Below, piece after piece: positions 1 to 64,000 of a stretch of 64,000 nucleotides of DNA (the first letter of the stretch is position 1; the number at the start of each line of letters is the position of its first letter). This DNA is from Brachionus manjavacas (taxonomy: Eukaryota > Rotifera > Eurotatoria > Ploima > Brachionidae). The position numbers were made by a program, and so were the translations under genes. The notes below the pieces were generated by a model. That model was not told where the DNA came from. It did not search any database and saw only the letters and a list, made by a program, of their open reading frames with translations. The stretch is taken from contig JAHQIY010000001.1 of assembly GCA_019054805.1 (NCBI GenBank), positions 8,384,501 through 8,448,500 of the forward strand. The letters run 5' to 3'.

Positions 1-2613
1 TGTGCTGGAAACCGAGCACTGGACTAGTAGTTGGTTAGAGGAGATTATTGCGCAATGCTATGTAATATCGAAATCGATGAGTCTTTGGGTGAATATTTTA
101 TTAAATTAGATTTCAGCGATTCAGCTTTTATCAAGATCAAATCTATTAATTTAGTTTTCAATCTAATAATTTTAAAAAAATAAAATTTTTTCACTTTTAA
201 TTTGGCTTATTGAAAAAAAAGCATTAATAAATCGAACTCTTATCATAAATTTAGATGAAATATTTTTATTTTTAAAAAAAGAAAAAGATTATTTTCTAGC
301 TGTCTTTCAAATGTAAACCGATCCATTTATTTAATTGTAAAAGTGCAAAAGAATTTCGTCTTTTTTTTAAATATTTAAATTGTTGTTCTTAAAATTTGAG
401 CTGTTAAAAACAAAAATAAAATTACACATATTGGACAGTTATAGATTGGAAAATGATATAATCAAGAAAAAAAATTTATCCAAAAGTATTTTTATGAATA
501 ATAACTAACAGAGATATTTATTTTTTTTTAAGCAAAGCAACTTCTAAACAATTCCTAAACCAGTCTGCTTTATCTTTAGTAAAAATTAAGTTTATGGAGC
601 TCTTAAAGATTAAACGACATTTTTGATGCAAAAAAATCAACAAAATTTTTAATTTATTTAACTTTAAAATAAATTTTGAATTTATTTTTCACCCAAAATC
701 TAAAATCTACTTGCTTTTTGGTGACAAATTTTAGGCATTTATTGATATCAAAATATGTTGGGAATTTTTTTTTATTCTTTAGTAATTTTGTCAAAGATTT
801 TATTTTAGTTTTAAAGAGAGATACAATTGAATGATGTGTTTTTGCCGACTGGCTTTTGAGCCTTTATCAAAAGTGAATTAAAAAAAATCTGCGCTAAATT
901 TTTTGAATCTTCTCTTGAAATAAAAAGATTGTCAAACCTGTAACAATATAATTTTTTAAGAAATTTTAAATGCGTAAGCATGCTTAGTTTAAATATTTTT
1001 TTACTATTTAGAAAAATTTAATAATTTATTTACTTAATGGAAATGTTTTTCCGAGATTTTTTTTTCTGAAAAACAAATGATCTTTAGTCTCATTTGAAAA
1101 GTGAACGATCAAAAAAGGTATTAAATTTTGGATAGGACATAGTCATATTTTAGTCCGGCTCCCAAAGTGAACTAAAAAATAGATAGTCTGAGTTCACGGC
1201 ATGAATTAAAAGGCTTGCATGCGGCTAGACTCTCAATTTAAAATATTCAAAATTAACTAGCCAACTGATTAATCCAGTGCTTCAAAGCAAGTTATTTTAT
1301 TTTTTAGATATCTATGAATTAGCATAGATCTGATAAAATCTCGATATATAATTGAATTTGTACAAAATTTCGAAAGATACTAAAATGCCGCGGATTTTGT
1401 TTTACTTTATCTAAATTTTTTACTTCTTCATTAATTTAATCTAGCTTCCTTAAAATAATGAAAAAAATTTTTCTTTTTTTTTATTCGATTCTGTTTTGAT
1501 TTAGAACAAAAAATTCTGGTCATAAATTTTACGATTATTTTAATGATCATCGATTTGGGCAAGCAATTTAAGCTAAAGTAAAAAAGTATAATTTTTCATA
1601 TTCTCAACTGCCCATTCACTAGTTTCTCAAAGGTAATTAATAAGCTGAGTTGTTTGTTTTTTTTGCTTCGGTTATTAGCAGTTCGTCTTACTATGCCTAT
1701 TTTTTTAATAAACAAAAAATATTTTGAATGAAAATCTATCATTCAACTGAAAATGTTTTTTTCTAGATTGGTCGAACAGCCAATTTTAAGCATTTGCAGA
1801 TTAATTAATGACCAATATGGCATGAATTAAAGCAAAGTTATGTTCATCTTTAATTTTTAGCAGATTTTTTCAATAGTTTGTTTTTATTTTTGTTAAATGC
1901 CGTTTACTTTAATAAATTGCTTTATCAGCATTATTGATTCTTACCATATCCATTTTATAAATATGATAAAATTTCTGCTCTTATCGCCTTTCAAATCCAA
2001 TTATTTAGACTATTAACTGCCTTTAAAGTAATTAATATTTTTTTTTTGGAGCAAAAAATTTTAAGTTCATTATTCGCTCACTGAAACAAAACCTAAGTAT
2101 GGATGTTTTAATGGAAAAATCTCAAAATGTTATTTTTAAGAATAAAATGACATTAAATCAATTTTGAAGAGGCGCAGTAGTAGGAGAATGATTTTTTTAA
2201 AAATTGCACTATTAAAATTTAAAATTTTCTTTTCCTAAATGTTTTTCATCAGCTTTGCTGTCTTTGCCAATAATTAGCAAAATAATATTAGTAACAAATA
2301 ACAAAAAATTCATCTTTGATAAATATTATTTATCTGTAAATTTTTTCCAATGTGTAATATTATTTTTCAGTAAGGCGTAAATAATTTTTCGAAAAGATAA
2401 AAATGCCATAAATACATAGTGATTTACTCAAATTTAAACAAAAAATATTTTTTTTCCAAACTAGAATAGTTCGGATTTTCTCAAATTGGCTCAAAAGAGT
2501 TGACTAATCTGATTTTTGATTTTAGAGCCGATGTTTGTTTGTTATTTTTTGAGTGATGTAAAAATATAAATTGACCGAAATTGAATATTTTAAAGAAAAA
2601 AAGATAATCAGAA
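1..2613. other. Gene-free AT-rich stretch
   Basis: No open frame resembling a protein was found on either strand. The first ~115 bases are less AT-rich than the rest and contain a small hairpin (GTGCT...AGCAC at about 2-19) and a tRNA D-arm-like stretch (about 33-46). No matching B box follows, so I do not call an RNA gene. Confidence 0.5.
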
Positions 2614-3970
2614 ATGTTCAAAGTGTTTTTTATACTGTTGGTCATTAAAAGTACATTTGGCTTCTTCAAGTACGATGCCAACTTGAATTTATTGGAAAAG
2701 ATCATGTCCGAGGCTTCATTGGTTCAGCATCACAATGCCGATTTAAAGAAGGAAATATTTATTTTTATTGATAAAGTAGCACATACTGGTATTAAAAATA
2801 CATGTGATACAAAGTTGATTCAATCCGATGTTCAAGTAAAAATGAGAGTACTCAAATCAATAGTCTCTACATGTAATGGCTATTGTAGGCTCGCCATGTC
2901 ACAAGATGGACGTATCTACGGAGACAGAGAATTCAGTTTAGACAGTAATTTTTTTGCTGCTCAAAAAATTAACAAATTTTTAAAATAAATTAAAAATTTT
3001 AAGCTATTTGGATTAGAATAGAATTAAAAGATGAGATTATATCAAGTAATAAGGCCTTTTTGGGCGCTTATTACATTAAATTTGTTCTTGCTGATAAATT
3101 CCTTTGTATTACTAGCGAAGGCGAACTATTTGCATCGGTAAGTAATTTTTTTTATTTTTTTTTCAATTTTAATAAATATTTGGGAATATTTTTTAGAAAT
3201 TTCAGTCAAAAAATTGTTTGTGGTTCAACGACATGCCCAAATTGGTCTCAGCAGTTTATGATTTTAACATAGTAATAGAAAAAAATTGTAAAATTGATGT
3301 GCTTAGCACCGAGTACTACGAAGATGACGAAACAACTGATGACCAGTGCGCCAATAAGTTGAACATTACCAGCGGGTTTTCGCCGGAATTGCAGCGATTT
3401 TTCCGCTCGTGCCAATCTAGTCTGATCAAAAACGAGCCTAGTCAAGCGACTGCAATTCCGCAGTTCAAACAAATATTTTTTCATCAAACAAACAGCTTTA
3501 CCACTAAGCCTACAGGCCTCACAAAAAAGACATTCACCGATGATCCATTGAACAAAATGGCCGACCAACAGGTGTTTAATCAATTGAATGGTGTGATGAT
3601 TGAAAAGGCAAGATTATTGTGCAAAGAGTATTTAATTGATGAGATTATTTTTGAAAAACTGACCAATATGGACTATTTGTCCGAGTCAAATGACTTTTCC
3701 AGAATACCAAAATTGTGCATTGATTACATTTCATTTTTGAAACAAGCAAAAAAGCAAGAATCTAAACTAGTCGAGTATAACATAAAACCAAAATCAGGTC
3801 CTAAGCGTAACAAATTAAAGAAATGCTTTCAATTTCGGAGAACTCCGTTTTACAGAGCTTGCTTGGAAAAGCACTACAAATGCTACAAATATAGCAATGA
3901 TGCCGAAAAGCTTCAAAAATGTCGAAAACGATACGGCATCAAAGTGCCCAAAAAAAAGCCCAATGTTTAA
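2614..3970 (+). CDS. Secreted FGF-like (beta-trefoil) growth factor, long C-terminal tail
   Basis: Three exons, 2614-2944, 3022-3137 and 3197-3970, join in phase to about 406 aa. A hydrophobic N-terminus (residues 1-17) looks like a signal peptide. The middle resembles the fibroblast growth factor core: a CNGYCRLAMSQDGRIYG strand pair (FGF: hL.i..dG.v.G), then YIKFVLADKFLCITSEGELFAS (FGF: v.i.g..s..ylam...G.l..s), then NCLWF where FGFs have eCvF.E. This is seen by motif recall only. After the core come about 230 residues with no family I recognise, Cys-containing and ending in a very basic Lys-rich tail. FGFs act extracellularly on receptor tyrosine kinases with heparan sulfate, and a basic tail would suit glycan binding (inference). 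A second acceptor at 3205 also keeps frame. Alternative: another beta-trefoil or an unrelated secreted family. Confidence 0.5.
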
Positions 3971-5434
3971 AGTGTTCCATGTTCAGTTATGAGAAACAGT
4001 CAGATGGTGGTTATTCAAGGGTCAATAAATATTAATATTTTGATATTTAGTCTTATTTTTTTAAAGTACTTTAAAAAATAAAAAAAACTTTATTTTTTTA
4101 TATATAAGGAAAATTATATTTATTCTAAAATGAAGCATTCCGGCAATATCGTAACGTTTATCATCAGATTTAATTTTTTATTCTTGTTTTTTTTTTATTT
4201 AACAAAAAAAATATTTCTTCTTTTTAAAAATAAAAAACGCTTTTTAAAAAATCAACAATAGTCAGTTATATCAGTTTTATTTAATTGAAAAAACATTTTA
4301 TATATTTTCTACATAAATGTATCGTCTTATTGCTTGTGTAAATTAAAAAATACTGCCGCGATTATGTACCAAAAAACAAATCGATAAAACTGGCATTTAA
4401 AACATTTGAAAAATCTATTTTTATTATTTTATGTTCAGATACTGATAACAGTTAGTAAAATTAATTTTACAAATCCTTGAATTTCAAAATTCTTAAAAGA
4501 ATTTAAGCTAAATACAACTAGCCCGGTTTAAATTTTATAATTTTAAGCAAAATTAAGAAAAAAGAATCAAGTTTTCAAAATATACGAATTATAAAAAAGG
4601 TTTTTTAAAAGCATTGCATTAAAATTAGTCAGTAGAAAAAAATGTCTTTTTTCTACTGACTAATTTTTTCTTAAGAAAATTATTAATTGGTAAATAATTG
4701 AATATTATATGACAATTAATATCATCAAAATGAAAATTATATTTGTTCTTTTTATGACTCATAATTTTTTGTAATAAATACAGAGAACAATAAACATGAA
4801 AAATAAATCTAATGACATAATTTAGTATCCTTTAATAAATTTCAATTGAATTGATTTTAAGACTGCTTCAATGTGATTAAAATTTCAAATTTACAAAAAA
4901 TCTTAAATATTTGTCCAGATCTCAATATCGTTTTTTTATTTTGACTTTGTTTAAAAATTATTTTTATTGATTAATATATTGAATTGATAGTTATGAAGTA
5001 GCTAACTAAATATATATATTTGTGATTTTAAATTTTCTAAGTAAAAATTTTTAGATAAATTCTAAAATTTAAATTAAATTTTTAACTTCAAGAAATTTTT
5101 TCCTAAAGCTTTTGTGTAGGCTAAAATCTGTAAAATTATAATTTTTTAGTATCATGACCTATTCAACTATTTGATACAAAATACACTTTTAATAAATTTC
5201 AGGGAATATTTTGAAATATTAATTGAAAATTTTGAAATTTCTGAATTCTTTTTTCTAACCTTTTAATTCTTTCGTGTAAATTTCTTTGAAAAATGTTCCT
5301 CCTTTCCTAAAGCCCATCTTTTTTTTGATTAGAAATATAAAATCACATAGTGATTAATATTTTTTTCAAAATTTCAAATTGCATTTTTTTAAAATCAGGG
5401 ATATTTACGAATTTGTTAAATAAAAAAAAAACTT
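3971..5434. other. Intergenic, AT-rich, one near-perfect hairpin
   Basis: No gene seen. An AATAAA at about 4024 may be the poly(A) signal of the upstream gene. The only structure is the inverted repeat at 4621-4667. Confidence 0.5.
4621..4667. repeat. 21-bp inverted repeat (hairpin)
   Basis: Two arms of about 21 bp (AAAATTAGTCAGTAG plus an A run, and its complement) are separated by about 5 bases. The match looks perfect. It may be the core of a decayed hairpin transposon. Confidence 0.7.
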
Positions 5435-6155
5435 TTATTTTAATTTGTTAATAGGCAAATAAAACTTTAATATTGTATTAAGATTTGAATCCTTTGGTAA
5501 AAAATTAAGGCCTTTATTTCGAATATTCATCAGTTCTTCGATTATCTCTTTTAAATTTGGTTCAAAATTGATCGAACCAATACTAGAAAAGAACTCATCA
5601 AGTTTAGCATTATTTAAAATCTCATATTCATATGCCTGCAAATACATATCAAATAAATCTAAATTTTTGACATATTTTGCCTCAGCCGATGAATGAGAAG
5701 TATATTCTTCCACTAATTGATTGAATCTTTCACTACTGGAATTTTCTTTAATATATGATTGCAATTTTTCGAAGGCCTGTTTTTCTAAAATGGATTTTTG
5801 TTCTTTTGGAATATTATCTTGAGGCGTAATGTCGCCTACTATGCTCTCAGCCAAATCATGGATCAAACACATTTCGATGCATCTTAAAAAATTTGATTAA
5901 TCTATTAAATAATTTTTTTTTCATATTTCTTTTTTTTACTTAGAACGATCAAGATTATCTGGTGCCAAAAAAGCCATCATTGACATCCTATACATGTGAT
6001 CAGCTATACTTTCTGGTTCCTTAATTCCTCTAAGAATCCAGCCTGACCTGTAAGTCCTCTGCAAAAAAAATTATTATAAAACTTTTTTTTTGTTTGATCA
6101 TTACTTTTGCTTGACCAAGATGGAGGAAAAAATTCAACATTCCACTGATTTCCAT
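5435..6155 (-). CDS. HDDC2: HD-domain 5'-deoxynucleotidase HDDC2
   Basis: Three exons on the minus strand (6155-6105, 6058-5940, 5882-5435) give about 205 aa; human HDDC2 is similar in length. The family removes phosphate from deoxynucleoside 5'-monophosphates (yeast YGK1, E. coli YfbR relatives). Visible metal-binding HD motifs are [13 protein letters not shown] (first His), [16 protein letters not shown] (HD pair plus the family's E-x-x-x-G-D) and, later, [16 protein letters not shown] (final Asp). NIPKEQKS also matches. The start is the ATG at 6155, because an in-frame TAA lies three codons upstream in the minus-strand reading. The last acceptor is TAAG, not YAG. It is a housekeeping gene with no functional link to its neighbours. 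Confidence 0.93.
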
Positions 6156-6485
6156 TTTTTAAAAACCTATATTCCTAAAATTTATTTATTTTTAGCTTGA
6201 AAATTTTAGTAAATTTATTAGCCTTAAAGACTGTGCTTCATTCAGTCCGACGTATTAAATGCAAAATGAATAAAATATTTTATTTAAAAAAATTTTGTTT
6301 AAATATATTACAAAAACTGTAAAAGTAAAACAAACTTAAGTTTAACTAAATGAATAAGTGGATAATTTTAAACTTTTGTGTGATTACAACATTTGGATTT
6401 TTTATTTTGCCAAACACTTAGGCCAAGTCGGTCCGCCACAACTGAATGATACAATTACGTAAATCACAATCTATATTAGTTTAAA

Positions 6486-9400
6486 TTAAAACTGAGCAAT
6501 CTTTTTTAAGAAAAAAATTACCAATCCGAGTAGAATCAAAGCTAGAATAAATTTGATTTTCTTTAAATAAAAATGACGAGCTACATCTCTGCTAGTTGTC
6601 TTGAATGAGATTGATGTATCACATAAACGATCGGTCTTGTCAACTAATAAGTGGAGTTTTTCGCCTCTATCGGTTAATTTGTCCAAATTTTGTGTCAAAA
6701 TAGATTTTGTTTCCGTAACATTTCGTTCCACTTCATTCAATTTGTCGAATGACAAATTTTCACTAAATCGTTTCTTAAAAAACATTAAGAAATTAAAAAA
6801 CAACAACAACTTATTTTACTGTTTCAATTGCTAGAGTTGGCAAAAATTCGGTCTGAAAAGCAAATGGTAGCGCAGTATGTAATCGCTTCTGGTATTGAGA
6901 TTCAAATCTAAAATGAATTTTATTTTTTTTTTAAATTGATTAATTCTAGTTACTTGGTTTTTATTTCCTCGAGAAACTGAAAAGCTTTGTATTTGCTGAA
7001 AACATTTTTGGTTATACAAAAATATGTTATGGTATTATTGTAAATGTAATGAAAGCAAAAGCTTAAAAATATGAATTAAAAATATTGAACATTTCATTGT
7101 TTTTTGACTATTAATTATCCAAATAATCTTATCTTTATTTGATAAAAATGCTTCAAGTAAAAATGACTTCTGAAATTTTTTAATTGATATATTTTAGATT
7201 GTTTAGCTTTTCAAGAAGACATAAACGAGATGAAAAATATGTCAGACAAGTGGTTAGTGAACTTCATCTTCAATGACATGAACAAACTAAAATAAACGAC
7301 CAAAAGTCAAGAAGCCTTCACGAGTTATCAAAGATAAAGATAGAACGAGATCTTGGCATTTACATATCATTTGACTCTAAGTGGTCATCCCAAGTTGCAT
7401 GGTTAGAAAGCTTTTGGTTAAAAAGCTGATTTGATTATTGAAATCTACCATTTTTTTAATAAATTTACTAAAAATAACTTATAAAATTATTGTTAAAATA
7501 TTACAAACCCAAAAAATAATGTAAGATTATTTTTTAATTAAAGAAAAAACGGAAAAGAAACAATCGTTCTTTGTTGAGCTTTTAATAGCATTTTTTTTTA
7601 AAATTTGAATTTGAAAATTTTTAATTAAAAACACACTAACTTTTTTAATAAAAAATTTACTAATAAGAGGGCCGAGAAAAGGTATTAAACCGCTCGAAAC
7701 TGCCCTGGAGTCCAACTCTTAAATTATTTTTCAAATAAAATAAAAACCATTTTTTACAAAAAATTACGTAAAAAATTGTAAATTTCAATCATCAAATCAA
7801 ACCGGTTTTTCGAAAAAGAACTTATTTTGATACTGTTCTTATAATTAGGCCATAATTAAACCTTATCTTGAATTTGGTTAGGAATCCCTTCTTTTATCTT
7901 TTAAAAAGGCTAAAATTTTTTGGGAGTGACAAATTTAATTTTTTCAAGATGACAAAAATAACTAAAAGTGGTGACTAATTTAATCTATTTTAGCTGACAA
8001 TAAAAAACTAATTATTCTGACAAAAAAACTAAACGACTGACAAATACATATATATTGAGATGACTATTTAATAATTTTGCACTGACAAAATTATATTCAT
8101 TTTTATTTTATTTTAGTTCTAATTAAGCTATTTAATTCGACTTGAGTGGAAATCAAAAGTAATGACCCTATGCTTCACAAGGAGTGAATAAGGAAAAAAA
8201 AAGAAAAGCTATTTAGTAATTTAATTCTCTAAGATTGTAAGGAATGAACTTAAATTGTGACGTTTTCTCATAGTTGACTCTAGCTTGATGATGAGATTTG
8301 GACAAAACGGTTTGTCATAATCGTCTGGAGCTTCCTTCTGATTTTGGTGCTATAGTTCAAGATTTTGATTTTTATTGTTACCATAAAATCATTAATTTGT
8401 TGTAAAAATAAATAATTAGTTAAAAAAGTATTTTTGTCACTCAAATCATTATTTTATCAGTCAATTAATTTGTTTGTCATCATATGTAGTTTTTTTGTCA
8501 GTAGATTTAGTCTTTTTTGTCAGTAAAATTTAATTTTTTTGTCAGTCCATTAATTGATGGCCTTTTAAAAAAGATGATGTCTTTGAAAAGGTACAAAGAG
8601 TGAAAAATTAACCCCGAGTCTTTAGAAAAGACGCTACGAAGAAACTAATTAACGATTAGGACTAATTAGAGAATTTGTACCCAGCAACGATTTAAGACAC
8701 ATTTTTAACACAAAGAATAATCTCCTCGTGGAATTCCTTGTAAAGAGAAACAGTGAGTTGGAAAATAATGAATGAATTCAAAAAAAAAGTTGATTTGTGA
8801 TTAGGTAAAAGATAAAGCAGTTACAAAAGACTGAACAAAACTTTACTTTCCATTATTAACCCCAGATTAAACAACCTAAAATTGGTTCTAAATTTTTTTT
8901 ATTAGTAATAAAATTTAATTAAATTATAAAGAAAAAAATATTTCTAAGATTATTATTATAAAAATATTTTACTATTTAATGCTTTAACAATCACGTTTAA
9001 ACAGGGATTTTACAATGTTTTTTTATCTATTTTATGCTCTCTCGGGTATCCAAGTTGGTCTAAAAATATGAAAATATGAACTTAAATTTTGAAAAAATCA
9101 AAACAATGAAAAAATAGAATACTCATATAAAATCACAAAAAAACGGATCAAACTGAATAATAGGTAGCATCAAGAGAGTCTTAAAATTTCCTAAGTTTTT
9201 AGTTAAATTTTCTAAATTTTTAATGTTTAAAAATTTAACTTTTTCTAAATCTTGGTTTAATTTTTTATAAAAAAATTTTCTAATCACATCCAAAGTAATT
9301 CTCAATTAAGCATTTTGGAATATTTCTACATGATTCGAAAACCAGGCAAATATTAACCTCATTTTTTTTCTAAAATAACCCTCTTTCACATAGCTTAGTT

Positions 9401-9644
9401 TTATAAGATAATTTTGTAATTTTATAAATAATTACTTTTCGTAATTAAATGTCATTCTGACTCCATTGGTTCTGACAAATTTGCTCAGTACTTGGTCTAA
9501 TATGTCATCATAATTGCCATTAAGCTGTGAATGCTTGACCAAAGTTTCATCATTTCGAATGATGGCAACAAAAAATATCTTTCCATCATGCACGTTTTGT
9601 TCGAATGAAAAGCTAGATTCTGGATGTATGAGATTACGAGACAT
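6486..9644 (-). CDS. VAMP7: VAMP7-type longin R-SNARE (reading frame disturbed in exon 2)
   Basis: Four recognisable exons: 9644-9436 (longin start, residues like FFVAIIRNDETLVKHSQLNGNY), about 9369-9240, 6907-6820 (longin end, TALPFAFQTEFLPTL) and 6773-6486 (SNARE helix plus tail anchor). The SNARE helix has the zero-layer arginine in LTDRGEKLHLLVDKTDRL and the KTTSRDVARHFYLKK linker, then a C-terminal membrane segment of about 20 residues, as in VAMP7, which drives endosome/lysosome fusion. Exon 2 shows the expected ICLVFES..RNIP, but in a different frame from its neighbours, and its second half (TLDVIRKFF) is in a third relation. The exon phases do not join without small indels. Either the assembly has homopolymer errors (an A8 run starts exon 2) or the gene is decaying. 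The long intron (about 6908-9239) holds a LINE split by a foldback element. Confidence 0.75.
7195..8880 (+). mobile_element. CR1/Jockey-like LINE fragment, interrupted by a foldback element
   Basis: Plus-strand pieces read as the C-terminal half of a non-LTR reverse transcriptase: 7200-7300 (FQEDINEMKNMSDKW), 7330-7410 (IERDLGIYISFDSKWSSQV), 7800-7907 (IIKPYLEFG) and, after a 650-bp interruption, 8572-8880 (DDVFEKVQRV ... SSWNSL ... LNNLKLVLNFF). The order matches CR1/Jockey-type LINEs. Many stops and frame changes show it is dead. It lies antisense inside the long intron of the VAMP7 gene. Confidence 0.75.
7908..8561. mobile_element. Foldback-type element built of TGACAAA subrepeats
   Basis: The left arm (about 7925-8095) contains roughly six degenerate copies of a TGACAAAAAAACTAA-like unit. 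The right arm (about 8435-8550) contains about five copies of the complement (TTTTTTTGTCAGT). The direct repeat CTTTTAAAAA flanks it at 7898-7907 and 8562-8571, consistent with a 9-10 bp target duplication. Subrepeat-built inverted termini are the mark of foldback elements. No coding sequence was seen in the 330-bp centre. Confidence 0.7.
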
Positions 9645-10301
9645 TTTAACTTTGATTCACATAAAAAAAAATTTCGTTTTTATATAAATTTTTTAATTCA
9701 TTTTTTGTAAAAATTAACAATTAAAATTTTATTAAAGAACAAAAATATTTCAAGTACCTGAATCAAGAAAATTTTAGAAATTTTAATTATGTTAATTAAA
9801 AATTTGGGCATTTGCAGACATACAATAGTTGCTTGACCAAAATTTCCAATGACTTGAACATTGCTCCAATAATTTAACCATCTCGGATGCAAACTAATAG
9901 AATATTAAATTTGATTTTTTTGAATAAATTTTTAATAAAATTAACATTCTTTATTTAAGAAGCGTTGCTTCCAGCTTCACATAAAGCTCATTAACTTAGA
10001 ATTTAACTCTGATTTTAGCGTTCAAGGCCTAGGAATTAATATTTGTTTGTTCTCTCAAAAATTTTCAAAATTTGAACACAATATTCTTTTTAATATTCAT
10101 CTAGTTCGTTTTATTTTGCCATATAATTCAGTATTTATTATTATAAAAATAGACATGACGCTACTATTTATTAGAAATTGCTTAGCTAGAGGTTCATATT
10201 TTATTTTTTCCATATTAAAAAAAATTCTCTTAGAATCCAATCTTCAAAATTCCATTTCTTATCCTTTTCTTTTAGAAAAAAAACTCTTATTTATTCGAAA
10301 A
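9645..10301. other. Divergent intergenic region between VAMP7 and PGK
   Basis: The two genes point away from each other, so both promoters should lie here. I can pick out no convincing core promoter element in the AT-rich sequence. A minus-strand open stretch at 9698-9892 has no recognisable homology. Confidence 0.4.
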
Positions 10302-11777
10302 ATGTCTATTTCAAACAAGTTAAGCATTGATCAATTGGATTTGAATGGAAAGCGGGTGTTGATCAGGTACAGTCTTATTTTGATCTTCTATACTCTCCTT
10401 AGGCTTACTTGTATTTATCAAGGGTGGACTTTAATGTTCCAATGAAAGGTGAAAAAATCACCAACAATCAAAGAATTGTCGGCGCTTTGCCCACAATTAA
10501 TTACGCATTGGAAAAAAATGCCAAGTCAGTTGTTTTGATGAGTCATTTGGGCCGACCTGATGGAAATGTCAATTTGAAATACACGTTGAAACCAGTTGCT
10601 GATGAATTGTCAAAGCTTTTGAGTCGACCTGTGAAATTTCTGAATGATTGTGTTGGCGCTGATGTAGAGGCTGCTTGTGCTAATCCGGAAAATGGTAGTG
10701 TGATTTTGTTGGAAAATTTGAGGTTTCATCTCGAAGAGGAAGGAAAAGGTGTTGATGCTCAAGGAAATAAAGTTAAAGCGGCAAAAGATAAAATTGAAGC
10801 TTTTCAACAATCTTTAACTAAGCTGGGCGATGTTTACATCAATGATGCTTTTGGTACTGCTCATCGAGCCCATAGTTCAATGGTTGGAGTTAAACATGAA
10901 AAACGTGCTTCGGGATTTTTGCTAAAAAAAGAATTGCAATACTTTGCCAAGGCTTTAGAAAGCCCTGATCGACCATTTTTGGCAATTTTGGGAGGGTAAG
11001 TTCAAGCTAGTGTTTTTTTTTTAATTTTTTCCAAAAAATTTTCTCAGTGCCAAGGTGTCGGACAAAATTTTATTAATTGAAAATTTGTTGGACAAAGTCA
11101 ACGAAATGATTATTGGAGGTGGAATGGCATTTACTTTCTTAAAAGTTTCCCGTAACATGAAGGTTAGAAATTTGAAGTTTAATTCGAAAATTCATCATTA
11201 CTAAGCTTTTTTTTTAATTAGATTGGAAAATCTTTGTTTGATGAAGAAGGTTCAAAGATTGTTCAAAGAATCATGGATAAAGCTAAGGCTAACAATGTTC
11301 AAATTCATTTACCAGTCGATTTTGTCACTGCAGAAAAGTTTGCCGAGGATGCAAACTCTGGCACTGCTACTGTTGAGTCTGGTATTCCAGATGAATGGAT
11401 GGTATAATTAATTTTTTTAAATATGAGTAAAAAATAAAGTTTATGTTATTTAGGGTTTGGACTGTGGTCCAGAAAGTGTAAAAGAATTTAAAACAGCGAT
11501 TGCCCGGGCCAAGTTGATCGTTTGGAACGGTCCAGTTGGAGTTTTTGAATGGGAAAAATTTGCATCTGGAACTAAGCAGATTATGGACGAAGTTGTTAGA
11601 GTAACTCAAGAAAATGCAACAACTTCAATTATTGGCGGTGGAGATACTGCTACATGTTGTGCTAAATGGAACACCGAAGACAAAGTTTCTCATGTTTCAA
11701 CAGGAGGTGGTGCCAGTTTGGAATTGCTAGAAGGCAAACTTTTACCCGGAGTTGACGCTTTATCTAGCTCAAATTAA
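10302..11777 (+). CDS. PGK: Phosphoglycerate kinase
   Basis: Five exons (10302-10366, 10423-10995, 11048-11162, 11222-11401, 11454-11777) join in phase to 418 aa, the usual PGK length. The cytosolic glycolytic enzyme transfers the acyl phosphate of 1,3-bisphosphoglycerate to ADP. Diagnostic motifs in order: [10 protein letters not shown] (substrate-binding Arg/Asp/Asn), [75 protein letters not shown] and the nucleotide-loop [11 protein letters not shown] with [15 protein letters not shown] near the end. The start is the ATG preceding [19 protein letters not shown], as in other PGKs; the open frame continues upstream but that part is unlike PGK. The exon 2 acceptor is CAAG. It looks intact and functional. 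Confidence 0.97.
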
Positions 11778-12356
11778 ATTATTTTTGTTTGTTACTAGTA
11801 TTTAACTAAAAGCTCAAAACTTATCTCATAGTAATTAACATGAATAATTTTTTAGATTTATCTATTTTAGAAAGTAAAAATAAATTATTTTAAAAAGGTT
11901 TTTATTTTCAAATTAATAGGTATTTAGTAAAATATTCAAAAAATAATGAAATAAAGGATTGATAAATAATAAAATAATTCAAAATTGAAAAAAATATTGT
12001 CAACAAAATAATATTAGAGTTCTAATTTACTCATAATTTTTCTTTTTTAAATTCTCATAAAAGGGGAAATTAATGAATTTTTTTATTCTAACTTTTATTC
12101 AAAGAATTTATTCTTTCGGAGATAATCAGTATCATTAATTAATTTAAAATAAAAATTCATTTAAAACTTTTAATTTTAGATTTTTTTTGTAAAAAATTTG
12201 AGATGGCAAGCTTTTGGTAACAGTAATGCTTACGCTAACGGTAACGCTTACGGTAACCGTTGCCTTAGATAACGTTACATTTTTGCGAGAAATTCAGTAG
12301 TTAAGAATAAAAATCAAACAGCCTAATAAATTCTGCTAGAACTAAAATGAGGTATT

Positions 12357-12672
12357 GACAATGAGAATATTAAAAAAGTTAAATTCCTTTCTGTACTTTT
12401 TATGCTTTATCATAATTTAAATTTATTAGGCTCTGTTCCTTTTTGTACTTTCTGTACTTAATGGTAATAAAAAAAGGTTTTAATTAATAAATATTTAAAA
12501 TATGAATTTTAAATTTAACTAATATTTTTCTTACCTCCAGTATACCCGAATCCCTAAACCAGGGCTCCGCCCTGAACCCCGTTTAATTTATAATTTGCAT
12601 TTATTTTAAATTATGATAAAATACAAAAAGTACAGAAAGTAAAATAGGAAAATGTTTTTTGATCTCATTGTC
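12357..12672. mobile_element. MITE-like inverted-repeat element with GC-rich core
   Basis: The arms start GACAATGAGA and are inverted at 12357-12420 and about 12608-12672, sharing a CTTTCTGTACTTTTT-type block and ATCATAATTTAAA. The centre contains an unusually GC-rich palindrome (AGGGCTCCGCCCT at about 12563-12575). There is no open frame and no clear target duplication. Probably a non-autonomous DNA transposon. Confidence 0.55.
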
Positions 12673-12771
12673 CATACATGATTAAAATCATTTTAAATTT
12701 TATTTAAAATTAAAAAAACATTACTTTAAAAACTGATCTAACTAAATAAAAAAAGTGAAATATTTAGTTAA

Positions 12772-12856
12772 ATTCAAATGATTCAATATCAGCAAACTTT
12801 GTTGATATTAAATCATTTGAATTTAACTAATCATTTGAATTTAAATCATTTGAATT
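12772..12856. repeat. AATCATTTGAATTTA direct and inverted repeats
   Basis: Three direct copies of ATCATTTGAATTTA lie at about 12812-12856, and the complement lies at about 12772-12785 with an AATATCA/TGATATT inner stem. Confidence 0.6.
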
Positions 12857-13498
12857 TAAGTGACTTAAGATTGTTAAAAAATGGCAAAAATTTTTTTATT
12901 TATCTTTTTGCTAGCAATATTTAGTTACCGTTATGACACTTTGAGTTTCTTCGTCTTCTAAATCATTCAGTTTTTCCTATATTTTAGATAAATTTGATGT
13001 TTTATGGACCCTTTGTTCTTTTTCGATATAATGTAAACTTTAAAATTATTTAAAATGAATTATTTAAATGGCTTAGAATTTTTCTTTCACCAAAAATCAT
13101 TATTCTTCTAGAATTTCTTTTCACAATCTAAAAATACCCTCGTGCTATTAAAATATTTTTATTGCCTAAAATACTCCTTAATGACGAAAATTTTTTATTA
13201 TTTTAATAAGAGTAAAATTCAGTCAAAAAATCGCTATTTAATTTTTAATATTAGTTCAATTAGTTCATTGATCATTAAAATAATCTGGCTGAAAATTTAA
13301 AATGATCTATGATCTATAATGATTTATATTAGCCCAATTAATAATTTTCAAAAAAAAATATTAATTTAAAAAAATTTACACATACCTATCTCCAACATCC
13401 AAAAAAATATCATTACATTTTAGTACTTACATTACATTTTAGTACTTTATTTTAAAAATTTTAAAATACACAACTCAATTATATTTGATATAACAATA

Positions 13499-14637
13499 AC
13501 GGGTGACACCTTAAAATCGAGACGAACTTTAAGTATCATTTGCAATGCTTTTAAATTTTTTTAAAAATCTCTTTCCATTTTCTTGTTTTAAATTTAATTT
13601 TATTCAATTTGAATTAAAAATGATGAAAATAAATTCATCTAAAGAAGATACCCTAAGAATTCGCGTGTATGCGTTTTTTAAGGAAAATAGATCACTTGAA
13701 AAGATATTCACTTTGAGGCATTTTATTGCAGAAAAAATTCTTAGGAGTACTATTTTTAAAACGTATTGAATATTTTTCACCAGAAAGGAAACAAGGATTT
13801 AGTCAAACACCGAAAAATATGACTAAAGTACAACTCAACAAGCTAAGAAAGGCTTTTGATCACAAAGACAACATCAGTCAGCGTCAAGCAGCAAAAAAGT
13901 TTGATAAAAGCCAGCAAACGGTCTCAAGATTGTTGAAGAAGCTTCAAATAACACCTAGAAAAAAGATGAAAATCCCTGACCGAGCCGAAACGCAAAAAAA
14001 GTTGCTAGAGTTAAATGTAGAAATTTGTATTTAAAAAATCCAAAAATTTTTACTTGTTTGGTTGGCCATTTCTTAGAAGGGCATTTGGGCGCCAATCATA
14101 CGAAAAAGAGGACTTGCAGTCAACCAAACTGTATATTTAGACTTTATAAAGCGTGGAGTCATTCCGTTTATTAAAAAGCATCATTCAGATGGCAACTATA
14201 AGTTCTGGTCCGACTTGTCGAGCTCTCATTATGCCAATTCAGTTGTCAACTACTTGATTGACCAAAATATCAAATTTGTGCAAAAATGCGAAAACCCTGC
14301 AAATGTGCCAGAAGTACGACCAATTGAAGATTTTTGGTCCATTTGAAAGGGGAAAGTGTATGAGAATGGCTGGAGAGCAAAAAACTTAGATGAACTAAGG
14401 AATAAAATACGACTTTGTACGAGAAATATGGACCAATATCTCGTACAGGGCCTTTTGGCCTCTACATCCAAACGACTCAATAATATTCGAAGAATAGGAC
14501 TTATTGAAAAATGATAATATCATAAATAAAAACTATAATAAAAATGCTATATTCTCTCAAAATTTCGTTTTATTTTGATAAATATTAAAGGAGTTATGAC
14601 CTTTTAAAGTTCGTCTCGATTTTATGTTGTCACCCGT
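13499..14637 (+). mobile_element. Tc1/mariner-family DNA transposon, internally deleted
   Basis: Near-perfect terminal inverted repeats of about 33 bp (start ACGGGTGACA; both carry AAAATCGAGACGAACTTTAA) are bounded by TA dinucleotides at 13497-13498 and 14638-14639, the family's target. Inside, 13810-14032 encodes the DNA-binding part (ISQRQAAKKFDKSQQTVSRLLKK, a helix-turn-helix). From about 14110 to 14513 comes the catalytic end (FWSDLSSSHYANSVVNYL ... VRPIEDFW), with about 38 residues between the last two acidic residues. The segment carrying the first catalytic Asp is missing, the two parts are in different frames, and a TGA sits where the Trp after EDFWSI would be. The copy is therefore dead, but its ends are fresh enough to be a substrate. 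Confidence 0.88.
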
Positions 14638-16868
14638 TACAATTGATCATTAATTTTTAAATTGACAAAAATTAGCATTCTATTAATAGGTAATTAATGA
14701 TCAAACTTGATCATGAAATGTCGTTACATGACGATTTGTTTTAAACAACTAAATGCCGATCCCAGTGTTGCTCACCGCACTATTTTGTACATGTATATTT
14801 AGTCAGTATATATTTTCATTTAGTTATAACAATCGCTAATGAAAGTTTAAAACATTAAGCTTTTTTAATCTATAGCATATTTTCTTATATTACTAATTTG
14901 TTAATACCTTTATGGCACAGAGTGGCCACTTTCTTTATAGAATACAATTAAATAAAACTATTTATAAAAATCAAACATCTTTATTTGATACAAGGTTTTA
15001 CCTGTTGCTCCGCTGCCAAAAATAAAAATAAAAGAAAAAGAAATCAGTATTGATTATTTAATAGATTTATTTATTTATTTATTATATTGAAAAATTCTTA
15101 TAAAAAATTGATTTAAATTTTTTTTTTCATAATTGTTGTTTAAATGATTTAATGAATATTTCTGTCCAGTATGTCACATAAAAATTAGGAACAAACTTTT
15201 TTTTCTATTTGATTGTTTTTTTTTTTCATTAATTCGTTAACTCGACTATTTCTCTTTCAGTCTTTGTCTGATTTTTCAAAAAACATGCAATTTGACATCT
15301 TTGTTGATCAGTTAGTTTATTTTTACCCATTTTTCTCTATTTTGTCAGGTTTTTTTATGTAGTCTTATTTTTAAAAGGCTATTATTTAAAAAAATTCATT
15401 GTTAACGATTTTTTTAATTGCAAAAAAAAATATTTTTATTTTTTTCAACTTGATTCTAATTTTTGTGACATACTGTATAAATAACATTTCTTGTAAGAAA
15501 AATTTGAATGAATGAATTTCAATGAATTTGAATGTTTTTTTCTTAATTTTAAATTAAGAAATTTCAAATTAATTTTAATTAAAAGTTTTAATTAAAATTT
15601 ATTTTTAAGTTGTAAAAATATTAATATATACACAGCGGACTTCTTTCCTTTATCGACGACTTTATGAAATTGGATGTGTCTAAAAGAAGGAAAAAAAAGC
15701 AAACAAATAAACAAATATAATAAGTTGAAATAGTAATTATGTAAATTTTTTTTTTTAAGCATGTAATTTTGAAGTCTTAAAATAGACAAAAAAATAGTCT
15801 TTATTTTTAATATTTTTCATATTTTTCTTTTATGTTTAATTTTTTATTATCGCCAAATCGGGCGTAATTTTTGAAACAAATAAAATGTTTTGCGAGGAAC
15901 GAGCGGTCGCATGACGAGCTGATTAAGCAGACACGGACACGTAGAAAAATCGTATGTGGAACAGTTTTAAAAAAATTCTTGACGTAAATCGTCAATAGAC
16001 TTTACACATTAATTGATAAATTACATGTTATTTTTTACTTTTTCGAAACTAATAAATTATAATAAACATGCAAATAAAACATAACATTAAAGCTGAAAGT
16101 TAACGCCTCGTTACTCGCAATTATAAAGCCGTGCTTCCCTATCTTATCTAATCTAAAAAAATGGATTAAGACAATTATAAAAGCACTATATTCAAATATT
16201 AAAGTTAGTTATCGTAAGTTTATGCATGAAAATTTTACTTTTTTTCACACATTTGGGTTTTAAATATTAAGATATATCTAAGATAACAAATTACGTAAGA
16301 TTAAGTATTATTAACCATTGTGAGAATTTTTTGGTGAAAAAAAAGTATAATTAGGGCTAAAAAGAATTTAAAGCATATATGAAATAAATTTAAATTACAT
16401 GAAAAATTAATCAAGATTGAATTGGGAATTTGATTTTCTTTTCCTACCAATTAGTAAAAATAACTCTTTTTTTAATGATAGATACAGTTTATAATCAAAT
16501 TATAAATAAAACAATCCCATTTAAAAAAAAGCAACTTTTTAATAAATTAATTTTTTAAAAGATAATAACAATAGCTTTACTTTTGAATTATTTTTTCATT
16601 GTTTATTTTTTAAAACAAACTATGTAACGCAATTAAAAAATAACTTTCAAAACCTTTAAAAAATTTGGTAAATCTTATAACTTTAAAAATGTAAACTACG
16701 ATCAAACTTTCAAGCATATTTTTGCGGAGCAACCAATTTTAAAAAAATTTAAATAAATAAAACAATTGAATATTTTAGCTTTTAAAAAATTCAAAAAAAA
16801 TTATTTAAATAAATCACAAGATTATTTAAAAAAGAATTCACGTTTATTATTCATTTTGAATTACGAAA
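14638..16868. other. Intergenic before the TRPM gene
   Basis: Apart from the Tc1 relic at 15167-15475, nothing protein-like was found. Long A/T runs dominate. Confidence 0.45.
15167..15475 (-). mobile_element. 309-bp Tc1-like relic keeping only the transposase N-terminus
   Basis: Terminal inverted repeats CAGTATGTCACA(T/A)AAAATTAG at both ends mark a Tc1-type element. On the minus strand 15330-15229 encodes a 33-residue open frame beginning MGKNKLTDQQRCQIACFLK, the start of the first helix-turn-helix of Tc1 transposases, ending in a stop. The rest of the transposase is deleted. TA flanks the right end; the left flank is less clear. Either a deleted MITE-like copy or a mini-protein. Confidence 0.75.
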
Positions 16869-19800
16869 ATGAATTTTTTGGTTGAAAGCGAAATGGTTTA
16901 TGAGGGAAAAATACAATTTTCTAACAGAAAATTAGCAAATGTATTATTATTAACTTAAAATTTATTTTTTTTGAATGAAGATTGATTTTGAGAAAATCGG
17001 TGCAAAAAAACAGTGAAAAACAGGGATAACAAATCTTAAAAATTACTTTAAAAGATAAAAATAAGTTTTGTGAATGAATAGATGTGTATTTGAGAGTAAT
17101 TGGGCTATTTGTTTTTGTAGAAGCATAATAAAAGGTCTCCTGAACTTGCTTTAAATTAAGTTTCTTTTAAAACCATTTTATTTTTTTTCTAAAAAATGCT
17201 TTGAGAAAATTTTTTTAAAATGCTTCTTATAATCCACTAATTCTTAAAAAAACAATGTGCATAATTTTTTTCAAAACCCAAATTTCTGAAAAAACAGTCC
17301 AAGTATAACTATTAGGTAAGTTCATTTAGCAAATAATTATACCTAATTAGTAAACTTAAAAAATCGTTTACTAATTAGATTTAGCAACATTAGTTTCACT
17401 TTTTTAAATTATAGAGATTCAAGCTTCCAGAAAAAATATAATATTTTAACGTTTTATGCTGTTTTTTATGCCGAAACTTTCCAAAACCTTATAATTTAAA
17501 TCTTTTAGGTTGTTGGATTCAAAAGTGAAAAAAACTCAGACAATATTATTAATCATCTGTACTCTAAGCATAAATGGAACCTATCGAAACCCAAACTTAT
17601 AATAAGCGTGATTGGAGGTTTAATTTTTTTGATAGCTTTTTAAAAAAAATTGATTATAAATTTCAGACACAAAAAATTTCAAAATGCCTAATAACATGAA
17701 GAAAGCATTCAAGCGAGGATTAATCAAAGCCTCAATGTCAACTGGATCTTGGATAATTACAAATGGACTTAATGCAGGTGTTTCAAAATTAGTAGGCGAA
17801 GCAATTAGTGAAAATACTCAGAGTGCATTTGTATCCGATTTGGTTTTAATCGGAATCTTGGAATCAGAAACTGTTGTTTTTAAAAACAAACTTGAAAATT
17901 TAAAACCTGATATCAAAGTATTAATTTATTTTATATTGTTATAACATTGTTAATTTAAATTTTAGCAGCCTTTCAAATATTTTCATAAAGATATTTTAAC
18001 AACAAGTGGTGAGATTTATCTTGATTCAAACCATACTCATTTCATTTTTTTGAACGATTCGGTGACAAATTCTGAGGCAAAATTTCGTCCGTATTTAGAA
18101 GCTGAATTACGCAAATCAAAGCAACATTTATCAAATTTGGTACTGTCAAATTCACTTAATGAGCATGAAGGAAAGCATGACATTCCATTGATACAAATAT
18201 GCGTTCATGGCGATTTTGATACTTTGGTCACTATCAAGCAATCATTGAAACTTAGAATACCGATTCTTATTCTAGAAGGGAGTAAAGGATGTGCTGATTT
18301 GATTGTAAATGCAATTAAGCAGGAAAATCCAGAGTAATTTTTTTCATTTTATAATTCTATAGGAAATAATGCTATCATACAATGTTCTGATAGCAAAAAC
18401 ATACTATAATCATGTACCTTTTGTTTATTTTTTCTGTCAAAAAAAAGTTTTCTCTCTAACAGGGGTGAAGATTGAAGGAAAAAAGGTATAGCATAGACTA
18501 AAATTTTCGTAAATGTTGATAAAACATAAACTTTTTTGTATAAATTCAAAAAAATTCAAATCAAGGAAGTAAAAAAAGTCAATTAAAACATTAGGAAAGT
18601 GTCATTTCGATTTAAAAAAAGGAAAAGCTTTAAGTTAGGTCTCAGAATCATAATAATTGACCCTATTATATCCTAACAGACAATGATTAGGCGCTCATCT
18701 ACTTTTCAAGTACCTTTTTGAGCAGCGGCTTCGATCTGACACAGAGGCTACTGCATCGAGTTGATCATTTACACCGCAATTATTACCCAGTCGAAACTGG
18801 TGCCCCTATTTTTATGATGAAAGAGGTTTAAACATTCGCCCCGTATTGCAGAGATATTTTGAAAATTTTTCACCCTCAGCGGGTTTCGAACCCTCGATCC
18901 TCGATCTCAGAATTAACTTTGGTCATTTAAATCCATTCGAGTTTACGTCTCATTTATGGTTTATTTGTTAAAATTTAATTTTATGTTTTAGTTCACTTTT
19001 TTAAAGAATTAAAGTTAAAATTTTTAGTTTTTTGTTGTTTTTTAGATACACATCTTTAGTTATGTTTTCTTTATCGCTCTCCGTCTAACACTAAGGTAAG
19101 GATTAAGGATTAAAAAATAATAAAAATGGATTAGAATACATTATAAATGCTTTTTAGGCATAAAAAGAAAATTATTTATATTAATGATGAAAAACCCGTA
19201 AATTAATCATTAAAATCGAAAAATTTAGATCATAATAAAAGAAATAAAAAAATATGAAGTCAATAATTTGATAAAAATATTGTTCTTTATTCATTCAAAA
19301 TTAATTTTTTAATGAGATTTTTTGAATGAAAATTTAGAATTGAAAAATAACTCCCTAATTAAAAATAATTTTAGGAGCGATGAAAAGATTTTAACATTTA
19401 AATATATTAAATTTACAAATCGCAAAAAATAATTTTGATTAGAATATATAATATACACAAAAAATAAATAAATTTCAAAATATTGATAATTTATTTGATC
19501 ATTAATATTTCCCTTTTAAAGAAAATTTATCTTCTTTTGTTGAATCTATTGAAACATATTTTGTTGCATGTTGTTTCATCATCAAAGTTTAAAAAGCTCA
19601 ATTTTGTCTATTTATAGTAATAAAATAGATTTTAATTTTTGTAATTTTTGGAAGGTTTGTATGAAAATTCACAATACCCTTTTAAGAAAGTCAAGGATTT
19701 AACAAAAAATATTTGATAAGCATTGAATATTTAGATTTGAATTCTTTCTTCTAGAAAACAAATTAAAAAAAGAAATGCCTTTTATTATTTTCCATCACTT

Positions 19801-22800
19801 AAAAAATTTGAGTTATTAATTTATTTGTATATGGTTTAATATGAAATAAATGGTTTGATATTTTATTCAAAAAGAATTTAGTTCATAAAAATTAAAATAA
19901 AAATCAATTATAAAAAAACACATTTAGTAAGATAGAAAATAATTTTTATGTGTTAATTAGCGTTAAAAAAATATTTTTGACGGAATTAGTTTTATGTATC
20001 TTTTTTTAGCATAACTTTATTGTTTTTAATCCTCAAACTCTAAATGACAAGTTTATTTAATCTTAACTTCAGTTACCAAAAAAGCCCGAAAAAGATTTCG
20101 ATTTATTTTAAAATAATTACCAGACTTTTTCACCCAATTTTGTTGGAGTTTGATAATGATTTGAGTAACCCTTTTTTTTCAGATAATTGTTTGGGTTTAG
20201 GTTAGAGCATTTTTTTTGTATTTGGGTGTCGGTATGTGTTGAATTATTCTCAAAAACTTTAGCAGACGCAAAGTTCAAATCGAGTTATTATCAAAAAATC
20301 ACAAAAGCTTCCATAGGAGCCCAATGAAGTACATTTAGAATTAAAAAAAGTTTTATGTGGTACTTATGTTTAGAGTGTTCAGAATGTGGCGGATTATTTG
20401 TGAGAAAGAGTTTTAAAACTAAACTGAATATCACAGAAAAAAAGATTTTTTAGAAATTTTTACTTTGATTTGAATTTTTACAGAACGTTATTCATTTTTC
20501 TCAAAGTTAATATAATTATTTCCTCGTCACATTTTTTTTTAGGACTTTTTTCTGGTCGAAAAACCGTTTTTGACCGAATTGGTCACAAAAAGGGAAGGTA
20601 CGATATATCTTTTATTAAATATTTTAATATTTTATTATTTAAATCTTAGAAAAACATTAAATAACTAAAAATAATCAAAATTTAGTATTTTTAAGATTGT
20701 TGCCGATTCCAAAATACTTGAAGACAATGAAGATTCAAGAAAAAACAAAATTGAGCGAGCTTGTGACCATGTCAAATCGATTATTGGATTCAAAAATTCA
20801 GATTTGATGCATATTTTTCGTTTGGGTGAGGATTCAGTTGACATCGAGTCTGCAATTCTTAGAGCCTTTCTAAATTGTGATTATTCTTAATTATAATTGA
20901 AGATGTGAAATTCTTTTCAATTCAACTTTCCTCATATTTCTATTTAACAAACAAGGACTTAAAATTTAATTTTTTTAATTTCATTCTCTTACCTCCTTTT
21001 AAGATATTTTATTTTTACTTAGTTTTCGTAATTTTTAATTAAGGTTAAAATTAATTAAAAATTGAAAAAAATTGAAACGAATTTCAAATCTCTAAAGATC
21101 TATTTGCATAAAAGAAAATTAAAAATGTTTAAAGCACAGAAAAAAAAACGATTCGAAAATTTAAGATTAGCTACGCAATGGAATCGGATCGACATAGCCA
21201 AAAATGATATTTTGAATGAAGATGAAGAGTTTTCTGTACAACAATTTTCTAAATTATTAGAAATTGCTTTGATTGATAACAAGTCAGAGTTTGTACAATT
21301 GTTTCTGGAGAATGATGCAAATCTTAAAAATTTTCTCACAAATGGTAGATTATACTATTTATACAACTCAGAAATAGTAAGATGAATTTTAAAAAATATT
21401 TAAACTGAAATCAAAAAATTTTTAGATTCACGAAGAATTTAAACGAAACTCAATTTTCTATCTGTTCAAGGAATTATTTGGCATGAACAGCTCTAATTTT
21501 TTTATCACTTTTAAGAAAGTCAAAACTTTTATTAAGTTCTACACATTTGAAGATTCAGATTTTAGCTTCTTTCCAAACGAATCAATCGAGTCTATTAATA
21601 ATGATGCTAAGAAAGATGCGATCAAAAAATATCTGGTAAGCATTGAATATTTAGATTTGAATTCTTTCTCCTAGAAAACAAATTAAAAAAAGAAGTGTCT
21701 TTTATCAATTTTTATCACTAAAAAAATTTGAGTTATTCATTTATTTGTAAATGAATATGGTTTAATTTTTTGTGTTTGAATTATAAAGTGTATCTACTGT
21801 TAAAATAACATTGAAAATGTGCGATCAATGTTCAAAATTTTTTTTCAATTTCAAATAAAAGGTTAGAATTATATTAATTTATTGTACTATTCAATAAAAA
21901 AATTATTTTTTTTTTCAAATTTTTTTTACATTCGATGATTACTTTAAATAAGCAGAACTCTTTCAAGGGAATTTTTTGGATTCTAGTCAACAATGCTAAT
22001 TTTGAAAAATTAGTTTGCCTCCAGATGAGTTGAGTCAATTTCGATTTTAAGATTTGCCTTTGATTTGTTTGATTCAATTTTGAAAAAAGGCTTCAAATAA
22101 ATAAATTTGTTTATCAATGAAGTTATAAGAATTTTGTAATTTATTTTAAAAAAAATCATTTTTTATGACGTTTCTCATCAAAGTTGGATTTTAGTTGATA
22201 ATCGTTGCATTTTCTGAATGACTATGAGAAATTAATATAATTACTTGGTAAAACTAAATGACCACCGATATCCTTGAGTTGAGTCAATAGTTATTTGTAG
22301 TTATAAAAAAAAATTACAGACTTTAAAAACAAAAAATTATGAACTATTTCTATAAATATCTAGAGCACACAAAAAATTTAAACACCACCTAATTTCATAA
22401 AGATAGTTTTATTTAAAGTTTAAAAAATATGTTTTCTTTTGCACAAGCTTTACAGCCACAATATTATTCTTGAATAGGATTATGTGGTTTAGTCATCTTC
22501 ATATTTTGGAAGAGCGCAGAACAAGAGGAGATTTAATTCAAATGTTTAAATTGGTCAATGGCCATGAGAAAATTAACTGGATGAAAGGAGTGAACTTTTT
22601 AAAAAGTTTGAAAATGAATCTTAGAAGGGAGCATAGCATGAAGCTTATTAGAGAAATTAGTAAACGGGGCTCATATAGGTATAATTTTTTAACGAACAGA
22701 ATTGTGTCAAGGTGGAATGATTTGCCACACAATATGGCAAATCTGAAACAGTCAATAGCTTCAAATCGGGTATTGATAAAGAAGTGTTTGGAATGGTGCA

Positions 22801-25800
22801 GAGAAAGCGAAGAAAGACTGCCACAGCTCAACTTAAGCTAAACGCCGTTTGGTGTTAGTGTAGATGTTTTCTATACTGCAGTTCTTATAACTACTTCTAC
22901 TACTACTATAATTTAAAGGTCTAAACTTATAAGGAAATATTTTTTTTAAATTTAAAATAAAAATCATTCTATGTTTTATTGTTTTGAAAAAAATGAATAA
23001 AAAATTTTCATGAATAGACCAAGATATGACCATTTAAGTATTGTATTGATTAAAATTATTTTTATTTAAAAAGATAAAAGGCACAATTTTCTTAAATAAG
23101 GAAATGGGATAATTTAATTATTTAAATGAAATAATCAAGATGATCATCGAAATTCTTAATCATTTTAAATGAAGTTTTAAATTATCTATTTACAAAAGAA
23201 TGATCATTATGGTAAAGACAATAAAGAGACAGTTTTTTTGAGCGAAACAGAAGAATCTTGGCTTAATTTAAAGATTGAGAAAAATCAAGAGCTCAATTTG
23301 TTTATGTGGTCTATATTTTTTGGACGGATTGAACTTGCTAAAATTTTCTGGAAAACAGGAGAAGTAAACAAAAATCTAAAATATTAGTTTGGAAATAAAA
23401 AAAAAAATCAAGAATCACATGGGCAACGCTCTAATGGCAGCTTCTTTTTATCAAAATTTGTTCTTAAAGAACCAACATAACTTTGAACTAAAAAGGATAT
23501 CAAAGTAAAAAATAATCAAATTAGTTGAATTAAAATTTTTAATTTTTAGAATTAATTTTTTTTAAAGTGAGTTTTCAGAAATGGCCATTGGGGTTTTGAA
23601 TTTAATGGAAATATTGACAAAAGAGTTTCTGATATTCAATTATTTAGAGTTTACAATTCCTCATTATGACTTAGAGTGCTTAAAAATAGCCAACTTAGGT
23701 AAACAGCATAAATTCGTTGCTTGTTCATGCGTTCAAAATTTATTGAATAAAAAATGGAATGGAGAAGTGATTCCTTTTGACGGGTTTTCAACCTTAATAA
23801 AAGTAACTTTAAAGATTCCAAATCAAAAGTTAGTTTTATAATGATAAAAGAGAATAGTTGGCTGTTTGAGTTTTGGATTGATGGCGCCTCTTCTGGCAAT
23901 GAATAAATCACACAAATCTTTCGAAAATTTTGAAAAAGAACTGTTAGAAAAGTAAATATAACTGAGAAACAACCTTACTCTTACTGTTTAATTTTGATTT
24001 AGAAATGAACAATCTGATGATGAAAATATCAATGATTTGAATTTGTGTAACGACCCTGCTAAAATAAAAAAGAATAAAAAAAAGAATAAAATTATTTTGG
24101 CAAAATATTTCCAAGACGTCTGTAATTTTTTGCATTCACCCAGCATTATTTTCGTCTATGACTCGGTATTTAAATTCGTATTTTATTTTAAAAAAAAAAT
24201 ATTTTTTTCTAATTATAGATTGCTTATATCATTTTTTTATGCATTTATAGTTATTTTTTATTATGCGATTTTAGCTATACGGAAATGATTGAAATACAGA
24301 ATTTCAATAATCAAAGTTTAAACCAAAATTTTCATAACTTAAAACGATACCCTGGTGCTTTTGAATATATTCTTTCAATTTGGATTTTAACTTTAACAAT
24401 TGAAGAAATTCGACAGGTAATAAATTTTTTTTTTAGTAAATCTTTAACCTTTAACATTAAAAAATGGCTTATATTTAAATGCCATTTTTCCGAGAAAGAT
24501 TTACGATGTGGCTTATTCGACTTGAGTGCAATTTTAGTGACTTAGACTTAAAATTTGTGATTAAAAAAGGTTTTTCTAATTAAAGTGAAGTTTTCCGGTT
24601 ACTAATAAAAGTTAAAACTCCTTGTTGATGTTTCAACAATTAAAAATTAGTCACTCTATTAAAATACTAATTAAATTACTTAAGATTCAAATATTAAAAA
24701 ATAAAATATTAAAATTAAAGAAATACAAATTACTACAGCCTTTTAACTAAAAAAATGCTCATCTAATTTTATGTCATTAAATTAATAGTAAAAAATAATT
24801 TATTCCAAAAGAAATGTGGTGAGGAAAGTTAACCACATAAAAAGATAATTATTAAATAGAGGATACATCTACATTTTAATTTACTTTTTAGATACATAAA
24901 AAACAATTTTAAATATATAAATTAAAAAAAATCGATAAATTGTAAACTAGATATATTTAAAATAATATTTGAAATCTATGAAAAAAGCATAAAATTATTA
25001 ATTTTTATACTATAATGATACGTAATTAAAGTTATCCGATTTCTTATTTTTTATTTAAGTTTTTTGATGGAGAAATGAAAATATCACTTAAAATTAAGCT
25101 CATACGCTATTTTAGGGATAAATGGAACTATCTGGACATACTTGGATGCCTTTTTTTCGTGATAGGTATGATTTTTCGTATTGTTTCAATATGGACTAAC
25201 GAAAAAATGTTTACCTTTGCTAAGTAATTCAACAATTAACCTTCAATTTTTTTTTTAATTTATTTTTTTTTTAACCAGACTATTTTTTTGCCTGGACTTG
25301 ACTGTGTGGTATCTAAGGCTTCTGCATGTTTCGCTGGTTTTTAGATCTCTCGGACCAAAACTAGTTATGATCTATAAGATGGCAAAGGATCTAATTTATT
25401 TTATGTGCTTAACTTCTATTTTTGTGTGCGCATTTGGAATAACAACTGAAGGTAAATTTAAGTTTAATATCTATTTTTTTCTGAATATTTTAAAATTTAA
25501 TAAATCGCTAAGCATCTCTTTACCCGAGATCGAATTTCGACCTAAACCTAATAAGAAGAATTTTGACCAAAGGCTACTGGCCCATTTATGGCACAATAAA
25601 AATTTTAGAAGATTTTGACAAATTTTTTACCAATTGTACCCAGCAATCCGATTGTCCAGATCCACATGGCATAGTATACAGCTATCTTGCCCTCATTGTT
25701 TACATGGTCATAGCCAATGTTCTTTTAGTGAACCTTCTAATAGCCATGTTTAGGTAAGAATCAAGCTAAACTTATATCTGATAAAATTTTAATTCTGAAT

Positions 25801-26241
25801 TAAAGTGCAACTTTTCAGCAGGTGCATGAAAATAGTGATTTAATTTGGAAATTTCAACTTTACACTTTGGTAAACGAGTACGTTGATGCACCAATATTTC
25901 CTGCTCCTTTTTGTCTTATCATGTATCCGTTCGAGATAATTAAAATTCTTGTTTTAAAAAATCGTGGCAAACGAATAAAAAAAGGGACTGAAACTGATGA
26001 ATTCTTACAAGTAATTCAAGGTATATTTTTGCTTTATTCTTCTAAAAATACCATTTGATTCTACATGCTTTAAATAGACTTAGAAAAAAAATCTGCCGTT
26101 GAATATCTTGAACAAAAAGAAGAACAAAAAAAGCAATCGCTAGATGAAATACTCCGGTGGAATACCGAAAAGCTTGAACTACTTGAACAAAAATTCAACA
26201 ATCTATCAGAAATTAGATTGAAATTAGATTTGAGAAATTAA
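16869..26241 (+). CDS. TRPM-family cation channel
   Basis: Eighteen exons join in phase to about 1117 aa: 16869-16940, 17509-17617, 17667-17917, 17966-18333, 20686-20876, 21135-21376, 21426-21635, 23199-23363, 23413-23504, 23568-23802, 23851-23951, 24003-24165, 24219-24416, 25060-25223, 25279-25451, 25513-25753, 25806-26020, 26078-26241. The N-terminal TRPM homology region is clear (PKLIISVIGDTKNFKM, then GSWIITNGLNAGVSKLVGEA). Next come LRLATQWNRIDIAKNDIL and CVQNLLNKKWNGE, six membrane segments (IVGCLSFGLMAPL to the YGT..ED pore region), NVLLVNLLIAMFSATFQQV (S6) and WKFQLY (TRP-like box). The end is a short coiled coil (EYLEQKEEQKKQSLDEIL). There is no kinase or NUDT9-like enzyme domain, so it resembles TRPM4/5/8-type ion-conducting subunits. 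Subtype and selectivity cannot be told. Eight of 17 acceptors end AAG. Confidence 0.92.
18690..18925 (-). mobile_element. tRNA-derived SINE-like relic
   Basis: In the 2.35-kb TRPM intron, a GC-richer block reads on the minus strand with a good Pol III B box (GGGTTCGAAACCC at about 18886-18898), followed by a structured body. No clear A box was found upstream, so the head is decayed or the assignment is wrong. Confidence 0.45.
19681..19840 (+). repeat. Duplicated scrap of TRPM exon 7 and its intron
   Basis: The sequence around TTTAAGAAAGTCAA, ATTTGATAAGCATTGAATATTTAG and the following 110 bases closely matches 21509-21523 plus 21625-21766, the end of TRPM exon 7 and the start of its downstream intron. 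About 90 bases of exon are missing in this copy and the splice donor has become ATAAGC, so it cannot serve as an exon. Confidence 0.75.
22450..22910 (+). mobile_element. 5'-truncated CR1/Jockey-like LINE tail
   Basis: An open frame at 22470-22841 (123 codons plus stop) reads as the C-terminus of a non-LTR retrotransposon polyprotein: RRTRGDLIQMFKLVNG, then RYNFLTNRIVSRWNDLPHNM. The tail ends in a CTACTACTACT-type repeat at about 22888-22905. It lies sense inside the TRPM intron 21636-23198. The remaining frame is undamaged, suggesting a fairly young insertion. Confidence 0.85.
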
Positions 26242-27844
26242 TCTTGTTTTTAATTGAATTTTAAATTCAAAAATAAAAAAACAATTTCTAAAAAAAATAT
26301 TTTCTTTATTTTATAGCTAATATTATTATTAAAGATAATGATAATGTTTGTGATTATTCAAATTATAGACAAATAGCTAATACTGAAAAATCTTAGATAA
26401 ATAAAATTTAAAATTGTTTTCCGCAATTCAATTTCTTTTCTGCTAAAAAATGTTGCAAAGTGGTTGCATTTGCCAACTTAGTTCAATAATCGCTTCCACT
26501 TTATTAAGAATTTTCTAGCAATTCCTCTTAATTATAAGTTTCTGGGTTTGCTTCCAAATTTAGCCTTCTAATTATTAATTTTAGAGAGATTAGTTAGAGA
26601 AAATTATTTTTTTTTACATTAACTTTGAAATTAAATTTTTTATGGCTGGCAACACTTAAATTTTATCATCATTTTTATCATTTGAATCGTTGGCCATCAA
26701 ATGATAGATTACAGAAGTATATCATGCTTATGTATTAATACTCATTCATAAAACGAAAAAAATTCTAGCTGGTTTTATAATAATAATAATTAAGGTTATG
26801 AAAGTACCCGGTAAGTTAGAATTTCCCTTACTATAAAAGCAGGGTAATGACAGTATTTTTGTAGTTGTCATAGCTCACTTTAAAACTATTCTTTGTTTTA
26901 GCACGAATTACTGAAGGTGGCGGTTGACTCCGGGTTTGAACAATTTGTTAAAAAGAATTTGTAAGCTTTTTGTAATTTGTTTACAAGTTAATTTAATTCG
27001 ATTGCATTTTATTTAAAATTATTTTTAATAAAATGTTAAATTTTTTAAAGTAAATATTAGAAAGTACAACATTTTATTTCAAAATTTGCTTTGAAATTAA
27101 ATAATATAAAAGAAATTTTGGTTATTATTTATGATAGATTCATTAAAAAAAATGGATTTACTTTTAGTAAAGTTTAAAAAAATTTTAAAAATGAAAAAAT
27201 GTCAATTTTAATTCCAACGTTAATCAACTGGCTAGTGCCCATGCCTCAAGAAATTTAAATGATTTATTAAAAATGAATTTTTAATATTTTTTATTAAAAA
27301 AATAATAAAATTCAAGTTCTGCTGCGGCATTATTTAAATATAAATCCAATGTGATGATGATTATGAAGATGATCCAAAGGCGTGTTTTAACTTGTGGTGC
27401 AGCATAATCGAATGAGGTAATACGGTATATGGATTGCTAAAACCAGAATTAATTTGATACAATATTAAAAGGAATTTTTTTATTATTAATTTCGAATAGA
27501 GAGTGATTTATCTATAGGAACAAAACTTAATCAAATTTAAGTGCTCAATTAAAATTTTAGTTTAGTTTTTTTAAATGGAAGCTGATGAAATCAAAAACAG
27601 AAATATTTTTTTCAGCTAGAATTATACAAAATTCAATTTACATTTTGGCGCTAAATTTTCAATAATAGTTAAATTCGAGTATTTTTGTTGAGTTAGATTG
27701 AGAAAAAAAAACAAAATAATTGAAAGCATTTTCATATTTAATTTGAAAGAAATCTATAATGCTTTATTTCTTTCAAATTTTCAATCATATAAATAATGAA
27801 TTAGTATTTACGTTGAAATACGAAAAAATTATTGTATAGTCAGA
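26242..27844. other. Intergenic between TRPM and WAPL
   Basis: No gene recognised. A GC-richer patch at about 26790-26950 with GGGTTTGAAC may be a decayed tRNA-derived repeat; too weak to call. Confidence 0.4.
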
Positions 27845-30800
27845 ATGAAAAAGTCCACTGTAACCTATAACAATATTAAGCTATCAGTCGCGAGAAGCAA
27901 TGAACCAAAAGCTGAATCTATGCTGAATAAGCGAATTATCTTTAAATCGAAGCCGTCAAAAACTTGTGCGGATGACACCGATCAAAAAAAACCGCCTGCT
28001 TCGACCGATAACCCTGACAAAAAGACCAAAATTGTTCTCAAAAGAACCCTTAAAGAGAAAACTGACCAATATAACTTTGACAGTAGCATTGACAGTGATG
28101 AAGACGTCTTCAATGTTTTAGACCTGAACACAAAAACAAGTCAGCTAAGCATCAAAAAACAAAAAAATGATTCATCACCCTCTTCCTCATCTACTTCATC
28201 TTTTTCCTCATCTTTTCATACCACTGAAGTTTCGCCCAAATGTACCAAGATAAGTCCTACTGTTAAAAATAAAAATATCGACCTCAAATCGCCAGATGCA
28301 GACGAAGAAGCTAACTCGGCCAAAAAAATCAAAGTGGAAAAAATTGAAAAAGTTGATTTAGAGGCAAAGCTAAGACAACTAGACGAAGATGATGATTTCG
28401 ATAAGGATATTGAGAAAATCAAAAAATTCAAGCTCATCAAGAAACCAATATCAGAAACAAAAACTGAGTCTAATTCAGAGACCAGATCAAATTTGGTAAT
28501 AAAAAATAAAATATTCAGCTCTAAGTCAAGAAACGATGAAACTGGAAAAAATACAAAGATGTCTTCTTTTAGGCTTAATTTTAACGAAAATGATGAAAAA
28601 AGCGATTCTGATGAAGAAATTGAGAGTACTAATGACAAAAAAGCTTTCACCAAGACCAATTCTCTTCAGCCTCCTAGACATTCGGGAAAATTAGAATTAA
28701 TGCAAAGATCTCATTCATTCGATCCAAAAATTGGCGCCAAAGACCTCGATTCAACCTTAATTATTGTTAAAATTCGTAACACTAGAAAAGCCTATGAGTG
28801 TGAACAACTTGGCGAGGCACAAGCGTTTCAGGACGATTTTGAATATTTGTTGGACGGCTTAAATTCGAAGCATAAGCTTAGTGAAAGATGTTTATCGTCC
28901 ATTAAACTTGCAGAATGTTGTCAATCTTCTGAGTTCAGAATGAATTTAAGATCGTCTATGTCAAGTGATGGAAATAATATTCACAAAATATTCAAACTCT
29001 TGGCTGATGCAACCAATTATAAGGTACTTTTCTACTTTTTTTTATTAAATTTTTGCATCTTTTTAATTTATTAATTTTTTTAATAAAAAAAATGTAAAAT
29101 TGAAATGATTATTCGCATTAAAAAGAACGAAATTTAAAACAAATTAAGGAATCTGTATATTTGATATATAAAGGAAAAAATGATATATTTTTTTCTATAA
29201 AAATTGATAACTAGTTCTCCAAATAAAACCAAGTGAAAAAACTTTAGTTTCACCTAAATTGAAGAAGTTTTTTATTTTTTAATCAAAAATTTAATTTAAC
29301 TGAAAAAAAAAGATATTGAGAAATTGAATAAGATCTTTGGAACGTAACTAAAAACAAGATTTTTCCGAGACCCTAAGCGTTTTTAATAATTTAATGAAAC
29401 CATCTCCTAATATTCTTATTTCAAATATTGTTAATTTTATGACTTTTGGTCTGTCAATTTTCTATCTCCAAAATAGATCTTGATTCCTTGTTTGGATTAG
29501 TTCTAAAGAGACCTAACCCAACAAGGAGTTTTTTTGGGATATGGGTCTTTAGACATAGACTTTATTTTCTAAATGTTTTCTAAAGCAAGATTTTTCCAGT
29601 TTATCTATATTTTTGAGCCCGTATAGCCAAATCATTTAAAATCATTTTACCAAAATTTCTTGATGCCAATCAATTTGTTAAATTATTCTTGAATTAAAAA
29701 ATTTATATCATGATTTTTTTTATTATTTAAATAAATAAATTTAGTTAAATTTCAGTTTAACTCAGATTTGAACATATTTGAAAATTTTACATAATATTGT
29801 CCTACTATTTAGCATAGTTATTTAAAAGTTATCAGTCTCAAGTCAAGTTCAAGTCCGGACTTTTTTTTTCAAATGTCCAAGGAAAAGAATTTAATTCCAG
29901 GCTTTAACTTTAATAATTGTGACTTTGACTTCTACTAGACCGCCACAATAACTACCTGGAACGACTAAAAATTCATTCTGAACTTGGACTTTATTTCGGG
30001 ACTTTTATACAACTTTGTCGAAAATTTTTCTTATTTTTAAGCTTTTACCAAATTAAAAAAAATTAATTTAAGAACGAGATGATGTTTTTTGATCATAAAA
30101 TTTACATTAAAATTTCGTGCTAGCTTAAAAATGGGAAATATTTTTGATCAAAAAAATATTATAAATTTAATGATAAAAATTGATTATTTTTAAGAGTCTT
30201 TCTCTGTGTACAGCGCTGATTATGTTCACTTTAACTCAAGATAATCTATCAATAGACATCGATGATTCAACATTCAATCTAATTTTATCATTTTTGCAAT
30301 TTAATGAAAAAAACAATTGCATGAAAGACTTGGATAATGATGAATTAGATGAAAAATTCAGCTATCTAATCGACTTGGCCAGCAACACTGGTCAAATGAA
30401 CAATCAGAAAAATGGATCACAGTCAAATGACGAATTTATTTCTAGCGATGACGACGACTTAATGGTTTACAGAAAAATTTACTCAAAATGCAAGAGAATT
30501 TATGACCACATTTACTCCGATAATTTGACCAAAGAATACAACATTTTGCAAGACATCCATTTTAATTGCGCCCTTCTTACTTTAGATTGTTTACTAAACA
30601 TGAATCAAAACATGAAAAAAAATATTGTTCTCAACAATTTTTACAAGAACGAAATGCGCGAAAAATTTGTTATGGATAAAATTTTAATAAGATCTAAGCT
30701 AATACTTAAAAGTTTAATTAACTTGAAAACTCACTCTGAATTTGAGTATACTCAAAACGAGCTAGAAGAAAATACTAAGTGTTTGTTTTTACTAAGCAAA

Positions 30801-32098
30801 CTAAAGTCTTGTATTAACTTTGTTGAAACATTGACCCAACCAACCAGTCATCCTAAGTCAACCAATTCTGGAAAAACTAACAATCTTAAGTCGATAAAGT
30901 ACAAAGAAGATGATGAAGTAAAACAACTCGAGTCCAATCAGTTGAATCAAAATTATTTGATGGATTCAAATAATCATTTTGTGATAGAATTTATTAAAGA
31001 GTAATTTTTTTTCTCTAGACAATATTTTAATTGAATCCAAATTTAGATCATTGAATTTTTTTAATAATCAAATCAACATGTTACTAAATGATAGAAAAAA
31101 ATTTGAGTCGAGCACCGAAACTCACCTGATAAAATCTAAAGTTTTGAATTATTTTGTAAATGCTCTTAAAGAGCTTTTTTTATTTTTGATAAGTTTCACA
31201 CAAAACAATGGTAAATGGAATTACTTAAATTAATTTCATTGCTTAATTTGCTTTTATTAAGAGTATGTGTCAAAAAAATTGATATCAGACAAAGAATTTG
31301 TTGGCATGCTTTTTAAATTTTTACTTAATGAGTCAAAGGCTCAGTCAATTTTATTTAAACTAGCAAACGAAAATGATCAATTTGACCTGTTGATTATGTT
31401 ATTAGGAATTTTACTAAATTTATTTGTTAATTGTTTCAAAGATAAAGTTTTATTAAATTTGATTAAATACAAAAATAAAGAAGCCAACATTACAGCTGTG
31501 GAAATTGTGCTAAAAGTAACAGTTAAATTGTTTGATTTTTTAATTTTTGTTTTATTTGAATAAAGTTGTACCAGGCGAAAGAAAATTTGGTAAGAATTGC
31601 AGAAAATGATCAAGAAAACGAGTTTAATCAACTAAATGAGCATATTGAGTCTCAGAATATTGAAAACATAAATGTGGCTATAATGAATTGTAAAATTTAA
31701 ATTGATAATGATTTTAAAAAAAATTGAATTAATTTCTTTGTTTAGCTATTCATAAAGCTGGTAAGCATATGGAAGATCATATAATAGCAGCTCATAGTGG
31801 CTTAATAATAGGCTATATGCTATTTATAGACGATACTTTAAATAATAGAAATTTTATTCAAATCGATTCTGTTCAAATTATTCTGAAAAATAAAGCCTTT
31901 AAATCAATGGTTCAAATAATTAGGAAATTTATTATATTCATGAAAATGATGGTAAGACATCTTTATAATTTTGGTTCTAAAAATTGTCAATTAACTCTTT
32001 TTATTTATAATTTAATTTAATTTCAGAAAGTGTCGGGTTTTTCGGCTGATAAGTATTTGGAAATGGTTCTCGGATTCTTGGAAAATTTAGAAAATTAG
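27845..32098 (+). CDS. WAPL: WAPL cohesin-release factor
   Basis: Seven exons (27845-29023, 30195-31000, 31047-31210, 31262-31515, 31566-31689, 31746-31951, 32027-32098) join in phase to about 934 aa. WAPL binds cohesin with PDS5 in the nucleus and opens the ring to release chromatin. The first ~300 residues are charged, Ser/Lys/Asp-rich and disordered, with a poly-Ser run. The conserved WAPL helical-repeat domain begins near STLIIVKIRNTRKAYECEQ and continues with EAQAFQDDFEYLLDGL, LSERCLSSIKLAECC and SLSLCTALIMFTLTQDNLSI. It ends with AGKHMEDHIIAAHSGLIIGY and the closing KYLEMVLGFLENLEN, matching the C-terminus of animal WAPL. The acidic loop expected before AGKHMED is present but short. Intron 1 is 1.17 kb and shows nothing recognisable. 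Intact. Confidence 0.92.
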
Positions 32099-34310
32099 TT
32101 TATTTTATGTATTTTAATTGTATATAACGATATTTTCATTCAAGAGTTTTTATTTTCTATATTTTATCTATTTTAAGCATCAAAATAAAAACAAATTAAA
32201 GCAATTTTTATTTCAATTTTTTTATAATCATTGCTAAATTTAAGAATAGATAATTAATAATGAAAAAAAATTCTGAATTAATCATTCTTTTCATTTTCTA
32301 ATTTATCATGGGAAAGTGTTTAACTAAAATGAAAATACGCAATTAAAAATGTAAAAATTTTGAAAAAGAAAAAACAACTGCTGTTTTCAATATTTCTACA
32401 TGAAAAATTTACGTTTTTTGAATACTCGTTTATTCTTAAAATTTTTTATTTAAAAATTTTCTAAATATTTAGGTTTTTTTTTTAAATTTTTTTTTCAAAA
32501 AATTTTAATTTTGACCTAAATTTGACCAATTTATCTGATTCAAAAGTTCAAAATTTTAGTTTTTACTTAAACTATGCTTCAAATCGAAATTGTATTTTCA
32601 ACTTTTTAAAATATATTTTTTGGCCTTGTTGATTCAATTTAATGAATTTTTATTTTTCTTTAATTTAAAAATCTTAAAATTCTACTCTGATTATAAAATA
32701 TATAAAACCTAAAAACTGAATATAATTTGTAAAAAATGAACTGAAATTAAAACTAAATAAGATGCATTAAAATTTATGATAATAATTTTTCGTAAAATTT
32801 TCAAATTAACTTTGCGAAAAATTTTCAACAAGTCATTTCGTAAAATTTGCATAAATTATGACCATCTTCGGCGTTTTTTTACGCTTTTATTTTTCGCTGA
32901 TTTTACATTTTTTTCGGTTTTTAAATTTACTGGGAAAAATTGTGTAATTTTACATAAAATTAAGTAAAGTTAATATCCTTACTGACTAATATTTAGGTAA
33001 GATTACTTAAGCTGACCTAAACTTATGTAAAATTACGTAAAATAAAGGAATTTTACCAATTCTTGGATTTTTGTAGTACCACTGAACTATCTATGTTTTC
33101 TCTCATTTTATTTAATTTTCAAACCTTCACTGATCTCTTTTCCCCCTGTTCTTTGTCTGTCTCTTTAAGCTCGAAAACTCTCTTTTTCTCTTGCAATCTT
33201 TATTTTATATTTATTCACATGTTTATGTATTATCTCTTAGACAATGTTTTTGCATAACTCTTTTCTATTCAAACTGACCTGTTTTGATATATCCAAAGAA
33301 AAGAATGTAATTAGAGCTTGTTTTTGAATAAAAAACCAAAAAATAAGATTTTTTTCATTTTTGTTAGGATCGCCAACGTTTACACAGGACAAGCTGTAAT
33401 ATCAAAAAGAAGAAAAAAGAAAGTTAAAATGAAAGATTTTTAAACATTTTACAATGAGTAAATCAAGAACTTGAATTTCTCAGTAATTTTGGCACAAAAA
33501 TAAAATAAGAAAACAAAATCAGGCATTATTGACGGCTTATTAAAATGATTTGTTAAATTTAATTTAATTTTTTCTATTTAGGAAAGTAAAATATATTTTT
33601 ATATTATTGTAAGTAAAAATCTTGCCAAATGAATAAGACATATTTTTTTTTGTTAATTCAAATTCTTTGTCTTTAAGGCGGTGGAAACAACTAATAATAA
33701 AATTATAAATTTCTGAGTTTGTTTTTGAAAAGGAGTTATCTCTTAATAATTTTAGAAAAAAATTTGAGCACATTAATAATAAATAAAAAAAGAATCAAGA
33801 GCAGACAATTAATTAATAAAAGAATGATTATGAGGATGCGTTCAACCCATTTCGACTTTCTTCCAGTCAAATTTTTGAGTAGATATAATTAAAAAAAAAA
33901 GAATTGTGAATCTTTCATTTAATTCTGCATATTTAATATTTAACTTAACCTAATTTAACCTTTTAAATAAAATTGTGTGCAATTAACTTATTAAGTGTTT
34001 GGTGTTTAGTGAGATCAATTGTTTTTTGCCATCAAAATGAATTGAGAAAAATGTAAAGAAAAAAAAAAAATTAAAAACTCTCTTAAAAATATTGTCATGA
34101 CTGAGATTTTTAATAAACAAAAGCTATAATAAATTTAAGCAAAATACTTTTTTTGAATGTTTAGAAACTAAATCAAGCATTTTTGATTATGATGTCTGTA
34201 ATAATTCTAAATATTACGAAATTTTAGCTTAATTTTTAAATTTCAAAAATAAATTATGTCTCTAGAAATAGGAATTATTTTGATTTCTAATACACATAAA
34301 TAGAAAATAA
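32099..34310. other. Intergenic, AT-rich
   Basis: No gene supported. A GTAAAATTACGTAAAA-like inverted motif recurs around 32780-33050, possibly a decayed MITE. A plus-strand Ser/Phe-rich open stretch at 33063-33257 looks random. Confidence 0.4.
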
Positions 34311-35522
34311 ATGTGCTGTTCTCAATTTTTGAAAAACTGGTCCCAAAGCTCTGGCAAGCAATGGTTCAAAATATTCAAATGTATTCTGACTTTTTTTAGG
34401 ATGGTACTATTTATAATTTTCATTATTTTATCTCTTTATTTTCGAAGCAAAGAACTAATCGAAAAATCCAAAAACAATATTTCTTATCCATACATATGTC
34501 TTTATACTTCAGTAATTTTCAACTGGAGACTAATGCTAACTCTTATAATTATTATTATTTTTATTCCCTTTAAATTGATTGATTTATTTGGAATTTTTTG
34601 CCACTGCGCCATTCTTACAAATAGAATTACAAAGCCAGTTAAAAGATTTTTGTACAGAATAATCAAAGCTTTACATTGGTCTCAATTAGACTGGCCATGT
34701 TTTTTAAAACTCAAATATTTCATCTACATTTACGATACAATACATTATTTTGTATATTTTTCTGCAGTAATTATAATCGGGGTTATTGAATTGGTGAAGT
34801 TTAAATCAAAAGATGATCTGGTTATTGTTTATTTTTTTTATAATGTAATTTTTTTAATAAATATTTCCATAGAGATTTACCGAATAGTACAAGCTCAGCG
34901 GGTAGACTCAGATATCAGGGATATATTTGCATCGGATGTTAATTTTTCTAAAAAAGCGGTAAAAATGATCTCTGAGGAACAACTTGGATCAAGAGAATGC
35001 GTAAATCTGACAGAATGTAATTTGACGGATTGTCAGCATAGAGCTTTTTCTCATCCGAAAGAAGTATTCAAGATTAAATTTAGAGATTCAGCCAAAAATA
35101 GACGCGGCATCAACACTGTTATTGGGTTTCATCAAACCACCATTGAAGCTGCTAAAAGTATATTAACTTCAAAATTTTTGAAAAGCAAAGATGGAATGCT
35201 TGGACCGGGAATTTATTTTGCCAATAATTATGATATTACTGAACATAAAAGAAACCAAAGCACTGAAGGTGGAGCAATATTTTGTGCCAAAATAGATATG
35301 GGAAAAGTATTGGAAATTAGAGATAGAATGGATAATGGAGATGTTCATAAGGATTATAATAGTAAATATCTACATCATCAAGGTGGAGAAAAATTCGATG
35401 AGTATGTTATATACAGTAATGATCAAATTATTGAATATACAACAATTGTGGAAAATTTAGCAATTGAAAATTTTAGAAAAAAAGTAAAAAAACCGCTCTG
35501 CAATTGCTTATCTTTTATTTAG
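34311..35522 (+). CDS. Multi-pass membrane protein with C-terminal PARP-type ADP-ribosyltransferase domain
   Basis: A single uninterrupted frame of 403 aa. Four to five hydrophobic segments lie at about residues 27-45, 62-102 (one or two), 135-162 and 169-193. Then a cytosol-like region leads into a PARP-fold domain (about 245-385). Visible catalytic features are the H-Y-E triad: His274 in GFHQTTIEAAKSIL, Tyr302 in LGPGIYFANNYD, and Glu364 in FDEYVIYSNDQIIEY. That last stretch closely follows the EY.VY...Q.... end of PARP domains. In that family these residues bind NAD+ and, with Glu, permit chain or mono transfer. A soluble PARP domain on a multi-helix membrane anchor is unlike PARP16, which has one C-terminal anchor. 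Substrate unknown. A Cys cluster (CNC) ends the protein. A degraded copy of part of this locus lies downstream. Confidence 0.75.
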   Translation: MCCSQFLKNWSQSSGKQWFKIFKCILTFFRMVLFIIFIILSLYFRSKELIEKSKNNISYPYICLYTSVIFNWRLMLTLIIIIIFIPFKLIDLFGIFCHCAILTNRITKPVKRFLYRIIKALHWSQLDWPCFLKLKYFIYIYDTIHYFVYFSAVIIIGVIELVKFKSKDDLVIVYFFYNVIFLINISIEIYRIVQAQRVDSDIRDIFASDVNFSKKAVKMISEEQLGSRECVNLTECNLTDCQHRAFSHPKEVFKIKFRDSAKNRRGINTVIGFHQTTIEAAKSILTSKFLKSKDGMLGPGIYFANNYDITEHKRNQSTEGGAIFCAKIDMGKVLEIRDRMDNGDVHKDYNSKYLHHQGGEKFDEYVIYSNDQIIEYTTIVENLAIENFRKKVKKPLCNCLSFI

Positions 35523-36004
35523 AATAATTACCGTAAACTTTCGAGAGTAATGCGAAATTTTTAAACAAGCTTTTAAATTGTCTTTAAATTAAAATGATAC
35601 TTTGTAAATATAACGCCAGAACTAAAAGAGACTTTTTTTAATATCTAATTTAATTTAAAAAAATTTGACTTTATTAAATAAAAAATGTTCTGATAAAATT
35701 TTGAATTTTAAAATTCGGAACGATTAATTGTAGGTTGATCTTATTTTAAAAAAAATTTTGTATGCTGTTCAAATTTTTGAAATTTTAGTGTTATTTTAGG
35801 TAATATTTCATGGCTGCTCAAAGTATTGATTTTTCAATTTAAATATTATTTGTAATTGATGCATATTTAATTTCTAAAAATTCAATCATATTTAAGAATA
35901 AGCTATATAAAGGTTTAAAGTAAATTTGTACCACAAAAATATTAAAATGTACCATAAGTTGAGTAAAATAATAAACCAAGAATTAGATACATTTTTAGAG
36001 CTGT

Positions 36005-36360
36005 GGGGTTGTGAAGTTCATTTCAATTCGATCGTTTCAATTCAGAAAAACTTGAATAACTTTTTTACTAAAAGAGATAATTTAGTTCTGTAAAATGCTT
36101 AATGGTTAAGCAACTTTGCTTAATCCAAAAATATATGTCTGCAAAAACTCTGCAATGAAATTGCACACTTGATTGGAATACTTTTTAATGGGGTGCAAAA
36201 TGCAGAAAATTGCATAGTATTTTGCAGACTTATTTTACTGCATTAAGCAAATTTGCTTATAATTAAGCATTTCACAGAACTGAATTATCTCTTTTAGTAA
36301 AAAAGTTGTTCAAGTTTTTCTGAATTGAAACGATCGAATTGAAATAAACTTCACAACCCC
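36005..36360. mobile_element. 356-bp near-perfect hairpin MITE with 9-bp target duplication
   Basis: The whole element folds on itself: the left arm starts GGGGTTGTGAAGTTC and the right arm is its complement, with only scattered mismatches over more than 100 bp. TAGAGCTGT flanks both sides (35996-36004 and 36361-36369). A 9-bp duplication fits Mutator-like elements. There is no open frame. A second, interrupted copy lies at 44650-45615. Confidence 0.85.
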
Positions 36361-36534
36361 TAGAGCTGTAAAATCATTTCTAAACTTGTCAGGAAAGCTT
36401 TTATTTTTACCTTTCATGATATTGTCTCGTAGTATTGATTTATATGATAAAAGATCCTCCCGAACCGCATTAAAGCCTTTTTACTATGAGTCTAAAAATT
36501 GTTCTGCAGAATCTATCAGCTGATACAAACTTTG

Positions 36535-36630
36535 TGCACAAAACAAGTTTCTGCAAAAACTCTGCAAGTCTGCAAAGCACCATATGTATTAGAAAATCAT
36601 TAAAATTAAATTGCAGAGTTATTGCAGAGA
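36535..36630 (-). mobile_element. Short MITE, copy 1 (inverted, ends worn)
   Basis: Matches the complement of the 36832-36944 element through the AGTTTCTGCAAAAACT ... TGCAGAGTTATTGCAGAGACT stretch, with a few substitutions and worn ends. Confidence 0.7.
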
Positions 36631-36645
36631 CTAAATGATACAAGA

Positions 36646-36823
36646 ACTAAAAAAGACTATACTTAATATTTAGCTTAATTTAAAAAATTCATAAATAAAA
36701 TATTGAAAATATTATTACTATAATATAAAAGATAATATTAATAATAATTAATAAAAAATTTCAAAAACAAAATTTCATATCCATCCATATGTCTTTATTC
36801 TTCAGTAATTTTCAGCTAATATA
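36646..36823 (+). pseudogene. Scraps resembling the PARP-domain gene and its 3' flank
   Basis: 36646-36715 resembles 35623-35690, just downstream of the PARP-domain gene. 36750-36823 resembles 34458-34528 inside its coding region (shared blocks ATATGTCTTTAT and TTCAGTAATTTTCA). The order, 3' flank then gene start, is what a decayed tandem second copy would leave. Confidence 0.55.
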
Positions 36824-36831
36824 AACTTTGT

Positions 36832-36944
36832 ACCACCCAAATTCAGTCTCTGCAATAACTCTGCAATTTAATTTTGATGATTTTCTAATACATTTGGTTC
36901 TTTGCAGACTTGCATAGTTTTTGCAGAAACTTGCTTTGGGTGGT
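36832..36944. mobile_element. Short MITE, copy 2 (113 bp)
   Basis: Ends are inverted (ACCACCCAA and TTGGGTGGT). The interior shares the CTCTGCAATAACTCTGCAAT block with copy 1. No coding capacity and no clear target duplication. Confidence 0.65.
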
Positions 36945-37406
36945 TCAAAATTTTTGACTTCAAAAAGCTTTTTTATCAGAACTAAATTCTTTACGCACTG
37001 GAAAAAAATTATAAATTTTTATTGTTTTGTTTTGTGTTTTGTTTTGTGTCATATTTTATTTAGCTAAGCACTTCTATTTAATATATTTTTTTCAGCGATG
37101 CCAGTTCAAATATTACTCACAATTTTATATTTCTTTTTAAATAAATAAAAATAAAACAAAAGTTTCCATAGAAGCATAGATTTTTTGAAAATAATTCAAC
37201 ATGGTTTTATATGTCAATTAACCCCTAAGTCATGGAATGCGTTCTTTGGTTACTAATTATGAATTTTGTTTAAATTTTTTTTATAGCAAACGCTTTTAGT
37301 ATTTTGGTTTAAAAAAAATTGAGATATTTTTTGATTTTGTTAAATTAAACTTTATAAAAAAATTGAATTTTAAAAATTATATTGAATACAAAAATTAATT
37401 CTTTTT

Positions 37407-38279
37407 TTAATCTTTCTTTAAATTTATGGTTTTGATAATTGGCTGCTTTTTGAGATATGAGTTCATAAAAAAGTTAAAAAACAGAACAAAATAAGTAAAA
37501 TACATAAAAAAAGACCAATAAATGCTTTCATATGATACGTGACAATTTTCGCCGTTAATTTTTTTCTTATAGGCAATTGAATTTACATATAAACCAACAA
37601 CCATCTGGGATATTTGACCACTTGTTATTGCTATGTTCACCCACTTTGGAATTTTGAATCTTAAAGCTCTAAATGCATAGTAGCCATACATAAATGAATG
37701 TACAGTATAATTCATAATAACAAACCAGCGTCCAGATGAGCTTAAATCCTTACTAGCGAACCAACAATAAATTAGCACAGTGGCATGATGGTACCAATGC
37801 AAAAAGATAAGTTTTTGCTTTCTGACCACAATGAATAGAGTATCAATCAACTCAGCTACTTTGCTCATTATGAATAGATAAGTCCAGCAACCGGGTACCC
37901 CTTGGGCAAAGTCTTGGATACATATAGATCCTTCTATTCCTTTATGTGTCAAAACAAAAATAAAATGAGGAAGAATTCGTATTGATCCCAAAAAGCTAAA
38001 AGCTGCAAGAATAAAATTCCAAGCAACAAGAGAGCGCTTCAGATCAAACTTCTGGTGTTTTTCCATGATACGCTGACCAACAAAGACTGAGATTATGTAG
38101 AAAATGGATATAATTATGCTCCAGTGCCAATTTTGCGCGATCCATTTGCGTTTTGGCATCACATAATCGAAATCTAAATATTTTCGTTCAAATTCGAACA
38201 AAAAAGAATAATTGAACTCGAGTAAGTACTCATTGAATTTGTTTCTATTGAACAACGTACTCTCGAAAGCTAAGCTCAT
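37407..38279 (-). CDS. ELOVL very-long-chain fatty acid elongase (ELOVL3/6 type)
   Basis: A single-exon frame of 290 aa, the usual ELO length. These ER membrane enzymes condense malonyl-CoA with acyl-CoA in the first step of chain elongation. The catalytic histidine box FLHWYHHATVLIYCW (His161, His164, His165) is intact. It is preceded by KVAELIDTLFIVVRKQKLIF and followed by MNYTVHSFMYGYYAF, with TSGQISQMVVGLY further on. About seven hydrophobic segments are spread through the protein, and the C-terminus is Lys-rich (SYLKKQPIIKTINLKKD), suiting ER retention. The pattern around the histidine box is closest to ELOVL6/3 (saturated and monounsaturated C12-C18 substrates), from memory. Lack of introns contrasts with the neighbours and could reflect a retrocopy origin, but the frame is clean. 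Confidence 0.94.
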   Translation of the reverse strand: MSLAFESTLFNRNKFNEYLLEFNYSFLFEFERKYLDFDYVMPKRKWIAQNWHWSIIISIFYIISVFVGQRIMEKHQKFDLKRSLVAWNFILAAFSFLGSIRILPHFIFVLTHKGIEGSICIQDFAQGVPGCWTYLFIMSKVAELIDTLFIVVRKQKLIFLHWYHHATVLIYCWFASKDLSSSGRWFVIMNYTVHSFMYGYYAFRALRFKIPKWVNIAITSGQISQMVVGLYVNSIAYKKKINGENCHVSYESIYWSFFMYFTYFVLFFNFFMNSYLKKQPIIKTINLKKD

Positions 38280-41200
38280 GATCTAAATTTCTTTAAATGT
38301 TCAGAAAAATTTTAAAGAAAAGCTTTTGGTTTGGAAAAATTTGAAAAAAATTAATAAATTGTGGTAAATAAATATTTGTCAATCATTTATGGGGAACACT
38401 TACTAATTTTAAAAATTAATAAAAACTCTTTTAAAACATTAAAAAATTATGTATGACCATTTTAATTGTGTTCTCTCATGGATGAAAAAATTTTAATTCG
38501 TATCATTGATTTACAATACATTTCTTAACAAAAATTTTTGATCTGTCTAAAAATTAATATTATTGCTAGTCAATAATTTTATGCTTGTCCAAGGCTACCA
38601 TTTTAATTTGAACTCGACTTATTTAAAGTAATTTTATTTCTAATTAAATTCATGAATCAGTCTAAAAAAGAAAATTTAGAAAAACAAAAAATAGTGCTAA
38701 TATAATTAGATATTTTATGTAGTCAAATATATTTTTACCTTTTTATTTATAAACAAATATAAGACTAGTTGACGCAGAAATTGATTCTGAGTTGCCAAAT
38801 TTTTAAAATGGTTGAATTAGAAATAAATTAAATATATTTTTAAATTTTTTGAAAATTTAAACTCAATAAGGTTTTTTAGAAGGTTTTTATAAAATTTAAT
38901 TATGCATTAAATATTTTCTGTATTTTCTTTTATTTTCTGTATTTTGTACTGAATAAATTTATATTTGAATCAAATTAACCTTTAAATTTTTTACAAAATA
39001 ATTAAAAAATCGTAAATTTAAAATTTGTCTTTTATTGTAACTTGCGAATTTAGGTTAAAAAAATCTAAATTTATTTTAAAAATTAAATCGAGTGAAACAT
39101 ATTTGAATTTTTGGACATAATATTTTCAAATTAGAATTTCACAAGTAGATTTTGGCAAAATAGAAAAAATCTTCATACAAATTTTGCAATAATTATTTGA
39201 AATTTTTATTTTGACATGTTTATTAAATTTTTTTATTGTGAGAGATTTTTAGAGAGATTTTTTTGAATAGAAATTAAATTTTTGAAAATTATTAAATTTA
39301 TCTAGCTCATTAAATTAACATTTCAAATGAATGAGTTAAGTTTTTTTAAAATATTTTGATATAGTCATTTTAAAATTATGTCATTTTCATTGCTTTGCTT
39401 CAAATGAATAACAACATAGACATAAAATAAAGTAAAATTAATCAAAACTTTAAATTGTGGATTTATTTGCTTTTGAAAATTTTGGTCAATTCGAATTAAA
39501 ATGAAAATTTCTATAGCAAAACCTAGAATTTGATGCTAATACTCAAATACATTGTGCCAAATTCTTATTTATTCAAGTACTTTACTTAGTTTTGAAATGA
39601 AGGTATGTTTTTTAGTTGTAAATTGTAATAAGGTGAACTTTCTGCTGATTGAATCTTTTTCACAAAGATTTGGCACGTAAATTTTTCTTTAATATTTAAA
39701 AAATAAAAAATGTAGAATTTAAAAATTCTCTATTATTATTTTTACTGAAATGAAATTTGTACATTTTGAAAAAAAAATTACGCGAACATTGATTCCAAAA
39801 ATTCCTTTTAATTAAATAAATGAATACTCCTATAATTTACTATGGATTTAATTATGAAATTTTTTTTAGAAATATACATTCACGTCTTTTTTACAAAAAA
39901 TTGAATACAAAATTTACAAAAAACTAGTTTTTAAATTAAAACTCAATTTTTTATACCAATATCCCTTCAGTGGTGAAAAATTAGATGTTTTAAAGATTAA
40001 CTATACATCGTAAAAAAATTTCACAATTTTTAATTATTCAACAGCAACACTATTTCGACTTGTTGAGAACTTTAAAGAGTTTTGTAATTTAGCAGACGTA
40101 GAATTAACTGCGAACCTTTTAACCCTTTAGAAAGGCGAAAATATCTTGACACATATATTTCAGGAATTCCTGAATAAATTTTTGACAATTTTTAAATTAA
40201 ATACTTAAAATATTTTTGAATTATACCAAAATTTTATGCACAAAAATAAAGCGAATTACTATTCCAAACAAATTAGCACCAAATTAATAAAAAAATACAT
40301 ATTTAAAAAAAAAATTAAATTGACAACCTTTAGAATCTAAAGCAGTAAATTGAATAGAATCAGATCTTTTTGATTGACATTTGAGTCGATTGTTAAGTAC
40401 CGTATTCACTGAAAATGGTGCATATTCATAACTAGAATTTTTTGAACCAATATAAATTCTACAGCATTTTTCGGTATTTTAATCGAGCGACCAAGTAAGT
40501 GATCAAATTTAAATGAAATCTTTGTCCTTTAAAATTAAAAGGTTGTTTTTTTACTTAAATTATAGACAAAACTTTTGAATTATTGGCATATTTCTCACAT
40601 CTTGCTTGTTCATCAAAGCAGATCACAAAAATTTTTATAAATATCAAAAATAAAAAACACCTTAAGACAAACACATGTGAAATTGGAATTTTTTTTATGG
40701 GTCTTTTTATTATTAAGAAAAAAATTAACATGTTTATCTACACTTAATAACTGAACCCTTTTGACCTGACCACCATAGGTTATAATTGTGTACTTTTTTT
40801 AGGAATTTTCGGTAAGTTATTCTTCATATAGTGAAAAGTTGTCAATCTTTGCTTAATTATTGTTAAATCGAATAAAATAAAAGTTAAGTATGACAGACTG
40901 TCTGTTATAGAAAGCTGCTTGGGCGTATAATCTGTTCAAAATTACAGTGCTGCTACAATTAAATAATAACAGTAAAAAATTTAAAAAAACCTAAAAAAAA
41001 CTAAATTACAATAGGTAAAAAAATGCTTATTTAGCCATTAAGTATTATTTATAACTACTTCTTAAAAAATTAAAAAGAAAAATTGTATTTACCATCATAT
41101 AGATGTCATGAATAAGATTAGACAAAAGTTAGTTGGTCATTGTTTATGATCGATATCTCAGCTATCTCATCATTATATAAAATGGGCATAATCTGAAAGC

Positions 41201-41545
41201 TCATATCTAATCGACAAGATGCTGTGTTTAATGGTGTAAAAATAATATCGAATCTTGTCCATAAAAATACTAATCAATCCTAAAATTTAGAATAGATTTT
41301 GAAACTATACAAAACTATAAACAAAATTATGACATTGTTATGTTTAAATTTGCTTTATTTTCCAAATAATTTTAGTCAAAACATGACTATTTTTGGTAAA
41401 AAGAAAACTAAAATGTACTTAAATAAAAAAATTGAAAAATTAAATTGAAACTAAAATTACTTCATTTTTTTAAGTTGATATTCTAAGATTCATGCAATCC
41501 AAAGCAAAAAATTAATAAAAAAATTAAATTTAATTTTTAATACAA
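38280..41545. other. Gene-free AT-rich stretch, nothing recognised
   Basis: No protein-like frame, RNA gene or inverted repeat stood out in about 3.3 kb. Confidence 0.45.
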
Positions 41546-41649
41546 ATGTCCTTTCTTCGATTTAACTACGTTAACTTGAATCGAGGAAAGGACATAACTA
41601 CGCGAAAAAAAAAATTGAATTCGTTAAATAACATCATATTTAATATAAT

Positions 41650-42118
41650 AGTAGTACTAGTAGTAGTAAAAGACCGCGAAGTCAGATTGCTCGCAGGGAT
41701 GCCCCTCAAAGCGGCCGTCTCAATTGATGTTGGTCGTATTTGATTTAAAAGGGTTCTATCGTCACAGTTGCGACTATGTTTTCTGGCATTCCGGTCCATG
41801 CATTTGCTGTCCGATTGATGAAGAAGTTGTGTCTTTGCTGACAAGACGCCAAGATCTCACCCCGTAGTTGACTTCTCTTCGTGTCTCTCGGAGCCGACCA
41901 ATTTGGCGCATTGCACCACGTTATATTGTCTGCTCTTGTTGACTTTGAATAGTTGAATTAAGTCACCGCGTTGTCGCTTTGTCATTCTTCTCTGGACTTT
42001 TTATTGCAAACTCCAAATGTGGACAAATGTAGGTACGATGGAGTGAGGCTCATAGTTTTACGTCCCTAGGCACGAATGTATGTTTTAGCATGCCTAGAAC
42101 TTGGTTAGCTTTTGATGC
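41650..42118 (-). mobile_element. CR1/Jockey-like LINE fragment
   Basis: GC-richer block. On the minus strand it reads successively KANQVLGMLKHTFVPRDVK, RRMTKRQRGDLIQLFKV and RHNFFINRTANAWTGMPENI, the order found at the end of CR1/Jockey-type polyproteins, in several frames. The left end carries an AGTAGTACTAGTAGTAG repeat (complement of the CTACTACT tail of the 22.5-kb LINE), so the 3' end is on the left. Dead copy. Confidence 0.82.
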
Positions 42119-43766
42119 GTGAGTAATTTGAAATTCTAATCAAAAACGATAAACTTTTATAACAAATCTTTTTTATCCCTTAACCTCACATAATAATCCT
42201 ATTAGATATCTCAATTCAGAAACTGTTAATATGAACAAAAATTAAAATTAAATAAAATTCATTAGTTTTTTTTTTTTTTAATCACAGTTCTATGTAAAAA
42301 TAGACATTACAGTTCATTTGAAATTGAATTTTTACCGTTCCATGCAGCTATGATTGCGGTTACATGAATTTTCGTCCGACAGGTTAGAAAAAAAATCAAA
42401 TCAATGACTTGACTTAAGACTTAAAAACAACTCTGAATTAAAAACATCAACTTACAATTAACAAAAAAAATTAAAATATTTTGGCGGTTCTTTTACAGAA
42501 TAATTTCGCAAGCTGGAAATAATTGAAAATTAACTTTTTCTCATTTATATGCTTTTTTAATTTTTTTAATATACTCATTTCGATAATTTTATTTTAAACC
42601 TTTAAAAATTAATTAGATTAATTAGTTTTATTATTTTTGATCATCAATATTTTAGGTGATAGATTTTTTAAAATTATCAGATCGCCGCTTCAATACTGGT
42701 CAGATATCATACTATTTAAAGGACTCTTATTTCGTTTGTTTTTGTTGCTTACAATATAAAAAAATGTCTTAAAAGAAAAGGTTTTGAGTTCAATCAATCA
42801 TTTTTGATTATAAATATTTTATAAGTCAAATTTTTGATTTAGTTTTTAAACCACAATTAAAATTTCTAAATAAATCACAGCATATTCCTCACGAACTTGA
42901 AATCATGTTTAGTTTCAGTTACTTTAGATACAGGAATTTTCTGAATTGCTAGATTGATTTGAATTTATTGAAAAATTAAAACTTTTGAAAAATTAAAATT
43001 TTTTTCTAGTGGATGCTTATTTTAATTTCGACATAAAATTTTTTTTTACAAAATAATTAAATGTTTATTTGTCTCTTGACTTTCTAAATTCTCGTAAAAT
43101 TCATCAAATTTACACGGACTTATTGTGAATTTATTAATTTTTTCCGGAATTTTGTCCGGAAATTGAGTTTGTGAAACTAAATTACAAATATATAAGAAAT
43201 TATTTTTGAATCTCCCGTAAGAATTTTGCATCTCTCATCAGTTATGGCCGAAAAATCCAGCGAAAGAAGTTCGGTTGAAGGTTGAAGTTTTTGAGTTGGA
43301 TTTTCTTAGTTGAAAAACATGGACAGTTAGATAAAAAAGAAGTAATCTACTGTTTAAATTTATTCTGGACTGGGAAAAGGATAAATTAGAAACAGAAGAT
43401 TCATTAATATTAAATAATGAATGTGATACTAGTAATATTTTATAATATTTATGAAATTTTTAATTTTTTTGAATAAAAAAAACTAAAAAATTACGGTTTT
43501 ATATTTTTAAGAGCTTTTAATTTTATTTTGAGGAATGAAGTGAATGTTTCCGGTCTTAGCATTTCTAATATGTTGTTAGGGGACAAAAAAATGTAAAAAA
43601 CGTATCTTAGAAAATTTTTGAATTGGGGATTTTTCACTCCGGAGACTCTTAAAGACAAAACCCTATATTTTGTTTAATTTAATTTATATTGATTTAACTA
43701 AATAAGTTAGCATAAAATCAATTTAATTTTCGGATTCCTCAAAGATGTTTGTACAAGTAAACTTTT
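42119..43766. other. Gene-free AT-rich stretch
   Basis: A possible mini-frame starting MAEKSSERSSV at about 43243 does not continue into anything recognisable. No other structure noted. Confidence 0.4.
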
Positions 43767-44430
43767 GGGTCTTGTCCAATATGTGATCACTTGATCACCA
43801 AAAATGTGATCATTTTAATAATGCTTGTTTTGTGAACAAGACTGATAACCAAATCGATGATCACACTATTTGTGATCAAAGATATAAAAATTAAAATTAA
43901 GGAAAAAACTTTTGTGATCAATGTTTTAATTTATCAAAGATTCATTTAAAAACATAACAATAAAGTGGCAATATTTTATCATTAAAATATAAAGTTTTCC
44001 CATTAACTTTTCTTGATAAAAAGATGTCACATTCAAATATTTTATAAGATTTGAAAATATCAAGAAATTTAAAATTTGTAACACGCAGTTCAATTAAAAA
44101 AATTAAATTTTTGTTCCGATTAAATTTGCGGCTGTTTTATTAAGAAAGTGGTATAATTTACTATTTTTATGATATTTCTTATTATTTTTGTGGTTTAATA
44201 ATATTATTGCTCACATATTACGTTCCATGATTACGTTCCATAAAAAAAAATGGCAACATGAAATTCATCATCATAATCACATGCTAGTGATCAGAGTTAA
44301 TTTTCTCGTGATCAAACATTTGATCACATATTGTGTGATCATCGATTTGGTGATCAGTATTGTTCACAAAACAAGCATTATTAAAATGATCATTTTTGGT
44401 GATCAAGTGATCACATATTGGACAAGACCC
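43767..44430. mobile_element. 664-bp non-autonomous element, long inverted repeats, 8-bp target duplication
   Basis: Inverted arms of about 125-145 bp begin GGGTCTTGTCCAATATGTG and are rich in TGATCA palindromes. AAACTTTT flanks both sides (43759-43766 and 44431-44438). An 8-bp duplication fits hAT-superfamily MITEs, although the terminal bases are not a typical hAT start. The 380-bp centre has no coding sequence that I recognise. Confidence 0.83.
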
Positions 44431-44649
44431 AAACTTTTTTCCAGGAAAAAAAAGCATTCATATCTCTTTTATTAAAAAAGGAAGATTCCCAGATAAAATG
44501 TGCTAAAGAATTGAAATGATTTGGGAGAGATGAAGCAAAAAGATGATTCAGCAGTAATAACAATTTATTACAGAATATAGCAAAATATTAAAAAAAATTG
44601 AAAATTGCTTATTTTTACTTACTGCTTGACCAGGTTTTGATTGACCAAA

Positions 44650-45615
44650 GGGGTTGTGAAGTTCTTTAATATTCGATCATTTTAATTCAGAAAAACTTGA
44701 ATTACTTTTTTACTAAAGATAATTTAGTTCTGTAAAATGCTTAATTTTTAAGCAACTTTATTTAATTCGAAAATTTTTTTTTTGCCTATAGCAAAGGCCG
44801 CTGCGCGACCACTTTCCAATACACTATTAAATAGAAATATTTCCTTATCAAAAAATAGTTTTATATCTACATATCAGATTATAGCCTAAAAAAATAAAGT
44901 TAGTAATAGTTCACACGATTACAAAAATAAAAGAAGTGCTGCCTTCAATTCTTTTTAATTTTAGTTTTTCTTGTTTGCTTAGTGAAAGATTTTGTCCATC
45001 CATAGAACAAGACCGGTCTAAAGTGTGTGTTAAAAAGGTGACGTTTCGTGTTCGGACGACTCTCGTTTGTGAGTAGTGATAGGTCTTTTAGTCTATTTAA
45101 TACTTTGAGTGCCGACATGTGTAAATGTGTTCTGCATTCTTGTAGTTGTCGTAAGTATCATCCCTAAGTATTTCATTTTTGATACTCGTTTGATTAAATC
45201 TCCATTTAGTACTAGATCCCCTTAACATGAGTCTGAGACTAGCTCGTTCTTATTACCTTTAATGCTCGAGTTGAAAACCATCAGTGTGGTCTTATCTAGA
45301 TTATATTTTATCTTCTCCGTCCTTTTATTGTATTGCTTAAAAAAGGATGTCATCGGCATTGACCACTATGTCAATCTTTTTACCTTTATTTAATTTTATA
45401 TTTTTAAGAGCTTTTAAATTTGTTTGTTTGATCAAGTGATTCAATTTGTTTGTTTGATCCGAAAATATATGTCTGCAAAAACTCGTAGTAATTGCACAGT
45501 TGATTAGAATATTTTTTTAATGACGTGCAAAATGCATAAAATTGAAGAGATTTTTGCAGACTTAATTTACGGCATTAAGCAAATTTGCTTAAAAATTAAG
45601 CATTTTACAGAATTA
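44650..45615. mobile_element. Second copy of the GGGGTTGTGAAG hairpin MITE, split by a LINE
   Basis: 44650-44772 matches the left arm of the 36005-36360 element. 45448-45615 matches its remainder (ATATATGTCTGCAAAAACT ... TTAAGCATTTTACAGAA), lacking the last ~65 bp of the right arm. The LINE at 44773-45447 sits between, so this MITE insertion is older than the LINE insertion. Confidence 0.75.
44773..45447 (-). mobile_element. LINE fragment inserted into a MITE
   Basis: On the minus strand it reads part of a reverse transcriptase: INADDIL (the catalytic YADD-type box, near 45360) and later GDLVLNGDLIKRVSKMKYLG, with many stops. A poly(A)-like tract at the left end (44774-44783, seen as T on plus) marks the 3' end. 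CGAAAAT occurs at both junctions, a likely target duplication. Confidence 0.78.
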
Positions 45616-46193
45616 AAAGATTAATTTAATTCATTTGGATCCAAATTTTGGCAACAATTATAATTTTATTATAAAAAGATATTCTAGTCAAATTTTATTT
45701 ATTTTTTAAAATTCTCAACAACAAATGAGAGATCCGTAACAACATTCAAATCTCATCTAAAAACCACATTTCATAGCACTACTGTACTATACTTTCAAAA
45801 TAGAAACTTTTTTCATTCGGTTTAGAACGTAAAAGCTTTTAATTTAGCCTTAAAACCGAAATTTCATACATACCTCAAAGATAAATTTCTTTTCAATTTT
45901 TCTTATTTAAAAAATAAAAATATTTAATGAAAAAGTTGCAACAAAAAATTTTTATAATCAACTAACATCAATTAATACTTTTTAAGGATTTAAGATATTT
46001 TAATAACAATTAAGCTATAGACGTTAATTTAAATTTTTTTGAAATTAATTTAATATTTCTAAAAAAAATAGTCATCTAATACGGAATCATGCTCAGAAAT
46101 TAAAATTTTCTCTTGATTGTTGAGTTGTAAAATCTATGAAATTAATCCTAAAAAATCAGTATAAATTAAAAAAAAAAAAAAATTTAAAAAAAA
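45616..46193. other. Intergenic upstream of the glycosyltransferase-like gene
   Basis: AT-rich. An A-run lies directly before the start codon. No promoter motif can be singled out. Confidence 0.4.
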
Positions 46194-47282
46194 ATGATTT
46201 TAAAGAAACAGCGTTCAGTTAAGATTTTTTTCTTGTATTCGATTGGGATCTTTTTTCTATTCAGCTATATTGAACATTCAAAAATGATTGAATTAAATAT
46301 TAATTCTTCATGTGAGTGCCAGAAATATGAATTTAAAATCAAGCAAATGGACAAAAACAAGTTTTCAGTTTTTTTTAAAAATATGTCGTATGAAATAAAT
46401 GAACAGCCAGTGCTTGCATGTGATCTGAGCAAATCTCTTAAGCGTGGTCCAAATCAAAAAATTGTCGCTTATTCCCTTTACGGAAAAAATCCTCGATATT
46501 ATAATCTTTTACAAGACTTAATTTTAAAAGTAAAAGAATTTTATCCTGATCATGTGATGCGAGTTTATCACGATGATTCAATTAATAAGTCAATTATATG
46601 CCAAATTGAATGTTCAAATTCTCATGTTGACTTTTGTAATATTCATAGGATACCTCTTAGCCTGAAAGACTCTGAAAAAGTAATGGACTTAAAGTATGTT
46701 CATGCAATGATGTGGCGTTTTCTTTCAATTGGGGACAGCTTTGTTGATTTGCTTATGAGCAGGGATATAGACTCTCAGCTTCTGCAAAGAGAAAAAATTT
46801 CGGTACAAGAGTGGCTTGATTCTGGCAATATTGGCCACATAATGAGAGGTAACAGATTGGTTTAATTAAAAGAAATTGATCGAATTTTCTAAAAGTTTTA
46901 TTTAGATAATCCTGTACATAATACATTTATTCTAGGTGGAATGTGGAGTTTTAGAGTTGAAAAAGCTAGAACCTTAGGCAAATTAATCTATGAAAAAATG
47001 ATAGATAAAAATATTAGTTCAAGTTTTAATTTTAATAGAAAAAATCCAAAAGGTTTTGATCAATTTTTTTTATCCAAACACGTATATAAAATGATACAAA
47101 GCAATTCCACAATTCATGACAGTTATTTGTGCGAGAAATATCCAAAATCAAAACCATGGCCAACACAACGCAGGGGAAACTGTTTTGTTGGCCGAGTTGG
47201 TAAATGCAATGAAACCAGCACTTTTAAAAGCTGTCCAGAAAAATGTCGTCCAAAAAATCATTTAGATTGGGAAACATGCTGA
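46194..47282 (+). CDS. Type II membrane glycosyltransferase-like protein
   Basis: Two exons (46194-46848 and 46906-47282) join in phase to 343 aa. One hydrophobic segment at residues 9-25 follows a basic start, the layout of Golgi type II enzymes. The luminal part has KIVAYSLYGKNPRYYNLL, VMRVYHDDS, then MMWRFLSIGDSF..LLMSRDIDS. The RDIDS is a DxD-like metal/sugar-nucleotide motif typical of GT-A folds. The exon junction creates HIMRDNPVHNTFILGGMWSF, a stretch I associate with an uncharacterised invertebrate and algal glycosyltransferase-like family. The Cys-rich end (CFVGRVGKC...C...C) suggests disulfides. The donor, acceptor and substrate are unknown. The gene appears intact. Confidence 0.65.
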
Positions 47283-49669
47283 TTAAATTTTAAATTGTGT
47301 TTATTAAATCTGAAAATATACAGAAATTATAAATTTTTTTCATCTCAAAAATTTTTCTTCAATTTTTTATTTAATAAATGTATAAATTAATATAGAAAAT
47401 ATTTTAATTTCTTTTCATCTTTCTAACATCCTATTATCCCGAATACATCGAAAAAATGATCAATTAAATTATTATTTATAAAAGATTTTGTCCATTTGAA
47501 AAATAAATAATTCAGAAATTTTAAAATTTTATGCATTTATTTTATTTTACATCGCCAAATATTGCGAAATATTTTTCAAAATAATGAATAAAATGGAAAT
47601 AGAAAATTTTAAAAGACAAAAAAAGACAAAAAATAGACAAAAAATTATCATTGATTTACAAAAATTCCAATTATTTCAAATCAGATTTGCAAGCATAGGT
47701 ATTTTAGCAAAATTTTAGATTCTGAATAAAATATAAATTAATGACTTCATTGTGTTAAACATCCATTAAAATTCTGTAATATTAATTTGCCTTCATAACT
47801 AATCAAATTCTTTCTAAACGATGTTAAAAGATTTTTCTAAAGCCTCAAATAGTATGTTTTTTTGTACGCAATATCGATAATAAATAAAGAAATAAAAAAC
47901 AATTTTTCCTTGGAGTATTATGAAGCTTTGTTTTTAAGACTGAAGTTTAAGTTTTAAGGTTAATTAAAAGTTAATTCATCCTGTTTTTAAAGACCGATTA
48001 ACACTTCATTTATTCAAAACTTTAAACTTCTTAAATTATATGAAAAAAAAGTAAAGTGAAATTTATGATTAAATTTCAAAATTTCAAACATACTCAAAAT
48101 ATTTTAAATGCGTAATTTCACCATTTGCAAGGTTACAGGCGGCTATTCTCTTTTTTTACAATTTAAAAATAAAGCTTTTGAAGCTTAAATTCTGAAATCT
48201 GCTGTGCAATTAATTACGCATTTAATAAATTTTGAGCATGTTTGAAATTTTCAAATTTTATCATAAATTTTACTTTGCTGAAAAAAAGATAAATTGAAAA
48301 ACTTTTTGAGATTTAGAAATAGAAAGCTCATCTTGATCAACAAGAAATCCGATTGTTTAAATGATGTTATAGACTGCATTCTAGTTAATCATACATGTTT
48401 AAATAAAGTTTTATTTTAAGCGATTACGTCGAAGATGATGTGATACAGTATTCATTAAAGTGATGATTTAAATTTTTTTTATACTTTTAAATCGATAATA
48501 AATCAATTTTATAAATTTATGCAGCAGAATACAATTTAAGGCAAAATTTATGTGACAAAATCATTATAAAATCTTTATCAAACTAAACACCTTATATACT
48601 AATATCTTATAATAACATGCTAATATCTGATTAAAATACCAACACTATTTGTACAAAAAGTCTTCCCCAACTTTCACTTGAATCATCTCCCGGTAGCAAG
48701 TGCAAACAATTCGCAAAAAGCATTCGAAATGGGAATTTTTTGCACAATAATAAGTTTTCCTTCCTTTTTAAAGGTTTAGACGAGATTAAAGTTTATCTTA
48801 AACTCGCAATTTATATATTTTTTTTCTTTATTTAAAATGTGTGGTGGGAATTTGTTGATAATAAGATAATTACAAGAGTCGAATAATTTTTTGAGCAAAC
48901 CCAAGCTTGGTGATCTGAAAAATAAGAGATTGCATTGATAAAAAATTTTAATTAATTTTTTTAAAAAATACTTTTCTAAAACTGACTTAGATTTAAAAAT
49001 ATTTATTAAGTAAAGAATGCCGAGATGAAAAATGGGTATGCTGAAAAGTTATGTTTTTAAATTGATCAAGTAGACCCTGATTGGCGTTATGAAATTCAAA
49101 TTTAAATTGAACAAAAATTAATAAAAAAAATACGTAAAATCAAAATAAAATTTTAATATTTTTTTTGTAAATCAAATCAATAATCAATTTAAATTTGATT
49201 GATGTTTAAATTTTATCTTTTTTTTGCATGATAATAATTATTTTAGACAAAAAAAGGCGCAATAAAGTATGATGCAGTATTTTTTTCAAATATGTTTTGT
49301 TATTTAAATTTATAATTTAAATTTTTCAAAATAGTAAGAATATATGTTCGATTTGATTTGGAACTTCACAATACCTATTGATTTTAAAATGAAGAAATTT
49401 AAATTCGCTCAATAAGAAAACTTAACTCATATTTTGCTAGTTTCATGTTTATTACAAACAAAAACAGATAAGTCAATTTTAATTTGTTTTAAAAATTCAA
49501 GATTTTTATGATTAAAGTTTTATTCTAAATAAAATAAAAACTAGCGGAAACTTAATTTTAATCAGTTTATTTTTAAATTTATCTACATTCAATGAGAAAA
49601 GTATCAAAGGAACTTTTTTAAAAATGCAATATTGTAGTAGTCTTAGGTCATAAAAACAAATGAAATCTT
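47283..49669. other. Intergenic with an inverted repeat and a dispersed repeat
   Basis: 47940-48020 shares a motif block (TTTAAGTTTTAAGGTTAAT ... GATTAACACTTCATTTATT) with 60990-61070. An inverted pair lies at 48054-48115 and 48210-48275. No gene seen. Confidence 0.5.
48054..48275. repeat. Inverted repeat, about 60-bp arms
   Basis: The left arm (AAATTTATGATTAAATTT ... AAATGCGTAATT) and right arm (AATTACGCATTTAAT ... TTATCATAAATTT) are complementary with mismatches. The loop of about 95 bp has a GC-richer patch. Probably a worn MITE. Confidence 0.6.
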
Positions 49670-51476
49670 CTAATTGTAACATCCATTTTCAATCGGCGTT
49701 TCATTCAAACCAAATTCTTTCATACATATTTTATAGATTTCAAATCTTTTTCTAGCTTTATCTTGATACGGTCCATTGCATTCAAGACCACCATTGATTG
49801 CCATGGTGCTCGCACCGAATCGACCATTTTTTACGTCAGAACGAGAACCAACATTTGCCTTCCAAAACCAAAAAGCTGTAGCCCAAGCAATTTCATCATT
49901 ATTGGCTACTTGATCTGGATCTCTCAAAAGTCTATCATCTCCATACAAAGCTTGACTTGCAGCCTCATAATTATAATTCCAAGACTTAAAAAAATATTAT
50001 TTTTGAATACTGTTTACAACAATAAATTTACCAATTGAATGTATCCTCTTCCATAGTAGCTTTTACCAGGATATCTACTTGTTCCATAAACACCTGGACA
50101 CTTAGTTTGCATACATGCATATTCTTCAGTCGCTTTTAAGCCATCAGATTCCCACAAAATTTGGGACAAAAACATAGCGGCTTCTCTTTTTGTGGTTATG
50201 CCTCCTTTAGGACCAAGTTGGGTGACGAAATTTGTATATTTTTCCATAGATGGTCTGTCATAACCGGCACCCATTATAGCTCGTGAAAATTCTTCATATG
50301 TGATCAAATTTCCATTTGTGTTTATTGAAGTAGTTAGAACAATAACGGGCTTTGTAGTAGTTGCCTCGGTTGGTTTTGTTGAGGTGGCTACAGTTGGTTT
50401 TGTTGAGGTGGCTACAGTTGGTTTTGTTGAGGTGGCTACAGGTGGTTTTGTTGTTTTGATTGTGGTTTGAATTGGAAAAAATCCACTCGGAACACCATTA
50501 CAGCTAAAATTTAATAAATTAAACCCCAATCGAAAACACAATTAATGCAAGGATTACAAGCTTGTTGAGCAGAATTTGTAAACGATCCCGCCAGCAGCAT
50601 GGTATGAACCACTCCCTCCATTTGTTATTTTTTCCAGGCATCCACGAGTTAAAACTAAAATTTTTTATTCCAAAAAAAATAAAAATTAAATTTTATTTAC
50701 TGTTTCCTTTATCGGGATTTTTCCAAATAGCACAAGCACCTGAACATGATACCAAAGAACCAACTAAAGCTCTGAAATCCATGGGATCGCTGCAAGCCTT
50801 TTACAAAAAATATCACAATTTAATAAATTTTTATCATTTTTTTTACTCTATTTGTTGCATCACACTCATAGCAAAGAATTTGATTTTTGACAGGCTTTTT
50901 AGTTCTAACTTGGTTTGTTTTTGTGGTCAATTTTGCAGCCATAAAGGTTGGATCCCCCGGATTTATGACAACTATTGGTTGATTAGAAAATTTATAATTA
51001 CATCTATTAATTAAAAATTTAAAGCAAAAATAAAACAATTTTTTAAATTCTTACAAATCCGTATTACAAAAATCAATTTCATTCGAATTACGTTCAAATT
51101 CATCATAAGAACATCCGCGATAGATAACTTAAAAACAAAATTAAAGTTAAATGTATTTTTATGTCTAAATTTTTACTATTATCGCTCTTCCAAATTTTGC
51201 ATGGACCAGTACATGGCTCTTTGTTGTATTTAAGCATGTTAACATCCGGAATTTCTCCGCAAGCCTTTTTGAATTTTATAAATTATTTTTTAATCAAAAT
51301 AAGTTTGATCTTACGTCCCAGTTGGAATTACAGGAATAACAATATATTGCATCTTTAAAGGAGAAAAGTCAAAATTATAAATATGATTAAATTATTTGAC
51401 TACCTGCTCCAAGATTACAAAAAATTGAGACATAAATGAGGACAAAAATAAATTTAGTAAATTTTGAATATTTCAT
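49670..51476 (-). CDS. Secreted chitinase: two Ly6/uPAR three-finger domains plus GH19 domain (gene A)
   Basis: Nine exons on the minus strand (51476-51404, 51352-51315, 51264-51177, 51127-51055, 51003-50847, 50797-50701, 50654-50558, 50503-50032, 49984-49670) join in phase to 469 aa. Residues 1-24 are a signal peptide. Two three-finger domains (about 25-92 and 135-210) each show CYxC...AC....C.G.C..W....RGC...C...CN. A Thr/Pro linker of 8-residue TKPTVATS repeats follows. The GH19 domain (about 260-469) has FLSQILWESDGL (likely acid Glu326), EEYAC, YYGRGYIQLSWNYNYEAAS, WATAFWFWK and AINGGLECNGP. GH19 enzymes hydrolyse chitin with inversion. Three-finger domains usually bind proteins or membranes, so here they may act as adhesion or targeting modules (inference). 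It is a tandem paralogue of the next gene. Five of eight acceptors are AAG. Confidence 0.88.
50372..50453 (-). repeat. 24-bp tandem repeat in the chitinase linker
   Basis: Three full copies and a partial copy of a 24-bp unit (GGTTTTGTTGAGGTGGCTAC plus AGTT on the plus strand) encode repeated TKPTVATS. The copies are nearly identical, so recent slippage is likely and copy number may vary between alleles. Confidence 0.85.
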
Positions 51477-51825
51477 TTTGTTTTTTGAATTTTAAGAGAA
51501 AATTCCGAAATCATTTTGACTTTAAATATTGCCGTTACAGTAAATAAAATTATCTCAAGACAATACATTTATTTGCAGAGACACCTTTTTTAAATAAAAC
51601 TAAAGTGAATTAAGTAGAATTAAATAATTTTTTTAGTAAAAATGAGTCTTAAAAACATGTTCGATTTAATTAAATTTTCAGAATTTGCTTTTCATTCGGG
51701 CTCATTTATTGATTTAAGTTAAGTAATTATTAAACAATATGAAGACACTTGTGGAATATTTGACTAATTTTTAGAGTCAAAAGACAATTTTGCAAAATAT
51801 TTATTTGAAAATAATTTTGAAAAAA

Positions 51826-54800
51826 TTAGTTATAACATCCATTCTCAATTGGATTTTCGCTGACGTGGAATTCGCTTAAAATTACTTTATAGACTTCAAA
51901 TCTTTTTATTGCCTTTTTCTTGTGAGGTCCATTGCATTCGAGACCACCGTTAATAGCCATTGTGCTTGAACCGAAATAGCCTTTTTTCACTTCACCACTA
52001 GAACCAACATTTGCCTTCCAGAACCAAAAAGCTGTTGCCCATGCATATTCATCATTTTGAGAAACAAGATTAGGATTTTTTAAAAGCCTATCATCACCAA
52101 ATAAAGCACGACTAGCAGCTTCATAATTGTAGTGCCATGACTTATATTTTTTAAATATGATTTAATTAAAAGTTTAGAGAAAAAATAAAAACCAAAAAAA
52201 AATAAAATTTAAAAAGAAATTACTAGTTGAATATAACCCCTGCCATAATAGTTATTACCAATGTAACGACTTGTTCCATACAATCCCGGACATCCAGTTT
52301 TAATACACGCATATTCAGATTTTGCCTTTAAACCATCTGATTCCCACAAAATTTGCGCCAAAAACATCGCTGCTTCACGTTTTGTTTTGATGCCTCCTTG
52401 AGGTTCTAATTGAGTGACAAAATTAAAGTATTGTTCATTAGTAGGTAGATCATAGCCAGCTTTTGTAACTGCATTGCTGAATTCTAGATATGTGACTAGA
52501 TAATTTTTATCAAAATGTGTCAAAGGTTCTTCGAATGTTGTAGTTTTTTCGATAACACTATTCGTTTCTTCTTTATGTGAAGCTACCAGTGAAATACCCC
52601 CGTCAATATTGCACCTGAATAAAATTAAAATTAAATTTTTATTTTTGCTTGTTCACTGTAGTGCTCGATTTAACTCAAGTTAGTGCGGGCGTACCGTATT
52701 TTCTTTTTAAGAGATCTATGCGATTTTAATCCAAGCTATAAATGAAGGATGTCAAATAGATCTTTATCATATTAAAATAATAAATAATAATAATAAAAAA
52801 ATATCATTTAAAGTTAATTTTTAGTTGCTTTTTTTCAAGAAACTGTCAAAATTTTCAAAAAGTACATGAGAAAAAAAACTTTATAAACAAATAAGAAATT
52901 GCAAATTTAATTCTATTACTAATTTCAAATTTTAAAAGAAAATTTTTACGAGTCGGGACTTAATGTCAATTTCAAAATCGGTAGATATTAAAAAATTGTT
53001 TTTATCTTAAGATTTTCTAGATTAATTAAATTAAAAATTGATTTTCTTGCAAAATTGAGATCAAGTAGAACAAAAAGTGTTTATAAACAGCTTTTTAATT
53101 TCTACAGAAATATAAAAAATAATAGTTTAATAATAAGAATTGTTTTAAATCCTAGCAGTTTTTTGATGATTTGCTTCAATCTTCATAATAACGTTTTATT
53201 TTTATTTAATTCACTCAGATTGTTAGGTAATCAATTTTAAATTCATAAAAAAATTAAATATTTAAAGAATTGATTTAAGAAATTAAAGGAATATTTAAAA
53301 TACCGCCTATAATAGCAATGTAAAAATAGAATTAACTTAAATTTTTTATCAATTTTAGTGCTTAAATTAAATTATATATTTATAAATTGACAAATAAGGC
53401 ATCCTACTCAATTTTTTTGTCATTCAAACCACTAGTAAAATTTCTATAAAGTGAAAGATGATATAGGTTTAGCTGAATCTCAATTTTTTTTCGTACGTTT
53501 AAAGAGGAGACCTAAAAGAATTGTTTAAATGTATTAAGAACTCTGCTTGAAAAAATCCTAATCTCAAATGTAACTCACTAGCAGCTGATGGCCCAGCAAG
53601 TGGTTTACGAGGACACAAACAAAGATTTAGTAAGCAATTTTTGAAGACAAAACAACGTGATAATTTCTTCACTAATAGAGTCGTCAAGAACTAGAACGAG
53701 TTACCTCCTGGAATTATCAGTGCCTTAAACAGCTTTAAATTCCAATAGGACAAACATATGGAGCGAAAAAGAAATACTAAAATGTTATCTCTGAATAGTT
53801 GAATTATTTTCTCTTGAAGTTGAGTATTGCATATTTATTGAAGTCTAAATCATATTTTTTGCAGAAAATATCTATCATAGCGAAACTACATCTAGTATCG
53901 CTCTGCAGGTCTCCATTAAAAATAATAATAATAATTATAAGCTACAACAAGTTAACTGTAGAGCAAGCTATTGCTTACTATATGTAGCAATTATGCATGT
54001 AATAATGGGTCTGTTTTTTTAAGAATGCGTCTCCATTCCGTTTTTTCAGGAATAGCACCTTTCACTTGAGCAAGAACCGCTGTAAGATATCTTATATGCT
54101 AAATTTTCAAAATTTTATAAAAAAAGCCTTTTTTCTATTTAAGCATTAAAAATATTGGTAATTTACTTTAATCGTTTTTCAAATGGATAACAAAGTTTAT
54201 TATTTAAATATTTTATCAAATTTTAAATAGCAAATCTTTAATTATCACATAGAAAATATGGCTTACTAAAAAATTTTAGGGTTAGTTCAAAAAAGGATTA
54301 TTCTTTTTTTAAATTCTAAGGTCGTTATTCAACTACATGTTCAATTTATTTACCCATTTTTTTACTATAATAGAAAAATAAAATTTAAAATTTTTTTAGA
54401 AACAACAATGAAAAAATAGTTATTTGGTTCTTTGATAATGTTTTGTAATTTTAGATCCGCTTAATTTTTATTCATTCTGTTAAATTTTATTAAAAACGAG
54501 AAAATTTTGATGATGCGTCACGAAAAGATAAAAAAGAAACCAAAACAATAATATAGAAATTTAAACGAAAATTATTGATTTGAAGCTAAAAAAAATGATA
54601 AAAAAAAATTTGATGTAAAAAAATAAAAAATAAAGTATAAAAGGTACAAAACAGCTTTTTATTTTGTAATTATCAGTCCATGATTTTATCCTAGATACTA
54701 GCAAAAAAACAATATTTAATACTCACAGATTTGTAGAGCAATAATTATAAATGAGCCCATTTTTGTCAAAGTAGATACCTGATGTTCCATTTATAATTTG

Positions 54801-57800
54801 AGTTGAGCAACCTCTGTACAAGACTAAATGAATCAATTAAAAGGTATACATATTTTTTTAATTATTTTGTACGATTTTTATCCCAAGGATTATACCAGGA
54901 AACGCAAACTCCCACACATTCAACTGTATTGTGCTTAATTTTGTCTAAATTTGGTGGATTTCCGCATGCCTTACAAAATGAAATGTTTATTAGCCAAAAA
55001 AAGATAAAAAATCTTACTGGCCATCGAGCATTACAAAAATAGCATGTAATAGATTTTGTATCTGATTCGGCCAAAGATTGGTAATTTTCAAAGGATTTTG
55101 TAGAATTTGGCAAAGTAATAGATGATTTCACTTCCAATTCAACAGTAATATCATAGTAATTTATTGAATCGTAATCATCACAATTTTCAATTTCGGTATC
55201 ATTCTCATCATCAATTTGATAATCGGAAGCATTTAATTCCAAAAAACTTGACTTCAAAATAGCTCTTCCTTCCGTTTGAATGTTCATTGTTGAATTTTTT
55301 TTGGGTATTTCAGTGGTAGTAGCAATCGCTTTGGTCGAAGATATATTTAAAGAGACGTCATTACAAAAATCGCTTGAGCATACATAATAGTCTAAATCTT
55401 TTAAATCATTCAAAATTTTTAGACTTGAAATATTTTTTAAACAGCCTCTGTAAAGAAGATTATTATCAAGCTGATTGAACCATGCTACACACACACCATT
55501 GCATTCAACAACACTAAATTTTAGCTCCTTTAAATCTGGAGGATCAGCACAAGCTTTCCAGCGCTCATTACAAAAATAACACTGTATTGTGTCTAAATAT
55601 AAAATAATTTTAGGGCTTATTTTGAAAAATTAAAGAAAAAAAAGTTATTAGCAAAAAAAATATTCTTCCCTGTTTTGTTACCAGGTGGTCACCAATCCTG
55701 TGACCAAAAAAAATTCCAGAATTAAATAAAAGTTAGGATATACAAAAAAATATTAATTTAATTTTTGTGATTTATTTTTAAACCTCTCTCATCCTCAAAA
55801 AAGCCAACACATTATGAACACTCATTAATATTTTTTGTTGCCACTATAAGCTGTCTTAACTTCTACCTGTACATCTCCAGATATCTCTGGGAGCTCTTTT
55901 GAGATTTTTTGATAAAAACTCGATTAGGACATAGAATCACCTAAACATGGTTAAATTGGTCATTAAATTAGTAATTCAAATGTCTAAAAATGTAATCCAA
56001 GTCTAGAGTTTTCTAAATTTATTCACAATTAATTTTTATTCAGTTTTTTTATTAATTAAAATTTAATAACCACAAATTTTTAGTAACCTTCATTTTTTTA
56101 TGGAAAGAAAAAAACTGTTCGTAAAATTTTGTTACCAGTGTGTTTGTATACAAGGGAAGACTCCAAAAATATCTGAAATTTTTTATCGAGTTTTTTTCTC
56201 AAAAAAGATAAATAATTTTCTGATATTATCTTTTTTTAAATCATTTCCAATATATTAATTGAAAAATTATAAATAAAAAAAATTTCACGTGCTGTAAAGA
56301 TGGGTGTTCATAGCCAACGTACAGTCAAACATTTTAAACCTCATATAAATTTTATTCTAAATTCTATTTTATTTTAAACATCATTTCCTTTTTTTTTCAT
56401 TTCACAAAGGAAACTCTTAAAATATATGATTTGATATTTAAATGAAAAAGTTTGACTGCAATAGATTTTTTTCTAACACAAATTTTAAAATTGCTTGACA
56501 AATTAATTTAAATAGACAAAAATTTGTTTAAATTTGCATTGTTAATCTGAAAGAAGAAGTTTCGACTTCAATTTTTTCAAGAAGGAATGAACATGTGGCC
56601 ATTTGTAAGGAGATAATAGTGCATGATTAAATGATAATTTAGTCAAAAAAATCACACAAGAGAAACTATTCAAAATCATTAACTGATAATAATTTTAAAG
56701 ATAAAACTATTCTACTAATTCATTTTTTTTAAATAAATTCTATAACAAAATTTTATAACGACGAGGACGAGTATTAAAAACAAATAAAACAAGTGAAACT
56801 AAAAAAACAACGCATAAAACTTAATCTGACAAAACATTTTTTAACATGCTAATCAGTAATTATAACTTTTATATGATTTAATTTTTGATTTGTCCATGGG
56901 ACCTAAACTTTAATTAAAAAAAATAAAAATAAAAAATTGTTTATAAAAAACAATTTAGTCAATTTTATAAAAAACAATTTTAAAAAAGACTCATGAATTT
57001 TGGTACAAAAAAAAACAAAATATTAAAAATGCCAAAGTTTAAGTTCTTACGGACCAAAACATATTGTAGTAAATGAAACATCCTTTGTACCACCAAAAAA
57101 CTGATCCTGCAAAACACTGGGATAAATCTGCAAAATTCAAAAAATTGCGAAAATTCATAAAGCCAAAGCCACTCATGAGTTCAGATCTGAGTGAAGTCAA
57201 ATGAATGTAAAAAATATCGTTTTTGCTTTAAGTGTTGTGTTTCTATTTGAAACCTTATTTGAGTTTATCACTAAATCAATACTCTGGATGGTTGCAACCA
57301 TTTATGCAAAAAATGAAACTTGGTTTAAGAAAAGCGATTATCTTTTTGTGGGAATATATCAAAACTCGAGAGTCAAGGGAACTAATACATGAGTAGAAAT
57401 AATAAAAAAATTCTGTTATGAGCAGCACTAAATTAATATTTAAAAATTAAATTTATTAAATAGCACTTAATTGGTATAAAAAAATTAAATTACTCGATTG
57501 AATAACTGAAGAATTTGAAATTGTAATAGATTCAATTGTTAATGATTCTTCATTTTCGTAATTAACATTGCACCTAAAATTAATTAAATTCAAAAATTAA
57601 AATCAATAAATTTTTAAAATTTTACAAGTCGAAATAACAATATTTGTAAATTATTCCGTTTTGATCTACAAAAAAACTAGCATTATCTGGCAAAAAAAAA
57701 TTAGAGCAATCTCTATAAATTTCTTTAAAAAAAAATTAATTTTTTTTGATAAAATCGTTTTTTATTATTTTTACTATTATCATTTTTCCATACTCTACAT

Positions 57801-58002
57801 GGACCACGACATATTTCTTTATTATATCTTATCAAACTGAGGTTTGGTATTGCCCCACAGGCCTTTAAAATAAATTGAAAATAGCATTAGTACAATTAAA
57901 TAAAATTACCTCCCAATTTGAATTGCAAGCATAACAGATTAAAGAGTTTATTTTAACAATTGTTGAAATAAATAAAACATAAAAAAATATTATTCTGTTC
58001 AT
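51826..58002 (-). CDS. Secreted chitinase: three Ly6/uPAR three-finger domains plus GH19 domain (gene B)
   Basis: Nine exons (58002-57910, 57862-57775, 57722-57626, 57573-57494, 55592-55018, 54969-54873, 54823-54727, 52614-52224, 52140-51826) join in phase to 610 aa. A signal peptide (1-20) is followed by three-finger domain 1 (about 21-95: ICYACNSNWE, ACGAIP, CRGPCRVW, YRDCS, YCYFDLCN) and domain 2 (about 120-190, in one exon, CYFCNERWKACADPPD ... RGC ... CSSDFCN). A long acidic Ser/Thr/Asn-rich linker precedes domain 3 (about 300-377, CYFCNARWP ... RGC ... YCSTNLCN). The GH19 part (about 390-610) has FLAQILWESDGL, YYGRGYIQLSWHYNY and WATAFWFWK. The last two introns match gene A in position and phase. 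Two introns are long (1.9 and 2.1 kb); the second contains a LINE scrap. No second signal peptide interrupts the chain, supporting one gene. A split into two transcripts at the 1.9-kb intron cannot be excluded. Confidence 0.82.
53495..53990 (+). mobile_element. LINE 3' fragment inside a chitinase-gene intron
   Basis: Plus-strand reading gives RGDLKELFKCIKNSA, RGHKQRFSKQFLKTKQRDNFFTNRVV and LPPGIISALNSFK, the usual CR1/Jockey-type C-terminal blocks, with stops. It ends near an AATAATAATAAT tract (about 53921-53934). It lies antisense to the host gene. Confidence 0.8.
55593..57493 (-). other. 1.9-kb intron of chitinase gene B
   Basis: The flanking exons join in phase across it. Inside are weak inverted similarities (for example TGAACACTCATT near 55838 against GGGTGTTCA near 56306) and an unsupported plus-strand open stretch at 57201-57392. 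Confidence 0.5.
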
Positions 58003-59255
58003 TTGTTCAATTTAATGGTAAATTTAGATCAAATTATTCTATCAATAAAATATTTATCATGACTTCATTTATGTCGCTAATTTAATATTTCGTTGTTGTT
58101 TGTCTTTTAGGCGTCAAAGTATTTTAATTGCTACATGATATTTGTAATTGGGATTTTATATTTAATGTTGAAAGCACTTTTCATATTTTCTAGTTTACAT
58201 TTTATTCTGTTCTAAATTTTTTTCAACCGATTTTTGGCACTTTATTGGAAAATTAATTAAAATTAAGTACCTTTTACAGAGTATCATTACTTAAATCTTC
58301 AAAAGCTGATACATTTCTCAATACTAAATGAAGTTGATTTTTTTAAGCCTTATTCCATCTTATTTTCTTTATTTGTTCAATTAAAAAATTTTTTCAGTAA
58401 ATTTGCTTAAATTGACTTTTTTCAATTTTTTTCTTTGATAAAAACTTGAAATTTAAAAAAAATAATTCTATTACTTTACTTTAAATTATCTAGGATCGAA
58501 ATTAAAAAAAAATCAATTTTTAATTATTTAATTTAATTCTTTAATTTTTATTTTACCTAATTTTTAACCACACGCCTTAACTAAAATACTTGAATTTTAT
58601 CCCACGCATGATCTCAAAAAAATTTCCGATATTAAAGTCAACTATCTGTTCAAAAGAAAATGATTTTGTTCAGCAAAAAAGTTTTAAATCCTTAAATGCA
58701 TCAATTACCTGTTAGGTTGTAAGAATTGTAAGTATATTATTTTCTAGATTACTGTTCTTTTTATAAATATGGTTTTCTTTATTTGCTTTATTTGCTACCA
58801 AAAAAAAATTTAGAAAAAGTAAATTAGACTAATTTATTGAAAAACAAAATATATTGAATTTTCTTTCGTTAGTTTAAATTTCTTTAATCTGAACCTCTAA
58901 TTTAATATAATTTAATTTGCTTTCTTAATCTGATGTTGTTAATGCTTCACATATAATAAAATAAAATAATTTTAAGATCTCATATACTAAATCTTTTTTT
59001 TAGTTTGAGTTTTTAAATAGTTTGCCATTTAATAGAAAATCATAACAAAAATAATACTTTTTCTTTTTAAAATTCAAAATGAGGCCAAATTTTTAAATTA
59101 AATTGAAAAAAATTAAAAAAATTTTTTGCTAATATTAATTTGATGTCAAATATTAACATAATTTCAAAACTGAAAGTAATAAAATCTTAATTTCACAATT
59201 TTTTATTTTTTAATAAATTATAGTCGGATTTTATGTATAAATTGAATGGGATTTT
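58003..59255. other. Divergent intergenic region between chitinase B and LENG9-like gene
   Basis: No gene. 58550-58610 resembles 62610-62670 (TTTTTAACCACACGCCTTAACT against TTTTTAGCCCCGTACTATAACT), a dispersed repeat. No promoter element can be named. Confidence 0.4.
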
Positions 59256-60808
59256 ATGTTTAATATAAACTGTTTAAAAAATAGCATAGACAGAGAAATT
59301 AAACTAGAATATATTTTTAAAAAAATTATGGCTAATATTAAAAGAGACCTTATATTAAAAAACATACATAATTTAAATGACTATCTTAAAGAAAAGCAAA
59401 TACCAAATCTAAAATTATTGGAGAATATTGGTTCCCATCCATATGTAGTCAAAATTACGGCTTTTACCAGTTTTGGAATAAATTTAACAATTCAAATTAG
59501 TGGTAGAATTAATTTTTTATAATAAATATATTTTTAAATAGCTTTTTTTTAGACGACTTAGATTTTTCAAAATCGACAGCGATTTCGAGCCATTTTAAAA
59601 AAAGCAGCCAAAATGATCAATTGACAAAATTATTTGATGAATTTTTGAGCGAAAAAATAAAAATCATTGATCCTCAGAGCGACATTTTTATGATAAAGCT
59701 GTTTCAAAAATCTCAAAATTATATAGAAAAGCATTTTGAAAAAAATCAGCAAAATCCTAGAAAAAAATCGCCCACTAAAACCAAAGAAATTACTAGAAAA
59801 AGTGACGAAGAAAGTGATCTAAACGCAAAAAAGGTGTCTATGAAAACCGCGGGTGATGTTGTAAACAGGATACAGTGGGACGGTGAAATAAATAAAGATT
59901 ATATAACAGTGGGATACATCGACAGATTTTTAGGTCTAAAAGAATGTTCTTTTAACACATTTGACTGGGGAGATATTGTTCTGGCAGAATATGGAGCTCT
60001 GGCAATTCCTGAGCATCGAATTAGCTATTTCAAGTATAAAGATGAAATTATATGGGACAAAAAAGCCCGCTTAGATAATTTCTTTGGCTCAACTGGTTCT
60101 GGTCAAACGATTCGAGATATTGTGAAAAGATTGGAAAATTTAGAATTTCAACCACAAAATGAAATAGCCAGCGAACAATCAGAATTAAAACAAAGTAACT
60201 TGACATCTGATAGTCCAAACTATTTTATATCAATACCTATCAATAGTTTTCAAATAAAATCAAATTTTTATCTTCTCAATTCGGATTTATTGGAATATAA
60301 TGATGAAGTAGAAAATTTTTTGATGCCCGACACATCATTTCATTTGACACTGTGTACTCTTCGAATTGATAGCCTTGAAGAAATGGACTTGGTTAAGCAA
60401 GTCATGAATGAATCTAAGGAAAGTATAAAAAATAATTTTCCCATTTGTCTAAATTTTCGAGGATTAGACCAATTTTATCAAAAAGTTCTGTATGTAAAAT
60501 GTCCAAATGAAAACATTTTGGAATTGAAGAATTTAAAAAATTTTTTTTCAACTCAGCTGGAAGAAAAAAATTTAAACATGGCTGGTAATTATTACAATTT
60601 TGTTCCGCATTTGACTGTTTTTAAGATAAATAGCAATTCAAATAACCGAAATATAAGTGTTGATGATTTTGTAGATCAAAATTTGTGGAAAAAATACGAA
60701 AATTTTGATTTTGGTGAAGAAACAGTGAGTCAAATTCAATTATGTAAAATGACCAATATAATGCTAAATAAAATTTATCCCATTGAACATGAAATTAATA
60801 TAATATAA
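59256..60808 (+). CDS. LENG9: LENG9 homologue: MJ1316/DUF504 domain plus 2H phosphoesterase-like domain
   Basis: Two exons (59256-59502 and 59553-60808) join in phase to 500 aa. Residues 1-175 are not recognised. Residues about 179-265 are an MJ1316 (DUF504) domain: TAGDVVNRIQWDGEI, TVGYIDRFLG, AIPEHRISYFKYKDEIIWD and FFGSTGSG. The family is proposed to recognise RNA with cyclic phosphate ends. The last ~195 residues form an AKAP7/2'-5' RNA ligase-like 2H domain with the paired H-x-T motifs FHLTLC and PHLTVF, about 110 residues apart, which normally form the active site of cyclic phosphodiesterases. The fusion is that of vertebrate LENG9, minus its CCCH zinc finger, which I do not see. RNA-end processing is the likely role (inference). 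The ATG at 59256 is the first in the frame, but an earlier exon is possible. Confidence 0.85.
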
Positions 60809-61479
60809 TTTTTTAAAACTAATAAAAAAATAATTTTTCATATTATAATTTTTATTTTAAGATTATTAAAGATAATTTGAGATTAGAGACCAATTTTTTA
60901 TGTTTTCCTAAAAAATTAAAAATCTTTTGGCTTTTATAATTGTAGGATATATATTATTTGTTAATATGTGGGTATACTGTAAACTTTGGTTCAATTGAAT
61001 TTAAGTTTTAAGTTTCAAGGTTAATCAAAATCTATTGAATAGACTGATTAACTCTTCATTTATTTCAATTAAAATAAATAATTCATAAAATAACAATCAT
61101 AATATCAAAATGTTTAATTTAAAAAGATTGTTAAAAAAAAAAAGAAAAATTTAATTAATCGATTTTTAAAAGTTTTTGTAAACCATTTTTAATTTATCAA
61201 AAATTTTAAATTGATTAAAGAAAATTATATTTATTAAAAATATATCTTTTTAAATGACTGAAGGTTAAACATAAACGCTCAATTACAAAATTATTAATTA
61301 ATTTTGGGAAAAAATCATAAAAAGTTAGCTCTCCAAACTTTGTTTTTGTTTTTGGTACAATTAATTTATTTTTATTTCTCTATTTGTATTTAAGATTTCT
61401 TAATTTATTTTATTTTAAACTTTATTTTAATAAAATAAGACCATCATCCAGTTTAAATATTTTAAAACCAAAGTTTAGG

Positions 61480-62000
61480 AGTCTGGATTAAAATCTTTGT
61501 TGGAACCAAAAAAATCCATATTTCTCAAGAAAGTTATTTATAACGTTGTGTTCAAAATTTGAAAAGTCAAATTTAAGCAGTTTAAACAAGGCAGAATAAA
61601 ATAGATTAAATAGTTTCACAGTTATTGATTTTGGAAAATATATCATTGGCGTTATCGCATAGGCAAAGTGTGGAAGAATAAATGTCTTAAAAAATTGCAT
61701 TTTTACAGAAGTTGAGAGATAGAATAGATTTTTAATTGAAATAATTTTTTTTATTTATTTGGGTAGAAATTGTTGATATATGTTTGGTAAAATTTAAACC
61801 ACTATCTAAGCTTACTCCCAATAATTTAAACTCGTCAACAACTTGAAATATTTGATTTAAAACGACAATGCTTTTTGGTAACGTTTTCGATGATTTTTGA
61901 TAGTAGCCCGCCAAGAGTTTCGTTTCTCATTTTCAGTTTGGTTGGAGTCATAATGGCTAATTTCAAATCAAAGACCTTTTCTTTAAATGTAACACTTTTT
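61480..62000 (-). mobile_element. LINE reverse-transcriptase relic
   Basis: The minus strand gives, in two frames, QIFQVVDEFKLLGVSLDSGLNFTKHIS then MQFFKTFILPHFAYAI ... FNLFYSALFKLLKF, matching the segment after the YADD box in LINE reverse transcriptases. A frameshift between the two blocks and missing ends show it is dead. Its 5' limit near 62000 is uncertain. Confidence 0.8.
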
Positions 62001-62775
62001 AATTGCTAGCTTCACTATATCCTTGTATCGAAGGAGTGGTTTACCTAGATGTCATTTTCCCTTTCCAAACTCCGAGAGAAAGATATTTGGTAAGCGATCT
62101 TTGCGAATTCGCAATACATTGCCTTGTTTGTCTTGTTATTGGTTTTGGTGATGTTACTGTGCTGTGTTCGCAATCAAGGTTTTGAGAATTCATTCAATTT
62201 CATTAATTTCTGTTAAATAACTTGAATTGTTAAATAACATTCAAGAAATTTATTTTTAAAAGTTTTAACAAATTTTTTTAAACTCATAAGAACAGAAAAG
62301 TCATCAGACCCCTTTAATTAGGGAAAAATTACGGTAAAGAAAAGTCAGGAGACCAAGGTTAACCGTGGAACAAAATGCAGATAAAAAGAGAATTTAATGA
62401 CTAAAAAGCTACCGTAAACTCAAATTTAAATTTTATTCTCACAAAAAAAAGTTTAAATTTAATATTTTTTCTATTTTGAAATTAATTCCGCAATTTTTTT
62501 ATGAGAGTAAAGAAGGTTTCTTTTTTATTTTGCACCATAATTGAATTTGGGTTGAATTTTTTTAAATAAAAACTATTCTTAATTATTTTATTTAATATTT
62601 TATTTTTTTTATCCTAATTTTTAGCCCCGTACTATAACTCAAAAGCTTGAATTTTTTCCGTGTAATTTAATTTTTAGTTTTCAATTTTTAAAGCGGGGTT
62701 AAGTAGCATTTTCGGTTTTTGGCCCAACATTGCAGGTTTTTGAATTTTAACGCTTCGTTAGGGCATGAAAAGCGC

Positions 62776-62831
62776 ATTTTAGTGCACGCATCAATAGGGA
62801 ACCTGATGGTGGCTTATGCGTGCACTAAAAT
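62776..62831. repeat. Perfect 16-bp inverted repeat, 24-base loop
   Basis: ATTTTAGTGCACGCAT at 62776-62791 and its exact complement at 62816-62831. The surrounding ~180 bp are GC-richer than the background and include CGCTTCGTTAGGGCATG. It may be a transposon core. Confidence 0.8.
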
Positions 62832-63100
62832 CTAAGAATCAAATGTTATCACATGAACGGTCTCGCAAGCGTTTACGGTAACTTAATAATTTAAAATTAA
62901 TAGGCTTTTTCTTCAAGCTTTATTTTCTACAGCCAACTTTGTAATTTCTTAATTCTAAAATATTTTGATAAAAGCAAATACCAATAATTGATATTTGAAT
63001 TAAAATCTGTTTAAAATAAAAGCATTTAAAATTAAATTTTTACACATTTATTTAAAATTTTGCACAACAAATTTACTCAATATTAAGCATTATAAAGTAT

Positions 63101-64000
63101 TCATATTTGTTTGAAAATATCTGTTTTGTCCGGAACATACAGATCAATCGTACATGATAAGCAAAACAAACATCTAAAAGTTCTTTTGAAAGATTTTTCG
63201 ACAAAATATCTAAAATTTAAGCTAAAATAAAAGTAAATAAAAAATTGTACACCCATCGAACAGTACAAAATAAGATTAGAAATAGCCAAAATCCACGCGG
63301 TCGTATCGCCCTCATCCGTAATAGTACCTGATTTTACATTAAAATTTTTAAAGCCTAACAAATTTTTTAATTGTTCACTAACGCACATAAGCAAATTTAA
63401 GCTGTGTCCCATTATATAAATAAAGTTCAAAACTATTATCATATCTGTCAATTTTTGCCTAGACTTTTCGATCTCCATGGGACTTTTTGCTAAACTATTT
63501 GACTCAATTAAGCTTAAATCTTTTTTGCCAAAATTAATTTCCATACTTTCGCCATACTCATTCAACCCTTGGTTTTCATTACTCATATTTATTACAACAT
63601 CCTTGATTCTTTTCTTTTCAACTTCAAGAGCTTGAAATAACTTTTTTGAATTTTCACTGATAGCTTTTTTAAGGATATTGTTGAAGAAAAAAAGCGATGA
63701 ATAAATGCCCAGACTAACTATTATTGAATTGATTAAAATGAGAGACCCCATTGAATTACTATTTCCATTTTTAGTTAATGAAAGCTCAAAAACAGTCAAT
63801 TTGTACCATTCGAATTCCAAATAGTCGTGATAAAAAAGAAGCGGACTTGTTATTGATAAGCTTAAAATTACGCATGACCACAAAATTACACATGGAGAAC
63901 GTCTTGATATGTATCTATATGTTGAAGTCATTCTACTGTATCGATCGAAACTGATCACAATTTTTATTAAGTTGGCTGTAATTTCTGAAAAAGATGTTAA
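63101..64000 (-). CDS. Class A (rhodopsin-like) G-protein-coupled receptor, C-terminal part
   Basis: The frame is open to the window edge, so the N-terminus and first membrane segments are missing (299 residues visible). It begins in transmembrane helix 3 with NLIKIVISFDRYSRMT, containing the DRY motif. Then come helix 4 (SPCVILWSCVILSLSITSPLLF), helix 5 (SMGSLILINSIIVSLGIYSSLFFF), an unusually long charged third intracellular loop of about 80 residues, helix 6 (MIIVLNFIYIMGHSLNLLMCV) and helix 7 (AWILAISNLILYCSMGVQFFIYFYF). Helix 7 lacks a canonical NPxxY, with NLILY and GVQFFIYF instead, as in many invertebrate orphan and peptide receptors. The tail is Cys-rich (CLFCLSC), a possible palmitoylation site. 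A CAG acceptor-like sequence at 63986-63988 could start the exon there. The ligand is unknown. Confidence 0.75.
   Translation of the reverse strand, partial: LTSFSEITANLIKIVISFDRYSRMTSTYRYISRRSPCVILWSCVILSLSITSPLLFYHDYLEFEWYKLTVFELSLTKNGNSNSMGSLILINSIIVSLGIYSSLFFFNNILKKAISENSKKLFQALEVEKKRIKDVVINMSNENQGLNEYGESMEINFGKKDLSLIESNSLAKSPMEIEKSRQKLTDMIIVLNFIYIMGHSLNLLMCVSEQLKNLLGFKNFNVKSGTITDEGDTTAWILAISNLILYCSMGVQFFIYFYFSLNFRYFVEKSFKRTFRCLFCLSCTIDLYVPDKTDIFKQI

What the first reader, a model, noticed from the sequence alone, without database searches (positions are those of the whole stretch)
49670..58002. Three-finger (Ly6/uPAR) domains fused to GH19 chitinase, in a tandem pair
Both genes encode signal peptide, two or three three-finger domains with the C..C/RGC/CN pattern, then a GH19 domain with the Glu-bearing WESDGL and YYGRGYIQLSW motifs. 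GH19 is mainly plant, bacterial and nematode. I know of no described Ly6-GH19 architecture. Exon phases all agree across each gene. The three-finger modules may tether the enzyme to proteins or membrane, suggesting roles in egg-shell, trophi or cuticle remodelling, or in defence (inference).
Basis: partly seen in the sequence, partly recalled or inferred. Interest (0 to 1): 0.87.

Follow-up and report, generated by a model that had tools for sequence, protein, structure and literature searches.

The report
Rotifer chitinases with three-finger domains
A rotifer carries two neighbouring genes for secreted chitin-cutting enzymes whose front ends are chains of three-finger domains (the fold of snake toxins and CD59), a design also found in other Brachionus rotifers that may use a protein-binding fold to aim the enzyme.

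Summary
Gene A (51476-49670, minus strand, 469 aa) encodes a signal peptide, two three-finger (TFP) domains, a Thr/Pro linker and GH19. Gene B (58002-51826, 610 aa) has three TFPs and GH19. All 16 introns are GT-AG. In both genes one exon holds the last Cys-Asn of the final TFP and half of GH19, which speaks against wrongly joined neighbours. Pfam finds GH19 plus QVR (A) or DUF753 (B) above cut-off. Low-confidence models of relatives match uPAR, C4.4A and CD59 at middling Z. Predicted proteins of the same order exist in Brachionus plicatilis (86%) and B. calyciflorus (62%); B's TFP part has a partial relative in B. calyciflorus. The cysteine pattern is in 2 of 120 listed GH19 relatives, both Brachionus. 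Both catalytic glutamates are kept; no C-terminal membrane segment is seen. Most likely these are active, secreted endochitinases with the TFP array in the slot where many GH19s carry a binding module. Activity and targeting are inferred. The B. plicatilis protein is already in databases as 'chitinase 4-like'; no paper found describes the architecture.

The parts
51404..51476 (-). gene A exon 1: signal peptide
   Evidence: hydrophobic N-terminus
51315..51352 (-). gene A exon 2: TFP1, first finger (CYSCNSNWD)
51177..51264 (-). gene A exon 3: TFP1, middle
51055..51127 (-). gene A exon 4: TFP1, RGC to just before the closing CN
50847..51003 (-). gene A exon 5: closing CN of TFP1, linker, start of TFP2
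50701..50797 (-). gene A exon 6: TFP2, middle
   Evidence: QVR above cut-off over TFP2
50558..50654 (-). gene A exon 7: TFP2, RGC to just before the closing CN
50032..50503 (-). gene A exon 8: closing CN of TFP2, Thr/Pro-rich repeat linker, N-terminal half of GH19 with both catalytic Glu, in one open frame
49670..49984 (-). gene A exon 9: C-terminal half of GH19 and stop
57910..58002 (-). gene B exon 1: signal peptide and first finger of TFP1
57775..57862 (-). gene B exon 2: TFP1, middle
57626..57722 (-). gene B exon 3: TFP1, to just before the closing CN
57494..57573 (-). gene B exon 4: closing CN of TFP1 and linker; a 1901-base intron follows
55018..55592 (-). gene B exon 5: whole TFP2 without intron, long acidic/Ser/Thr linker, start of TFP3
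   Evidence: DUF753 above cut-off
54873..54969 (-). gene B exon 6: TFP3, middle
54727..54823 (-). gene B exon 7: TFP3, RGC to just before the closing CN; a 2112-base intron with an interspersed repeat follows
52224..52614 (-). gene B exon 8: closing CN of TFP3, linker, N-terminal half of GH19 with both catalytic Glu (E467, E476 of the protein), in one open frame
51826..52140 (-). gene B exon 9: C-terminal half of GH19 and stop

Best explanation
Genes A and B are tandem paralogues in a Brachionus-type rotifer. Each encodes a secreted, soluble, catalytically competent GH19 endochitinase. An N-terminal array of two or three three-finger domains, on a Thr/Pro-rich or Ser/Thr/acidic linker, stands where many GH19 chitinases carry a carbohydrate-binding module. 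The array most likely works as the targeting module: its fingers hold the enzyme on chitin-bearing material or on a protein associated with it, while the linked GH19 domain cuts chitin by the usual inverting two-glutamate mechanism. The substrate is more likely microbial or dietary chitin (gut or defence) than the animal's own. Shown by sequence: architecture, shared exon, conserved glutamates, same order in other Brachionus records, no C-terminal membrane segment. Inferred: secretion, activity, targeting, substrate.
For: Gene models and intron phases. Pfam domains above cut-off. GH19 of B nearest to chitinases in the PDB (best E 2.8e-19), its two Glu aligning with the acid and base positions of the moss enzyme (A was not searched there, and the residue roles are recalled). 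Both Glu are invariant in 10 of 10 hand-picked GH19s (E317, E326 of P0001). Same order in P0001 (86%) and P0002 (62%), full length; P0121 for the TFP part of B. A against P0001: TFP2 97.4%, GH19 95.4%, TFP1 79.1%. GH19 of A and B: dN 0.20 against dS about 1.6. Fold. In the relatives whose sequence I read, other modules (LysM, short Cys-rich modules) stand N-terminal to GH19. PMC8547705 (section 13 read): binding modules on GH19s support antifungal activity and binding of crystalline chitin.
Confidence: 0.6

Rival explanations
1. The TFP array binds a specific protein (matrix protein, receptor or cuticle protein) and anchors the enzyme indirectly, as GPIHBP1 holds lipoprotein lipase or uPAR holds urokinase, but in cis. 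It has no affinity for chitin.
For: The best structural matches of the TFP part are mostly protein-binding TFPs: uPAR, C4.4A, GPIHBP1, CD59, TGF-beta family receptors. A TFP-like module lies beside a Pro/Gln-rich repeat region in another own-genome locus (L013; weak match, E 0.013), so such modules may be used outside chitinases.
Against: No partner is known. A shared fold says nothing of ligand.
Confidence: 0.35
2. The genes act on the animal's own chitin: egg shell, trophi or gut lining.
For: A TFP protein matters for cuticle chitin in insects (Retroactive, PMC3561106, passages). An abundant B. plicatilis transcript carries peritrophin-A domains (PMC1925144, passage).
Against: No expression data. 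The named close GH19 relatives are scattered over springtails, tardigrades, a mite, fungus gnats and fungi, which fits use on foreign chitin at least as well.
Confidence: 0.25
3. Artefact: separate TFP genes and GH19 genes wrongly joined in the models.
For: Gene B has introns of 1901 and 2112 bases, the second with an interspersed repeat. No cDNA was available.
Against: In both genes one open exon holds the last Cys-Asn of the TFP and half of GH19. Proteins of the same order are in the records of two other Brachionus species, though as predictions.
Confidence: 0.03
4. The Cys-rich modules are another disulphide-rich fold, not three-finger.
For: Eight cysteines, against ten in the classical Ly6 pattern. 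Models are of low confidence and no Foldseek match of the TFP part reaches E 0.001 (best 0.11, 0.034).
Against: QVR and DUF753 above Pfam cut-offs; the rows listed are, as far as their titles tell, three-finger proteins.
Confidence: 0.04

Closest known systems
Brachionus plicatilis 'chitinase 4-like' (P0001) and B. calyciflorus GH19 protein (P0002)
   Same: Probable orthologues of gene A with the same domain order over the full length
   Different: 86% and 62% identity; the names given do not mention the TFP part; predicted proteins
GH19 chitinases with CBM18, CBM5/12 or LysM (for example plant classes I and IV)
   Same: Catalytic domain, two Glu, N-terminal accessory module plus linker
   Different: The accessory module is a TFP array. 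PMC8547705 (passages) finds no known CBM in its Metazoa group CHIT 15, though its S6 figure legend notes one metazoan sequence with a CBM5/12
Another GH19 of this genome (L008) and its Brachionus relatives P0006, P0009
   Same: WESDGL GH19 domain
   Different: A short, different Cys-rich N-terminal module; its own branch in the tree (97*)
QVR (Quiver) and DUF753 TFP families; metagenomic triple TFP P0122
   Same: 8-Cys TFP modules; in P0122 three of them on Thr-rich linkers
   Different: No GH19 domain in P0122
Retroactive (insect TFP protein linked to cuticle chitin)
   Same: TFP fold and a link to chitin biology (PMC3561106, passages)
   Different: A single TFP with ten cysteines, predicted membrane attachment, no enzyme

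Membership tests
GH19 (Pfam PF00182) | Profile match above curated cut-off | tested here: met
   A 67.4 bits, B 58 bits, cut-off 25.5
GH19 (Pfam PF00182) | General acid Glu and general base Glu | tested here: met
   B E467 and E476 align with the acid and base positions of the moss enzyme; A carries Glu at the same spacing; both invariant in 10 of 10 rows. The residue roles in the moss enzyme are recalled.
GH19 (Pfam PF00182) | GH19 fold | tested here: met
GH19 chitinase rather than endolysin | Nearest to chitinases; Cys pair that braces loop 3 (PMC8547705) | tested here: met
   B: best PDB chitinase 2.8e-19, best endolysin 1.7e-8. A Cys pair EYAC....CPG is present in A and B; its assignment to loop 3 is by eye.
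GH19 chitinase rather than endolysin | Hydrolysis of chitin | not testable with these tools
   needs an assay
Three-finger (Ly6/uPAR) domain | Profile match above curated cut-off | tested here: met
   A-TFP2 QVR 27.8 against 27.3; B DUF753 32.4 against 24.7. A-TFP1 has no QVR stretch of its own, and DUF753 in A is under its cut-off (19.3).
Three-finger (Ly6/uPAR) domain | Three-finger topology | tested here: inconclusive
Three-finger (Ly6/uPAR) domain | Ten cysteines of the classical Ly6 pattern ending CxxxxCN | tested here: not met
   Eight cysteines, ending CxxxxCN. The missing pair is probably that of finger III (inference). Eight-Cys forms exist in the superfamily, such as short neurotoxins (recalled).
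GPI-anchored Ly6 protein | C-terminal hydrophobic anchor signal | tested here: not met
   Best mean hydropathy among the last 40 windows of 19 residues: 0.07 (A), 0.21 (B)
GH19 with a carbohydrate-binding module | Known CBM (CBM18, CBM5/12, LysM) | tested here: not met
   None among the Pfam matches up to E 10

The most novel reading that the evidence does not exclude
The three-finger array is itself a chitin- or glycan-binding module, a new kind of carbohydrate-binding module built on the toxin/Ly6 fold, recruited in Brachionus rotifers to the slot that CBM18, CBM5/12 or LysM hold in other GH19 enzymes.
Probability: 0.25. Interest if true: 0.75.

Novelty: new variant of a known kind. Interest (0 to 1): 0.55.

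Why it matters
Three-finger domains are known mostly as ligands, receptors and toxins. Finding them in cis with a glycoside hydrolase, in duplicated genes whose order recurs in other Brachionus, gives a direct test of whether this fold can aim an enzyme at a polysaccharide. It also bears on what insect three-finger proteins such as Retroactive do at chitin. It suggests that metazoan GH19 enzymes, reported largely as lacking known binding modules, carry modules that a search limited to known CBMs would miss.

Tried and rejected
Separate genes: judged very unlikely, because the TFP end and GH19 share an exon in both genes. Missing exon in the 1901-base intron of B: P0121 has a linker of roughly similar length there; the intron itself was not searched further. 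GPI or membrane anchor: no hydrophobic C-terminus. Bacterial origin of the GH19: one scan of genome contigs, with two short motif patterns, gave 39 pattern matches and 5 confirmed loci, of 28-30% identity over about 107-142 residues or 42-56% over 36-45. These are more distant than the named animal and fungal relatives, so no recent bacterial donor was seen; a scan by two motifs can miss some, and several unnamed metagenomic relatives could be of any origin. The loci L014-L018 were not read. Sister group: the tree puts a mite (Leptotrombidium) next to the rotifer clade with support 81, not starred, so the origin is open. The tree holds 94 of 121 GH19 domains. Of 125 sequences, 2 gave no GH19 hit and 2 were too short; I then left out 27 rows by hand by name (24 Coemansia, 1 Martensiomyces, 2 Bradysia). 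It is a quick tree, with 29 of 91 inner branches open.

The DUF753 search of the own genome found nothing, and nothing in its 14 control genomes, so it is uninformative. QVR found 10 places in the own genome, none in this window, probably because introns split these domains. The GH19 and QVR searches also rang in 0 of 14 control genomes. A third protein search with the TFP alignment added only two short metagenomic pieces (P0123, P0124). The second structure model was weaker than the first; its Foldseek list also holds unrelated folds at E above 1. Seven paper searches for TFP or Ly6 with chitinase, GH19 or glycoside hydrolase, for rotifer or Brachionus with GH19 or chitinase, and for GH19 transfer into animals gave no description of the fusion; I judged by titles and abstract starts of the listed papers and by passages of five papers (searches; passages). 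The rotifer lectin survey PMC8878817 does not mention Ly6, three-finger or GH19 in its main text. Most subscription papers are not in that library.

Full report
WHAT IS THERE. The window lies in a 114-Mb, 61-contig genome. The closest proteins are from Brachionus (86% to a B. plicatilis protein for gene A; 93% between the GH19 domains of L008 and B. plicatilis P0009), so it is a Brachionus-type rotifer, probably another species than the B. plicatilis of the database. Two genes lie head to tail on the minus strand, B upstream (58002-51826) and A downstream (51476-49670), with 349 bases between the stop of B and the start of A. Each has nine exons. All 16 introns are GT-AG; 13 are 46-54 bases, one is 83, two are 1901 and 2112.

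DOMAINS. A (469 aa): signal peptide, TFP1, linker, TFP2, Thr/Pro repeat linker, GH19. B (610 aa): signal peptide, TFP1, TFP2, long acidic/Ser/Thr linker, TFP3, GH19. Pfam calls GH19 in both, QVR in A and DUF753 in B above their cut-offs; DUF753 in A is under its cut-off. In the relatives, P0001 passes for QVR, while P0002 falls just under (25.3 against 27.3). All five modules share eight cysteines and a closing Asn. Signal peptides are judged from hydrophobic N-termini, not by a dedicated program.

THE FUSION IS REAL AT THE DNA LEVEL. In A, exon 8 (50503-50032) runs in one open frame from the last Cys-Asn of TFP2 through the linker to the catalytic half of GH19. In B, exon 8 (52614-52224) does the same for TFP3. 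The intron before it has phase 2 in both genes and is 54 bases in A; in B it is 2112 bases and holds an interspersed repeat (48 further matches in the genome, many of them pieces of one copy; 40 of 156 candidates scored). Transcripts were not available.

CONSERVATION. P0001 (B. plicatilis) and P0002 (B. calyciflorus), both predicted proteins, align to A over their whole length. By segment, A against P0001 and P0002: TFP1 79% and 73%, TFP2 97% and 56%, GH19 95% and 83%; the two linkers 68% and 74% against P0001, 30% and 60% against P0002. P0121 (B. calyciflorus, partial, no GH19) matches the TFP part of B; its first TFP is 75% identical to that of B. A-type and B-type TFP arrays therefore both occur in B. 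calyciflorus, so the duplication probably predates the split of these species (inference). No B. plicatilis relative of B was found. GH19 of A and B are 72.6% identical, dN 0.20, dS about 1.6; of the three TFP pairs, two have saturated dS and one 2.7, so they give no useful ratio.

HOW RARE. The TFP cysteine pattern occurs in 2 of the 120 listed GH19 relatives of A, both Brachionus; 69 further matches of that search were not listed. The four other GH19 loci that I looked at in this genome showed no TFP in the frames printed near GH19. Of the 120 listed relatives, 30 have a second precomputed Pfam domain, LysM (PF01476) in 12 of them, and 90 have none (counted by hand). In the relatives outside the A/B type whose sequences I read, LysM or short Cys-rich modules lie N-terminal to GH19. 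No bdelloid name is among the names shown.

FUNCTION. No hydrophobic C-terminus, so probably a soluble secreted protein. GH19 accessory modules elsewhere support binding to crystalline chitin and antifungal activity (PMC8547705, section 13). By position, linker and number the TFP array looks like a targeting module. Whether it binds chitin or a protein is open: Drosophila Retroactive was predicted to bind chitin through aromatic residues in its fingers, but work in Tribolium favoured an indirect role (PMC3561106, passages). I put 0.6 on the overall model and 0.25 on direct glycan binding.

NOVELTY. The B. plicatilis protein stands in public databases with both Pfam domains precomputed, so the sequence is not new. 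Seven paper searches gave no description of a TFP-GH19 enzyme. I file it as a new variant of a known kind.

Noticed in passing
L009 (3937-5950), L010 (3875-5913), L011 (4251-7866): Three other GH19 genes of this genome seem to carry an N-terminal Cys-rich module, then GH19, then a von Willebrand A domain (Pfam VWA 1.8e-41 for L009; L010 and L011 by eye). The GH19 piece of L009 is closest to endolysins in the PDB (7.5e-15, against 1.9e-12 for the best chitinase): possibly antibacterial.
   Followed up: partly
L008:4177-4992: A further GH19 gene with a short non-TFP Cys-rich N-terminal module, related to P0009 and P0006.
   Followed up: partly
window 53501-54005: Interspersed repeat inside intron 7 of gene B, with many matches in the genome at 69-92% identity.
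   Followed up: partly
L013:3920-2668 (minus strand): A TFP-like module (weak match, E 0.013) next to a long Pro/Gln/Tyr-rich repeat region; the exon with the closing CN was not found.
   Followed up: no
protein P0122 (metagenome): Hydrophobic N-terminus and three TFPs on Thr-rich linkers, without GH19; possibly what the array looked like before fusion.
   Followed up: partly
window 57040-57130: A short minus-strand frame in intron 4 of gene B (CFAGSVFWWYKGCFIYYNMFWS) followed by a donor-like GTAAGA; perhaps a TFP exon relic, perhaps chance.
   Followed up: no
protein P0009: B. plicatilis 'chitinase 4-like' is listed with four further Pfam domains, helix-turn-helix types by recall, beside GH19, probably a gene-model error.
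   Followed up: no
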